Source: an uncultured Erysipelotrichaceae bacterium (GTDB lineage Bacteria > Bacillota_I > Bacilli_A > RFN20 > CAG-826). Taken from it: 48,917 bases of DNA. Every line of letters starts with the position of its first letter. The stretch's first letter is position 1. Made by a program: the position numbers and the translations under genes. Positions 1-48,917 of the stretch are shown piece after piece. The DNA lies in the NCBI GenBank assembly GCA_902800355.1, contig CADCEE010000006.1, positions 1-48,917 on the forward strand, given 5' to 3'. A model generated the notes under the pieces. The model was not told the origin of the DNA and searched no databases. It saw nothing but the letters and a program-made list of their open reading frames with translations.

Positions 1-54
1 TCAACTCATGAGGCGATTAAGGGCGAAGATTTTTTATTTAACGAAAAAGATTAG
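1..54 (+). CDS. 3' end of an unidentified upstream gene
   Basis: The first 51 bases stay open in one plus-strand frame and encode a 17-residue tail ending FLFNEKD, then TAG at 52-54. The stop overlaps the stop codon of the convergent rqcH gene by three bases, an end-to-end packing seen elsewhere in this window. The fragment is too short to assign a family. Being an open frame at the edge next to a tightly packed gene, it is probably real, but chance cannot be excluded. Confidence 0.45.
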   Translation, partial: STHEAIKGEDFLFNEKD

Positions 55-1427
55 AATCTTTTTTGAGTTAGTAATAGTTTCTTAGTAGAGTCTTTTACTT
101 CTCTTAAGTTATAAGTCTCGTATTTATTAAGTAGAACTTGGCCAACTGATTGGCCTTTTTTAATATCTTTGATTTTACTAACCTGTAGTTCGGCGTCTGC
201 TTTTCCAGAAAGTAGAAGGGCGATTTCTAACCCTACTAGTAATAAGTCTTTATTAATGTAATTAGAAAAGATCACAACATGAGAGGCACCATAGTTAGCG
301 ACATGGATAAATGTATCTTCTTTATTAGCTCTTTTAAAAGTTAGATTATTATTTTGTTCTTTATTTTTACCAAATCCAATTCTAACCCCTTTATATTCCA
401 CGTAATAAGGACTATTGCTTGGTGGGAGTTGTTTATTTTTTCTACTTACTTGTTTTGGTAAATATTTTTGGCTTAACTCTAAAATTTCATCCTCACTTAG
501 ATAGTCAAAGATATTTAACAACCTTTCATATTCTTCAATTTCTTTATTAGCGATATCGATTTCTCGATTATCGTTTTCAATCGTACGTTTATATTTCTTA
601 TATTTATTAAATAAGGATGAAGCGTTTTCTTCTATAGATAAATCATTATCATATGTGGATACAGATTTAATTAAAGACTCTAATTCTTCTTTATCGTCTT
701 TATAAGTCAATAGAGCTTCTCCATATTCTTTATAGACTAATTTCTTTTTAGCGTCTTCTAACTCAGCATTTAAAACCTTAGTTTTTCTTTTTAAGGATTT
801 GATCTTAGTTTTTAAATGATTATATAAAGGAAGGGCTTTTTCTTTTTGCTTTAAATTTAAAGAGTCTAATACGTATTTAGAAACATCTTGATTATAAATA
901 TTATAATCAAATGTACCTCTTTCTAATTCTTTATTCTTACTTAAAGAGACATATTTCATCTTTTGAATAACTGGTCTAGAGGCACTTAAATCTGAGTAGT
1001 GTTTGGCAAAGATGATATTTTCTTTATGGTCGAGGAAAATCAGATTAGAAATAGTAGGGATTAATTCTAACACTAAATAATATGTTTCTTTTTCATAAAA
1101 CTCATTTGATTTATGAAGGGTGAATTTTAACACTCGGTCATTATTTAACACTTCAATAGCAACTATATATGAACCTTTTAAATACTTTCTTAAGTTGTCA
1201 TTAAGTTGACCTAAAACAGTGTGGGAATTAAAGTCCATAGGTACAAACCCAAGAAAAGGAGATGAGTGGTTTAAACTGATTAATAATTTCTCTTTATTAT
1301 AAAAAGAAAAAGTTAACAAGATATCATAAGAATTAACCACAACAACGTTAGTGATAAAACTATTTAAGATTTTCTTGTCTAAATCTTCTTTTATTTGAAA
1401 AATACCTTCTAAATTAAGTTTTTCCAT
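51..1427 (-). CDS. rqcH: RqcH / NFACT family ribosome quality-control protein, short form
   Basis: The family binds obstructed 50S subunits and recruits tRNA-Ala to add C-terminal alanine tails that mark stalled peptides. The 458-residue protein has an NFACT-N-like start, a conserved DR pair near residues 98-99 (context LNNDRVLKF), a long charged coiled coil at about 205-310, and an NFACT-R domain near 345-455 with GFGKNKEQNN and SHVVIFS. Typical RqcH is about 560-570 residues; here the helix-hairpin-helix region between NFACT-N and the coiled coil looks missing. The ATG at 1427 has no Shine-Dalgarno, and an AATAAT box lies 9 nt upstream, so the leader may be very short. Divergent from gmk. 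Family assignment is firm; retention of full tailing activity is not shown. Confidence 0.85.
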   Translation of the reverse strand: MEKLNLEGIFQIKEDLDKKILNSFITNVVVVNSYDILLTFSFYNKEKLLISLNHSSPFLGFVPMDFNSHTVLGQLNDNLRKYLKGSYIVAIEVLNNDRVLKFTLHKSNEFYEKETYYLVLELIPTISNLIFLDHKENIIFAKHYSDLSASRPVIQKMKYVSLSKNKELERGTFDYNIYNQDVSKYVLDSLNLKQKEKALPLYNHLKTKIKSLKRKTKVLNAELEDAKKKLVYKEYGEALLTYKDDKEELESLIKSVSTYDNDLSIEENASSLFNKYKKYKRTIENDNREIDIANKEIEEYERLLNIFDYLSEDEILELSQKYLPKQVSRKNKQLPPSNSPYYVEYKGVRIGFGKNKEQNNNLTFKRANKEDTFIHVANYGASHVVIFSNYINKDLLLVGLEIALLLSGKADAELQVSKIKDIKKGQSVGQVLLNKYETYNLREVKDSTKKLLLTQKRF

Positions 1428-1456
1428 AGTAGTACAATTATTTCATAATTTCTTAT

Positions 1457-1485
1457 TTGATAAAAGACAAATAGACTCTTATAAT
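1457..1485 (+). promoter_or_regulatory. gmk promoter (leaderless)
   Basis: TTGATA at 1457-1462, a 17-bp spacer, and a perfect TATAAT at 1480-1485. The gmk ATG begins 8 nt after the -10 box, so transcription should start within about 0-2 nt of the start codon. No Shine-Dalgarno fits between them. Confidence 0.8.
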
Positions 1486-1493
1486 AATAAAAA

Positions 1494-2066
1494 ATGAAAA
1501 AAGGATTACTCATCATTTTGTCAGGACCTTCCGGTGTAGGTAAGGGCACAATAAGAAGATACATTATGGATAATTTTAATATCCAACTTTCTTATTCCAT
1601 TTCTATGACCACCAGACCTCAAAGAGAAAAAGAAGTAGAAGGCGTTGATTATTATTTCGTATCTAATGAAGAATTTGATCGTAACATTAAAGAAAATAAC
1701 TTCTTAGAATGGGAAGAATTTGTTGGTAATCGATATGGCACTCCTAAAGACAAAGTGGAAGAGTTAAGAAAGCAAGGCAAAAACGTTTTCTTGGAAATCG
1801 AAGTTAATGGAGCGGCAGAAGTGATGAGCAAAGTCAAAGATGACCGCGTTATTACCTTCTTCTTAATGCCACCAAATATTCAAGCATTAGAACAAAGAAT
1901 TAGAAGAAGAAAAACTGAAAGCGAAGAAGTCATTCAAGCTAGATTAAATAAAGGCAAATCAGAGATGACTAAAGCTGGACAATACGACTACGTCATTCTA
2001 AATGACGATGTTGCAAGAGCTAGTAGAGAAATAGTTGATTGCATCAATAGAAAATTAAAAAGTTAA
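1494..2066 (+). CDS. gmk: guanylate kinase
   Basis: Phosphorylates GMP to GDP with ATP in the cytosol. The 190-residue protein has the usual length, a P-loop GPSGVGKGT near residues 11-19, the GMP-binding TTRPQREKEVEGVDYYF region near 39-55, and the lid segment RIRRRKTESEE near 135-145. The ATG at 1494 is the only start matching the family N-terminus. It heads the run and is followed after 8 nt by priA. In many Firmicutes rpoZ and coaBC lie between gmk and priA; both are missing here. The gene is preceded by a strong promoter placed for leaderless transcription. Confidence 0.97.
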   Translation: MKKGLLIILSGPSGVGKGTIRRYIMDNFNIQLSYSISMTTRPQREKEVEGVDYYFVSNEEFDRNIKENNFLEWEEFVGNRYGTPKDKVEELRKQGKNVFLEIEVNGAAEVMSKVKDDRVITFFLMPPNIQALEQRIRRRKTESEEVIQARLNKGKSEMTKAGQYDYVILNDDVARASREIVDCINRKLKS

Positions 2067-2074
2067 GGACGAAC

Positions 2075-4270
2075 ATGAAAATAATTGAACTACTCATTGA
2101 GCATAATAATTATTCGTTGAATCGTCCTTTTTCTTATATTTATAACGGCGATAAAAAAGTAGAACGCGGATATCGCGTTTTAGTGAACTTTAACCATCAG
2201 GAATTAGTGGGCTATGTCACTAGTGTCAAAGAGACTAATAAATCTAAAAAAGAATTAGAAGAAGAACTTGGTTTTAATATTGATGAAGTAATAGATGTGA
2301 TTGATTCTTCTCCGCTTTTAAACGAAGACTTGATGACGTTGTCCGATGAAGTAAGTGAATATTATTTAGCTAGTAAAATCTCGGTTTTACAAACAATGCT
2401 TCCTCCATCTTTAAGCCCGAGAAGAAGTTCCTTAAAAGCACCAAAAATTGCTTATGATCAATATTTAATTATTAAAGATTATAATGAAAGAGATTTAACC
2501 TCTAAACAAATCGAATTATTAAGATTAATTCAAAAGAATCAACCAGTTTTAAAAAGAGAAATAAAGCAGGCTAGTGTATTAAATAAATTACTCGAATATG
2601 GTCGAGTGGAAATAGTAAAAAAAGAGAAAAGAAGACTACAAATTCCTAACTATGAAAAAGTGGAAATTCCTTCTTTAACTATTGACCAACAAAAAGTCGT
2701 GGATGAGTTTAATAACTCTAACGATCAAGTCTATTTATTAGAAGGCGTAACTGGGAGCGGGAAAAGCGAAGTATATTTACATTTATCTAAACAAATATTA
2801 GCTAAAGGTAAATCCGTTTTAATGCTTGTTCCAGAGATTTCTTTAACTCCAATGATGATGAGGAACTTCATTTCTAGATTTGGAGAAGATGTCGCTATTT
2901 TACATAGTGAACTTACACCCGCAGAAAAATATGATGAATACCGTAAGATTGCTTCAGGGAAATGTAAAATTGTTGTTGGCGCACGTAGTGCGATATTTGC
3001 TCCTTTGAGTAATATAGGCTTAATTATATTAGATGAAGAACATGTAGAAAGTTATAAACAAGATGTACCTCCTTTTTATCACGCTAGAGAAGTAGCCATT
3101 ATTAGAAGTAAGATGCATCAGTGCAAAGTTCTTCTAGGAAGTGCAACTCCATCTTTAGAAAGTAGAGCTAGAGCCGGTAAAGGGGTATATCACTTATTAA
3201 CGTTATCTAAAAGAATTAATGAAAAAGAGTTACCGAAAACGACAATTATCAATATGACTGACTATCATAATATCGACCGTGAAAGTTATATATTCTCTAT
3301 TAAACTTAAAGAAGCGATTCAAAAGACATTAGATAACTTTAATCAGATTATTCTTCTTATTAATAAAAGAGGATTTTCTTCAAGCGTATATTGTCGAAGC
3401 TGCGGACATATATTTAAGTGTCCAACTTGTAATATTCCTTTAACCTATCATAAGAGCGATAGAATGCTTAAATGTCATCACTGTAATTATTGCGAAGTGG
3501 ATCATGAAAAATGTCCAGAATGCGGCTCTAAATACTTAATGAGAGTGGGGTATGGAACCGAAAGAATTGAAGAAGAGATTCATAAATTATTCCCAGAAGC
3601 AAGAACCCTTAGACTTGATAGCGATTCCGCTAAAATCAGAACAAAAATCCCTCAAATAATTGAGGCATTTAGAAATAAAGAAGCCGATATTTTAATCGGT
3701 ACCCAAATGATTGCGAAAGGACATGATTTCCCTGATGTTACTTTAGTGGGTGTGGTGAACGCTGACATTGGATTATCATTACCAAGCTATAGAAGTAGTG
3801 AACGTGTTTTTGAATTAATTACTCAAGCAGTTGGAAGAAGTGGAAGAAGTGATAAAAAAGGCGAAGCCATTATTCAAACTTATTCTCCAACGCATTATGC
3901 AATTACTATGGCGGCTAGACAAGACTATGAACTTTTCTATAGAAAAGAAATGGAAATTAGAAAGCTTCAATTTTATCCACCTTATTCATATATCGCTAGT
4001 ATCACGGTTGCCTCTAAAAACGAGGAACTTACTATTGATACTGTTTATCGAATTATCGATAGGTTAGCAGAGGAATTAAAAAGTGAGGCTGTAATATTAG
4101 GTCCAACCACCCCATATGTTCCTTATGAAAATAATAAACATATCCGTTCTATAATGGTTAAATATCGTAATAGCGATATAGTTAAACCAGCCTTAGAAAA
4201 ATTATTAAAAAGTAGCCTTAATAAGAGCGGAATATCTTTAACAGTAAATATTGACCCTTACAATTTATAA
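2075..4270 (+). CDS. priA: primosomal protein N', replication restart helicase PriA
   Basis: PriA binds stalled forks and starts reassembly of the replisome. The 731-residue protein has the N-terminal DNA-binding region, a P-loop GVTGSGKSEVY near residues 225-235, the DEEH box near 320, and a zinc-binding cluster of CxxC pairs near 442-485 (CRSCG, CPTCN, CHHCN, CPECG). The helicase C-terminal motifs GTQMIAKGHDFPDVTLV and QAVGRSGR follow. Length matches the family. It begins 8 nt after gmk. The downstream gene usually found here (def or fmt) is replaced by an unrelated short protein. Confidence 0.96.
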   Translation: MKIIELLIEHNNYSLNRPFSYIYNGDKKVERGYRVLVNFNHQELVGYVTSVKETNKSKKELEEELGFNIDEVIDVIDSSPLLNEDLMTLSDEVSEYYLASKISVLQTMLPPSLSPRRSSLKAPKIAYDQYLIIKDYNERDLTSKQIELLRLIQKNQPVLKREIKQASVLNKLLEYGRVEIVKKEKRRLQIPNYEKVEIPSLTIDQQKVVDEFNNSNDQVYLLEGVTGSGKSEVYLHLSKQILAKGKSVLMLVPEISLTPMMMRNFISRFGEDVAILHSELTPAEKYDEYRKIASGKCKIVVGARSAIFAPLSNIGLIILDEEHVESYKQDVPPFYHAREVAIIRSKMHQCKVLLGSATPSLESRARAGKGVYHLLTLSKRINEKELPKTTIINMTDYHNIDRESYIFSIKLKEAIQKTLDNFNQIILLINKRGFSSSVYCRSCGHIFKCPTCNIPLTYHKSDRMLKCHHCNYCEVDHEKCPECGSKYLMRVGYGTERIEEEIHKLFPEARTLRLDSDSAKIRTKIPQIIEAFRNKEADILIGTQMIAKGHDFPDVTLVGVVNADIGLSLPSYRSSERVFELITQAVGRSGRSDKKGEAIIQTYSPTHYAITMAARQDYELFYRKEMEIRKLQFYPPYSYIASITVASKNEELTIDTVYRIIDRLAEELKSEAVILGPTTPYVPYENNKHIRSIMVKYRNSDIVKPALEKLLKSSLNKSGISLTVNIDPYNL

Positions 4271-4305
4271 TGAAATTGTAGTATAGTATTAGTCGAGGTA
4301 TATTT

Positions 4306-4752
4306 ATGATTAGTGTATTTGTTTATGGTTTAGATCAATTCTTAGTTGGAGATTTAAGTGTTCAATTAGGTAAAGATTTAGCCAAATTATATGAAGTTGA
4401 TGAAGATGATGTGAACTTTGTTGCTCCTAACACGATGGTGTTCCATAAAAGAGCGGAGCAAACATCCTGGAGAGTAATTGTTGAGGTGAATGTTCCAAAG
4501 AAGTTAGAAGTATTACAAGAACAAGCTGTTCAAGTTATTACACATCACATTAAACAAATCGCCATTCATATTGAAATCTTGTTTAAATATTATTCAAGCG
4601 ACCATCATCACTTAGAAATTAATGAAGAATATCCACTTTATTTAGAGGAACAACCTGATGTAGAGATTGATACAGAATATCCTGATGACATCGAAGAAGG
4701 TGAAGGGGAAGATGAGATTTATACCGGAGATATTTTTGAAGGATTAAAATAA
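4306..4752 (+). CDS. hypothetical protein, tautomerase/DUF1904-like N-terminus with acidic tail
   Basis: A 148-residue protein I do not firmly recognise. Residues 1-100 alternate strand and helix in a way that recalls small tautomerase-fold proteins (an early LxxxLAKLYEV helix, then VIVEVNVPKKLEVLQEQAV). There is no N-terminal Pro-1, so tautomerase chemistry is unlikely. The last 40 residues are strongly acidic (EEYP, EEGEGEDEIY). A Shine-Dalgarno GAGG precedes the ATG. It lies between priA and the rsmB-like gene, where def and fmt normally sit, and is followed by a strong terminator. The fold suggestion is low-confidence; the gene call is firm. Confidence 0.7.
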   Translation: MISVFVYGLDQFLVGDLSVQLGKDLAKLYEVDEDDVNFVAPNTMVFHKRAEQTSWRVIVEVNVPKKLEVLQEQAVQVITHHIKQIAIHIEILFKYYSSDHHHLEINEEYPLYLEEQPDVEIDTEYPDDIEEGEGEDEIYTGDIFEGLK

Positions 4753-4758
4753 ATAGAA

Positions 4759-4779
4759 GAACGACTAAGTCGTTTTTTC
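4759..4779 (+). terminator. Rho-independent terminator after the gmk-priA run
   Basis: Perfect stem AACGAC/GTCGTT with a TAA loop at 4760-4774, followed by a T run. It closes the gmk-priA-hypothetical unit just upstream of a separate promoter for the rsmB-like gene. Confidence 0.85.
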
Positions 4780-4807
4780 TTTATATATATGCGAATTTAG
4801 GTATAAT
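4780..4807 (+). promoter_or_regulatory. promoter of the rsmB-like operon (leaderless)
   Basis: TTTATA at 4780-4785, a 16-bp spacer, and TATAAT at 4802-4807. The ATG at 4814 is 6 nt beyond the -10 box, at the expected transcription start. No Shine-Dalgarno is present. Confidence 0.7.
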
Positions 4808-4813
4808 ATTCAC

Positions 4814-6058
4814 ATGAACGTTTTCGAAGTATCTAAATCAATTCTATTAAAATTAGTCAACGAAGATGTCCCTTTTGCGGTTGTGCTTAAAAACACATTT
4901 AAAAAAACTAATGCTGATCCAGCCTTTAAAAATGATGTTGCGGCAATCGTTGGATGTGAATTAAGACATCACTATATTTTTGATAATTTGGTGAACAGAT
5001 TTTTTGAAGGCGTTGAATTTGAAAAAACCATTTATTTAAGATTTGCTTTGGCTAACGGCTTATTCTTAAGAAGATTTTCTGAAACTGAGATAATCGCTTT
5101 GGCGGAACAAGAATTAGATAAAGAAACAATCTATCGGTTATATAACTATGTGAAATCCACTAATGAGATTATCCCTAACGAATTAGATAAAGCTTCTCCG
5201 GAATATTTATCTTATCGATATAACACCCCAGACTGGGTCATTAGAATGTGGCAAAAACAATATGGTAAAGGTGTAGTGTTTAAAACACTGAAAGTGAATT
5301 ACCGTCAAAGCGTTCCTTCTATTAGAGTGAACGAGAAAAATGTTGATATTGATGAATTCTTAGGAAAACATCCAGATTTCTCTAAAGCTCCAATTGATAA
5401 TATGATTATTTATCAAGGTAGAGGCACCCCTAAGAAGTTACCAGAATTTGAAAGTGGCGATCTCTTCTTTATGAAGATGGCCACTAAATATATCTTAGAT
5501 ATTTTAGATTTAGATGTTTTAAAAGGCATTGCGATTTACACTGAAGTGCCTAATAACATCTATTTAGATTTATTAACTAGATTTAGCGAAGATACTAAGC
5601 TAGACTTAGTTATTAATAACACTTTTTGTTATTATGAAGTTAAAAGAAACTTACAGAAAGTTACTAAACATCACATCTTTGTTTATGAAGCAGAATATTC
5701 AAGTTTATTAACTTGTTTATCTAAAAAAGTGCATACTATGATCTGTATGCCAAAAAGCTCTACCTTTGACTTACTTAGAAGTACACCTGATTATTTCTTA
5801 AGAATTAAGCAAGACAAATTAGATGAGATTATCGCTAATGAAAGTGCTTGCTTATTAGAGTGTTCTAAGTATGTTGAAGAAGGTGGGGAATTAGTTTATA
5901 TGATTCCTACATTGTCGAGAAAAGAAAGCAATAACGTCATCGCCAAATTCCTTGTTGAAAATAAGGACTTTGAGCTTGTGGAAGAAAGACAATTCTTCCC
6001 ATTTGAAGTATATGACTCATGTTTATATTTTGCTCGATTAAAGAAAGTCGAGAAATAA
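4814..6058 (+). CDS. rsmB: RsmB/Sun family protein with lost catalytic motifs
   Basis: RsmB methylates C967 of 16S rRNA. This 414-residue protein has the family length, a NusB-like N-terminal domain (about 1-130), the RYNTPDWVIRMWQKQYG stretch at 135-151 and a C-terminal layout that follows the family, including EEGGELVY at 355-362. The SAM loop, normally D-x-C-A-A-P-G-G-K, reads GIAIYTEVPNN at 238-248. The DAPCS box reads CMPKS at 311-315. The YxTCS nucleophile box reads YMIPT at 362-366. Both catalytic cysteines and the SAM glycines are therefore gone. It sits in the normal rsmB slot before rlmN. A non-enzymatic rRNA-binding role is an inference. Confidence 0.85.
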   Translation: MNVFEVSKSILLKLVNEDVPFAVVLKNTFKKTNADPAFKNDVAAIVGCELRHHYIFDNLVNRFFEGVEFEKTIYLRFALANGLFLRRFSETEIIALAEQELDKETIYRLYNYVKSTNEIIPNELDKASPEYLSYRYNTPDWVIRMWQKQYGKGVVFKTLKVNYRQSVPSIRVNEKNVDIDEFLGKHPDFSKAPIDNMIIYQGRGTPKKLPEFESGDLFFMKMATKYILDILDLDVLKGIAIYTEVPNNIYLDLLTRFSEDTKLDLVINNTFCYYEVKRNLQKVTKHHIFVYEAEYSSLLTCLSKKVHTMICMPKSSTFDLLRSTPDYFLRIKQDKLDEIIANESACLLECSKYVEEGGELVYMIPTLSRKESNNVIAKFLVENKDFELVEERQFFPFEVYDSCLYFARLKKVEK

Positions 6059-6059
6059 A

Positions 6060-7097
6060 GTGATTAATCTATACGGTTTAGAATTAAAGAAATTACAAGA
6101 ATTAATGGTGAAATATGGCCAAAAGCCATATCGCGCTATCCAACTATATACTTGGATCTACGAAAAAAGAGCAGCATCTTTTGATGAGATGAGTGATATC
6201 TCTATTAAATTTAGAGATGTTTTAAAGTCCGATTTTTGTTTATCAATTCCTAAAATTCATACTAAACAAATTTCTAGTGATGGCACTATTAAACTCTTGT
6301 TAGAGTTGAGTGATGGCTACAAAGTAGAAACTGTTTTAATGCGTTATAACTATGGCAATGCTGTATGTGTTTCTAGCCAAGTTGGCTGCAATATGGCTTG
6401 TAGTTTCTGCTCTAGTGGAATCCTTGGAAAACAAAGGAATCTCGAACCTCATGAAATGGTGGGACAAATCTTAGTGATGAACAATCTTCTTAAAGAAGAA
6501 GGAAGAGGAGAAAGAGTGACCCATATTGTAGTAATGGGTACTGGAGAACCATTTGACAATTATGATAATGTCATGGACTTTATTAGAATTGTTAACGCTC
6601 AAAAAGGATTAGCAATTGGGGCTAGACATATCACTGTTTCTACGTGTGGTCTTCCAGATAGAATAAGACAATATTCTAAAGAAGGATTACAAACTAATTT
6701 AGCGATTTCTCTTCACGCTCCTAATAACGAATTAAGAAATAAATTAATGAAAATTAATAAAGCATATCCTTTAGAAGTTTTAATGCCTGCTATTAAAGAT
6801 TATGAAAAAGAAGCTGGAAGAAGAGTAACATATGAATACCTTCTTTTAGAAGGTATAAATGACACTAAAGAGTGCGCTCAAGAGTTAATTGATTTGATTA
6901 AAGGGACTAATGGATATGTGAATTTAATCCCATATAATGAGACAAATAAAAATGATTATAAACGTAGTAGTGGTAACCGCGTCCATACTTTTTTAGACAT
7001 CTTAATCAAAGGTGGAGTTAAAGCTACTATTAGAAAAGAATTTGGTAGCGATATTGATGCGGCTTGTGGACAATTAAAAGCCAAAGTTGGAGATTAA
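6060..7097 (+). CDS. rlmN: 23S rRNA (A2503-C2)/tRNA (A37-C2) methyltransferase RlmN
   Basis: Radical-SAM methyltransferase that modifies A2503 of 23S rRNA and some tRNAs. The 345-residue protein has the N-terminal HhH-like region, the VSSQVGCNMACSFCSSG cluster with CxxxCxxC near residues 107-123, GTGEPFDNYDN near 160-170, and a C-terminal AACGQL containing the acceptor cysteine near 337. It starts with GTG one base after the upstream stop, so translation is probably coupled. All catalytic cysteines are present, unlike in the neighbouring RsmB-like protein. Confidence 0.97.
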   Translation: MINLYGLELKKLQELMVKYGQKPYRAIQLYTWIYEKRAASFDEMSDISIKFRDVLKSDFCLSIPKIHTKQISSDGTIKLLLELSDGYKVETVLMRYNYGNAVCVSSQVGCNMACSFCSSGILGKQRNLEPHEMVGQILVMNNLLKEEGRGERVTHIVVMGTGEPFDNYDNVMDFIRIVNAQKGLAIGARHITVSTCGLPDRIRQYSKEGLQTNLAISLHAPNNELRNKLMKINKAYPLEVLMPAIKDYEKEAGRRVTYEYLLLEGINDTKECAQELIDLIKGTNGYVNLIPYNETNKNDYKRSSGNRVHTFLDILIKGGVKATIRKEFGSDIDAACGQLKAKVGD

Positions 7098-7098
7098 G

Positions 7099-7851
7099 AT
7101 GAGTCAATATTTATCTGGTAATTATTACTGTTTAACTGACAAAGGCAAGGTTAGAAAAATTAATGAAGACTACGCTAGTGCTCTTATTAATCCTTTTGGT
7201 AATGTCTTAATGGTTGTTGCTGATGGCATGGGTGGAGCGAATAAAGGTGAAGTCGCTTCTTCTAATCTAGTTAAGTACATTACTAACTCCTTTATTTCAT
7301 TAGAAAAAGAATTTAAAAATGAAAAAGCGATGTATAAATGGGTTTATAAAGTTGTAAAAGAAGCAAATAGTAAAATCTATCTTAAAGCTAGTAATGATGA
7401 GAAATTTAAAGGAATGGGAACTACCCTTTCTTTAGTCTTATTAGTGAAAGATAAATTATTAACCGCTCAAGTGGGAGATAGTAGAGTTTATCTACTTGTA
7501 GATAATAAGCTCACCCAAATCACTGAAGATCAAACTTATGTGAATTTCTTAATTAAGTCTAAAGGGATGCCTAAAGAAATTGCTAATACCCATCCAAAAA
7601 GACACGAACTCACTAATGCTATTGGAACTAAAAGTACACTTAATGTTGATATTAACATTAGAGAATATCATAAAGAAAGAATATTGATTTGTAGTGATGG
7701 CTTATATAATAACGTCCCTGAAAATGATTTAGCTTCCATTATTAGAGGTAATGACTCACTAGATAAAAAAGCCAACCAATTAATTGCCTTTGGCAATTTT
7801 AATGGTGGCAGCGATAATATGGCTCTTATTCTTTGGGAGAGCGAAAATTAA
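7099..7851 (+). CDS. prpC: PP2C-family serine/threonine phosphatase
   Basis: Metal-dependent phosphatase expected to reverse phosphorylation by the neighbouring kinase. The 250-residue protein has the PP2C metal motifs in order: RKINED near residues 19-24, VADGMGG near 42-48, GMGTT near 110, GDSRVYL near 130, SDG near 200 and GGSDN near 240. The ATG at 7099 is chosen because GGAG lies suitably upstream and the family N-terminus begins there. It overlaps rlmN's end closely and its TAA overlaps the kinase ATG, an arrangement seen for prpC-prkC in most Firmicutes. Confidence 0.93.
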   Translation: MSQYLSGNYYCLTDKGKVRKINEDYASALINPFGNVLMVVADGMGGANKGEVASSNLVKYITNSFISLEKEFKNEKAMYKWVYKVVKEANSKIYLKASNDEKFKGMGTTLSLVLLVKDKLLTAQVGDSRVYLLVDNKLTQITEDQTYVNFLIKSKGMPKEIANTHPKRHELTNAIGTKSTLNVDINIREYHKERILICSDGLYNNVPENDLASIIRGNDSLDKKANQLIAFGNFNGGSDNMALILWESEN

Positions 7852-8714
7852 TGAACTTAGAACTCAATAAATTAATTGACTCTCGATATATTTTATTTCG
7901 TCATGTCGCTAGTGGCGGTATGGCGGATATTTATGAAGCCCAAGATGTGGTTTTAAATAAGCCAGTTGCCTTGAAATTTCTAAAAGAAAAATTTCTTGAA
8001 GACATAGACTCATTAGAGCAATTTAAAAATGAATCTAGATTCATTTCTATTTTTAATCATCCAAATATTCTTCATATTTATAATGTTGGAGAATATGGCA
8101 ATAGACCATATGTCTCTTATGAATTATTAAAAGGTAAAACTTTAAAAGATAGTTTAGATAGTCGAGGTAAGTTATCTATAGATGAAGCTTTAGACTATAT
8201 GGGTCAAGTGCTTTTAGGAGTTAAAGAGATGCACGAATTAGGCGTTCTTCATAATGACTTAAAGCCAGATAACTTATATTTACAATATGATGGGACGATT
8301 AGAATAGTGGATTTTGGGGCAGCCTCTCACATTTCCGGAAAAGCTGAAAAACATATTTTAGGGACTATTAATTATCTAGCCCCAGAAGTAGTAAATAGCA
8401 AAAAATATTCTCCTCAATCTGATATCTATTCTTTAGGAATCATTTTTTATGAATTATTAACAGGCGAAGTTCCTTTTGTGGGTGAAGATTCTCAAAGTGT
8501 ATTAAAGGCTCACTCTAAAGGGGAAATAATAAGAGTTAAAGAACAATTTATTAGTGCTAATATTAATGATATTAATTATATAATTAATAAGGCGATATAT
8601 TTTAATCCCTCTCACCGCTATAAAAGTGTTAAAGAATTTCTAATTGATTTAAATAAAGTTAAAGATCGTGTTAGTTTAAAAAAAGATGGGCCATTAAAGA
8701 AGGTATTTAAATAA
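7851..8714 (+). CDS. prkC: soluble Hanks-type Ser/Thr kinase, PrkC-like, non-RD, no PASTA
   Basis: The 287-residue protein is essentially one kinase domain: glycine loop ASGGMADIY at 20-28, VALK with K42, E61, catalytic loop HNDLKPDN at 134-141, DFG at 154-156, GT/APE at 171-179. The canonical HRD arginine is Asn135, making it a non-RD kinase. Firmicutes PrkC is normally over 600 residues with a transmembrane segment and extracellular PASTA repeats that sense muropeptides; here the protein ends after a short basic tail (VSLKKDGPLKKVFK) with no membrane segment. It overlaps prpC at TAATG and rsgA at TAATG. Cytosolic location and loss of wall sensing are inferred. Confidence 0.92.
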   Translation: MNLELNKLIDSRYILFRHVASGGMADIYEAQDVVLNKPVALKFLKEKFLEDIDSLEQFKNESRFISIFNHPNILHIYNVGEYGNRPYVSYELLKGKTLKDSLDSRGKLSIDEALDYMGQVLLGVKEMHELGVLHNDLKPDNLYLQYDGTIRIVDFGAASHISGKAEKHILGTINYLAPEVVNSKKYSPQSDIYSLGIIFYELLTGEVPFVGEDSQSVLKAHSKGEIIRVKEQFISANINDINYIINKAIYFNPSHRYKSVKEFLIDLNKVKDRVSLKKDGPLKKVFK

Positions 8715-9553
8715 TGGTAGGCACAGTAATTTCTAAAAAGTATTCTACTTATTCTGTCCTTAGTGATGGAGTAATTTATAACACCTTAATTAGTGGAATT
8801 TTAAAATTTAAAGGACACGTCTATGTGGGGGATGAAGTTATTTTTTCTGACTCCAATTATGTTATTGAAGGTGTTGTTCCTAGACATTCGCTTTTAAAAA
8901 GACCAGAGATAAGTAATATTGACCAAATTGTATTAGTGTTCTCTTTAGTGGAACCTGACTTCTCATATTTTTTAGCGTTTAAATATTTAACTTATGCAAA
9001 TTATAATGAAGTTCCTGCTTTTATTGTTTTATCTAAAAGTGATAAAGACGATAAACAAGTTAAAGAAATTAAGGATGTATTTAATAAATTAAATATTCCT
9101 GTTTATGTTACAAGTAGTAAAACCAAAGAAGGAATTGAAGAAGTTAAAAGCTTATTTAAAGGGAAGAAATCTGTTTTAGTTGGTCAATCTGGAGTTGGCA
9201 AGTCTTCTTTACTTAATGCGATTAATTTTGACTATGATAGAGAAGTAGGCGAATATAGTGAGGCTCTTGGAAGAGGAAAACATAAAACTAAAGAAGTGGT
9301 GTTACTTCCTTTTGAAGACGGCTTTATCGCTGATACTCCTGGGTTTTCTTCCTTAGATCTTAATTTATCTAAATTAGAGATCGCTCACTATTTCCCTGGA
9401 TTTGAAAAGAGATATTTAGAATGTTTTTATTCGAATTGTCTACATCAAAAAGAAAAAGAATGTAAAATACTTTTAGCAGTACAAGAAGGAAATATTCCTT
9501 CTATTGCGTATGAAAACTATTTAAAATTATTATCGGAAGGAGATAAGAAGTAA
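8714..9553 (+). CDS. rsgA: ribosome small-subunit biogenesis GTPase RsgA
   Basis: Circularly permuted GTPase that checks late 30S assembly. The 279-residue protein has an N-terminal OB-fold, LSKSD (G4) near 109-113, the P-loop GQSGVGKSSLLNAI near 157-170, DTPGFSS (G3) near 199-205, and a C-terminal zinc knuckle with C235, C240, H242 and C248 region. Order G4-G1-G3 is diagnostic. Its ATG overlaps the kinase stop, and B. subtilis RsgA (YloQ/CpgA) is a known PrkC substrate, so the neighbourhood is functionally coherent. Confidence 0.96.
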   Translation: MVGTVISKKYSTYSVLSDGVIYNTLISGILKFKGHVYVGDEVIFSDSNYVIEGVVPRHSLLKRPEISNIDQIVLVFSLVEPDFSYFLAFKYLTYANYNEVPAFIVLSKSDKDDKQVKEIKDVFNKLNIPVYVTSSKTKEGIEEVKSLFKGKKSVLVGQSGVGKSSLLNAINFDYDREVGEYSEALGRGKHKTKEVVLLPFEDGFIADTPGFSSLDLNLSKLEIAHYFPGFEKRYLECFYSNCLHQKEKECKILLAVQEGNIPSIAYENYLKLLSEGDKK

Positions 9554-9554
9554 T

Positions 9555-10217
9555 ATGGGAAAGATTATTGTTGCTCCGAGTATCTTAAGTGCTGATTTTA
9601 ATCATCTTTTAGAAGACATTAAAAAAGTAGAAGAAGGGGGAGCGGAGTGGCTACATTTTGATGTGATGGACGGACATTTTGTTCCAAATATTTCCTTTGG
9701 CCAACCAGTCCTTAAGTCAATTAGCAAGTCTCATTCTTTAATAAATGATGTCCACATCATGATTTCTGATCCATATAAGTACGTTCCAGAGTTTATTAAA
9801 GCAGGAGCACATTATTTAACCTTCCATTATGAAGCTTGCAAGAGTGATTCTGAAGTATTTAAAGTTATTGATCTTATCCATGAATATGGAGCTAAAGCGG
9901 GATTATCTATTAAACCAAATACCCCAATTGAGAAGGTGTATCCATTCTTGTTCTCTATTGATATGATTTTGATTATGTCCGTAGAACCTGGATTTGGCGG
10001 ACAAAAGTTTATGCCAGAAGCCGCTAGTAAAGTGGTGAGATTAAGAAATTATATGGAAGTTAACGACATCAAAAATGTCTTAATTGAGATCGATGGTGGA
10101 ATTAACGAAGAAACCGCTAAAACTGCGAAGATGGCAGGTGTGGATGTCTTAGTTGCGGGTAGTTATTTATTTGGTCACGAAGATATTAAAGAAAGAATTG
10201 AAAAGTTAAAAGAATAA
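9555..10217 (+). CDS. rpe: ribulose-phosphate 3-epimerase
   Basis: Interconverts ribulose-5-phosphate and xylulose-5-phosphate in the pentose phosphate pathway. The 220-residue TIM barrel shows APSILSADF near 7-15, WLHFDVMDGHFVPNISFG near 32-49, DVHIM near 65-69, SVEPGFGGQKF near 142-152 and EIDGGIN near 174-180, covering the metal ligands and catalytic aspartates. It begins one base after the rsgA stop. Confidence 0.97.
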   Translation: MGKIIVAPSILSADFNHLLEDIKKVEEGGAEWLHFDVMDGHFVPNISFGQPVLKSISKSHSLINDVHIMISDPYKYVPEFIKAGAHYLTFHYEACKSDSEVFKVIDLIHEYGAKAGLSIKPNTPIEKVYPFLFSIDMILIMSVEPGFGGQKFMPEAASKVVRLRNYMEVNDIKNVLIEIDGGINEETAKTAKMAGVDVLVAGSYLFGHEDIKERIEKLKE

Positions 10218-10218
10218 A

Positions 10219-10869
10219 ATGCTTAATAATCTAATATTAACTTGTTTGATTTTATCAATCTTATTTGAGGGAACATTCTTTTTATCTTTAGGCCTTATTT
10301 ATCAATCTATTGAAAAGAAAGCTTTAAATATTAGAAATACTTTTATTTTTGAAACTGCACCTAGTTTTAAAGAAAAGAATTCTTTTATTAATTACATTTT
10401 CCTTTTTGCGGTAGTAGTGAACTTATTCCCATTTATTTTTTATTTATCTAAAACTGTGAACGCCTATACGATTAGTATGGCTATATTTGCAACTTTAGCA
10501 ATGTTTTGTTTAGCTAGTATTCCCTTTATATCAATAAATAAATTAAGAGAGCATCTATATTTAGATTTAGGAGCGTTAGTCTCTTTACTTGCTTTATTTG
10601 GTTTTGAAGCCTTCTATTCATTTAATGTTTATAAATATAGTGAATATACTTATAACTACGCTTTAGCATCAATGATTATATCGATCTTTTTTGCTCTTGT
10701 TATTTTAGTGGCGATTTTTAATCCAAAATTATTTGATTTTAAAAATGTGCAAAATGAAGACGGGACATACTCTCGTAAGAAATTTATTTTACTAGCCTTT
10801 AGTGAGTGGATGATGTATCCACTTGGAATAGTAAGTTTATTGCCGATATTTCTATTAACAATGAAATAA
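10219..10869 (+). CDS. six-helix integral membrane protein of unknown function
   Basis: A 216-residue, highly hydrophobic protein with about six membrane segments, near residues 4-27, 56-78, 83-104, 114-133, 146-168 and 190-213. I see no catalytic or transporter signature. It starts one base after rpe without a visible Shine-Dalgarno, suggesting translational coupling. In many Firmicutes the slot after rpe holds thiN, which is absent. A bidirectional terminator follows. Function unknown. Confidence 0.75.
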   Translation: MLNNLILTCLILSILFEGTFFLSLGLIYQSIEKKALNIRNTFIFETAPSFKEKNSFINYIFLFAVVVNLFPFIFYLSKTVNAYTISMAIFATLAMFCLASIPFISINKLREHLYLDLGALVSLLALFGFEAFYSFNVYKYSEYTYNYALASMIISIFFALVILVAIFNPKLFDFKNVQNEDGTYSRKKFILLAFSEWMMYPLGIVSLLPIFLLTMK

Positions 10870-10897
10870 AAAAATGACCGCGAGGTCAATTTTTTTA
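10870..10897. terminator. bidirectional terminator between the rpe run and rpmB
   Basis: Stem TGACC/GGTCA with loop GCGA at 10875-10888, with an A run before and a T run after. It can stop the plus-strand run ending at 10869 and the minus-strand rpmB transcript. Confidence 0.8.
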
Positions 10898-10913
10898 ATA
10901 TCAATACTTGATA

Positions 10914-11102
10914 TTATTTTTCAGCTTTATTGAGGGTTCTATAAGCACGAGTAGACATACGAACACGTACTTCTTTGCCATCAACCATAACAGTACGAAC
11001 TTGTAAATTTGTGTTCCATCTTCTACGAGTTGCTCTTAAAGAATGTGAACGACGGTTTCCACTGACTGGACCTTTACCTGTAACTGGACATACTCTTGAC
11101 AT
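10914..11102 (-). CDS. rpmB: 50S ribosomal protein L28
   Basis: A 62-residue L28 with the family start MSRVCPVTGKGP, the SGNRRSHSLRATRRRW segment and the C-terminal RMSTRAYRTLNK stretch. The frame is open further upstream, but the start at 11102 is set by a strong GGAGG seven bases before the ATG and by the family N-terminus. It is convergent with the rpe run. Confidence 0.96.
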   Translation of the reverse strand: MSRVCPVTGKGPVSGNRRSHSLRATRRRWNTNLQVRTVMVDGKEVRVRMSTRAYRTLNKAEK

Positions 11103-11133
11103 ATCGACACCTCCTTTTAAGCGTCTTGTAAAG

Positions 11134-11161
11134 ACTATCACAAATTAATTAGTTATTTCAA
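11134..11161 (-). promoter_or_regulatory. probable rpmB promoter
   Basis: On the minus strand, TTGAAA (plus 11156-11161), a 16-bp spacer, and GATAGT (plus 11134-11139). An 8-bp inverted repeat AATTAGTT/AACTAATT at 11147-11170 covers the -35 region. Confidence 0.5.
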
Positions 11162-11177
11162 CAACTAATTTATAAAA

Positions 11178-11651
11178 TTAATATCTTTCGTGAGGGTAGG
11201 CTCTTCTAAACTCTTCTACAGTCATCGTATTTGGGCATTTCTTGATCACTGTTTCTAAGAGTTTGCCTTCTTTATCTCCAAGGAGATATTTAACACCGCT
11301 TCTTTTAGTAAAGATGATAACCATCTTTTTCTTTTTGCTTTGTTCTTTATCTATAAAGATAATACTTGAATAATCATATTGATATTCTTTCGATAATCTT
11401 TTAACAATGAAGTATTTATCTTCAATGATGTAGCGTTGTCCAAATAAGGCCATTAAATATGTTACGACAAATAAAAGAACAAAGACTCCAATAAAAATAC
11501 CTTGTGAAGCAGAAAATGGTCTTACATAAACTCCACCTTCTCCAGGAAGGAAGAAAACATTAAAACTTGCCGAAAAGGCAATAGCGAAAATAATTAAAAA
11601 AACTAATAAGTATCGCCAAGTAATTCTCCAAGGATGAATTTTAACAACCAT
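11178..11651 (-). CDS. small membrane protein with PH-like cytosolic domain
   Basis: A 157-residue protein with two hydrophobic segments near residues 13-33 and 47-68, then a soluble region of alternating strands (RYIIEDKYFIVKRL, SSIIFIDKEQ, MVIIFTKRSGVKYLLGD) and a helix, resembling bacterial PH-like (bPH) membrane proteins. No catalytic residues are apparent. The ATG at 11651 lies 7 nt from a strong -10 box with no Shine-Dalgarno. Function unknown; the two-helix plus PH-like architecture is an inference from the pattern. Confidence 0.7.
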   Translation of the reverse strand: MVVKIHPWRITWRYLLVFLIIFAIAFSASFNVFFLPGEGGVYVRPFSASQGIFIGVFVLLFVVTYLMALFGQRYIIEDKYFIVKRLSKEYQYDYSSIIFIDKEQSKKKKMVIIFTKRSGVKYLLGDKEGKLLETVIKKCPNTMTVEEFRRAYPHERY

Positions 11652-11658
11652 GTCAATT

Positions 11659-11687
11659 ATTGTACCCCAAACAATAATATCAGTAAA
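11659..11687 (-). promoter_or_regulatory. promoter of the PH-like membrane protein (leaderless)
   Basis: Minus strand TTTACT (plus 11682-11687), a 17-bp spacer, and TACAAT (plus 11659-11664). The ATG begins 7 nt downstream, at the predicted transcription start. Confidence 0.7.
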
Positions 11688-11762
11688 GCAAATATATGTG
11701 ATAATAACCTACAACAAATATATTATTGCTCAAAAAAATATCAACTGTATAAAAATTTAGAT

Positions 11763-11782
11763 AAATAAATTTATATTTATTT
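11763..11782. repeat. inverted repeat upstream of the glg promoter
   Basis: Perfect 7-bp arms AAATAAA/TTTATTT separated by TTTATA, ending three bases before the -35 box of the glg promoter. It could be an operator, but the AT-rich setting makes chance likely. Confidence 0.4.
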
Positions 11783-11784
11783 CT

Positions 11785-11813
11785 TTGAGTAAGGATAATT
11801 TAAAGAGTATGAT
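11785..11813 (+). promoter_or_regulatory. glgC promoter
   Basis: TTGAGT at 11785-11790, a 17-bp spacer, and TATGAT at 11808-11813. The predicted start is near 11820, giving a leader of about 14 nt that begins at the Shine-Dalgarno GGAGGG. Confidence 0.75.
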
Positions 11814-11833
11814 TGTTTATGGAGGGTATGTTA

Positions 11834-12955
11834 ATGCTAAATAATAATAAAGTCGTAGCGATGATATTAGCAGGTGGAAAAGGCACAAGATTAGAAGCCT
11901 TAACCAAAAAAACTGCAAAGCCTGCAGTGAGTTTTGCTGCTAAATATCGCATTATTGATTTTCCACTTAGCAACTGTGCGAATAGTGGGATCAACGTCGT
12001 GGGGGTTTTAACACAATATGAGTCTACTGAATTAGATTCTTATATTGGTAACGGCGAAAAATGGGGACTTAATGGTGTGCACTGTTTGATGAATACTTTA
12101 GCACCAAGGCAAACTGAAGAAGGTGCTAATTGGTATAAAGGAACTGCAGATGCCATCACACAAAATATTGATTTTTTAGATAATGCTAATCCTGAGTTTG
12201 TAGTTATTCTTTCTGGTGATCATATTTATAAAACCAGCTATGCTGATATGATTCACTTACACGAAACTAGTAAAGCCGATGTTACGATTTCTGTTATTGA
12301 AGTCGATCCTAAAGAAGCTTCTAGATTTGGCATTATGGCAGTTGATAAAAACGACAATATTGTCGAATTCCAAGAAAAACCAAAAGTGCCAAAAAGTAAT
12401 CTTGCTTCTATGGGAGTTTATGTCTTTACTTGGAAAACATTGCGTAAATATTTAAAGCATGACGCGAAAGACGAAAAGAGCGAACATGACTTTGGAAAGA
12501 ACATCATTCCTTTGATGCTTAAAGATAAATGCAAACTTAAAGCTTATAGATTTAAAGGCTATTGGAGAGATGTTGGTACCCTCGCCTCTTTACACGAGGC
12601 CAATATGGATATTGCTTTAGATAAGATGGAATTAAATCTTTATGAGCAAGATCTTAATAACAGAATATATACCCAAGACACTTATAGTGTCCCTCAATAT
12701 ATTGGCAAACAAGGTCACATCACTAGAAGTATCGCTAACCAAGGAGCGATTGTTTTAGGCGATGTCGATAGCTGTGTGATTTCTACTGGAGTCACCATTG
12801 AATCAACTTGTAAACTCACTAGATGCGTAGTTATGGAAAACGCTCATATTAAAAAAGGAGCTAGAATCCATAACGCCATTATCGCTCCAGGAGTGGTCGT
12901 TGAAGGCGACGCTAAAATTAACGTCGGAAGCGACGAAGTTGTATTAATTGCCTAA
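11834..12955 (+). CDS. glgC: glucose-1-phosphate adenylyltransferase GlgC
   Basis: Makes ADP-glucose from glucose-1-phosphate and ATP, the committed step of glycogen synthesis. The 373-residue protein has the nucleotidyl-transferase motif AMILAGGKGTRLEALT near 9-24, FPLSNCANSGI near 44-54, SGDHIYK near 127-133, EFQEKPK near 183-189, WRDVGT near 244-249 and a C-terminal left-handed beta-helix with isoleucine-rich repeats. Several in-frame ATGs lie upstream; the start at 11834 is chosen because GGAGGG is 7 nt before it. First gene of glgC-glgD-glgA. Confidence 0.95.
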   Translation: MLNNNKVVAMILAGGKGTRLEALTKKTAKPAVSFAAKYRIIDFPLSNCANSGINVVGVLTQYESTELDSYIGNGEKWGLNGVHCLMNTLAPRQTEEGANWYKGTADAITQNIDFLDNANPEFVVILSGDHIYKTSYADMIHLHETSKADVTISVIEVDPKEASRFGIMAVDKNDNIVEFQEKPKVPKSNLASMGVYVFTWKTLRKYLKHDAKDEKSEHDFGKNIIPLMLKDKCKLKAYRFKGYWRDVGTLASLHEANMDIALDKMELNLYEQDLNNRIYTQDTYSVPQYIGKQGHITRSIANQGAIVLGDVDSCVISTGVTIESTCKLTRCVVMENAHIKKGARIHNAIIAPGVVVEGDAKINVGSDEVVLIA

Positions 12956-12966
12956 GGAGAATAAGT

Positions 12967-14079
12967 ATGAGAAGAGTTATTGGAATTTGTGATTTACATA
13001 ACGAACCATCCCTTAGTGGTTTAACAGATAAACGTCCATTAGGTGCGGTTACTTTCCTTGGTAGATATGGCTTAATTGATTTTGCTTTATCTAATTTTTC
13101 TAATTCCCATATTGATAGAGTCTATGTTCTTGTTAAAAAAGGAATCGTGGCTTTAAGAAGACATGTTGGTAGTGGTTCAATTTGGACGAATAACACTAGA
13201 CTTGGTTATGTTGAACTAGTGATTAATGAAAAAGGATTACGTCATCCTGCATTCAACACTGATATTAATAACATTAAGTATAATGTTCCGGTTGATGAAC
13301 TTGATTTTGAATATGCGGTTATTGCTCCTAGCTACTTTCTAAGTAGTATGGACTTTAGACCAATAGTAGAGAAACATATCGCTAGTGGTGCCGATATCTC
13401 TAGCGTCTATATCCACGTTGATAACGCTGATAAAGATTATCTAAGAGCTGATAAATATAAGATTAGTGATAACAAAATTATTAAGTCTTCACCAAACTTA
13501 TTACGTAGTAAAGAAGCAGATATCTCTTTAGATACCTATATTCTTTCTAAGAAAGCCCTCAAGAAGATTGTTTCTGACGGCACTAAAGTTAGTGAATTAT
13601 TCTCTATTAAAGACATGATTAATTATTACATCGAAGAAGAAATCTTAGATGTTCACCCAATTGAATTTAAAGGATATGTTGTTCCAATTTTAAATTTAAG
13701 AAACTATGTTGATCATTCCTTTGATCTACTTAATTATCATATCCGTAGCCAACTCTTCTTAGAAGATTGGCCAATTTATACAACCACTCATAATACCCCA
13801 CCAGCCTTATACGGCAAAGATGCTGATGTCCAAAATAGCTTTGTCGCTAATGGGGCAATTATTAAAGGAAAAGTTCATAATTCAATTATTTCCCGTGATG
13901 TTGTTGTTGAAAAAGGGGCGGATATTAAAAACTGCATTATCTTTACCCAAACTCAAGTTGGAAAAGACACTAAGCTGGAATATGTTTTAGCAGATAAAAA
14001 TGCTTCTATCAAAGAAGTGAAGAAAATCTCTGGCACTCCAGAAGATATTGTTTATATCAAAGTAGGAGTTAAAGTCTAA
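12967..14079 (+). CDS. glgD: glycogen biosynthesis protein GlgD
   Basis: GlgD is a GlgC paralogue that in Bacilli pairs with GlgC and raises its activity. The 370-residue protein keeps the fold (LTDKRPLGAVTFLGRYGLIDFALSNF in the N-terminal region and a C-terminal beta-helix with SFVANGAIIKGKV), but its first loop lacks the GGxGTRL signature, as is usual for GlgD. It starts 11 nt after glgC behind AAGGAG and its stop overlaps the glgA ATG. Confidence 0.94.
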   Translation: MRRVIGICDLHNEPSLSGLTDKRPLGAVTFLGRYGLIDFALSNFSNSHIDRVYVLVKKGIVALRRHVGSGSIWTNNTRLGYVELVINEKGLRHPAFNTDINNIKYNVPVDELDFEYAVIAPSYFLSSMDFRPIVEKHIASGADISSVYIHVDNADKDYLRADKYKISDNKIIKSSPNLLRSKEADISLDTYILSKKALKKIVSDGTKVSELFSIKDMINYYIEEEILDVHPIEFKGYVVPILNLRNYVDHSFDLLNYHIRSQLFLEDWPIYTTTHNTPPALYGKDADVQNSFVANGAIIKGKVHNSIISRDVVVEKGADIKNCIIFTQTQVGKDTKLEYVLADKNASIKEVKKISGTPEDIVYIKVGVKV

Positions 14080-15506
14080 TGAAAATCGCTATGGCTTGTA
14101 GCGAGGCTAATCCTTTTGTAAAAACTGGTGGTCTTGCTGATGTTACCTATGCCTTATCTAAAGAGCTAGTAAAACTTGGCGAAGAAGTAGTGATAGTTCT
14201 TCCCCTATACAACCAAGTTAAGGCTAAAAACCTTTCCTTAGAATATGTTGGTTATATGACTTGTCACCTATCTTGGAGAGAAGAAGGGGCAAATATCTAT
14301 TCTTTAATTAAAGACGGTATTAAATACTACTTTATTGAAAATAGACATTATTTTGAACGTGATGCGATATATGGCTATGACGATGATGGAGAACGCTTCG
14401 CATTTTACTCTATCGCTTTTGCTCAACTTTTAGAGCAAGTTAAATTTAAGCCAGATATCATCCATGCTCACGACTGGCAACCAGGAATGGTATTTTGTTA
14501 TATTCGAGAAAAAAGAATGTCATTTTATGACAGCACTAAATTCGTGATGTCCATTCATAATCCTGCTTTCCAAGGAATATTAGATAAATCCGCTTTGGGA
14601 GATTTATTCTCCTTACCAGAATATCTTTACGATAATGGGACAGTGAGATTTGGTGATAAAGTGTCCTCCTTAAAGGCGGGGATTATGTACGCAAATAAAG
14701 TTACTACTGTTTCTCCTAATCACCGAAATGAATTACTTACCCCAGAAGGAAGTATGGGTTTAAATAACGTTCTTATTTATAAGGAATATGATTTCTGTGG
14801 AATTCTAAACGGGATTGACTATAACGAATTTAATCCTGAAAAGGATAGCTTAATTGCTAAAAACTATGGACCAACTAACTTTGTTACTGGTAAAAAAGCT
14901 AATAAGAAAGCATTACTTGAAAGATTTGGAATTAAAGACGAATCTTTACCATTATATTCCTTAGTCTCTAGAGTGACTTGGCAAAAAGGAATGTCGCTTG
15001 TGTTTGCAGCGGCTAGATCCTTATTAGATCGAGGGGCCAATATTATTCTTCTTGGTAGTGGAGAATATGACTACGAACAAGAAATGGAACGCTTAAGAAG
15101 AGATTATCCAGAACATGTTGGAATTTATATTGGCTATAATAATGAGCTCGCTCATCTAATTTACGCTGGTAGTGATTTCTTCATGATGCCGTCCTTATTT
15201 GAACCTTGTGGCTTAGGACAAATGATCGCTCAAAGATATGGAACTTTGCCAATTGTTAGAAGAACTGGGGGATTGAAAGATTCCGTAATTAATTACGATT
15301 CGAGTAATAAAGAATATTCTAATGGATACGGCTTTGATAATTTCTCCGAATTTGACATGATTCAAACTTGCCACTATGCATACGATATATTCGTATGGGA
15401 TAATAATACACATCGTCAGTTAGTAAAGAATGCTTTATTAACTGATAACAGCTGGGAGAAAAGTGGTAACTCCTATCATATGTTATATAAAGAAATTGCT
15501 GGTTAA
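14079..15506 (+). CDS. glgA: glycogen synthase GlgA
   Basis: GT5 glycosyltransferase that adds glucose from ADP-glucose to alpha-1,4-glucan. The 475-residue protein starts with MKIAMACSEANPFVKTGGLADV, containing the ADP-glucose KTGGL motif, has HAHDWQPG near 128-135, and near the C-terminus PSLFEPCGLGQ and RRTGGLKDSV. ATG overlaps the glgD stop. No branching enzyme or phosphorylase is in the window, so the pathway must be completed elsewhere. Confidence 0.96.
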   Translation: MKIAMACSEANPFVKTGGLADVTYALSKELVKLGEEVVIVLPLYNQVKAKNLSLEYVGYMTCHLSWREEGANIYSLIKDGIKYYFIENRHYFERDAIYGYDDDGERFAFYSIAFAQLLEQVKFKPDIIHAHDWQPGMVFCYIREKRMSFYDSTKFVMSIHNPAFQGILDKSALGDLFSLPEYLYDNGTVRFGDKVSSLKAGIMYANKVTTVSPNHRNELLTPEGSMGLNNVLIYKEYDFCGILNGIDYNEFNPEKDSLIAKNYGPTNFVTGKKANKKALLERFGIKDESLPLYSLVSRVTWQKGMSLVFAAARSLLDRGANIILLGSGEYDYEQEMERLRRDYPEHVGIYIGYNNELAHLIYAGSDFFMMPSLFEPCGLGQMIAQRYGTLPIVRRTGGLKDSVINYDSSNKEYSNGYGFDNFSEFDMIQTCHYAYDIFVWDNNTHRQLVKNALLTDNSWEKSGNSYHMLYKEIAG

Positions 15507-15531
15507 TTATTAATTAAATCGAGGTAGATAT

Positions 15532-17937
15532 ATGGGCTACGATTATCAAAATATTGAGAAAAAATGGCAGGCAGTATGGGAAGAGAACAAAACCTATACC
15601 TGTAATGTTTATGACTTCTCTAAACCAAAATATTACATTCTAGATATGTTCCCTTATCCTAGTGGACAAGGCTTACATGTTGGTCATCCTGAAGGATATA
15701 CCGCAAGTGACGTCTTAGCGAGAATGAAAAGAATGCAAGGCTTTAACGTCCTTCATCCTATTGGCTGGGATTCTTTTGGCTTACCAGCCGAGCAATATGC
15801 CATGAAAACCAATCAACACCCATCTATTATTACTGAAGTAAATATCAATAACTTTAGAAGGCAAATTAAATCCTTAGGATTTTCTTATGACTGGAGTCGA
15901 GAAATCGCTACAAGCGATCCTAGTTACTATAAATGGACCCAGTGGATCTTTTTAAAACTTTTTGATTCTGATTTAGCCTATATTGATTATCGACCAGTGA
16001 ATTTCTGTCCAACTTTAGGAACAGTTCTTGCTAATGAAGAAGTAATCGATGGAAAAAGTGAAGTTGGTGGCTATCCTGTTATTAGAAAACCAATGAGACA
16101 GTGGTTACTTAAAATCACTAAATATGCAGATCGATTACTAGAAGATTTAAAAGATTTAGATTGGCCTGCTTCTACTTTAGAAATGCAAAAAAACTGGATT
16201 GGAAGAAGTGTAGGCGCTAAAGTTACCTTTAAAATTAAAGGTACAGACAAGTCATTTGATGTCTTTACTACACGTGTAGATACTTTATATGGATGTAGCT
16301 ATTGTGTTTTAGCACCTGAACATCCTTTAGTGAAAGAATTAGTTTCTAAAGAGCAAAAAACTGCAGTAGAAGCTTATCTAAAAGAAGTGGAATCTAAGTC
16401 TGATTTAGAAAGAACGGAATTAAATAAAGATAAAACCGGTGTTTTCCTTGGGGTTTATGCGATTAACCCAGTGAACGGAGTGGAAGTCCCAATTTATATT
16501 GGTGATTATGTTTTAGCAAGTTACGGCACTGGGGCAGTTATGGCGGTTCCAGCACACGATCAAAGAGATTATGAATTTGCAAAAAAATATCATTTACCAA
16601 TCAAACAAGTTTTAGAAGGCGATATCTCTGAAGCTGCTTTTGTTGATGACGCACCTCATATTAATAGTGATATCGCGAATGGCTTAAACATTGAACAAGC
16701 TAAAGAAGTTATTTTAAATAAACTCATTAAAGAAGGAAGTGGAGAAAAACAAGTTAATTATAAATTAAGAGACTGGTTATTCTCTCGCCAACGTTATTGG
16801 GGCGAGCCAATCCCAATCGTTATTAAAGACGATGGAGGATTAGTCCCTCTTAATGATTACGATTTACCTTTAGTGCTTCCTGAAATGAAAGAATATAAAC
16901 CAAGTGGTACTGGGGAATCTCCTCTTGCTAACGCTACAGAATGGTTAAGTGTCACTTTGCCTAGTGGAGAACATGGCTTAAGAGAAACTAACACCATGCC
17001 TCAATGGGCAGGAAGCTGTTGGTATTATATGCGATATATTGATCCACATAATGATAAATGCATCGGGGATAAGAAATTATTAGATCACTGGTTACCAGTA
17101 GATTTATATATTGGTGGAGCAGAGCACGCAGTGCTACATTTACTCTATGCGAGATTCTGGCATAAGTTCCTTTATGATAAAGGAGTAGTGTCATCTAAAG
17201 AACCATTTAAAAAATTATTCCACCAGGGAATGATTTTAGGATCTAATGGAGAAAAGATGTCTAAATCTAGAGGTAATGTCGTTAATCCTGATGATGTTGT
17301 CGCTAATTATGGAGCGGACTCTTTAAGACTTTATGAAATGTTTATGGGTCCTTTAGAAGCATCTTTGCCGTGGTCTGACACTGGTCTAGACGGGGCTAAA
17401 AGATATTTAGATAGAGTCTATCGTTTATTTACCGAAAAAGAAAATACCAGTAAATTCACTTTAGTGAATGATGGAAAATTAGATTACATCTATAATTTCT
17501 CTATCAAAAAGATTAGTGAAGATTTTGAAGCCCTTAGATTTAACACCGCCATTAGTCAAATGATGGTGTTTACTAATGAATTATATAAAGCTGATAAGAT
17601 TTATATTCCTTATTTGGAAGGTTTCTTAAAGACTTTAGCATGTATTGCTCCTCATTTAGGAGAAGAGTTATGGCAACTATTAGGCCATAAAGACTTAATT
17701 GATTTTGAACCTTGGCCAACCTTTGATGAATCTAAAATAGTTTTATCTAATGTTCAAGTTGCGGTTTCCGTTAACGGCAAATTAAGAGCAACGATGGATA
17801 TAGCTAAAGACTTAGATGATGAAGAAGCTAAAAAGTTAGCGTTTGAACTTGAGGCTGTAAAACGTCATATCGAAGGAAAAGAAATCAAAAAAGTGATTGT
17901 TGTTAAAAACAAAATTATTAATATTGTCGCAATTTAA
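15532..17937 (+). CDS. leuS: leucyl-tRNA synthetase
   Basis: Charges tRNA-Leu. The 801-residue class I synthetase has the HIGH-type sequence HVGHPEGY near 46-53, an editing (CP1) domain with TTRVDTLYG near 247-255 and [16 protein letters not shown] near 331-346, the KMSKS loop near 572-576 and a C-terminal anticodon-binding region. GAGG lies 7 nt before the ATG. The 25-nt gap from glgA leaves no room for a T-box leader, so expression probably follows the upstream operon. Confidence 0.97.
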
Positions 17938-17938
17938 A

Positions 17939-18679
17939 ATGAAACTATTAATTGATATTGGAAATACCGCTACTAAGTTTGGCTATTTAGATGATGAATT
18001 TTATTATCTAGATAGATGTTTTAATAGCGAACTTAACAAAGATAAATTAGATGCTTTATTATCAAAAGATAATATTGAAGATATTTATGTTAGTAGTGTT
18101 GCTCCTAAAGTCACAGATTTATTAAGCAAATATTTTGTTTCAAAATATAATTTAAACATCAAAGAAGTTAGTGTTGTTGATTTTGATAATTTAAAAATTG
18201 AAATCGATAATAAAAATGAACTTGGTTTAGATTTATATTGTGATTTACTAGGAGCAGTTAATAAATATCATTCCCCAATGTTAATTGTGGATATGGGAAC
18301 CGCTACTAAAATTTTATTAGTGACAAAAGATAATATCTTTAGTAGCTGCGTTATTCTCCCAGGAATGGGAATCAGTAAACGTATCTTAAACGAGGCGACT
18401 GAACTTCTTCCAAATACTGATTTAGATGAAGTGAAGAAGTTATCTGAATCTAGAAACACAATCGATGTTATTAATAGCAGTGTATATTACGGACATGTCG
18501 AAATGATTAACGGATTATTAGAAAGATACGAAAAAGAAATTGGATATAAGTGCTTACATATCTTTACCGGCGGTAACGCCATCAAGATTCTAAAAGATAT
18601 CAAAGCCCCATATATTTATGATGAGAATCTCTGCTTAGAGGGAATCTCTATTTACGTCAAAAAGAGGAAAGAATTATGA
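17939..18679 (+). CDS. coaX: type III pantothenate kinase
   Basis: First step of CoA synthesis. The 246-residue ASKHA-fold protein begins MKLLIDIGNTATKFG and has VDMGTATK near 115-122, LPGMGIS near 139-145 and FTGG near 208-211. The usual GxDR motif reads GLDL, so the arginine is replaced; catalytic consequences are unknown. Start chosen one base after the leuS stop because the family N-terminus begins there; no Shine-Dalgarno is seen. It ends in TGA, overlapping the pepV ATG (ATGA). The last CoA step, coaE, lies at 35.7-36.3 kb. Confidence 0.9.
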   Translation: MKLLIDIGNTATKFGYLDDEFYYLDRCFNSELNKDKLDALLSKDNIEDIYVSSVAPKVTDLLSKYFVSKYNLNIKEVSVVDFDNLKIEIDNKNELGLDLYCDLLGAVNKYHSPMLIVDMGTATKILLVTKDNIFSSCVILPGMGISKRILNEATELLPNTDLDEVKKLSESRNTIDVINSSVYYGHVEMINGLLERYEKEIGYKCLHIFTGGNAIKILKDIKAPYIYDENLCLEGISIYVKKRKEL

Positions 18680-20052
18680 AAAAAACATCGTACGATAAGC
18701 TCACAGCAAAATATCAAAAATCATTACTAAAATCATTAGAAGAATTCGTCGCTATTGATTCTAGTTATGATCCAGTTACTGTTAATGAGACTAACCCATT
18801 TGGAGCTGGTGTTTCTGATGCGTTAAATTACGTCACTAACCTGGCAAAAAAAGACGGTTTTGAAGTCACAAATTATGACAATAAAGTCGTAGAAATTATC
18901 TATGGAAGAGGAAATAAGAATTTAACCATCATGGCTCATGCAGATGTTGTTCCAGCTGGAGATGGATGGGATGAACCTCCATTTAAGATGGTAGAGAAAA
19001 AAGGTGTCCTTTATGGAAGAGGCGTCTCTGATGATAAAGGGCCATTATTAGCGACATATTATGCTTTAAAAGCCTTAAGAGATGAAGGTTTACTTGGGGG
19101 ATATGAGATCAGATTTTTAGTTGGAGGAAATGAAGAAAGTGGTTCTTTATGTATGCATCACTATTTTGATGTTCTTAAAAAGAAGCAACCTACTTTAGGA
19201 TTCTCTCCTGATAGTGACTTCCCTTTAATTTACGCTGAGAAAGGTATTATTAATTTTTCTGTTAAAGCGAAAGTAGAAATTCCTGGATTAATCTCTATTA
19301 AAGGTGGCACCGCTAGTAATGCTGTTATTGATAGATGTGAACTTAAACATGATATTGATTTAAATTTCTTAAAATACATTATGGAACATTATCATCGAAC
19401 CGAAGCGGCAATCGTTACTAAAGATGATGTGACCACGGTGACATTTATTGGTAAGGCTGCTCATGGCTCAACTCCAGAAAAGGGAGTTAATGCTGGCATG
19501 ATGGCCCTTAAATCTATCGCTGAATTTTCTAAAAATGAAACCTTAGAAAGATTAGTGAAAATGTATGAACCATTAGATGGGAAAGGTTATGGCTGCTTTG
19601 CTTCTAATAAAGAAATGGGTACTAACTCATCTAATGTTGGCTTAATTTCTTATAAAGACGGAGTTTTAGAATTAACTGTAAACTTCCGTTATATCAATAG
19701 TTGTGATTATAAAGAATTAGTGGCCGCTATTAAAGAAGCTAATAAAGGCTTTGAAGTGAATTTCGAAGGTACTAGCCCATTATTATTTTTCCCACAAGAT
19801 AGTGTACTTATTAAGACCTTGTTAAAGGCTTATCAAGATGAGACTGGAGATTTACGCAGTAAACCACTTGCTATTGGTGGGGGAACATACGCAAAATGCG
19901 CGGATAATGTAGTAGCCTTTGGTATGCAATTCCCTGGATTTGATAGTTTAATGCATTCTCCAGGAGAAATGACTAAAAAAGATGATTTATTTAAAGCCAT
20001 GAGTATTTATGCTCGAGCAATATATGAACTCGGAGAAATTTTAAAGAAATAA
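18676..20052 (+). CDS. pepV: M20 dipeptidase PepV
   Basis: Zinc dipeptidase of the M20 family that cleaves a broad range of dipeptides in the cytosol. The 458-residue protein has the PepV layout: MAHADVVPAGDGWDEPPF near 86-103 (metal His and lid), GRGVSDDKG near 115-123 (bridging Asp), GGNEESGS near 149-156 (catalytic Glu), DSDFPLIYAEKG near 176-187, and the C-terminal GGGTYAKC and HSPGE with the last metal His. GAGG lies upstream of the ATG, which overlaps the coaX stop. Confidence 0.93.
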   Translation: MKKTSYDKLTAKYQKSLLKSLEEFVAIDSSYDPVTVNETNPFGAGVSDALNYVTNLAKKDGFEVTNYDNKVVEIIYGRGNKNLTIMAHADVVPAGDGWDEPPFKMVEKKGVLYGRGVSDDKGPLLATYYALKALRDEGLLGGYEIRFLVGGNEESGSLCMHHYFDVLKKKQPTLGFSPDSDFPLIYAEKGIINFSVKAKVEIPGLISIKGGTASNAVIDRCELKHDIDLNFLKYIMEHYHRTEAAIVTKDDVTTVTFIGKAAHGSTPEKGVNAGMMALKSIAEFSKNETLERLVKMYEPLDGKGYGCFASNKEMGTNSSNVGLISYKDGVLELTVNFRYINSCDYKELVAAIKEANKGFEVNFEGTSPLLFFPQDSVLIKTLLKAYQDETGDLRSKPLAIGGGTYAKCADNVVAFGMQFPGFDSLMHSPGEMTKKDDLFKAMSIYARAIYELGEILKK

Positions 20053-20658
20053 ATGCGCACAAAATTTAAAGCTTGGACCAAACCATATATCGAAGAACAT
20101 TTAGAATATTCTTTAACTGATGAAGAAATTTCTTCATTAGATGATTTATATTTAGAAATCGGTAGTGGTAAAGGTGACTTTATTATTCAAATGTCAGAGA
20201 AATATCCTGATAGATTATTTTTAAGTATTGAAAAAAATGTGACATGTGCTGGGATAACGTTAAAAAAGATTGTCGAAAAAGAACTTAAGAATGTGAAATT
20301 CCTTTTTAAAGATGGAGCAGAAGTAATTCGCTTAATTAAAGACCATTCAGTAAATAAGATTTATCTTAATTTCTCTGATCCTTGGCCAAAGAAGAGACAC
20401 TCTAAAAGAAGATTAACTAGCGATTCCTTTTTAGAAGAATATAAGCGTATCTTAAAACCTACAGGCAATTTAGTTTTTAAAACAGATGATATTGATTTAT
20501 TTAATTATTCAATTGAAATGTTCAATGAAGCTGGTTTTAAAGTTATTAATTCAACTTTTGATTATGATGGTAGTGACGTAGATGACGCTATTACTGAATA
20601 TCAAATTAAGGCTGTTAATAAAGGAATAACCATTAAAAGAGTGATATTAGGATTATGA
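20053..20658 (+). CDS. trmB: tRNA (guanine-N7-)-methyltransferase TrmB
   Basis: Forms m7G46 in tRNA. The 201-residue Rossmann methyltransferase has the SAM loop LEIGSGKGDF near 35-44 and the signature SDPWPKKRHSKRRL near 112-125, with a family C-terminus near TEYQIKA. It starts immediately after the pepV stop and ends TGA, which overlaps the next ATG. TrmB and a YtpR-family gene are neighbours in many Firmicutes, as here. Confidence 0.96.
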   Translation: MRTKFKAWTKPYIEEHLEYSLTDEEISSLDDLYLEIGSGKGDFIIQMSEKYPDRLFLSIEKNVTCAGITLKKIVEKELKNVKFLFKDGAEVIRLIKDHSVNKIYLNFSDPWPKKRHSKRRLTSDSFLEEYKRILKPTGNLVFKTDDIDLFNYSIEMFNEAGFKVINSTFDYDGSDVDDAITEYQIKAVNKGITIKRVILGL

Positions 20659-21134
20659 TTAACAATTATGGTATATATAACAACCACGAATTAGATAACA
20701 CCCTTTTAATTCTTTTTAGCGAATTAAAGCCTACTAGAAGTGTGGAATTAGGAGAAGTTGATATTTTATATCATGAAGATGAAAGAGTCGGCTACAAAAT
20801 TAAAAACTTTATTAAATATGCGAAGATCAAATATAGTGGAATTATTTATCTTCCTGCTAATCCATTAATTGATGTGATTAATACAGTCTTAGAACGTTTT
20901 GATTTAGAAAAGTTAGATTATAAACATGGTTCAGGCTATATCACTAAAAAATGTGAAGATAAAATGATGGTGTTTTGTGAGTCAGGAACATTTATGAGAG
21001 ATTATCAAATCTCTAAAGGTCAATATTGTTCCTATTACGATTTATATATTAAAGATGAAAACGATAAAAGATTATTTGAAATAGATGAAAACATTAAAGA
21101 GAATATGGATTTCTTTCTCTCGGAGGTCAAATAA
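20655..21134 (+). CDS. YtpR-like (DUF4479) protein, possibly truncated
   Basis: A 159-residue protein whose N-terminus resembles DUF4479 of YtpR: an early FSEL strand and the VGYKIKNFIKYA region near 48-59. YtpR adds a C-terminal tRNA-binding OB domain beginning VxGxV; here YKHGSGYITKKCEDKMMVF near 93-111 could be a shortened remnant. The gene overlaps trmB (ATGA), a known ytpR neighbour. The assignment rests on synteny plus weak pattern similarity. Confidence 0.55.
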   Translation: MINNYGIYNNHELDNTLLILFSELKPTRSVELGEVDILYHEDERVGYKIKNFIKYAKIKYSGIIYLPANPLIDVINTVLERFDLEKLDYKHGSGYITKKCEDKMMVFCESGTFMRDYQISKGQYCSYYDLYIKDENDKRLFEIDENIKENMDFFLSEVK

Positions 21135-22232
21135 ATGTTAGAAGTAGAATTAAAAAAACAAGGCAAGATTTCTCGTCTTACGAATAAAACCTTTAAATTT
21201 GAAAAGGAATTAGGAGAAGGTTTTTACGCGGCTAATTACTTTTTAAAAAGTAATCGTATTGTTAAAGAAAACGCTCCAGGACATAACGTCACTATGCAGT
21301 GGTTTCAAAGAAGAGATGACTCAATGCTGTGCGGCATTGATGAAGCAATCGCTATTTTACATACCTTTGCCATTCATCCAGAAGAGTTAGAAATTGAAGC
21401 TCTTGATGATGGAGATATCATTAATAATATGGAACCGGTTTTAAAAGTAACTGGCAAATATGAAAACTTTGGTTTTTTAGAAAGTGTTATTGATGGCATT
21501 TTAGCTAGAAGAAGTAGTGTTGCTACTAACGTAAGAGAAGTGCTTAGAGTTGCGGGAGATACTCCAGTATTTTCTATGGCGGATCGACAAGATGACTATC
21601 ACACTCAAGTAGGTGATGGCTATGCTACTTATGTAGCAGGTATATCTAGAGTCTCTACTGACGCTCAAGGAGCGTGGTGGGGTGGAAAAGGCATGGGAAC
21701 CATGCCACATGCTTTAATTCAAGTATGTGGTGGAGATGTCGTAAAAGCCGCTCAAATCTATCATAAAACCTATCCAAACGAAAAAGTGACTGCTTTAATT
21801 GATTACAATAATAATGTAGTTAAAGATTCTTTAATTTTAGCGCGCGCATTAAAAGAAGATTTAAATGGAGTAAGAATTGATACTTCCAAGTCTTTAATTG
21901 ACCATTATTTTGATGATAAAGATACATCTGGATTTGACCCTCACGGTGTTTGTAAGGAATTAGTGTTCGCTCTTAGAAAAGCGCTAGATAAAGAAGGATT
22001 TAACTATGTTAAAATCATCGTTTCTTCTTCTTTTGGACCAGAAAAAATTAAAGAGTGGAAAACTCTTGGCGTTCCAGTTGATTTATATGGAGTTGGTACC
22101 TACTTTGTAAACAATATGACATGTGGCTTTACTGGAGATCTTGTGATGCTTGACGGTAAGCCTCAGGCTAAAGAAGGTAGAGCTAATTATCCATCAAGCA
22201 GATTACAAAAGGTTAAATATCCTATATACTAA
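21135..22232 (+). CDS. pncB: nicotinate phosphoribosyltransferase
   Basis: Converts nicotinate and PRPP to nicotinate mononucleotide in NAD salvage. The 365-residue protein belongs to the shorter NAPRTase group: MQWFQRRDD near 54-62, a central domain with ARRSSVATNVREV near 124-136, SMADRQDDYHTQVGDGYA near 152-169, then KVTALIDYNN near 224-233 and the phosphate-binding C-terminus GVGTYF near 324. GGAGG lies before the ATG and the gene follows the YtpR-like stop directly. Confidence 0.9.
   Translation: MLEVELKKQGKISRLTNKTFKFEKELGEGFYAANYFLKSNRIVKENAPGHNVTMQWFQRRDDSMLCGIDEAIAILHTFAIHPEELEIEALDDGDIINNMEPVLKVTGKYENFGFLESVIDGILARRSSVATNVREVLRVAGDTPVFSMADRQDDYHTQVGDGYATYVAGISRVSTDAQGAWWGGKGMGTMPHALIQVCGGDVVKAAQIYHKTYPNEKVTALIDYNNNVVKDSLILARALKEDLNGVRIDTSKSLIDHYFDDKDTSGFDPHGVCKELVFALRKALDKEGFNYVKIIVSSSFGPEKIKEWKTLGVPVDLYGVGTYFVNNMTCGFTGDLVMLDGKPQAKEGRANYPSSRLQKVKYPIY
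22203..22230 (+). promoter_or_regulatory. possible promoter of the lipoprotein gene
   Basis: TTACAA at 22203-22208, 16 bp, TATACT at 22225-22230, inside the 3' end of the phosphoribosyltransferase gene. It would give a leader of about 20 nt containing the GGGGG Shine-Dalgarno. Confidence 0.35.
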
Positions 22233-22258
22233 AATTATTAATAAGGGGGAATTAATAA

Positions 22259-22840
22259 ATGAAATGGGGGAAATTAATTTTTAGTACAGCATTTTTGGGT
22301 GTTTCGCTTGCTAGTTGTGGTTCTAAAACCACTGGTCATAATCCGTTTGATCCTAAATACGAAATATCTTATGAGGCTGCTTTTTCTTTATGCGAGCAGT
22401 GGAAGACGAGCGTAGATAGAAGCGTTGAATATCTCGCCCATGTCACTGTTAATAACGTCGAGCCAAATAGACAATTCCGATATAAAGCTGACTATAGAGG
22501 CTTTATTGAAAACGAGTTTAGCTATGTAGAGGGTTCTATAGATACAAAATATAGTTCTATTAGCGATACAGATGACTATTTTAGAATGTATATGGAACTA
22601 TCAGATGGTTTTATTCATATTGAAAAGAGTGCAGAAGACTATAACAATGAATATCACTACTATCTTAAAGATAATATGATTTCAGTTTATGCTTATGGCG
22701 AACAGGACGGTTACGGTGGTTATTATGCACTTACTTTCAATAACCAAGGCTTAGTATCCTTCCTAGAATGGTATGAATTTGAAGGTGACTTGTCTGGAAA
22801 AGAGACTAGAACAGTAACTTTTGAAAGTATTGAAAAATAA
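22259..22840 (+). CDS. predicted lipoprotein, function unknown
   Basis: A 193-residue protein with a signal peptide (K2, K5, hydrophobic run 6-17) and lipobox LASC, giving Cys20 as the lipidation site. The mature part is polar and rich in Tyr, Asp and strand-like segments (FRYKADYRGFIENEF, YYALTFNNQGLVSFLEWYEF), suggesting a beta-rich LolA/LppX-like or outer-surface domain, but I cannot name a family. The short spacing from the upstream gene and GGGGG ribosome site support expression. It ends inside a shared terminator stem with tyrS. Confidence 0.8.
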   Translation: MKWGKLIFSTAFLGVSLASCGSKTTGHNPFDPKYEISYEAAFSLCEQWKTSVDRSVEYLAHVTVNNVEPNRQFRYKADYRGFIENEFSYVEGSIDTKYSSISDTDDYFRMYMELSDGFIHIEKSAEDYNNEYHYYLKDNMISVYAYGEQDGYGGYYALTFNNQGLVSFLEWYEFEGDLSGKETRTVTFESIEK

Positions 22841-22866
22841 AGACCCTTAAGGGTCTTATTTTTTTA
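22838..22866. terminator. bidirectional terminator between lipoprotein gene and tyrS
   Basis: An 18-bp palindrome at 22840-22857 (arms AAGACCC/GGGTCTT around TTAA) followed by a T run on the plus strand and a T-rich stretch on the minus strand. The stop codons of both convergent genes lie within or touch the stem. Confidence 0.88.
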
Positions 22867-24052
22867 TCACTTTAAGGAAGATTTTCTTTCCTTTTTTGAT
22901 TTTGATTGATTCAGGAACTTTTATCATCTCATTTGGATTAGTTTTCTTTTCTCCATCTATTGAGATACCACCTTGCTCTACTAATCTACGAGCTTCACTT
23001 TTACTAGTAGCGAGTTCTGCTTTCACTAATAAGTCGAGTAGATTAACTTCATCTTCTAACTCTAATTCAATACTTGGCATAGTGGAATCATCACCCACTC
23101 CAGCGAATAAGTTTTTCGCGGCTTGAAGGGACTTATTGGCCTCTTCTTCTCCATGCACTAATTTAGTGAGTTCATAGGCAAGAATTTCCTTTTTCTCGTT
23201 AATACGAGAATCATCCCATTTTTCCATCTCATTAATTTTGTCTAAAGGTACAAATGTTAAGAGTTTGAAACATTTCATAACATCAGCATCTTCAACATTT
23301 CTCCAATATTGGAAGAATTCGAATGGAGTGGTTTTATTTGGATCAAGCCAGACAGCACCTGATGCGGTTTTACCCATCTTCTTACCTTCGCTATTAAGTA
23401 GAAGAGTGATGGTCATCGCATAAGCGTCTTTTCCGGTTTTCTTTCTGATTAATTCGGTACCTGCAAGCATATTGGACCATTGGTCATCTCCGCCAAACTG
23501 CATATTGCAGCCATAATGTTCATGTAAGTAGTAGAAGTCATAAGCTTGCATAATCATGTAGTTAAATTCTAAGAATGATAATCCTCTTTCCATTCTTTGC
23601 TTATAGCATTCCGCTCTTAACATATTATTAACAGAGAAGTGTGGACCAACATCTCTAAGGAGTTCAACATAGTTGAGTTTAAGTAACCAGTCAGCGTTAT
23701 TAACGACTAATGCACGGTTGAAGTCAATGAATCTACTCATTTGTTTTTTGAAACATTCAACATTATGGTCGATAGTTTCTTTAGACATCATTTGTCTTAA
23801 ATCACTTCTGCCAGATGGATCACCAACGTGACCAGTTCCTCCACCTACTAATACGATTGGGGTATTTCCAGCTTCTTGGAGTCTTTTCATTAAGCAAAGG
23901 GCCATGAAGTGTCCGACATGTAAAGAATCAGCGGTTGGATCAAATCCAATATAAAATTTCGCTTCTCCTTTATTAAGAAGTTCTCTAATCTCTTTTTCGT
24001 CTGTTACTTGTGCGATTAATCCACGTGCTTGTAGCTCTTCATATATGCCCAT
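22856..24052 (-). CDS. tyrS: tyrosyl-tRNA synthetase
   Basis: Charges tRNA-Tyr. The 398-residue class I enzyme has IGFDPTADSLHVGH near 34-47 (HIGH-type), VGGGTGHVGDPSG near 67-79, YDFYYLHEHYGCNMQFGGDDQWSN near 169-192, the KMGKT loop near 223-227 and a C-terminal S4-type RNA-binding domain with SEARRLVEQGGI. GGAG precedes the ATG. The predicted leader is only about 20 nt, so there is no T-box. Neighbouring rpsD matches B. subtilis order. Confidence 0.97.
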   Translation of the reverse strand: MGIYEELQARGLIAQVTDEKEIRELLNKGEAKFYIGFDPTADSLHVGHFMALCLMKRLQEAGNTPIVLVGGGTGHVGDPSGRSDLRQMMSKETIDHNVECFKKQMSRFIDFNRALVVNNADWLLKLNYVELLRDVGPHFSVNNMLRAECYKQRMERGLSFLEFNYMIMQAYDFYYLHEHYGCNMQFGGDDQWSNMLAGTELIRKKTGKDAYAMTITLLLNSEGKKMGKTASGAVWLDPNKTTPFEFFQYWRNVEDADVMKCFKLLTFVPLDKINEMEKWDDSRINEKKEILAYELTKLVHGEEEANKSLQAAKNLFAGVGDDSTMPSIELELEDEVNLLDLLVKAELATSKSEARRLVEQGGISIDGEKKTNPNEMIKVPESIKIKKGKKIFLKVIKK

Positions 24053-24065
24053 AATTATGCTCCAA

Positions 24066-24084
24066 TCTACTTAGTAGAATTATA
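24066..24084 (-). promoter_or_regulatory. tyrS extended -10 promoter with palindrome at the start site
   Basis: Minus-strand TATAAT (plus 24079-24084) preceded by TGT gives an extended -10; the nearest -35-like box, TTGTAC, is 19 bp away. A 13-bp palindrome TCTACT-T-AGTAGA at 24066-24078 abuts the -10 and covers the predicted start. Confidence 0.6.
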
Positions 24085-24105
24085 ACATAATATTTTGTGA
24101 TATGT

Positions 24106-24140
24106 ACAAAAAAAGACTCGCCTTGAGACGAGTCTTTATA
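24106..24140 (-). terminator. Rho-independent terminator after rpsD
   Basis: Stem AAAGACTCG/CGAGTCTTT at 24112-24137 with an 8-nt loop; read on the minus strand it is followed by seven Ts. Confidence 0.88.
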
Positions 24141-24155
24141 AGTAAGTTTTTTAGA

Positions 24156-24761
24156 TTAGAGCTTACGGTTGTAGTATTCAACGATTTGTGATTCGGTGAT
24201 TTGTTGAGTTAATTCGCTTCTTTCTGGTTCACGAATGTATTTACCAGAGAGTTTTTCTTCATCAACTTCCACCCAGCCAACTTTAGTTGCGATAGAAGCA
24301 AGTGATTCTTTAACTACTTTCATGTCTTTGGCGTTTTCTCTAATAGCGATAACGTCATTTAAGGAACATAAATAGCTTGGGACATCAACTTTCATGCCGT
24401 TCACTTCAATGTGGCCATGATTCACGAGTTGTCTAGCGCCTCTTCTAGTACGGGCGAATCCCATACGATAGACGAGGTTGTCTAATCTAGATTCTAAGAG
24501 TTTCATGAAGGCAAAACCGGTAACTTCTTTGCTCTTAAGAGCGAGCATGAATAATCTACGGAATTGTCTTTCATTAACACCATACATCTGTCTTAACTTT
24601 TGTTTTTCGACTAATTGTTTACCGTATTCAGATGGTTTCTTCTTTCTTGAAGCACCGTGTTGTCCAGGACCATAAGGTCTTTTTTGGAGTTCTTTACCAG
24701 TTTCAAGAGTGGAGAATCCTAATCTTCTACTTTGTTTCCAGTCTGATCCAGTGTATCTCAT
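24156..24761 (-). CDS. rpsD: 30S ribosomal protein S4
   Basis: Primary 16S rRNA-binding protein and translational regulator. The 201-residue protein starts MRYTGSDWKQSRRLGFS, has RPYGPGQHG near 28-36, and an S4 RNA-binding domain near 91-150 (RLDNLVYRMGFARTRRGARQLVNHGHI). It lacks the N-terminal zinc cysteines, the common C-minus form. GGAAGG precedes the ATG. A long structured leader lies upstream. Confidence 0.97.
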   Translation of the reverse strand: MRYTGSDWKQSRRLGFSTLETGKELQKRPYGPGQHGASRKKKPSEYGKQLVEKQKLRQMYGVNERQFRRLFMLALKSKEVTGFAFMKLLESRLDNLVYRMGFARTRRGARQLVNHGHIEVNGMKVDVPSYLCSLNDVIAIRENAKDMKVVKESLASIATKVGWVEVDEEKLSGKYIREPERSELTQQITESQIVEYYNRKL

Positions 24762-24779
24762 GTGACTTCCTTCCTTTCT

Positions 24780-24916
24780 TTATTATTTGCAAATAAATTG
24801 AGGCATTAATTCCTTGCTCCGGGTGTTTGAACTGGCATTTCACCGCATAGCTTTGGTTACTTTGTTTGAATATCAAACATCAGTCGAGCAGTATTAATGT
24901 GCTGCATTACATGCAG
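24780..24916 (-). promoter_or_regulatory. structured rpsD leader RNA, probable S4 autoregulatory site
   Basis: The leader read on the minus strand folds convincingly: CATTAAT (plus 24893-24899) pairs with ATTAATG (24804-24810), and TGCTC (24886-24890) with GAGCA (24815-24819), giving a two-part closing stem. Inside is a hairpin GTTTGA/TCAAAC around TAT and a GGTG/CACC pairing. A 5' hairpin CTGCAT-GTA-ATGCAG lies at 24902-24916. Repression of rpsD by S4 binding its leader is known in B. subtilis; equivalence is inferred from position and structure. Confidence 0.65.
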
Positions 24917-24921
24917 TGATT

Positions 24922-24950
24922 ATCATATAGGATTTGTCTAAAGTTATCAA
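24922..24950 (-). promoter_or_regulatory. rpsD promoter
   Basis: Minus-strand TTGATA (plus 24945-24950), 17-bp spacer, TATGAT (plus 24922-24927). The predicted start near 24915 gives a leader of about 150 nt. Confidence 0.85.
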
Positions 24951-25175
24951 CATAAAAATTGAATTTTTAAGTTTTTAAGGAAATGGCGATATTTTTTGCT
25001 AGACATATTAGCAGATTTTTACTTTGTGAATATAACCTACTACACTATATTTACTAGTGTGTTTTTGTTACTTTTAATTTTGTTGATTATAAAAAATATT
25101 TAATTATTTTTTTCCTTCTTAGGACTTTTTCCTATAGAATATATGTAATTAATCTATGATTAAGGAGGGATATCT
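24951..25175. other. divergent rpsD/ezrA intergenic region
   Basis: The rest of the 414-bp gene-free stretch between rpsD and ezrA is very AT-rich. It holds a short inverted repeat ACACTA/TAGTGT near 25042-25060 and TAGGA/TCCTA near 25121-25135 just before a TAGAAT box that may be the ezrA -10. The ezrA Shine-Dalgarno AAGGAGGG is clear. I see no coding frame or other recognisable RNA here. Confidence 0.4.
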
Positions 25176-26888
25176 ATGGTTGTTGGTCTTGCTACTGGCG
25201 AATTAGTTGCGTTAATCGTTGCCATCGCTATTGTTGTGATTGGTGGCGGAATTTTATTTTACTTGTTTGTCTATTTCAGATTTAACTGTCGAAAGCAAGT
25301 TCGTAATCTAGAAAAACAATTTTCATATTATGATTCTTTACTTATCGGACAAGATAGCCAATATATCCATAGACTAGAAATTATTTCTAGAACCAACCTC
25401 CTTTATATGGACAAATATGAATATTTCCAAAGAAGATTTAGAAATATCTATGATATCGAAGATAAATATGCGGATTCTATCCTTAAACAGCTATCCGCTT
25501 TAATTAAAGCTAAACAATATAAGAATATTAAATCCGTTATTAGCGAAGCTAAAAAAGCAATTGATACTTTAAGTGAAAGTGTCAAATCTTTAGATCACGA
25601 TTTATACGAAGTGATTAAACTTGAGGAAGATTGTAGACGTAGTATCGATCACTTAAAAGAAGTGTACCGTCACGTTAAACAAACTTATTATTCAGAGTCT
25701 GATGATTTAGAACTTGTCGCTCCAACATTTAACAAAATGTTTGATAAGATTGACTCTAAATTCTCTAAGTTTGATGACATGCTTGAAGGAGCGGAATATG
25801 AAGAGATCCAAGATGAAATTGATTCTTTAGATGATGTGTTAAATGCCTTAGGACATGTCCTAATTGATTTATCTACACTCTGTAGAACAGTTAAAACTGT
25901 TATCCCAGAAAGACTAGCGGGACTACAAAACAAATATAAAGACACTGAAAAAGAAGGTGTCCCTCTATACCATTTATCTTTCAAAGTTCACGTTGATGAA
26001 TGGAAAAAGAAGATATCTGAATTAACTAAGAAAATTATTAACCTTCAATGTGGTGGTATTAAAACTCAATGTGACATCATCTTAACTGAGATTGATGAAT
26101 ATGGAAAATTATTAGATGAAGAAATCTCCGCCAGAGAATATTTCAATGGAAACTATACCCGCATTTATAACCAAGTTAATGAAGTTGAAAAACTCTTCTT
26201 AAGAATATGTGCGGTCCTTCCAGAGATCAAAGAATTCTATTTAGTTAGCGAACTTGAAAATGATCGTATTAACGAATTATCTAAATCCGTTGATAGCCTT
26301 GGAAGCGCAAAACGTTATTTAGATGGTTTTGTGCATAGTGGCACTCGTCAACCATTCTCACTTCTTAAAACTAAACTAGATGAACTTGAAGAGAACTATA
26401 AAGTGGTTAATGAAGGGGTAATGAACTTTAAGGACTACGTAGATTCCTTAAAGAGCACCGCTGAAGAAGCCTATAACTTAATTTCTGTTTATTATCACCG
26501 TATTAAATTAACAGAAAGTTTATTAGATGAAATTGGTAATGAAGCGATTAAAGCTAATTATCAAGAAAAGATTGATGCTGTCTATGATGTTTTAAATGAT
26601 ATTTATGATCAAATTCAATCTAAACCAATTAATGTTGATGAAGTCTCTCGTAAAACTGAGAAACTTAAAAACCTTGCTAATGCAATGTTTGAAGAAGTGG
26701 AATCTATTTCTAGAAATCAAAAAGCAGCAGAAACATCGATTATGCTTCTTAATCAAGAAAGAGATGAACAAGACGTTAATCAAACAGTGGTTGGATTAGA
26801 ACTCGGCTTTGAAAAAGGAGAATTCGCCACAGTTAATTCTCAAGCAACTTCTATTTATAGAAATAGACACACAAACTCTAATGCCTAA
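25176..26888 (+). CDS. ezrA: septation ring formation regulator EzrA
   Basis: Membrane-anchored modulator of FtsZ ring assembly in Bacilli. The 570-residue protein has one N-terminal transmembrane segment near 8-34 and then a long, charged coiled-coil body of helical repeats, ending in a short disordered tail. Length is near the family's 560-575. A strong GGAGGG lies 6 nt before the ATG. Its stop lies 3' of the ATG of the cysteine desulfurase gene (8-bp overlap), and ezrA-nifS-thiI order matches B. subtilis. Presence of EzrA implies FtsZ-based division. Confidence 0.92.
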   Translation: MVVGLATGELVALIVAIAIVVIGGGILFYLFVYFRFNCRKQVRNLEKQFSYYDSLLIGQDSQYIHRLEIISRTNLLYMDKYEYFQRRFRNIYDIEDKYADSILKQLSALIKAKQYKNIKSVISEAKKAIDTLSESVKSLDHDLYEVIKLEEDCRRSIDHLKEVYRHVKQTYYSESDDLELVAPTFNKMFDKIDSKFSKFDDMLEGAEYEEIQDEIDSLDDVLNALGHVLIDLSTLCRTVKTVIPERLAGLQNKYKDTEKEGVPLYHLSFKVHVDEWKKKISELTKKIINLQCGGIKTQCDIILTEIDEYGKLLDEEISAREYFNGNYTRIYNQVNEVEKLFLRICAVLPEIKEFYLVSELENDRINELSKSVDSLGSAKRYLDGFVHSGTRQPFSLLKTKLDELEENYKVVNEGVMNFKDYVDSLKSTAEEAYNLISVYYHRIKLTESLLDEIGNEAIKANYQEKIDAVYDVLNDIYDQIQSKPINVDEVSRKTEKLKNLANAMFEEVESISRNQKAAETSIMLLNQERDEQDVNQTVVGLELGFEKGEFATVNSQATSIYRNRHTNSNA

Positions 26889-28023
26889 TATTATTTATCT
26901 TGATAACGCTAGTACTACTAAACTTGACCCAAAAGTTAAGGAAGTGTTTTCTAACGCTTTAGATAAATATTCCGCTAATCCTAGTAGCATTCATAAATTA
27001 GGCCAAGAAGCTAATTATTTATTAAATAAGACCAGAGATGAAATTTTAACTTTGTTAAAATGTAATGACCACCAGGTCATCTTTACTAGTGGAGCGACTG
27101 AATCTAATAATTTAGCTATAAAAGGAACTTGTTTAAGATATAAATCTAGAGGTAATCACATCATTACTTCTATTTATGAACACCCTTCAGTACTTGAAGC
27201 TTTTAGGCAGTTAGAAAAAGAATTTGGATTTGAAGTTACTTATTTATATCCAGATAGTAACGGCATTATTACAGTTGAAGAAGTTAAGTCCGCTATTAAA
27301 AAGGAGACAATCTTTGTTTCGATTATGGCGGTTAATAATGAGATTGGTAGTGTTAATCCAATCGAACAAATTGCTGATATGCTTAAAGCTTATCCTAAAG
27401 TGATTTTTCATAGTGACGCTGCTCAATTAATTGGAAAGACTGATAAGTCTATCAATTTTAATAAAATTGATTTATTAACAATTTCCGCTCATAAGATGCA
27501 TGGGTTAGTTTCTAGCGGTGTTTTAATCAAAAGAAAGAAAATTGAATTATTTCCTTTAGCTAGTGGAGGTGGACAAGAATATAACTTTAGAAGTGGGACT
27601 AATGATTTAGCTAGCGCCTTAGCTTTTAAGAAAACTTTAGAACTTGCCATAGTTAATCAAAAAGAAAGATATGAACATGTTTCTAGTCTAGCGGAACGTT
27701 TACTTAATTATCTTAAAGATAACCATTCTTTATATGAATTAAATGTCTCTAATCCTATTAATCCATATATTATTAATTTCTCTTCTATTAAGAAGAAAGG
27801 ATCAGTAGTGGTAGAGGCTCTTAGTAATGCCGGGATTATGGTATCTTCAATAAGTGCTTGTCACTCTTCTAAAGAAAAAGGAAGTTATGTTGTAGCTTCT
27901 CTTAAAAAGAGCGAAAACATCTTTAATAATACAGTCCGTGTTTCTTTAGATTATTTAAACACAATGGAAGAAATAGACACTTTAGTGTCTACTTTAGATA
28001 AAATCATAAAGGATATTCGTTAA
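26881..28023 (+). CDS. nifS: NifS/IscS-type cysteine desulfurase, ThiI partner
   Basis: PLP enzyme that removes sulfur from cysteine; the gene next to thiI usually supplies sulfur for s4U in tRNA. The 380-residue protein has IYLDNASTT near 4-12, GATESNNLAIKG near 70-81, SDAAQ near 178-182, the PLP lysine in SAHKMHG near 201-207, and the sulfur-carrying cysteine in ISACHSS near 325-331. The frame is open into ezrA; the ATG at 26881 is chosen by the family N-terminus and overlaps the ezrA end by 8 bp, with no Shine-Dalgarno, so coupling is likely. Confidence 0.93.
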   Translation: MPNIIYLDNASTTKLDPKVKEVFSNALDKYSANPSSIHKLGQEANYLLNKTRDEILTLLKCNDHQVIFTSGATESNNLAIKGTCLRYKSRGNHIITSIYEHPSVLEAFRQLEKEFGFEVTYLYPDSNGIITVEEVKSAIKKETIFVSIMAVNNEIGSVNPIEQIADMLKAYPKVIFHSDAAQLIGKTDKSINFNKIDLLTISAHKMHGLVSSGVLIKRKKIELFPLASGGGQEYNFRSGTNDLASALAFKKTLELAIVNQKERYEHVSSLAERLLNYLKDNHSLYELNVSNPINPYIINFSSIKKKGSVVVEALSNAGIMVSSISACHSSKEKGSYVVASLKKSENIFNNTVRVSLDYLNTMEEIDTLVSTLDKIIKDIR

Positions 28024-28024
28024 T

Positions 28025-29182
28025 ATGGTTAGTTATGATTATATAATGGTGAGATTTGGTGAGTTATCCACCAAAGGTAAGAATAAGAAAGATTTTATTC
28101 ATACTTTATATTTGAATATTAAACACTCATTAAAAGATTTTAATGTGGAAGTGGAATCTCGACATGATCATATCTATGTTCATTTAAACGGCAATGAATA
28201 TGAACCAATTATTGAAAGACTACAAGATATATCTGGTATTCAAGGTTTATCCTTAGTGGCCCGCATTGAAAGTGACATTGAAAAGATAAAAGAGTCTTCT
28301 TTAGAACTTATCAAACTAGAAGAAGGTAAAACCTTTAAAGTAAAAGTCAAAAGAAGCAATAAAAGATTTCCTCTTCATAGTGAAGAGATCACTAGAATCG
28401 TTGCTCCAGTTATTTTAAAAAACACAAGTTTAAAAGTTGATGTTCATAATCCCGATATTTTATTAAATATCGAAGTTAGAGATGAAGGTACATATATCTT
28501 TGTAAAAACATATCCTGGAGCAGGAGGATATCCTTTAGGAGTAGCAGGTAAATCTATGCATATGCTTTCTGGAGGAATTGATTCTCCAGTTGCCGCTTAT
28601 CTTATGATGAAAAGAGGAGTGACAATTGAATGTATTCATTTTGCCTCCCCGCCATATACTCAAGAAGCAGTTATTTATAAACTTATCGATTTATTAACTA
28701 AGTTAAATAGATATCAACCTCGTATAAGACTTCATATCGTTCCATTTACTAAAATTCAAGAAGCAATCTATGATAATGCGCCTGAAAGTTACTGCATTAC
28801 CATAATGCGAAGAATGATGTATCGTTTAGCAAGTTTACTTGCTAGAAGAAGAAATTGCCCAGTTATTTCTACTGGAGAATCAGTAGGCCAAGTAGCGAGT
28901 CAAACTCTTCAATCCATGGCCACAATTAATGAAGTGACCTCCACTCCAGTCATTAGACCATGTGCGACTATGGATAAATTAGAAATAATTAAATTATCTA
29001 AAAAGATCGATACCTTTGATATTTCTATTAGACCATATGAAGATTGCTGCACGATCTTTACTCCAAAAGCTCCTAAGACCGCTCCTAGATTAGAAGAAGC
29101 TAAGGAATACGAAGAGAAGTTTGATTACGAATCTTTAATTAATGAAGCTTTAAATAATATCGAAGTAAAAATTATAGAATAA
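28025..29182 (+). CDS. thiI: tRNA 4-thiouridine synthase ThiI
   Basis: Adenylates and thiolates U8 of tRNA. The 385-residue protein has an N-terminal ferredoxin-like and THUMP region (about 60-165), the PP-loop LSGGIDSPVAAY near 180-191 and TGESVGQVASQTLQS near 284-298. The C-terminal rhodanese domain of enterobacterial ThiI is absent, as in Bacillus. It follows the desulfurase by one base. Confidence 0.95.
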   Translation: MVSYDYIMVRFGELSTKGKNKKDFIHTLYLNIKHSLKDFNVEVESRHDHIYVHLNGNEYEPIIERLQDISGIQGLSLVARIESDIEKIKESSLELIKLEEGKTFKVKVKRSNKRFPLHSEEITRIVAPVILKNTSLKVDVHNPDILLNIEVRDEGTYIFVKTYPGAGGYPLGVAGKSMHMLSGGIDSPVAAYLMMKRGVTIECIHFASPPYTQEAVIYKLIDLLTKLNRYQPRIRLHIVPFTKIQEAIYDNAPESYCITIMRRMMYRLASLLARRRNCPVISTGESVGQVASQTLQSMATINEVTSTPVIRPCATMDKLEIIKLSKKIDTFDISIRPYEDCCTIFTPKAPKTAPRLEEAKEYEEKFDYESLINEALNNIEVKIIE

Positions 29183-29183
29183 G

Positions 29184-29212
29184 AAAAAGCCTGGGAAACC
29201 AGGCTTTATAAA
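29184..29212. terminator. bidirectional terminator between thiI and rplT
   Basis: Stem AAAGCCTGG/CCAGGCTTT with a GAAA loop at 29186-29207. The T run is better on the minus strand (after rplT) than on the plus strand. Confidence 0.85.
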
Positions 29213-29224
29213 TAATTAAAATAA

Positions 29225-29578
29225 TTATTTAACGTTTTTCTTAGCTGTCTTAACTAAATCGGCAAATGCTTGTGGATCGTTGATAGCTAATTCAGATAAC
29301 ATTTTTCTGTTAACTTGAACGTTAGCAACTTTTAATCCATACATGAATTTGCTATAAGAGATATCATTCATACGGCAAGCAGCGTTGATACGTCTGATCC
29401 ATAATTTTCTGTAATCTCTTTTGACAGTTCTACGAGAGATGTACGCATAGCGTAAGCTGTGCATGACTTGCTCTTTCGCAGTTTTGAAAAGTAAGTGTTT
29501 GCTACCGAAGTAACCTTTTGCTCTTTTGAGCATTCTCTTACGACGTGCGTGTGTGACTGTTCCACCTTTTACTCTCAT
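29225..29578 (-). CDS. rplT: 50S ribosomal protein L20
   Basis: Early 23S rRNA-binding assembly protein and repressor of its own operon in several bacteria. The 117-residue protein has the family start [20 protein letters not shown], with [14 protein letters not shown] and the [10 protein letters not shown] segment near 65-74. GGAGGA precedes the ATG. Last gene of infC-rpmI-rplT. Confidence 0.98.
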
Positions 29579-29591
29579 GGTTCAATCCTCC

Positions 29592-29786
29592 TTACTTCAC
29601 AATGAGATACTTAACTCTCTTATAGTCAGTCTTATGTAAGGCTGCACCTTTCATTAAGTGTCTCTTTTGTTTTGTGGTTTTGTGTGGGGCTAAATGTGAT
29701 GTGTAAGCGTGATGTCTTGTGACTTTTCCGCTGCCAGTGACTTTAATTCTTTTCATTAAAGCACGTTTGCTTTTCATTTTTGGCAT
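29592..29786 (-). CDS. rpmI: 50S ribosomal protein L35
   Basis: A 64-residue basic protein with the L35 pattern MPKMKSKRALMKRIKVTGSGK and the central HLAPHKTTKQKRHLMK stretch. GGAGG lies 8 nt before the ATG. It lies 12 bp after infC and 13 bp before rplT. Confidence 0.97.
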   Translation of the reverse strand: MPKMKSKRALMKRIKVTGSGKVTRHHAYTSHLAPHKTTKQKRHLMKGAALHKTDYKRVKYLIVK

Positions 29787-29798
29787 GTTAATTTCCTC

Positions 29799-30344
29799 CT
29801 ACTTTCTTTTTGGCGCTAATACTGCGATTAACCAGCGACCTTCCATAGCAGCAGGTTTTTCGATTGCTGCTTGGTCGCCTAATAATTCGATGAACTTATT
29901 TAGAGTTTCTTCTCCAACTTCAAGGTGAGTCATTTGTCTTCCACGATATCTCACTCCAACTTTAATCTTGTTGCCGGCGGCTAAGAATTTAGACGCAGCA
30001 CGTGCTTTGGTTTCCATATCATGTAAACCAATTTGTGGTGTGAGTTGAATTTCTTTAACTTCAATACGAACTTGATTCTTACGATTTTCTTTCGCTTTCT
30101 TTTGTTGTTCGTAACGGTATTTGCCGTAGTTAAGGATTTTGCACACTGGTGGAGTGGCATTTGGAGCAACACATAATAGATCTAAATTGAATTTATTAGC
30201 CTCTAATTGTGCTTCTCTAGCGGACATAACTCCTAATTGTTCTCCCTCTGGTCCGATTAATCTGACGCTTGGGAATCTAATTAGTTCGTTAACTAAATCT
30301 TTTGGTTGGTTGTTTGGCTTTCTGCCATTTTCTTGCTCTAAGAT
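29799..30344 (-). CDS. infC: translation initiation factor IF-3, probable AUC start
   Basis: IF-3 binds the 30S subunit and checks start codons. The protein has the N-domain VRLIGPEGEQLGVMSAREA, the linker with KKAKENRKNQVRIEVKEIQL and the C-domain ending GRWLIAVLAPK. No AUG, GUG or UUG is suitably placed: the ATG at 30353 touches the Shine-Dalgarno AAAGGAG (30354-30360). The codon 9 nt past GGAG is ATC at 30344, giving 181 residues. IF-3 genes commonly use AUU, AUA or AUC starts for self-control. The exact codon (AUC, or less likely CUU/AUA) is inferred from spacing. Confidence 0.88.
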   Translation of the reverse strand: MLEQENGRKPNNQPKDLVNELIRFPSVRLIGPEGEQLGVMSAREAQLEANKFNLDLLCVAPNATPPVCKILNYGKYRYEQQKKAKENRKNQVRIEVKEIQLTPQIGLHDMETKARAASKFLAAGNKIKVGVRYRGRQMTHLEVGEETLNKFIELLGDQAAIEKPAAMEGRWLIAVLAPKRK

Positions 30345-30365
30345 AAGTATCATCTCCTTTTTCAC

Positions 30366-30480
30366 AAAAAACGGATGCAAGCATATTGCACCCGTAACAA
30401 TCTTAACCCCAAGAATGTAGTTGTTAGCCAATCAATACCGAATCGATCTGGCGAGAAGCGGGTGCCTCTGCTTTCTACCT
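30366..30480 (-). promoter_or_regulatory. infC leader with attenuator and antiterminator, probable L20 leader
   Basis: Read on the minus strand, an intrinsic terminator CGGGTGCAA-TATG-CTTGCATCCG (plus 30372-30393) is followed by six Ts (30366-30371) and then directly by the infC Shine-Dalgarno. About 65 nt upstream, GCACCCG (plus 30459-30465) is exactly complementary to the CGGGTGC of the terminator's first arm, giving a competing antiterminator. This is the design expected for L20-controlled attenuation of infC-rpmI-rplT, known in B. subtilis; the ligand here is inferred. Confidence 0.78.
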
Positions 30481-30496
30481 TTATTTTGCGTGGTTT

Positions 30497-30526
30497 ATTC
30501 TACTACTAGATATATCTAATAGTAAA
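30497..30526 (-). promoter_or_regulatory. probable infC promoter with overlapping inverted repeat
   Basis: Minus-strand TTTACT (plus 30521-30526), 18-bp spacer, TAGAAT (plus 30497-30502). A 22-bp imperfect palindrome (11-nt arms, one mismatch) at 30502-30523 fills the spacer. It directly follows the thrS stop and has no T run, so it is not an obvious terminator. Confidence 0.5.
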
Positions 30527-30533
30527 GTACTTT

Positions 30534-32294
30534 TTATCGTTTTTTATTTTCGATTTCTTCTTTTAGAAGTTTATTGAATTCTTCTAATGAGACTGTGATT
30601 TGATCTTTTTGTCCGTATTTACGGTAAGTAACAGTTCCATTATCTCTTTCGTTATCGCCAATAACGATGGTGTAAGGAATCTTTCTTACTTGGCTATTTC
30701 TTAATCTATAACCAAGTTTTTCGTTAGCGTCATCTAGTTCAACACGGAATCCTTGTTTTAACATACATTCCTTAACTTTTTGAGCATACTCTAAATGGAA
30801 CTCATTGTTAACTGGAAGGATGTTAACTTGAACAGGAGCGAACCAACAAGGGAAAGCACCTGCGAAGTTTTCAATAATCATGCCGGTAAAGCGTTCAATA
30901 CTACCTAAACACGCTCTATGAATCATGATTGGTCTTTCTTTTTCTCCATCTTTATTAATGTAGAATAATTCAAACCTTTCAGGTAAATTCATATCGAGTT
31001 GTATGGTGCCGCATTGCCAGACTCTATTCATACTATCTTTAAGCTTGAAGTCGAGTTTTGGTCCGTAGAATGCTCCATCGCCTGGATTGATCTTAAATTC
31101 TTTGCCAGTTTTTAAACAAACTTCTTTTAAAATAGCTTCAGATTTATTCCAAATATTGATATCTCCGATATAACCTTCTTCTGGTCTAGTTGATAATTCA
31201 ATTTTATAGTCTAAACCAAAGACATTATAGATCTCATCATAGAGTTTAATGATGGAACTAATTTCATCTTCAATTTGGTCTTCTCTAACATAAGTATGAG
31301 CATCATCTTGAGTGAAACTTCTAACACGGAATAAACCGTTAAGAGCGCCGCTAGCTTCATGTCTATGAACTAAACCGAGTTCGGCTAATCTAATTGGTAA
31401 ATCTTTATAGGAGTGTAATGAATTCTTATAAACGAGAATACTTCCTGGACAGTTCATTGGTTTAATCGCGAAATCTTTGTCATCTACTTTAGTAGTGTAC
31501 ATGTTTTCTTGATAGTGATCCCAGTGACCTGAAGTCTCCCATAATTCACGAGAAAGAATAATTGGAGTGTTAATGAATTGATAGCCATATCGAGTATGGA
31601 TTTCTCTCCAATATTTCTTAATTTCTTCTAACATTATCATGCCGTTAGGGAGCCAGAATGGGAATCCTGGACCATATTCAGAAAGCATGAATAAACCAAG
31701 TTGTCTTCCTAAAATACGGTGGTCTCTTTTTTTACGTTCTTCTAAAACATTAAGATGATTTTCTAAATCAGCAGCAGAGAACCAGGAAGTTCCATAAATT
31801 CTCACAAGCATCTTATTTTTAGAATCGCCTCTCCAATAAGCACCTGCTAAATTTAATAATTTGAAATATTTGATTTGGCCAGTACTTAAGATATGAGGAC
31901 CACGACATAAGTCAGTGAATTTTCCTTGAGTGAAAATAGTGATATCTTCATCGATATCTTTAATTAATTCCACTTTATATGGATTAGATTTAAATCTTTC
32001 TAAAGCTTGTTCCTTAGTTAAGACTTCTCTAACGATTCTTTCATCTTTAGATGAAAGTTCGTGCATTTTCTTTTCAATTTTTCTTAAATCTTCTTCTCCG
32101 ATTTGTTCTTCGAAGTCGATGTCATAGTAGAATCCTTCTTCAATCGCTGGACCAAATCCAAACTTCGCAGTTGGATATAATTCACTAATGGCTTCTGCCA
32201 TCAAGTGACTGGTGGAGTGATTTAATACCTCAAAGGCTTCTTTTGATGATTTTTCTATTTCGACGATTGAACCGTCATGTTGTTGAATTTTCAT
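30534..32294 (-). CDS. thrS: threonyl-tRNA synthetase lacking most of the TGS domain
   Basis: Charges tRNA-Thr. The 586-residue class II enzyme has an editing domain with HSTSH near 27-31 and the DLCRGPH cysteine near 128, then the catalytic core (GFPFWLPNG, KPMNCPG, RLAELGLVHRHEASGAL, RSFTQDDAHTY) and the anticodon-binding C-terminus. Usual length is about 640: the N-terminal TGS domain is cut to about 25 residues. Start at 32294 follows GGAGG by 9 nt; an in-frame TTG further upstream would sit before that site. Follows pfkA with a 55-nt gap and no T-box. Confidence 0.95.
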   Translation of the reverse strand: MKIQQHDGSIVEIEKSSKEAFEVLNHSTSHLMAEAISELYPTAKFGFGPAIEEGFYYDIDFEEQIGEEDLRKIEKKMHELSSKDERIVREVLTKEQALERFKSNPYKVELIKDIDEDITIFTQGKFTDLCRGPHILSTGQIKYFKLLNLAGAYWRGDSKNKMLVRIYGTSWFSAADLENHLNVLEERKKRDHRILGRQLGLFMLSEYGPGFPFWLPNGMIMLEEIKKYWREIHTRYGYQFINTPIILSRELWETSGHWDHYQENMYTTKVDDKDFAIKPMNCPGSILVYKNSLHSYKDLPIRLAELGLVHRHEASGALNGLFRVRSFTQDDAHTYVREDQIEDEISSIIKLYDEIYNVFGLDYKIELSTRPEEGYIGDINIWNKSEAILKEVCLKTGKEFKINPGDGAFYGPKLDFKLKDSMNRVWQCGTIQLDMNLPERFELFYINKDGEKERPIMIHRACLGSIERFTGMIIENFAGAFPCWFAPVQVNILPVNNEFHLEYAQKVKECMLKQGFRVELDDANEKLGYRLRNSQVRKIPYTIVIGDNERDNGTVTYRKYGQKDQITVSLEEFNKLLKEEIENKKR

Positions 32295-32349
32295 AATTAA
32301 TTTCCTCCGCAATACAATAGCGGGCTACCTTTCATAAATATTTTAATGA

Positions 32350-33312
32350 TTATTGTAATAAATCTATTAAGTCTCTTAATCCGTGGGTGTGTTCGTGCTT
32401 CAACTCTATAGCTTCAGCAATTGGCATGTCGATGATTTGTCCGCCTTTAACACCAATAACTTTACTAGTTGGATCTTCGCTCATAACGATATCCACACTC
32501 TTAGCGCCCATTCTAGCGGCTAACACTCTATCTTCAGCAGAAGGGGAGCCACCTCTTTGTAATCTACCAAGAACTTCGGTTCTTGTATCAAAACCTGTCT
32601 CTTCTTCAACTTTCTTCGCTAATTCATGAATATCGAGAAGGTTTTCACTGACTAAGATAATAGCATGGTTCTTATTTTGTGCCTTCATCTTACGAAGTTT
32701 TCTAAATAAGACTTCTTCTTTTAATGGGTGTTCAACACAAATTACACCTTCAGCACCTTCAGCTAGTCCAGCATATAAGGCAAGGTCACCACAATGACGT
32801 CCCATAACTTCAATCAAGGAACAACGTTGATGACTTCCAGATGTGTCTTTAAGTTTATCGACACATTCACAGATAGTGTTTAAAGCAGTGGAGAATCCAA
32901 TTGTTTGTTCTGTACTTCCAACGTCATTATCGATTGTGCCTGGAATACCAACAACTTTAATACCGTTTTTTGCTAAATCGTTTAATCCTCTAAATGTACC
33001 ATCTCCACCGATACCGACTAATGCATCGATTTCGAAGTCTTGGAGAATATTGGCGGCTCTTTTAGAGACTTTTGGATCTTTGAATTCTGGAAGTCTCGCA
33101 CTTCTAATGATTGTGCCACCTCTATTAATGATGTCTTGAGTAAAGTCTTTTGTAACTTGTTGAATTCTACCTTCAACTAGACCTTTTAAGCCATCATAGA
33201 CCACGTACATATCAACACCACGTGCTAATCCGGCACGAATGACTGCTCTAACACAAGCATTCATCCCTGGAGCGTCACCTCCACTTGTTAAGACAGCGAT
33301 TTTTTTAATCAT
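32350..33312 (-). CDS. pfkA: ATP-dependent 6-phosphofructokinase
   Basis: Key glycolytic enzyme converting fructose-6-phosphate to the 1,6-bisphosphate. The 320-residue protein has LTSGGDAPGMNA near 8-19, GGDGTFRG near 101-108, the catalytic GTIDND near 123-128, EVMGRHCG near 164-171 and RLQRGGSPSAEDR near 248-260. Gly104 following GGDG marks the ATP-dependent form. GAGG lies 8 nt before the ATG. Divergent from dnaB across a region rich in DnaA boxes. Confidence 0.97.
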   Translation of the reverse strand: MIKKIAVLTSGGDAPGMNACVRAVIRAGLARGVDMYVVYDGLKGLVEGRIQQVTKDFTQDIINRGGTIIRSARLPEFKDPKVSKRAANILQDFEIDALVGIGGDGTFRGLNDLAKNGIKVVGIPGTIDNDVGSTEQTIGFSTALNTICECVDKLKDTSGSHQRCSLIEVMGRHCGDLALYAGLAEGAEGVICVEHPLKEEVLFRKLRKMKAQNKNHAIILVSENLLDIHELAKKVEEETGFDTRTEVLGRLQRGGSPSAEDRVLAARMGAKSVDIVMSEDPTSKVIGVKGGQIIDMPIAEAIELKHEHTHGLRDLIDLLQ

Positions 33313-33328
33313 AATTTTTTCCTCGCAT

Positions 33329-33362
33329 TGCTATTTCAATAAAATAGCACGCGTCTATTATA
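33329..33362 (-). promoter_or_regulatory. pfkA promoter and 5'-end hairpin
   Basis: A perfect minus-strand TATAAT (plus 33357-33362) with only a weak TTTTTA -35 at 33380-33385. The transcript should begin near 33350, directly at a hairpin TGCTATTT-TATTG-AAATAGCA (33329-33349) that sits between the start site and the Shine-Dalgarno and may stabilise the mRNA 5' end. Confidence 0.6.
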
Positions 33363-33400
33363 AAACACTTTTAATGTATTAAAAATGATTTTGCATTTCT

Positions 33401-33426
33401 TTTTCCACAAAATGCATTGTGGATAA
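33401..33426. promoter_or_regulatory. inverted pair of DnaA boxes (pfkA side)
   Basis: TTTTCCACA at 33401-33409 (one mismatch to TTATCCACA) and a perfect TGTGGATAA at 33418-33426, in opposite orientation, 8 bp apart. The pair lies about 51-76 bp upstream of the predicted pfkA transcription start. Confidence 0.75.
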
Positions 33427-33488
33427 GTGCACTTTATAGGTTAAAAACTTATTTGATTTATACTATGTATAAATCTTTTAGTGGTCGA

Positions 33489-33508
33489 TGTGGATAACTT
33501 TTTCCACA
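33489..33508. promoter_or_regulatory. inverted pair of DnaA boxes (dnaB side)
   Basis: A perfect TGTGGATAA at 33489-33497 and TTTTCCACA at 33500-33508, 2 bp apart in opposite orientation, 22 bp upstream of the dnaB -35 box. An almost pure AT stretch follows at 33509-33534. Confidence 0.75.
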
Positions 33509-33530
33509 TAAAAATTATAAATTTTTTATA

Positions 33531-33560
33531 TTTACAAGCCCTCATTTCGCTTGGCATAAT
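33531..33560 (+). promoter_or_regulatory. dnaB promoter
   Basis: TTTACA at 33531-33536, 18-bp spacer, CATAAT at 33555-33560 preceded by TGG (extended -10). The start near 33567 gives a leader of about 19 nt with AAGGGGAGG. Confidence 0.7.
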
Positions 33561-33585
33561 CATTGTCAAAAGGGGAGGCATAGAG

Positions 33586-34848
33586 ATGGTTGTTTTATCA
33601 GAACAAGACATGTTTGAAGTCAGAGTTAGTACGCTTTTAGCGGACTATGACCGCGAAACAATCACCAATCTCTATCAGCCTATTATCGGTTATAGTGCTT
33701 TAGCGATTTATTTCTCGTTTTGGAGTGAATCGAAAAACCAAAAGGTCCTTTCTTATTCTTCTCATGAACAGTTTTTAGCAAGGATGAAGATGAATCCAGG
33801 AACTTTCTTAGAAGGAAGAAAACTTTTAGAAGCGGTAGGACTAGTTAAGACTAGATTAGAAAGAATTAAAGATGTCAAAATCTATCACTATGAGTTATTA
33901 GCACCGAGAACCCCACAAGGTTTCTTTGGCGATACCTTGTTATTTGGCTTACTCATTCAAGCAATTGGAGAAAATGACGCTCAAAAAATGAAGCGTGTTT
34001 ATGAAGTTCATCATTTAGAAACAGCGGGTGATGATATTTCTACATCATTTAATGATGTGTTCCACCCAAATTTTGAAGATGCCGCCTTTATGCAAGCTAG
34101 TAAATCAAGTAGCAATATCGCTGGAAGAAATAGGAGCAAAATCGCTACTGAATTTAGCTATGATGACTTTTTTAAATCTTTAAAGAGTGAAAGTCAAATT
34201 TCGGAGACTGCCTTCACTAAGAAAGAGATGAAAGAAATCGAAAGATTATCTACTCTTTACGGTGTCAGTGAAGAAGTGGCGGCTCATGTGGTTGCAAACT
34301 GCTATTCCCCAGAAAAAGAAAAAGGGAAAAGAGTAGACTTACACCAAGTTAATGAAGACCTTAAAAATGAAGTTAGTTATTCTACAGCAAGTAGAAAATC
34401 TAATAGAAGAAGTAAGAACAAAGTTCTTGGTGATGATGGCTTAGCCGCTAAGATCCGCTGGTTTGAAGTTACTAGTCCAAAAGAAGTATTATCTGTTTTA
34501 CAAAATGGTACTAAACCAGCTAGGGCGGATTTAAATATTATTGATAATCTTAGTAAAGATTATAATTTAGCAAATCCCGTGATAAATGTCGTTATTGATT
34601 TTGTTCTCACAATGAACAATAACGTATTCTCAAGATATAGCGCAGAGAAAATTGCTGCCAGTTTATCTAGAGAAGGTATTGAAACCGCAGTGGATGCAAT
34701 GGAATATTTACGAAATAACTATACGAAAGACAAAAAGAAAGGAGTTAAGAAATCACAACCAAAAGTAGAGGAGGGATCTACTAATAAACAAGTAGAAGAA
34801 TCTACTATTGATGACGACGAGTTAATGAATTTCTTCGAGGACCGTTAA
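33586..34848 (+). CDS. dnaB: replication initiation/membrane attachment protein DnaB
   Basis: Firmicutes DnaB (not the helicase) helps DnaI load the replicative helicase at the origin and at restart sites. The 420-residue protein has the DnaD/DnaB layout: N-terminal winged-helix region (about 1-110, with YQPIIGYSALAIYF), a low-complexity linker and a C-terminal DnaD-like domain with IDFVLTMNNN near 343-352 and a charged tail. The frame is open 105 bp upstream into the DnaA boxes, but GGGGAGG before the ATG at 33586 sets the start. One base separates it from dnaI. Confidence 0.9.
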   Translation: MVVLSEQDMFEVRVSTLLADYDRETITNLYQPIIGYSALAIYFSFWSESKNQKVLSYSSHEQFLARMKMNPGTFLEGRKLLEAVGLVKTRLERIKDVKIYHYELLAPRTPQGFFGDTLLFGLLIQAIGENDAQKMKRVYEVHHLETAGDDISTSFNDVFHPNFEDAAFMQASKSSSNIAGRNRSKIATEFSYDDFFKSLKSESQISETAFTKKEMKEIERLSTLYGVSEEVAAHVVANCYSPEKEKGKRVDLHQVNEDLKNEVSYSTASRKSNRRSKNKVLGDDGLAAKIRWFEVTSPKEVLSVLQNGTKPARADLNIIDNLSKDYNLANPVINVVIDFVLTMNNNVFSRYSAEKIAASLSREGIETAVDAMEYLRNNYTKDKKKGVKKSQPKVEEGSTNKQVEESTIDDDELMNFFEDR

Positions 34849-34849
34849 T

Positions 34850-35755
34850 ATGGAAAGATTAAAAGTTGAACAAAACATCACCATCTCTGAGAAGTTTTTA
34901 AGACAGATTGAAGAATCTATTTTTGAAAACGAAATCGCGATGCGTTATTTAAGAAAACTTGGACTTAATGATGAGCAAATTAGAGAGAACGCACCAAAAA
35001 TCTATGATTTTTCAGAAGATGTGAAAAACTGCAAAAATTGTAAAGGATTAAAGTACTGTAATAAATCCCCTAAATTTTTAGTAACCAATATCACTTATGA
35101 AGAAGGAGTGGTCGATAGAAACATCCTTCCTTGTAAGAAATATTTAGAACAAGTGAATTTTAAAAAGAGATTTGCGGTAATTGATTTTGGTGAAGAATTC
35201 TTTGATAACCATATTAAGAGTGATATTTCTAATTTATCCAGTAAAAGTAAGAAAGAGATTCTTAAGAAATATAAAGAATCCGCTTTAGATAAAAAATCTA
35301 ATGCTTGGATCTATATTAAAGGGGACATGTCTACTGGTAAATCTTATTTTGCCGCAACACTTTGTGTTGATGCAGCAAGAAACCAAGCCTATAACTCTAT
35401 TTCCTTTATTGATGTTCCAGAAAGATTTAAAGAATTAACAGACTTAGCGTTCCAAAAGAGTCCTAAGTTTAATGACTTATTAGAAACAATTAAGAATAGC
35501 GAAATGTTAGTCCTTGATGATTTTGGTAATGAATTCAAAAGTGATTTCGTTAGAGAAAATGTTCTATTCCCAATCTTATCTTATAGAGCAAAGAATAAAT
35601 TATTCACTATAATTACAAGTAATTATTCTATGGAAGAAATCTGCACGATGTATCAATCAAACGCAGCGAGCAAGCCAAAAATTGAGCAGATTAAACAACT
35701 ACTCAAATTACTTTGTAAGGAAGAAATTACTTTACCAAGCTTTCTAGCTCAGTAA
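34850..35755 (+). CDS. dnaI: primosomal protein DnaI, helicase loader
   Basis: AAA+ ATPase that loads the replicative helicase. The 301-residue protein has a cysteine-containing N-terminal domain (CKNCKGLKYC near 62-71 and a later CKK), the P-loop KGDMSTGKSYFAA near 160-172, Walker B MLVLDDFGNE near 219-228 and sensor TIITSNYS near 258-265. It directly follows dnaB. Its 3' end overlaps the convergent mutM-coaE gene by 29 bp, without a terminator between them. Confidence 0.95.
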   Translation: MERLKVEQNITISEKFLRQIEESIFENEIAMRYLRKLGLNDEQIRENAPKIYDFSEDVKNCKNCKGLKYCNKSPKFLVTNITYEEGVVDRNILPCKKYLEQVNFKKRFAVIDFGEEFFDNHIKSDISNLSSKSKKEILKKYKESALDKKSNAWIYIKGDMSTGKSYFAATLCVDAARNQAYNSISFIDVPERFKELTDLAFQKSPKFNDLLETIKNSEMLVLDDFGNEFKSDFVRENVLFPILSYRAKNKLFTIITSNYSMEEICTMYQSNAASKPKIEQIKQLLKLLCKEEITLPSFLAQ

Positions 35756-37139
35756 TTATCTTATTAATTTTATTTATAAAGGCGGCCTTTGTGCCGTCAT
35801 TTTTTATGACGTAAGTAGCCTTTAAGATATTTTGGTCTATTTTATTGGTCTTATTTATTTCTTTTAAATATAAAGCTTTGGCTTTGTCTCTACTAGAAAT
35901 GAGTTCATCTTGTTTATCTTTAGATATATCAATAACGATGATGTTATCAAAATATCGATCTAAATTAGATTCAAATAGTAGAGGAACTTCAACCACTCTA
36001 ATTGGAGATTTTGAAGTAGATAAGAAATTGTTAATTTCTTTTTCCACTAAAGGATGAACTATTCTTTCTAGTTTTCTTTTATCTTTTGGATGAATTAATA
36101 GATAATCTCTTAAAACATCTTTATCGACTTGTTTATCTTTGAATTTTAAGCCAAACGCTTTTTCGATTTTGTTAGTTAATTCACTAGTTTTATATAGTTC
36201 ACTTACAACTTTATCAGAAGATAAAACTGGATAGCCTTTTTCTTTAAAAACTTCTGAGGCTGTAGATTTTCCTGATGCAATCTTACCAGTAATAGCAACA
36301 TTAAGTGGTTCACCAACTTTTCTTTGACAACACGGACAGAATGTTGTGCCTCTTCCACCTACTTTAATAAAGCGTAATTCATGCTTATGACATGTTGGGC
36401 AAATTTCTCCAGATTTCCCGTAAACTTTTAATCTAGTTTGGAAGTTTCCGTCGATATCTTTTCCAGGGTGGTAACTTTTAATAGTGGAGCCACCCGATTC
36501 AATAGCTTGTAAGAGAATCTCTTTTGCGTTACTAACAATCTTTTTCCATTCTCCTTCTTTGATTTTATTTGCAGGAGTCAATGGATGAATGTTAGACGCA
36601 AATAAAGTTTCATCTACATAAATATTACCTAAGCCAGTCATTAAGGTTTGATCGAGTAATGTAGTCTTAATTGGCTTTTTAATGTTTTTCACCTTTTTCA
36701 TTAGTGATTTAACATCATCAATATAGAAAGGCTCAGGACCAAGTTTAGAAATCATTTCATCAGATTTATAGGTTGCTTCACTAGATAATTTTAGAATGCC
36801 AAAACATCTAGAATCGTCATAGCAAAGTTTATGTCTGTTATCTAAATGAAATACCACTCTAGCGTATTTAGAATCTTTATCGCTTTCTAATAGTTCATAA
36901 TACTTACCTTCCATCCTTAAATGAGAGAGCATTACTAACTCATTAGTGAGATGAAAAATAAGATATTTACCGATTCGAGAAACATCTAAAAATGTTTGTC
37001 CTTGAAGGTTAGAAATAAATTCCTTAACATCGCCTTCAATTTGGCCCGCTCTTAAAACATCAATCTTTAAAATTTTTCTATTTTTAACGATTGGAATTAA
37101 GACTATTTTAACTGTTTCAACTTCTGGTAATTCTGGCAT
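35727..37139 (-). CDS. mutM-coaE: fused formamidopyrimidine-DNA glycosylase / dephospho-CoA kinase
   Basis: Two full enzymes in one 470-residue frame. Residues 1-275 are MutM/Fpg: catalytic PELPE start, K58 in RIGKYLIF, H-two-turn-helix TGLGNIYVDE near 168-177 and a zinc finger with C247, C250, C268 and C271 (ending CPCCQ). Residues 280-470 are CoaE: P-loop GKIASGKST at 285-293, LSSDK near 306-310, HP near 362 and EVPLLFE at 384-390. The linker is about 5 residues. The two genes are neighbours in Bacilli, so fusion by stop loss is the simple explanation. It removes 8-oxoG from DNA and completes CoA synthesis. Follows polA with a 3-nt gap. Confidence 0.95.
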   Translation of the reverse strand: MPELPEVETVKIVLIPIVKNRKILKIDVLRAGQIEGDVKEFISNLQGQTFLDVSRIGKYLIFHLTNELVMLSHLRMEGKYYELLESDKDSKYARVVFHLDNRHKLCYDDSRCFGILKLSSEATYKSDEMISKLGPEPFYIDDVKSLMKKVKNIKKPIKTTLLDQTLMTGLGNIYVDETLFASNIHPLTPANKIKEGEWKKIVSNAKEILLQAIESGGSTIKSYHPGKDIDGNFQTRLKVYGKSGEICPTCHKHELRFIKVGGRGTTFCPCCQRKVGEPLNVAITGKIASGKSTASEVFKEKGYPVLSSDKVVSELYKTSELTNKIEKAFGLKFKDKQVDKDVLRDYLLIHPKDKRKLERIVHPLVEKEINNFLSTSKSPIRVVEVPLLFESNLDRYFDNIIVIDISKDKQDELISSRDKAKALYLKEINKTNKIDQNILKATYVIKNDGTKAAFINKINKIITELESLVK

Positions 37140-37142
37140 ATT

Positions 37143-39746
37143 TTATTTGCAGTCGTACCACGAATCTCCGTATCCTCCATCAACTTCAAGTGGAACTGAT
37201 AGATCCATTGCTGAAGTCATAGTGGATTTAACGATTTCGTAGGCTTTCTCCTTTTCTTCTTTCGGTACTTTAAAAATCAATTCATCATGAATTTGTAAAA
37301 CCATTTTAGTTTTTAAGCCAGCCTCTTTTAAGGCTTTTTCCACGCGAATCATGGCTATTTTTATTAAATCTGCAGCACTTCCTTGTATTGGAGCGTTCAT
37401 TGCTGCACGCTTAGCGAACTCTCTAACTTGATAATTTGAATCATGTAATTCTCTTAAATATCTACGCCTTCCTAACATAGTGGAAACATAACCATTTTCC
37501 ATAGCTTTTGAAACAAGATCTTTAAAGAAATCATTTACCTCAGGGAAGGCAGCGTAGAAATTATTAATAATCGCTCTAGATTCTCCTAAAGGAATTTCAA
37601 GTTGTTCACTTAAACCCCAATCAGAGATACCGTATATAATACCGAAGTTCACGGCTTTTGCTTTTCTTCTTTGAATAGAATTTGGCTCATTTTCTAGGTT
37701 AAAGACTTTCTTAGCGGTAGCGCTATGAATATCTTCATTTGATTCGAATACTTTTTTTAGAGATTCGCAACCTGATAAATGGGCTAAAATACGTAGTTCA
37801 ATTTGTGAATAATCTAGACTTAAAATCTCATATTCGTGGTTAGGATAATAGAAAGCTTTTCTAATCATTTTTCCTTCTTCATCGCGAATAGATATATTTT
37901 GTAAATTTGGGTTTGAAGAAGATAATCTTCCAGTTTGAGTTAAAGCTTGATTAAAGCAAGCGTGGATTTTGCCGTCTTTATAGACATGTGGCTTTAATCC
38001 TTCAATATAAGTAGAGATAAGTTTTGAATACTTGCGATACTCTAAAATCTTATTAACAATTGGGTGTTTATCTACTAATTCTTTAAGATTATCAAACGAC
38101 GTTGATCCTTTTTTGTTGGATGGTAAACCTAATTTCTCATAAAGGATAACTGCGGTTTGTTTAGAAGATGAAATATTAAATTTTTCACCTGCTAAATCAT
38201 AGATTTCTTGCTCTATTTCTTTGAGTTTTGTTTTATAGACATCTCCGAATTCATCAAGCACTTTAGTGTCTAATGGGAATCCTTCAATTTCAATGTTGGC
38301 TAATGTGTCAATTAATGGAAGTTCTACTGTTTCATATAAATCGTAGATAGCAATCTTCACTAACTCTGCTTTTACTTTATTTGCCAAGCATAAAGATTGA
38401 TAAGCAACTTTAGCGGTATAATCAGGATTTTCACTAGTGAATAAAGATAAATCTTCGTCTTTTTTCTCACTAGAAATGTCTACTCCATATAAGTTAAAGA
38501 CATTTTGAGGACTGTTTTTAATCGATGTATCTAATAAATAAGAAGCGATTAAAATATCAAATTCTAATCCGTTAATGGCTATGCCATTATTGGATAAAGA
38601 TACTTTAATAGCTTTGTAGTCAAAGCAGTACTTTTTATATTCGCTAGATTCTAATATTTCTAATAACTTCTTATCAGTTTTAGCGTCATCAATAGAAATG
38701 TAGTAGTGGTGTTTTTTATCACTAATAGCTAAGCCAAAGACTTCACTACGATAATAGTCGTCATAGTCTTCATAGTCTAAAGCGATACCAATTTCTTTTT
38801 CTAATGTTGCTCCTTCAAAAGAGGAGATTTTTTCTACTTCAATATTGATGCTTTCTTCACTCTTTTTCCATTTAGGAGATACTTTGGCTAAGAATTGCTT
38901 TAATCCGTATTTTTGACAGAATGTGTTAATTGATTTGAAGGAGTATCCTTCATAGATTGTATCTTCTACTGAGAAAGGAAGCTCGATATCAGTTTTAATG
39001 ATTGCAAGATCTCTAGAGATGCGACCGATTTCGCTATTCTCTTTAATTGCTTCTCCAACCTTGCCTTTAATTTCATCTACATGAGCGATGATGTTATCAA
39101 AAGATCCATATTCTTCAATTAACTTAACCGCGGTTTTTTCTCCAATTCCTGGAATACCAGGAAGATTATCACTGCTATCACCTCTAAGTCCTTTATAGTC
39201 AATAATTTGAAGTGGCTCAAAGCCATATGTTTCTTTAACTAATTCTGGAGTCATAGGTACAACATCAGATAGACCTTTTCTAATGATGTTAACGGTGATT
39301 TTATCATCCACTAATTGGAGGAAATCTCTATCTGAAGTATAGATAGTTACTTCATATCCTGCTTCCTCAGCTTTTTTAGCGATAGTTCCAGCAATATCAT
39401 CACCTTCAAAGCCTTCTTCTTCAAATTGGAAAATACCAAAGTTCTTTAAGAAGTCTCTTGCGATTGGGAATTGCTCTACTAATTCTTTAGGAGCAGGTTT
39501 TCTATTAGCCTTATATGTTTCTAAAGCATCATGACGGAAATTATGTTTTGCTGCATCAAAAGCAACAATGATTCCTTCTTTTTCTTTTAAAGAAGAAACG
39601 ATTTTATTAATCATATTGCTAAAAGCAAAAATGGCGTTAGTAGGAATACCTTCTTGATTACGCATAATTTCCATTCCTGGATATGCGGTAGCAAAGTAGG
39701 CTCTAAATAATAATGAGTTACCGTCAATAATTGTTAATTTCGCCAT
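37143..39746 (-). CDS. polA: DNA polymerase I
   Basis: Gap-filling repair polymerase. The 867-residue protein has the 5'-3' exonuclease (LTIIDGNSLLFRAYFA at the start, TSDRDFLQLV near 139-148, GIPGIGEKTA near 196-205), a middle domain that lacks the DxE exonuclease motif (the site reads ALDYED), and a complete polymerase domain (DYSQIELRILAHLSG near 668-682, RRKAKAVNFGIIYG near 714-727, QIHDEL near 826-831). Like Bacillus Pol I it should lack proofreading. It lies between dnaE and mutM-coaE. Confidence 0.97.
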   Translation of the reverse strand: MAKLTIIDGNSLLFRAYFATAYPGMEIMRNQEGIPTNAIFAFSNMINKIVSSLKEKEGIIVAFDAAKHNFRHDALETYKANRKPAPKELVEQFPIARDFLKNFGIFQFEEEGFEGDDIAGTIAKKAEEAGYEVTIYTSDRDFLQLVDDKITVNIIRKGLSDVVPMTPELVKETYGFEPLQIIDYKGLRGDSSDNLPGIPGIGEKTAVKLIEEYGSFDNIIAHVDEIKGKVGEAIKENSEIGRISRDLAIIKTDIELPFSVEDTIYEGYSFKSINTFCQKYGLKQFLAKVSPKWKKSEESINIEVEKISSFEGATLEKEIGIALDYEDYDDYYRSEVFGLAISDKKHHYYISIDDAKTDKKLLEILESSEYKKYCFDYKAIKVSLSNNGIAINGLEFDILIASYLLDTSIKNSPQNVFNLYGVDISSEKKDEDLSLFTSENPDYTAKVAYQSLCLANKVKAELVKIAIYDLYETVELPLIDTLANIEIEGFPLDTKVLDEFGDVYKTKLKEIEQEIYDLAGEKFNISSSKQTAVILYEKLGLPSNKKGSTSFDNLKELVDKHPIVNKILEYRKYSKLISTYIEGLKPHVYKDGKIHACFNQALTQTGRLSSSNPNLQNISIRDEEGKMIRKAFYYPNHEYEILSLDYSQIELRILAHLSGCESLKKVFESNEDIHSATAKKVFNLENEPNSIQRRKAKAVNFGIIYGISDWGLSEQLEIPLGESRAIINNFYAAFPEVNDFFKDLVSKAMENGYVSTMLGRRRYLRELHDSNYQVREFAKRAAMNAPIQGSAADLIKIAMIRVEKALKEAGLKTKMVLQIHDELIFKVPKEEKEKAYEIVKSTMTSAMDLSVPLEVDGGYGDSWYDCK

Positions 39747-39749
39747 ATA

Positions 39750-42700
39750 TTATTCCTCTAATAATTTGATTTCATTTGCGATGAAACTATCTTTATCTTC
39801 TTTTTTGTCGTAGCGGCCATTTATTAATAAAATGTTATTTTTCTCTAACAGAGAAAATACTTTTTCATAAGTTTTCGCAAAGACGACTACTTCAATTTCT
39901 CCATCCTCATCAAATACTTTCATAAACGCCATCGAGGTGTTGTTCTTTTTGGATTTGATGACTTTGATGGTGGAGACAATACCTGCAATATTAATATAAC
40001 CATTGCTGGTTGAAATGTCTGAGATACTAATTACGTGATAGCGATCAAGTAAGTCTTTTTTATAACGAAGCGGATTATCGCTTAACATGATTCCTAATTC
40101 TTCATATTCGAGATTTAAATTAGTTAGCGGGTCATCTTTGGCTTCAAAATATTGCTTTTGATGATCTAAGGTATCATCTAAGATTAATTGTCCTTCATTA
40201 TCTAAAGATAACTCTGCTAATTGATATGCATAGTGAAGGGTTGCTCTTAATGTTTCTCTATTTTTATTAAAGACATCTAACGCTCCTGAATTAATAATTT
40301 TTAAAATTACTAGTTCGGAGACATTATTAGAAAACATTCTACTAACAAAGTTAAAATAGTCAGTGAATTCTCCGTTTAGATGTCTTTCATCTAATATTTT
40401 ATTGGTGACATCGATATTTACTCCTCTAATCATATTGATAGGGAAAAGTAGTCCATCTTTATCTATGACAAAGTGTTTCTCGCTTTTATTAATGTCAGGG
40501 AGAAGTACTTTTAATTTTCTTTTCTTAAGTTCAGAAACGTAATCTCCAAATTTGGCATCTGTTCCTCCGGAAGAGATTGTTAATATAGCAGCATAGAATT
40601 CGAGCGGGTAGTGGTATTTTATATAGGCCATTCGACAAGCGATAATGGCGTAAACCACAGCGTGAGATTTATTAAAGCCATAATCTGCGAATTTAAGGAT
40701 GTTATTAAACATCGCGACTGCATCTTTTTCTAAATACCCATTTTTAATACAGCCAGAAACAAATTGCTTCTTGCTACTTTCTAACACTGATTTCTCTTTA
40801 TGAGAAACAGCACGTCTAAATAAATCTGCGTCTTCTGGAGAATATCCCGCCATTTTAATAGCAAGAGAAGATATTTGTTCTTGATAAATCAATACTCCAT
40901 AAGTAGAAGATAGGATTTCTTCGACATCTTTAGATAAATATTTTGGCTTAATCTTTCCTGCTTTTCTATCTGCATAGTCTTTTATGTTATCCATTGGTCC
41001 TGGTCTAAATAAAGCGATTAAAGCAACGATGTCATTAAAACATTCAGGCTTTAAAATTTTCATTGCGTTTTTCATACCAGAGCTTTCAAGTTGGAAGATA
41101 CCGATAGTTTGCAAGTTTTTAAATAATTCATAGCATTCCTTATCAAGATAAGGAAGATGATAAAAGTCTAGGTTTGTATTATGGTTTTTATTAACGAGTT
41201 CAATACAGTATTCAATAATTGATAATGTTCGAATTGCTAAAAAGTCCATCTTTAAAATACCTTGTGGTTCAAGATAGTCTTTTTCATATTGCACAGTGTA
41301 GTGGTCTTCATAATCAATAGTGACTGGAATAACACTGGTAAGCTCGTCTTGATTTAAAACAATACCTGCTGCGTGAGTGCCAGCTTGTCTAGGAAGTCCT
41401 TCAATTTTAGAGGCTAGGGACACTATTTCTAAGAAATATTTATCGCTATCGACTAGAGTCTTGAATTGAGGAACTGTTTTATATGCTTCTCTTAAATTCA
41501 CTTTATCGGGAATTGCTTTAGATAATAAATCGATGTGTCTAGTTGGAATGTCATAGATTCTTCCAATATCTCTAAGAGCTTGCTTAGCCTGAATAGTTTG
41601 AATAGCCACAATACTAGCAACTTTTTCATTACCATATGTTTGTCTCATATATTCGACCATATCTTCACGTTTAGTGTCCATAAAATCGACATCAATATCA
41701 GGCATGGTTTTTCTAGCTTTATTTAGGAATCTTTCAAACTGCAAATCGTAATCTAATGGGTCAACTTCAGTAATATTAAGGCAATAAGACACTAAAGACC
41801 CTGCTGCGCTTCCTCTTCCTGGACCCACTAAAATGTCATGATTTTTAGCATAGCTAACATAATCAGAAACGATTAAGAAATAGTCTTGGAAGCCCATTTC
41901 AATGATGACATCTAATTCTTTTTTACATCTTTCAATATGCTTTTGATCTAAGATGCCTTTATCTTTTAAGCCTTGATGGACTTTTCTTTTAAGAGCGTCA
42001 ATAGAGTCACTAACTGGGAAGTGATATAGTTGACCTCGTTTTTTATTAAATTCAAAAGAAGTGGAATTAAGTATTTTCTCAGTTAATTCGATTTCTTCTT
42101 TATCATATAAAGAGTTATATGCTTCTATTGGTTTAAAATAATTCTCTCCAGATTTAGTTTTACTTTCAATTTTCTCGCCTTTATCAATGGCATTTAAGAT
42201 GTCTAAAGTAATTGCCTCATTCTTTTTCTGATATTCAATACGAGGGAAGGCCACTGTTTGATATGTATGTTCGGTTGCAAACCTTCTCACTCTATCCGCG
42301 TAATTAATATCATCTTTATCACTTACTTCAACACCAATATAGAAGACGTCTACTAAGTTAGATAATTTTGCGACTTTTTTAGCAAAATCAGCTTGCTCAA
42401 ATTCTTCAGGGAAAGCATTATAATAAGACTCTAAAACTCCTAATAAACCTTTATGATTATCTAAAAGATAATCTTCTACAGGTTCACCTTTAGAAATAAG
42501 GGCAGAGACTTTTATTAAATTCTTATAGCCGTCTTCGTTTAAGGCATATAGAACTAAAGAATAACCGTTAACAAGAACAGAGATACCAATAATGGCTTTC
42601 TTTTTGATTTTGTTCATCTCTTCAATGAAGTGAGGAACCCCGTATAAATAGTTAAAATCTGCTAGTCCTGATCCTATATATCCACTAGAAAGAACACTAT

Positions 42701-42773
42701 GGGAGATTTTATCCATAGTTAATCCGCTTTTTAGAAAGGAATATCCGGATATAACTCTTAACGGTACAAACAT
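39750..42773 (-). CDS. dnaE: DNA polymerase III alpha subunit DnaE, short form
   Basis: In Firmicutes DnaE extends primers on the lagging strand for PolC. The 1007-residue protein is about 100 shorter than B. subtilis DnaE. The PHP domain is degenerate (start FVPLRVISGYSFL replaces the metal histidines). The polymerase core has GPGRGSAAGSLVSYCL near 318-333, PDIDVDF near 358-364, GIVLNQ near 469-474 and SHAVVYA near 706-712; an OB domain follows near 915-990. The ATG at 42773 has no Shine-Dalgarno; a TATAAT box lies 18 nt upstream, predicting a leader of only about 11 nt. Confidence 0.95.
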   Translation of the reverse strand: MFVPLRVISGYSFLKSGLTMDKISHSVLSSGYIGSGLADFNYLYGVPHFIEEMNKIKKKAIIGISVLVNGYSLVLYALNEDGYKNLIKVSALISKGEPVEDYLLDNHKGLLGVLESYYNAFPEEFEQADFAKKVAKLSNLVDVFYIGVEVSDKDDINYADRVRRFATEHTYQTVAFPRIEYQKKNEAITLDILNAIDKGEKIESKTKSGENYFKPIEAYNSLYDKEEIELTEKILNSTSFEFNKKRGQLYHFPVSDSIDALKRKVHQGLKDKGILDQKHIERCKKELDVIIEMGFQDYFLIVSDYVSYAKNHDILVGPGRGSAAGSLVSYCLNITEVDPLDYDLQFERFLNKARKTMPDIDVDFMDTKREDMVEYMRQTYGNEKVASIVAIQTIQAKQALRDIGRIYDIPTRHIDLLSKAIPDKVNLREAYKTVPQFKTLVDSDKYFLEIVSLASKIEGLPRQAGTHAAGIVLNQDELTSVIPVTIDYEDHYTVQYEKDYLEPQGILKMDFLAIRTLSIIEYCIELVNKNHNTNLDFYHLPYLDKECYELFKNLQTIGIFQLESSGMKNAMKILKPECFNDIVALIALFRPGPMDNIKDYADRKAGKIKPKYLSKDVEEILSSTYGVLIYQEQISSLAIKMAGYSPEDADLFRRAVSHKEKSVLESSKKQFVSGCIKNGYLEKDAVAMFNNILKFADYGFNKSHAVVYAIIACRMAYIKYHYPLEFYAAILTISSGGTDAKFGDYVSELKKRKLKVLLPDINKSEKHFVIDKDGLLFPINMIRGVNIDVTNKILDERHLNGEFTDYFNFVSRMFSNNVSELVILKIINSGALDVFNKNRETLRATLHYAYQLAELSLDNEGQLILDDTLDHQKQYFEAKDDPLTNLNLEYEELGIMLSDNPLRYKKDLLDRYHVISISDISTSNGYINIAGIVSTIKVIKSKKNNTSMAFMKVFDEDGEIEVVVFAKTYEKVFSLLEKNNILLINGRYDKKEDKDSFIANEIKLLEE

Positions 42774-42791
42774 ACAAATATATTACTAAAA

Positions 42792-42797
42792 ATTATA
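42792..42797 (-). promoter_or_regulatory. dnaE -10 box
   Basis: Minus-strand TATAAT (plus 42792-42797) with no clear -35. The start near 42785 would leave about 11 nt before the ATG and no Shine-Dalgarno. Confidence 0.5.
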
Positions 42798-42820
42798 TTA
42801 ATTATCACGGAAATTTATAA

Positions 42821-42850
42821 AATAAAAAGCCCTGGATAATAGGGCTTGAT
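42821..42850 (-). terminator. terminator after nrnA
   Basis: Stem AAGCCCT/AGGGCTT at 42827-42847; on the minus strand it is followed by a T-rich run. It separates ackA-nrnA from dnaE. Confidence 0.85.
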
Positions 42851-42865
42851 ATTGGTTTAAGTTAA

Positions 42866-43864
42866 TTATTTCACTAAAGCGTCAAGTGCAGCGATGAATT
42901 TTGGAAGCTCAGCTAGAGTGGTGATTTTCGCGCCACTAGCTTGTGCATGTCCGCCTCCACCAAATTCAGTAGCGACTCCGTTAATGACATAATCTCTACT
43001 TCTAATGGAGATTCTCCAACATGGTTCTTTTGGATCGTCATCTTGAGTGATGGAACACCAAATGTTAATTCCAGTGATGTTGGAAAATAGGTTAACATTT
43101 TCTTTTCCTCTTTCGGTGGTAATCTTAAGTTCTTTTTGAATTTTAGAATCTAAGACATAATAGGCCACACCTTTAGGGGAAATTTTGTAGTTATTAAGAA
43201 TATAAGCAGTAACCGCTAAGTCGTCGATTTGTTTGACATACATTTTGGCATAAATCTCATTAAGAGAAATTTTTCTTTGGATGAGTTCGCTAGCAATAGC
43301 AAATGTGTGGGCGCTTGTAGATGAATATTGGAAGCGTCCGCTATCTCCAGCTATACCAACATAGAAATTAGAAGCGCTATCTTTACCTAATACGTATTTA
43401 TGTTTGAAATTCAATATAATTGAAACAAGTAATTCACTGGCAGCAGCCATAGTTGTATCAACGATATTATAATGAGCGAAATCTTCAACGTTTGGATGGT
43501 GGTCAACCTTGACGATGCATTCTGCTTTTTCAAATCTAGGATCAGCGATTCTGCTTTTATTAGAGACATCAACGATAATCGCTAAAAATGGTTCGTTAAA
43601 CCAGGAATCACCAATCTTATCCATTTCTGGGAAAAGTCGTGGAGTAAAGGTGACGTGATTATCACCTAAGACTTTAATATCTTTTTCTGGGAAATTTTCT
43701 TTTAGAAAATAATATAAACCCATCTGGGTTCCAAGAGCGTCAAAGTCAGGCATGATATGTCTGAAAATAGCAATCTTGTTATATTTTCTAATAGAAGCTT
43801 CGATGCCGTTAATTTGAGCTTTATATTTTTTGCCTAATGCTTTAATTTCTGGGGCTAATTTCAT
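42866..43864 (-). CDS. nrnA: bifunctional oligoribonuclease/pAp phosphatase NrnA-like DHH protein
   Basis: DHH/DHHA1 phosphoesterase that degrades nanoRNA or pAp or cyclic dinucleotides. The 332-residue protein has HIMPDFDALGT near 37-47, an isolated Asp in IIVDVSN near 98-104, the DHH in VKVDHHPN near 121-128, and the substrate-binding GGGHAQASGA near 307-316. The start at 43864 is set by AGGAGG four nt upstream; an in-frame start further upstream would overlap ackA. It is co-transcribed with ackA. Confidence 0.92.
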   Translation of the reverse strand: MKLAPEIKALGKKYKAQINGIEASIRKYNKIAIFRHIMPDFDALGTQMGLYYFLKENFPEKDIKVLGDNHVTFTPRLFPEMDKIGDSWFNEPFLAIIVDVSNKSRIADPRFEKAECIVKVDHHPNVEDFAHYNIVDTTMAAASELLVSIILNFKHKYVLGKDSASNFYVGIAGDSGRFQYSSTSAHTFAIASELIQRKISLNEIYAKMYVKQIDDLAVTAYILNNYKISPKGVAYYVLDSKIQKELKITTERGKENVNLFSNITGINIWCSITQDDDPKEPCWRISIRSRDYVINGVATEFGGGGHAQASGAKITTLAELPKFIAALDALVK

Positions 43865-43872
43865 ATATCCTC

Positions 43873-45054
43873 CTAGCAGCACATTTTATATGCATCTCGA
43901 GCAATCATCACTTCTTCGTTGGTTGGGATAACTGCTACTTTGATCTTGCTATTTGGGGTAGAAATTAAAGCTTCTTTGCCATGGATTGTGCTATTGAGTT
44001 CTTCATCAATTTCCACACCTAATGCATCTTTAATTAATTTACTTCTAGTTCTTGGTTCGTTTTCACCGATTCCAGCAGAGAAAATAATTAAATCTGCTCC
44101 ACCTAATCTCACATAATATTGACCGATGAAATCAGCTATTCTTCTATTGAAGACTTTGTTAGCTAATATAGCGTGTTCATTACCTTCTTCAACTGCTTTT
44201 AAGACATCTCTAGAATCTGGTCCAACAGTTGACATACCCGCAAAGCCGCTTTTCTTATTGAACATTTGATATACTTCTTCAGCGGATTTACCGGTGACTT
44301 TAACAACATAATTGAAAACACTTGGATCCATATCACCTGTACGTGTACCCATCATGATTCCGCCTAATGGTGTTAAACCCATTGAGGTCGCAACACATTT
44401 ACCGTCTTTGATAGCAGTGATAGAAGCACCAGAACCGATGTGACAAGAGATGATTCTCTTACCTTTAGTATCTTTTAAATACTTCTCACCTTCAATAGCG
44501 AGGTAGTTATGAGAAGTGCCATGGGCTCCATAACGTCTAATATCATATTTTTCTGTTAATTCATATGGAATAGGGAAGACATAGTCTTGTGGTTCCATAG
44601 ATTGATGAAAAGCAGTATCAAATACTGCAATCATTGGACAATTTGGTAAGACTTCTTTAAACGCTCTAAAGCAAGTTAAGTGAGCAGCGTTATGAAGTGG
44701 GGCAAGAGGAATAAGAGATTCAATCTTTTCTTCGGTGTCCTTATCAAACATTGCTGACTTAGAGAAATATTTACCGCCTTGAACGATACGGTGTCCTGCC
44801 GCAGCAATCTCATCATAAGAAGAAATAATCTTCTTTTCTAAGAGTGCATCTACAACCATCTTTGCGGCTGCAGAGTGATTTGGGAAGACAGGATAGCATT
44901 CATCTTTCTTACCATTATATTTGATTCTAAAAATACCTTCGCTCAAACCGATTTTCTCACAGTTTCCAGAGCAAAGCTCTATTTCTTCTGGCATCTCATA
45001 AAGTTTGAATTTCAAACTTGAACTACCAGAATTAATTGTTAATACTTTTGCCAT
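43873..45054 (-). CDS. ackA: acetate kinase
   Basis: Makes ATP and acetate from acetyl phosphate. The 393-residue protein has the start VLTINSGSSSLKFKLY, AVFDTAFH near 142-149, YGAHGTSH near 173-180, CHIGSGASITAI near 202-213, the GIMMGTRTGDMDPS stretch near 230-243 and SAGIGENEP near 326-334. GGAG precedes the ATG. No pta is in the window. A fermentative energy metabolism is consistent with pfkA and ackA. Confidence 0.97.
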   Translation of the reverse strand: MAKVLTINSGSSSLKFKLYEMPEEIELCSGNCEKIGLSEGIFRIKYNGKKDECYPVFPNHSAAAKMVVDALLEKKIISSYDEIAAAGHRIVQGGKYFSKSAMFDKDTEEKIESLIPLAPLHNAAHLTCFRAFKEVLPNCPMIAVFDTAFHQSMEPQDYVFPIPYELTEKYDIRRYGAHGTSHNYLAIEGEKYLKDTKGKRIISCHIGSGASITAIKDGKCVATSMGLTPLGGIMMGTRTGDMDPSVFNYVVKVTGKSAEEVYQMFNKKSGFAGMSTVGPDSRDVLKAVEEGNEHAILANKVFNRRIADFIGQYYVRLGGADLIIFSAGIGENEPRTRSKLIKDALGVEIDEELNSTIHGKEALISTPNSKIKVAVIPTNEEVMIARDAYKMCC

Positions 45055-45080
45055 AATTGACTCCTTTAAAATTCGTAAAT

Positions 45081-45109
45081 ATTATCTCATAAGTTCAATA
45101 TAATTGAAA
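45081..45109 (-). promoter_or_regulatory. ackA promoter with palindrome
   Basis: Minus-strand TTTCAA (plus 45104-45109), 17-bp spacer, GATAAT (plus 45081-45086). A 15-bp palindrome TTCAAT-ATA-ATTGAA at 45094-45108 covers the -35 and spacer; it may be an operator shared with the divergent gene. Confidence 0.55.
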
Positions 45110-45138
45110 ATAAAAGAATAAAAAGATAATTCAAAAAC

Positions 45139-45147
45139 TGGTATGAT
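45139..45147 (+). promoter_or_regulatory. extended -10 promoter of the tyrosine phosphatase (leaderless)
   Basis: TGG followed by TATGAT at 45142-45147 forms an extended -10 box. The ATG at 45155 is 7 nt downstream. The earlier in-frame ATG at 45143 lies inside the -10 box and cannot be transcribed from this promoter. Confidence 0.65.
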
Positions 45148-45154
45148 ATTAAAT

Positions 45155-45928
45155 ATGAAAAAAATTGACTTATCGTATCAAAAGAATGTCAGAGACCTCG
45201 GTGGTATGGTCGGATTTAACGGAAAGAAGGTTAAAGAAGGACGAATCTATCGCGGTGGATTTCTTGGTCGAGTCAGTCAAAAAGATATTGAAACTATTAA
45301 CTCTTTACATCTCACTGATATTGTTGATTTCCGCGGGGAAGATGAATTTGTTTCTCGTCCAGATTATCGTTTTGACGGGGTGACTTATCATAACATCCCA
45401 TCAATGAAAGCGGACGTCAAAAAAGAGGACAGCAAAACAGAAGATAGCAATTTATTATGGTTTTTAGGAGATAGCACAGATGGCTTCGCCCATATGTATA
45501 ATCTATATCCGGAACTTTTAACTCACGATATTGGAATTAATGCTTTAAAAAAGTTCTTTGAACTTTTAGTTAGTAAAGATAATGGAGTGTTTTATTATCA
45601 CTGTTCTCAAGGAAAAGATCGAGCAGGCTTAGCTTCTTATCTACTTGAGATTGCTTTAGGGGTCTCAGAAACTGACGCTAGAGAAGATTATTTGCTTACT
45701 AACGAAGCCATGGAAATCAAGATTAAAAATCTTAAATATATGTTAAAAAATGAGCCTTTTTATAATGAAGTTTATGAAAAAGCATTAGAGGAAGTATTTT
45801 CCGCAAAAGAAGAATATCTAGATCACGCTTTAGAAACAGTTAAAGCAATATATGGCACATTAGAAAATTATTTAATTGATGTATTAAAAGTTGATGTCGA
45901 GAAGTTACGCGCATTATATTTAGAATAA
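45155..45928 (+). CDS. protein tyrosine phosphatase, Y_phosphatase3 type
   Basis: The 257-residue protein has the family opening NVRDLGG near 11-17, GRIYRGG near 32-38, LTDIVDFRGEDE near 57-68, and the P-loop HCSQGKDRAG (CX5R) near 149-158, with the general-acid region upstream. Dual-specificity or lipid phosphatase activity is possible in this family. The start at 45155 is chosen because of the promoter. It precedes a dUTPase-like gene by 15 bp. Confidence 0.9.
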   Translation: MKKIDLSYQKNVRDLGGMVGFNGKKVKEGRIYRGGFLGRVSQKDIETINSLHLTDIVDFRGEDEFVSRPDYRFDGVTYHNIPSMKADVKKEDSKTEDSNLLWFLGDSTDGFAHMYNLYPELLTHDIGINALKKFFELLVSKDNGVFYYHCSQGKDRAGLASYLLEIALGVSETDAREDYLLTNEAMEIKIKNLKYMLKNEPFYNEVYEKALEEVFSAKEEYLDHALETVKAIYGTLENYLIDVLKVDVEKLRALYLE

Positions 45929-45943
45929 TAGAAGGAACAATTT

Positions 45944-46435
45944 ATGATTTGTGTACTTAAAGAAATGTATCAAAAGCAATTAGAGTTAGATAACGAAATT
46001 GCTAATAATCACCATATATCTTACGAAGAAACTAAAGATAAAAGGCTTTTAGCCTTACTTGTGGAACTAGGTGAATTTGCTAACGCTACTAGAACTTTTA
46101 AATTCTGGTCATTTAAACCAAGTGAATCTAAAGAAAGAGTGTTAGACGAATTCGCAGATGGACTCCATTTTCTATTATCGCTTGGACTTGCTTATAAATA
46201 TGAAGTTGATTCTATTGAAGTTGATAATGTAGAAGCAGACTTAACTACTGTTATCTTAAATAGTTATCACTATATCAATGAATTCTATATTGATAGAAGC
46301 TTTGTGAAATATGTGAAAATGTTTGAAAGTTATTTAAAAATCCTAGCATCGCTAGGATATTCATGGTCTGATGCTTATGATGCCTACTTCTTAAAATTAG
46401 AAGAGAATCATCATCGACAGGAAACTAATTATTAA
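45944..46435 (+). CDS. dimeric dUTPase-like all-alpha NTP pyrophosphohydrolase
   Basis: The 163-residue protein belongs to the dUTPase_2/MazG-like helical fold: LALLVELGEFANATRTFKFW near 35-54 carries the ExxE metal pair and the uracil-type pocket, and VLDEFADGLHFLLSLG near 66-81 the second ExxD pair. It would clean dUTP from the pool, which fits the nearby base-excision enzyme MutM. AAGGAA precedes the ATG. It overlaps the convergent DUF523 gene by 4 bp. Confidence 0.88.
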   Translation: MICVLKEMYQKQLELDNEIANNHHISYEETKDKRLLALLVELGEFANATRTFKFWSFKPSESKERVLDEFADGLHFLLSLGLAYKYEVDSIEVDNVEADLTTVILNSYHYINEFYIDRSFVKYVKMFESYLKILASLGYSWSDAYDAYFLKLEENHHRQETNY

Positions 46436-46863
46436 AGAAGAGTTTCAATTTCGTCTTCAGAAATAACTTTGATTCCGTTTTGAGTTAATAGGGATGCGGT
46501 GATACCCATCCCTTTTATTTTTCTCCCGTTAAAATGTCCATCGTGGATTTGATGAACTCCACAGGCAGGAGAGCCGTCTTTTAAAATAGCGATTTTGATA
46601 TTACAGTATTTGCAGATATTTAAAGCAAGTTCCGCACCAGCTTTATAGTTTTTTGTGACATCTATTCCTTCAGAATTGATAACTTTATCCTTGATAATTT
46701 CACTTGGTTTACGAGGAGTTTTAAGTCCACCTTCAACTTCACTACAAAAAGGAACAAGCTCATATTTTTGAAGTAATTCTTTGATTAAAGGATGATAGTT
46801 ACTTTTCCCATCATATCTAGTTTTATCACCAACTAAACAAGCACTAATCAAGATTTTTTCCAT
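46432..46863 (-). CDS. DUF523 family protein
   Basis: A 143-residue protein with the DUF523 pattern: ILISACLVGDKTRYDGKSNYH at 4-24, PFCSEVEGGLKTPRKPSE near 38-55, and the cysteines of ICKYCNIK near 86-93 and SPACGVHQIHDG near 100-111. The function of the family is not established; conserved cysteines suggest metal or redox chemistry. The start at 46863 is chosen because the family N-terminus begins there; the upstream in-frame codons overlap the promoter. Confidence 0.85.
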   Translation of the reverse strand: MEKILISACLVGDKTRYDGKSNYHPLIKELLQKYELVPFCSEVEGGLKTPRKPSEIIKDKVINSEGIDVTKNYKAGAELALNICKYCNIKIAILKDGSPACGVHQIHDGHFNGRKIKGMGITASLLTQNGIKVISEDEIETLL

Positions 46864-46873
46864 AACGGTTATT

Positions 46874-46910
46874 ATTTTATATTTCTTATAATTCACTTAC
46901 AAGGTATAAT
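46874..46910. promoter_or_regulatory. interlocked divergent promoters (DUF523 and metallopeptidase)
   Basis: Minus strand: TTGTAA (plus 46897-46902), 17 bp, TAAAAT (46874-46879), 10 nt before the DUF523 ATG. Plus strand: TATAAT at 46905-46910, 6 nt before the ATG at 46917. Both sit in 53 bp and cannot be occupied together. Neither gene has a Shine-Dalgarno. Confidence 0.65.
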
Positions 46911-46916
46911 TAGCCC

Positions 46917-47555
46917 ATGACAAATTTCTTTTACAAAGTAAATGATATCGAATATGAAGTGGAAGTGATCTATAAAAGGATTAAAAATGTCCATTATCGT
47001 TTTAAAGATAATAAATTTGTCGTGACTTGCAATAGATGGACCACCAAACATTTTATAGTTAAGGGTTTAGATAAATTTGCGGAGAAGTTAATTAAAACTA
47101 GTGTTAAAGAATCTCCAATAAACGATAAATATATTTACTTATTTGGCTATAAATATGATTTATCATATCCAGGGAAAATATCGATATCTAATTATCCAGA
47201 AATTATTTATAATTCTCTTGATGAGCTTAAAAAGAAATTAAAACCAATTTTCACTAAAATTATTACTGAAAGAGTAAAGTATTATGAATCATTAATGAAT
47301 CTTCCATCTTATAAAGTAGGAGTTAGAAAAATGAAGTCTAGATATGGAAGTAATTCTAGATACACCAAACATTTGAATTTTGCTTTCTCGCTTATTCATT
47401 ATTCTATGCCTATTATTGATTCAGTTGTGGTTCATGAACTCGCCCATATCTTAGTTTATGACCATTCTAAAAAGTTCTATGATGTAGTATATAAATATTG
47501 TCCAAATTATGATGCCTATCGTAAAATGTTAATTAAAGGAATTTACCATGATTAA
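46917..47555 (+). CDS. YgjP-like (DUF45/WLM) zinc metallopeptidase
   Basis: A 212-residue protein with the DUF45 layout: a basic beta-rich N-terminus (YKRIKNVHYRFKDNKFVV near 16-33), the KMKSRYGSNSR region near 138-148 and the zinc site HELAHILVYDHSKKF near 174-188 (HExxH plus a third histidine). Substrate unknown; E. coli YgjP has been reported to hydrolyse UTP. It appears leaderless. Its end overlaps the next gene by 8 bp. Confidence 0.88.
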   Translation: MTNFFYKVNDIEYEVEVIYKRIKNVHYRFKDNKFVVTCNRWTTKHFIVKGLDKFAEKLIKTSVKESPINDKYIYLFGYKYDLSYPGKISISNYPEIIYNSLDELKKKLKPIFTKIITERVKYYESLMNLPSYKVGVRKMKSRYGSNSRYTKHLNFAFSLIHYSMPIIDSVVVHELAHILVYDHSKKFYDVVYKYCPNYDAYRKMLIKGIYHD

Positions 47556-48264
47556 AGTGATCACTTCTAAAAACAATGAAAGAGTGAAATTTGCTTGCTC
47601 TTTAAAAGAAAATAAAAACCGTAAAATTCATAAAATGTTTTTAGCGGAGACTTTTAAGTCTTTACAGATGGCGTTAGCAAATAATTTAGTCGTGGAAATT
47701 TTTGCGTTAGAATATGTTGACGCTCCTAGTGAGATACCTCAAAATCTAGTTAGTGAGGATGTATTAAAAAAGTTATCAAGTAATGTAAATCCTGAAGGCG
47801 TAGTTTTCATTGCTAAAATGCCGGAATATCAGGTTAATAATCCATCTAAAGTTTTATATCTAGATGATATTTCTGATCCAGGCAATATGGGGACACTAAT
47901 TAGAACCGCTTTAGCTTTTGATTATGACTTAGTTGTGACAAGTGAAAACTCTGTCTCTTTTTATAATGAAAAAGTTATTAATTCTTCTAAAGGCGCAATA
48001 TTCCAAATTCCTGTAGTTGTTGGAAAGCTTGTAGACTTTGTTGGAACTCATGAGATATTAGTAACTAACTTATCTAAAAAAGCAATCGACTTTAACTCTA
48101 TCAAAATAGCAGATAAATTTGTTCTTGTATTAGGCAACGAATCGCACGGCGTAAGTAAAGAAACTATTAAGTTGGCGTCGAAAGAAATTGTCATTCCAAT
48201 TAAGAACATTGATTCCCTTAATGTGGCAATAGCAGGCGGCATCTTAATGAATAAAATTCATTAA
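47548..48264 (+). CDS. TrmH/SpoU-family RNA 2'-O-methyltransferase
   Basis: The 238-residue SPOUT protein has an N-terminal substrate-binding region (VITSKNNERVKFACSL) and the knotted SAM domain: LYLDDISDPGNMGTLIRTA near 107-125 (motif 1), VLGNESHGVS near 194-203 (motif 2) and IPIKNIDSLNVAIAGGILM near 217-235 (motif 3). The position just before pheS matches the ysgA-pheST order of Firmicutes; the modified RNA site is unknown. The start overlaps the peptidase stop. Confidence 0.92.
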   Translation: MIKVITSKNNERVKFACSLKENKNRKIHKMFLAETFKSLQMALANNLVVEIFALEYVDAPSEIPQNLVSEDVLKKLSSNVNPEGVVFIAKMPEYQVNNPSKVLYLDDISDPGNMGTLIRTALAFDYDLVVTSENSVSFYNEKVINSSKGAIFQIPVVVGKLVDFVGTHEILVTNLSKKAIDFNSIKIADKFVLVLGNESHGVSKETIKLASKEIVIPIKNIDSLNVAIAGGILMNKIH

Positions 48265-48265
48265 T

Positions 48266-48291
48266 ATAGACCACTAAAGTGGTCTTTTTTA
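48266..48291 (+). terminator. terminator after the SpoU methyltransferase gene
   Basis: Stem AGACCACT/AGTGGTCT at about 48268-48285 followed by a T run. Confidence 0.88.
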
Positions 48292-48321
48292 TATATAAAT
48301 AAAAGAATTACTGAAATATAA

Positions 48322-48350
48322 TTTCAAAGTATCTTTTTTAGTGTTATACT
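48322..48350 (+). promoter_or_regulatory. pheS promoter
   Basis: TTTCAA at 48322-48327, 17 bp, TATACT at 48345-48350 preceded by TGT (extended -10). The leader is about 26 nt, too short for a T-box. Confidence 0.65.
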
Positions 48351-48382
48351 TTATGCGATTTAAATAGTAGGAAATATTAGCT

Positions 48383-48917
48383 ATGGACAATGAAAAAGAA
48401 AAAATAAGTATTGGCGAAGTATATTCTGAAGCGATGAAGGATATTAAAAGTGTCCTTGGTTTAGATAAACTTCAAGAATTAAAAGTTAAATACCTCGCCA
48501 AAAAGAGCATTTTAATGACTCTTTTATCGGGGCTTGGTGCCCTTCCACCAGAAGAAAGAAAAGAAGCTGGTCAGAAACTTAATCAAACTCGTAATGATAT
48601 TACGAAATTGATTGAAGAAAAAGAAAGTGAACTCCGTAAAGAAGAACTCGAAAAGAAACTCCAAAGTGAGCAAATTGATATTTCTTTACCTGCCAAAAAT
48701 ATGGATGTTGGTGGAGTTAATCCTTTCTATGTCGTCAAAGACGAAATTACCGATATTTTCTTAAATATGGGATTTGAAGTCGCTGATGGACCAGAAGTGG
48801 AAACTGATTTATTTAATTTTGAACTTTTAAATATTCCTAAAGATCATCCTGCTCGAGACATGCAAGATACTTTCTATATTTCCGAAAATGTTTTATTAAG
48901 AACTCATACTTCTCCTG
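48383..48917 (+). CDS. pheS: phenylalanyl-tRNA synthetase alpha subunit (5' part)
   Basis: Partial: the window ends after 178 codons. Residues 1-90 form the charged N-terminal coiled coil that grips tRNA-Phe; then DVGGVNPFYVVKDEI near 112-126, GFEVADGPEVETDLFNF near 133-149, LNIPKDHPARDMQDTFYI near 152-169 and LLRTHTSP at the end, all PheRS alpha catalytic-domain motifs. A weak AGGA lies before the ATG. pheT is expected downstream. Confidence 0.95.
   Translation, partial: MDNEKEKISIGEVYSEAMKDIKSVLGLDKLQELKVKYLAKKSILMTLLSGLGALPPEERKEAGQKLNQTRNDITKLIEEKESELRKEELEKKLQSEQIDISLPAKNMDVGGVNPFYVVKDEITDIFLNMGFEVADGPEVETDLFNFELLNIPKDHPARDMQDTFYISENVLLRTHTSP

Follow-up and report, generated by a model that had tools for sequence, protein, structure and literature searches.

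Conserved DnaA boxes in fixed register with the predicted dnaB promoter suggest joint control of initiator and helicase loader in a family of gut Bacilli

The intergenic region between the divergent pfkA and dnaB genes of an uncultured Erysipelotrichaceae bacterium contains two pairs of DnaA boxes that are conserved in related genomes, hold a fixed distance to the predicted dnaB promoter, match in layout the boxes at the dnaA promoter of the same genomes and are restricted to a family of gut (mostly rumen) Bacilli. The best reading of this arrangement is a lineage-specific promoter module through which DnaA would co-regulate dnaB-dnaI with dnaA-dnaN. More specifically, the sequence comparisons make it likely that the region is a control region for dnaB-dnaI, in which binding of DnaA would regulate synthesis of the helicase loader in a feedback shared with dnaA.

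The window, that is the whole stretch of 48,917 nucleotides that was analysed, is contig C6 of a 1.14-Mb genome that is 98% complete and whose nearest named relatives are metagenome-derived Bacilli of the rumen and other gut habitats; most of the genomes compared are metagenome assemblies. The pfkA gene (32350-33312, minus strand) encodes a 6-phosphofructokinase that scores over the cut-off of NCBIfam model NF002872. Divergent from it, dnaB (33586-34848, plus strand) encodes a helicase loader or primosomal protein of the B. subtilis DnaB type (420 aa), and dnaI (34850-35755, plus strand), directly 3' of dnaB, encodes a helicase loader ATPase of 301 aa. The dnaB product matches NCBIfam NF052657 (E=1.2e-46) under the curated cut-off of that model and Pfam DnaB_2 over its cut-off, and the dnaI product matches NCBIfam NF006505 (E=3.6e-28), also under the cut-off; despite these scores, both identities are unambiguous when judged by their best hits. 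The start codons are ATG at 33312 (minus strand) for pfkA and ATG at 33586 (plus strand) for dnaB, with a 273-bp gap between them. The dnaB frame can be extended to a GTG at 33481, but this start was rejected, because the longer frame would cross boxes 3 and 4 and the promoter and because a good ribosome-binding site accompanies the ATG at 33586. An Rfam search of the window gave no matches. A single frame of 470 aa (35727-37139) that overlaps the end of dnaI encodes a fusion of MutM (formamidopyrimidine-DNA glycosylase) with CoaE (dephospho-CoA kinase).

The four DnaA boxes that a first-pass annotation had placed in this gap are all present. Box 1 (33401-33409, plus strand) reads TTTTCCACA, one mismatch from TTATCCACA, and is invariant in the eight closest genomes; it is faced by box 2 (33418-33426, minus strand), a perfect TTATCCACA, at 17 bp from start to start. 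Box 3 (33489-33497, minus strand) is again a perfect TTATCCACA whose start precedes the predicted -35 element of dnaB by 42 bp; box 4 (33500-33508, plus strand), another TTTTCCACA, starts 31 bp upstream of the same element and is kept by only part of the relatives. The boxes lie 89-114 bp from the pfkA ATG and 78-97 bp from the dnaB ATG; the distances to gene starts given in the first-pass annotation (51-76 bp for pfkA and 59-78 bp for dnaB) correspond to the predicted transcription starts (~33350 and ~33567) and not to the start codons. The placement had also been described as nearly mirror-symmetric, yet pair 1 is arranged '> <' with an 8-bp gap and pair 2 '< >' with a 2-bp gap, which is no true mirror.

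This four-box cluster is far beyond chance. Among 20,000 dinucleotide shuffles of the 273-bp gap none reached two perfect boxes, and among 20,000 none reached four boxes with at most one mismatch (mean 0.09). The genome-wide count that had been proposed as a check put the number of perfect boxes at 22 in 1.14 Mb; a reversed control pattern occurs 6 times. Outside dnaA/oriC and dnaB, nearly all perfect boxes in the window genome are single and inside genes, and the facing pair pattern (TTNTCCACA, 6-12 bp, TGTGGANAA) occurs at two sites only, dnaA/oriC and dnaB.

Conservation of the boxes in relatives, on which the first-pass annotation had staked its proposal, is strong. Two or more boxes at no more than one mismatch are kept in 54 of 55 distinct pfkA-dnaB gaps (0.03 in shuffles), at least one perfect box in 48 (0.07 in shuffles) and at least two perfect boxes in 39 (0 in shuffles), and the 17-bp facing pair is found 39 times in these 55 regions. 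Of the 36 box columns, 35 show no change across the eight closest genomes, as compared with about 20 in shifted layouts. When the boxes are mapped on a DnaB tree of the family, at least two lie 40-200 nt upstream of dnaB in 54 of the 55 rows of the clade that includes the window. Outside this clade the boxes are patchy, the pattern on the tree takes a minimum of 9 changes, and several genera of the family are without any boxes at dnaB. No box cluster was found in 70 dnaB upstream regions from other families of the order and class. The module therefore looks like an invention of this lineage, absent as it is from the dnaB upstream regions sampled in other families of Bacilli.

The boxes also hold a fixed position relative to the dnaB promoter, all promoters here being consensus predictions. 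The predicted sigma-A promoter of dnaB (33531-33560, plus strand) reads TTTACA-18-CATAAT, with a predicted transcription start at ~33567, and in many relatives the corresponding position is occupied by TTGAAA-17/18-(C/G/A)ATAAT. Box 3 and the predicted -35 element are spaced, start to start, by exactly 42 bp, or four helical turns, in 41 of 61 distinct upstream regions, a count made with no filter on promoter score. Loci inside one genus are not independent, and at the level of genera 42 bp is the commonest spacing in 12 of 19. When boxes were paired with the promoters of other loci as a control, the modal count averaged 5 and never exceeded 13. Identity between genera averages 44% over the 33 bp that separate box 3 from the -35 element, and the neighbouring spacings, from box 2 to box 3 and from the -10 element to the ATG, are variable. 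Forward boxes, taken as box 4 where it is present, start 31 bp before the -35 element in 19 regions and 32 bp before it in 4. Box 4 is separated from the -35 element by an A+T-rich stretch (33509-33530, plus strand), a possible UP element, which is conserved in the closest genomes; between genera its sequence diverges and its length is constant. Relative to the predicted dnaB start, the centre of box 3 is at about -73 and that of box 4 at about -62. Class I activators that touch RNA polymerase from upstream use centres near these same positions, -62 and -73. The region has three attributes of a DnaA-regulated promoter, namely consensus boxes above chance, their retention in relatives and a fixed position with respect to the predicted core promoter. 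In 7 of the 19 genera 42 bp is not the commonest spacing, and several genera are boxless at dnaB, which makes the module dispensable over evolution.

The same layout recurs at the dnaA promoter/oriC of these genomes. A reverse box there starts three turns (30-32 bp) before the -35 element in 10 of 15 loci, and still further from the promoter is a facing pair whose spacing is mostly 18-19 bp. Thus box positions are whole helical turns from the -35 element at both genes, given 42 and 31 bp at dnaB and 30-32 bp at dnaA. The two arrangements differ in that at dnaB the facing pair is spaced by 17 rather than 18 bp, the critical box has one more helical turn between it and the -35 element, and an extra palindrome lies between the box pairs. 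At locus L150, the region upstream of dnaA towards rpmH contains a separate inverted repeat (GAATAAGC-AAA-GCTTATTC) whose arms change symmetrically in relatives (GAATAAAC/GTTTATTC and GAATGAGC/GCTCATTC); it is possibly a leader structure of divergent genes, and an Rfam search of L150 and L310 gave no matches. In one genome of the same genus (G014), two full-length dnaA-like genes are found on different contigs (L144 and L153), both with upstream box clusters and with products 53% and 71% identical to DnaA of the window genome, which possibly reflects contamination of the assembly.

The palindrome between pair 1 and pair 2 at dnaB (GATTTATACTATGTATAAATC, 33455-33475) was overlooked in the first-pass annotation. 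In 46 of 47 loci the inverted repeat at this place is stronger than in shuffles (p<=0.05), its centre is ~23.5 bp before box 3 in most loci, and its arms change symmetrically, from TATAC/GTATA to TATAT/ATATA, from TTTAT/ATAAA to TTTAC/GTAAA and from ATTTAT to TTTTAT. Because it is upstream of both predicted transcription starts, it is more likely to be a DNA element than a leader-RNA hairpin. The palindrome is present as a single copy in the window genome and was rejected as a regulon motif, as the two looser matches (L178 and L180) are inside genes. It is part of the module yet is not accounted for by DnaA.

The boxes belong to dnaB. Their distribution bears directly on the alternative that control is bidirectional, with DnaA at pair 1 acting on pfkA and DnaA at pair 2 acting on dnaB, so that glycolysis is coupled to initiation as the first-pass annotation had suggested. 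In keeping with this alternative, the divergent pfkA-dnaB gene pair is widespread in the family, pair 1 of the closest genomes falls between about -50 and -76 relative to the predicted start of pfkA, and a spacing of 47-50 bp to that start recurs in several genera. The boxes, however, do not follow pfkA: 29 pfkA loci (50-75% identity) without an adjoining dnaB show no boxes in the up to 350 nt of upstream sequence available, and where the two genes are separated (L035, L094, L122, L123, L161 and L163) the boxes remain near dnaB. Supporting the same conclusion, box 3 is 85 +/- 6 nt from the dnaB start codon as against 179 +/- 24 nt from that of pfkA, and the distance from pair 1 to the predicted pfkA start floats, with a standard deviation of 27 bp over the 30 better-scoring predictions, whereas the dnaB spacing shows almost no variation. 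Coupling of DnaA to glycolysis through pfkA is thus improbable, and pfkA is probably a bystander outside the module.

It has also been suggested that such a cluster titrates DnaA, and a titration or nucleotide-switch site, like the DnaA-box clusters of B. subtilis or datA/DARS of E. coli, could be upstream of dnaB by accident. A cluster of boxes of high-affinity type away from oriC would suit such a site, and dnaB is far from dnaA in two well-assembled relatives; yet a titration site has no need of an exact 42-bp spacing to a promoter, most genomes have only 2-4 boxes, and the cluster is always with dnaB. Pure titration is unlikely in view of the fixed register with the -35 element. There is very little likelihood that the region is part of the replication origin or a second origin, although the box layout resembles that at the dnaA promoter and an A+T-rich stretch adjoins box 4. 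In the window genome dnaA is on another contig with box clusters on both of its sides (C1:16936-18586), the composition skew of the window tracks gene strand without a sustained shift at the boxes, and a second origin was rejected on these grounds, the region having neither the location nor the skew of oriC. In the two well-assembled relatives the genes are far apart, dnaA being at 204 kb and dnaB at 818 kb in G116 (a single contig of 1.06 Mb), and at 322 kb and 829 kb, respectively, on one contig of G058. That the 9-mers are sites for a protein other than DnaA is just as hard to credit, since their sequence is that of the DnaA box consensus and dnaA itself is flanked by such boxes in these genomes; the conserved palindrome does point to at least one more factor or structure possibly acting here.

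Regulation of dnaB-dnaI by DnaA, as the first-pass annotation had proposed, gains support from the conservation of the boxes, the fixed promoter spacing and the dnaA-like layout. DnaA bound at box 3, and at box 4 where present, would be on the same face of the DNA as RNA polymerase, and at whole helical turns from the -35 element it would probably touch the polymerase. Some seven turns further from the promoter, boxes 1 and 2 form a facing pair that is a probable anchor for a DnaA oligomer or for a loop with box 3. Because the dnaB boxes are arranged like those of the dnaA promoter, the initiator DnaA probably controls dnaA and dnaB together, which would place initiator and helicase loader under one DnaA-dependent feedback. 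DnaA of B. subtilis represses dnaA-dnaN (PMC12112137), and by this precedent we lean towards feedback repression, although activation of dnaB is equally compatible with the upstream position of the boxes. No homologue of YabA (PF06156) was found in the 98% complete window genome, in a search whose control recovered YabA of B. subtilis and Lactococcus lactis; a tie between this absence and the module is speculation.

The arrangement is reminiscent of several known systems without coinciding with any of them. As in the autoregulation of dnaA-dnaN in B. subtilis and E. coli, boxes lie upstream of a replication-initiation operon, here in the layout of the organism's own dnaA promoter, but what they would control is the helicase loader dnaB-dnaI. 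In B. subtilis, too, promoters outside oriC (sda, ywlC and others) are preceded by box clusters; there the yqeG/sda, ywlC and ywcI/vpr upstream regions are among those most strongly bound by DnaA in vitro and dnaB is not in the list of the 20 strongest regions (PMC4447404), and dnaB of the other Bacilli families sampled also differs from that of the window's family in having no box cluster. DnaA of E. coli prefers box pairs, described as 2 or 3 bp apart (PMC11317965), and such pairs control replication and nucleotide genes; unlike these double boxes, both pairs at dnaB are inverted, and their gaps are 8 bp (pair 1) and 2 bp (pair 2). The dnaB gene of Caulobacter crescentus has predicted upstream DnaA boxes and is a member of the DnaA regulon (PMC8203912), but it encodes the replicative helicase rather than the loader of Bacilli, and in a different phylum.

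Helicase loading is the step that follows opening of the origin, and how the supply of loader is matched to initiator activity is poorly known. A box that in a dozen genera keeps a distance of four helical turns to the -35 element, together with a dnaA-like layout, would offer a precise model for DnaA as a transcription factor. It is possible, if tentative, that the loader operon has received a second copy of the dnaA box architecture, forming a single DnaA-phased circuit that replaces absent regulators such as YabA, with the palindrome as the point of entry for a second regulator. The module suggests that the DnaA regulon has been rewired within the Bacilli.
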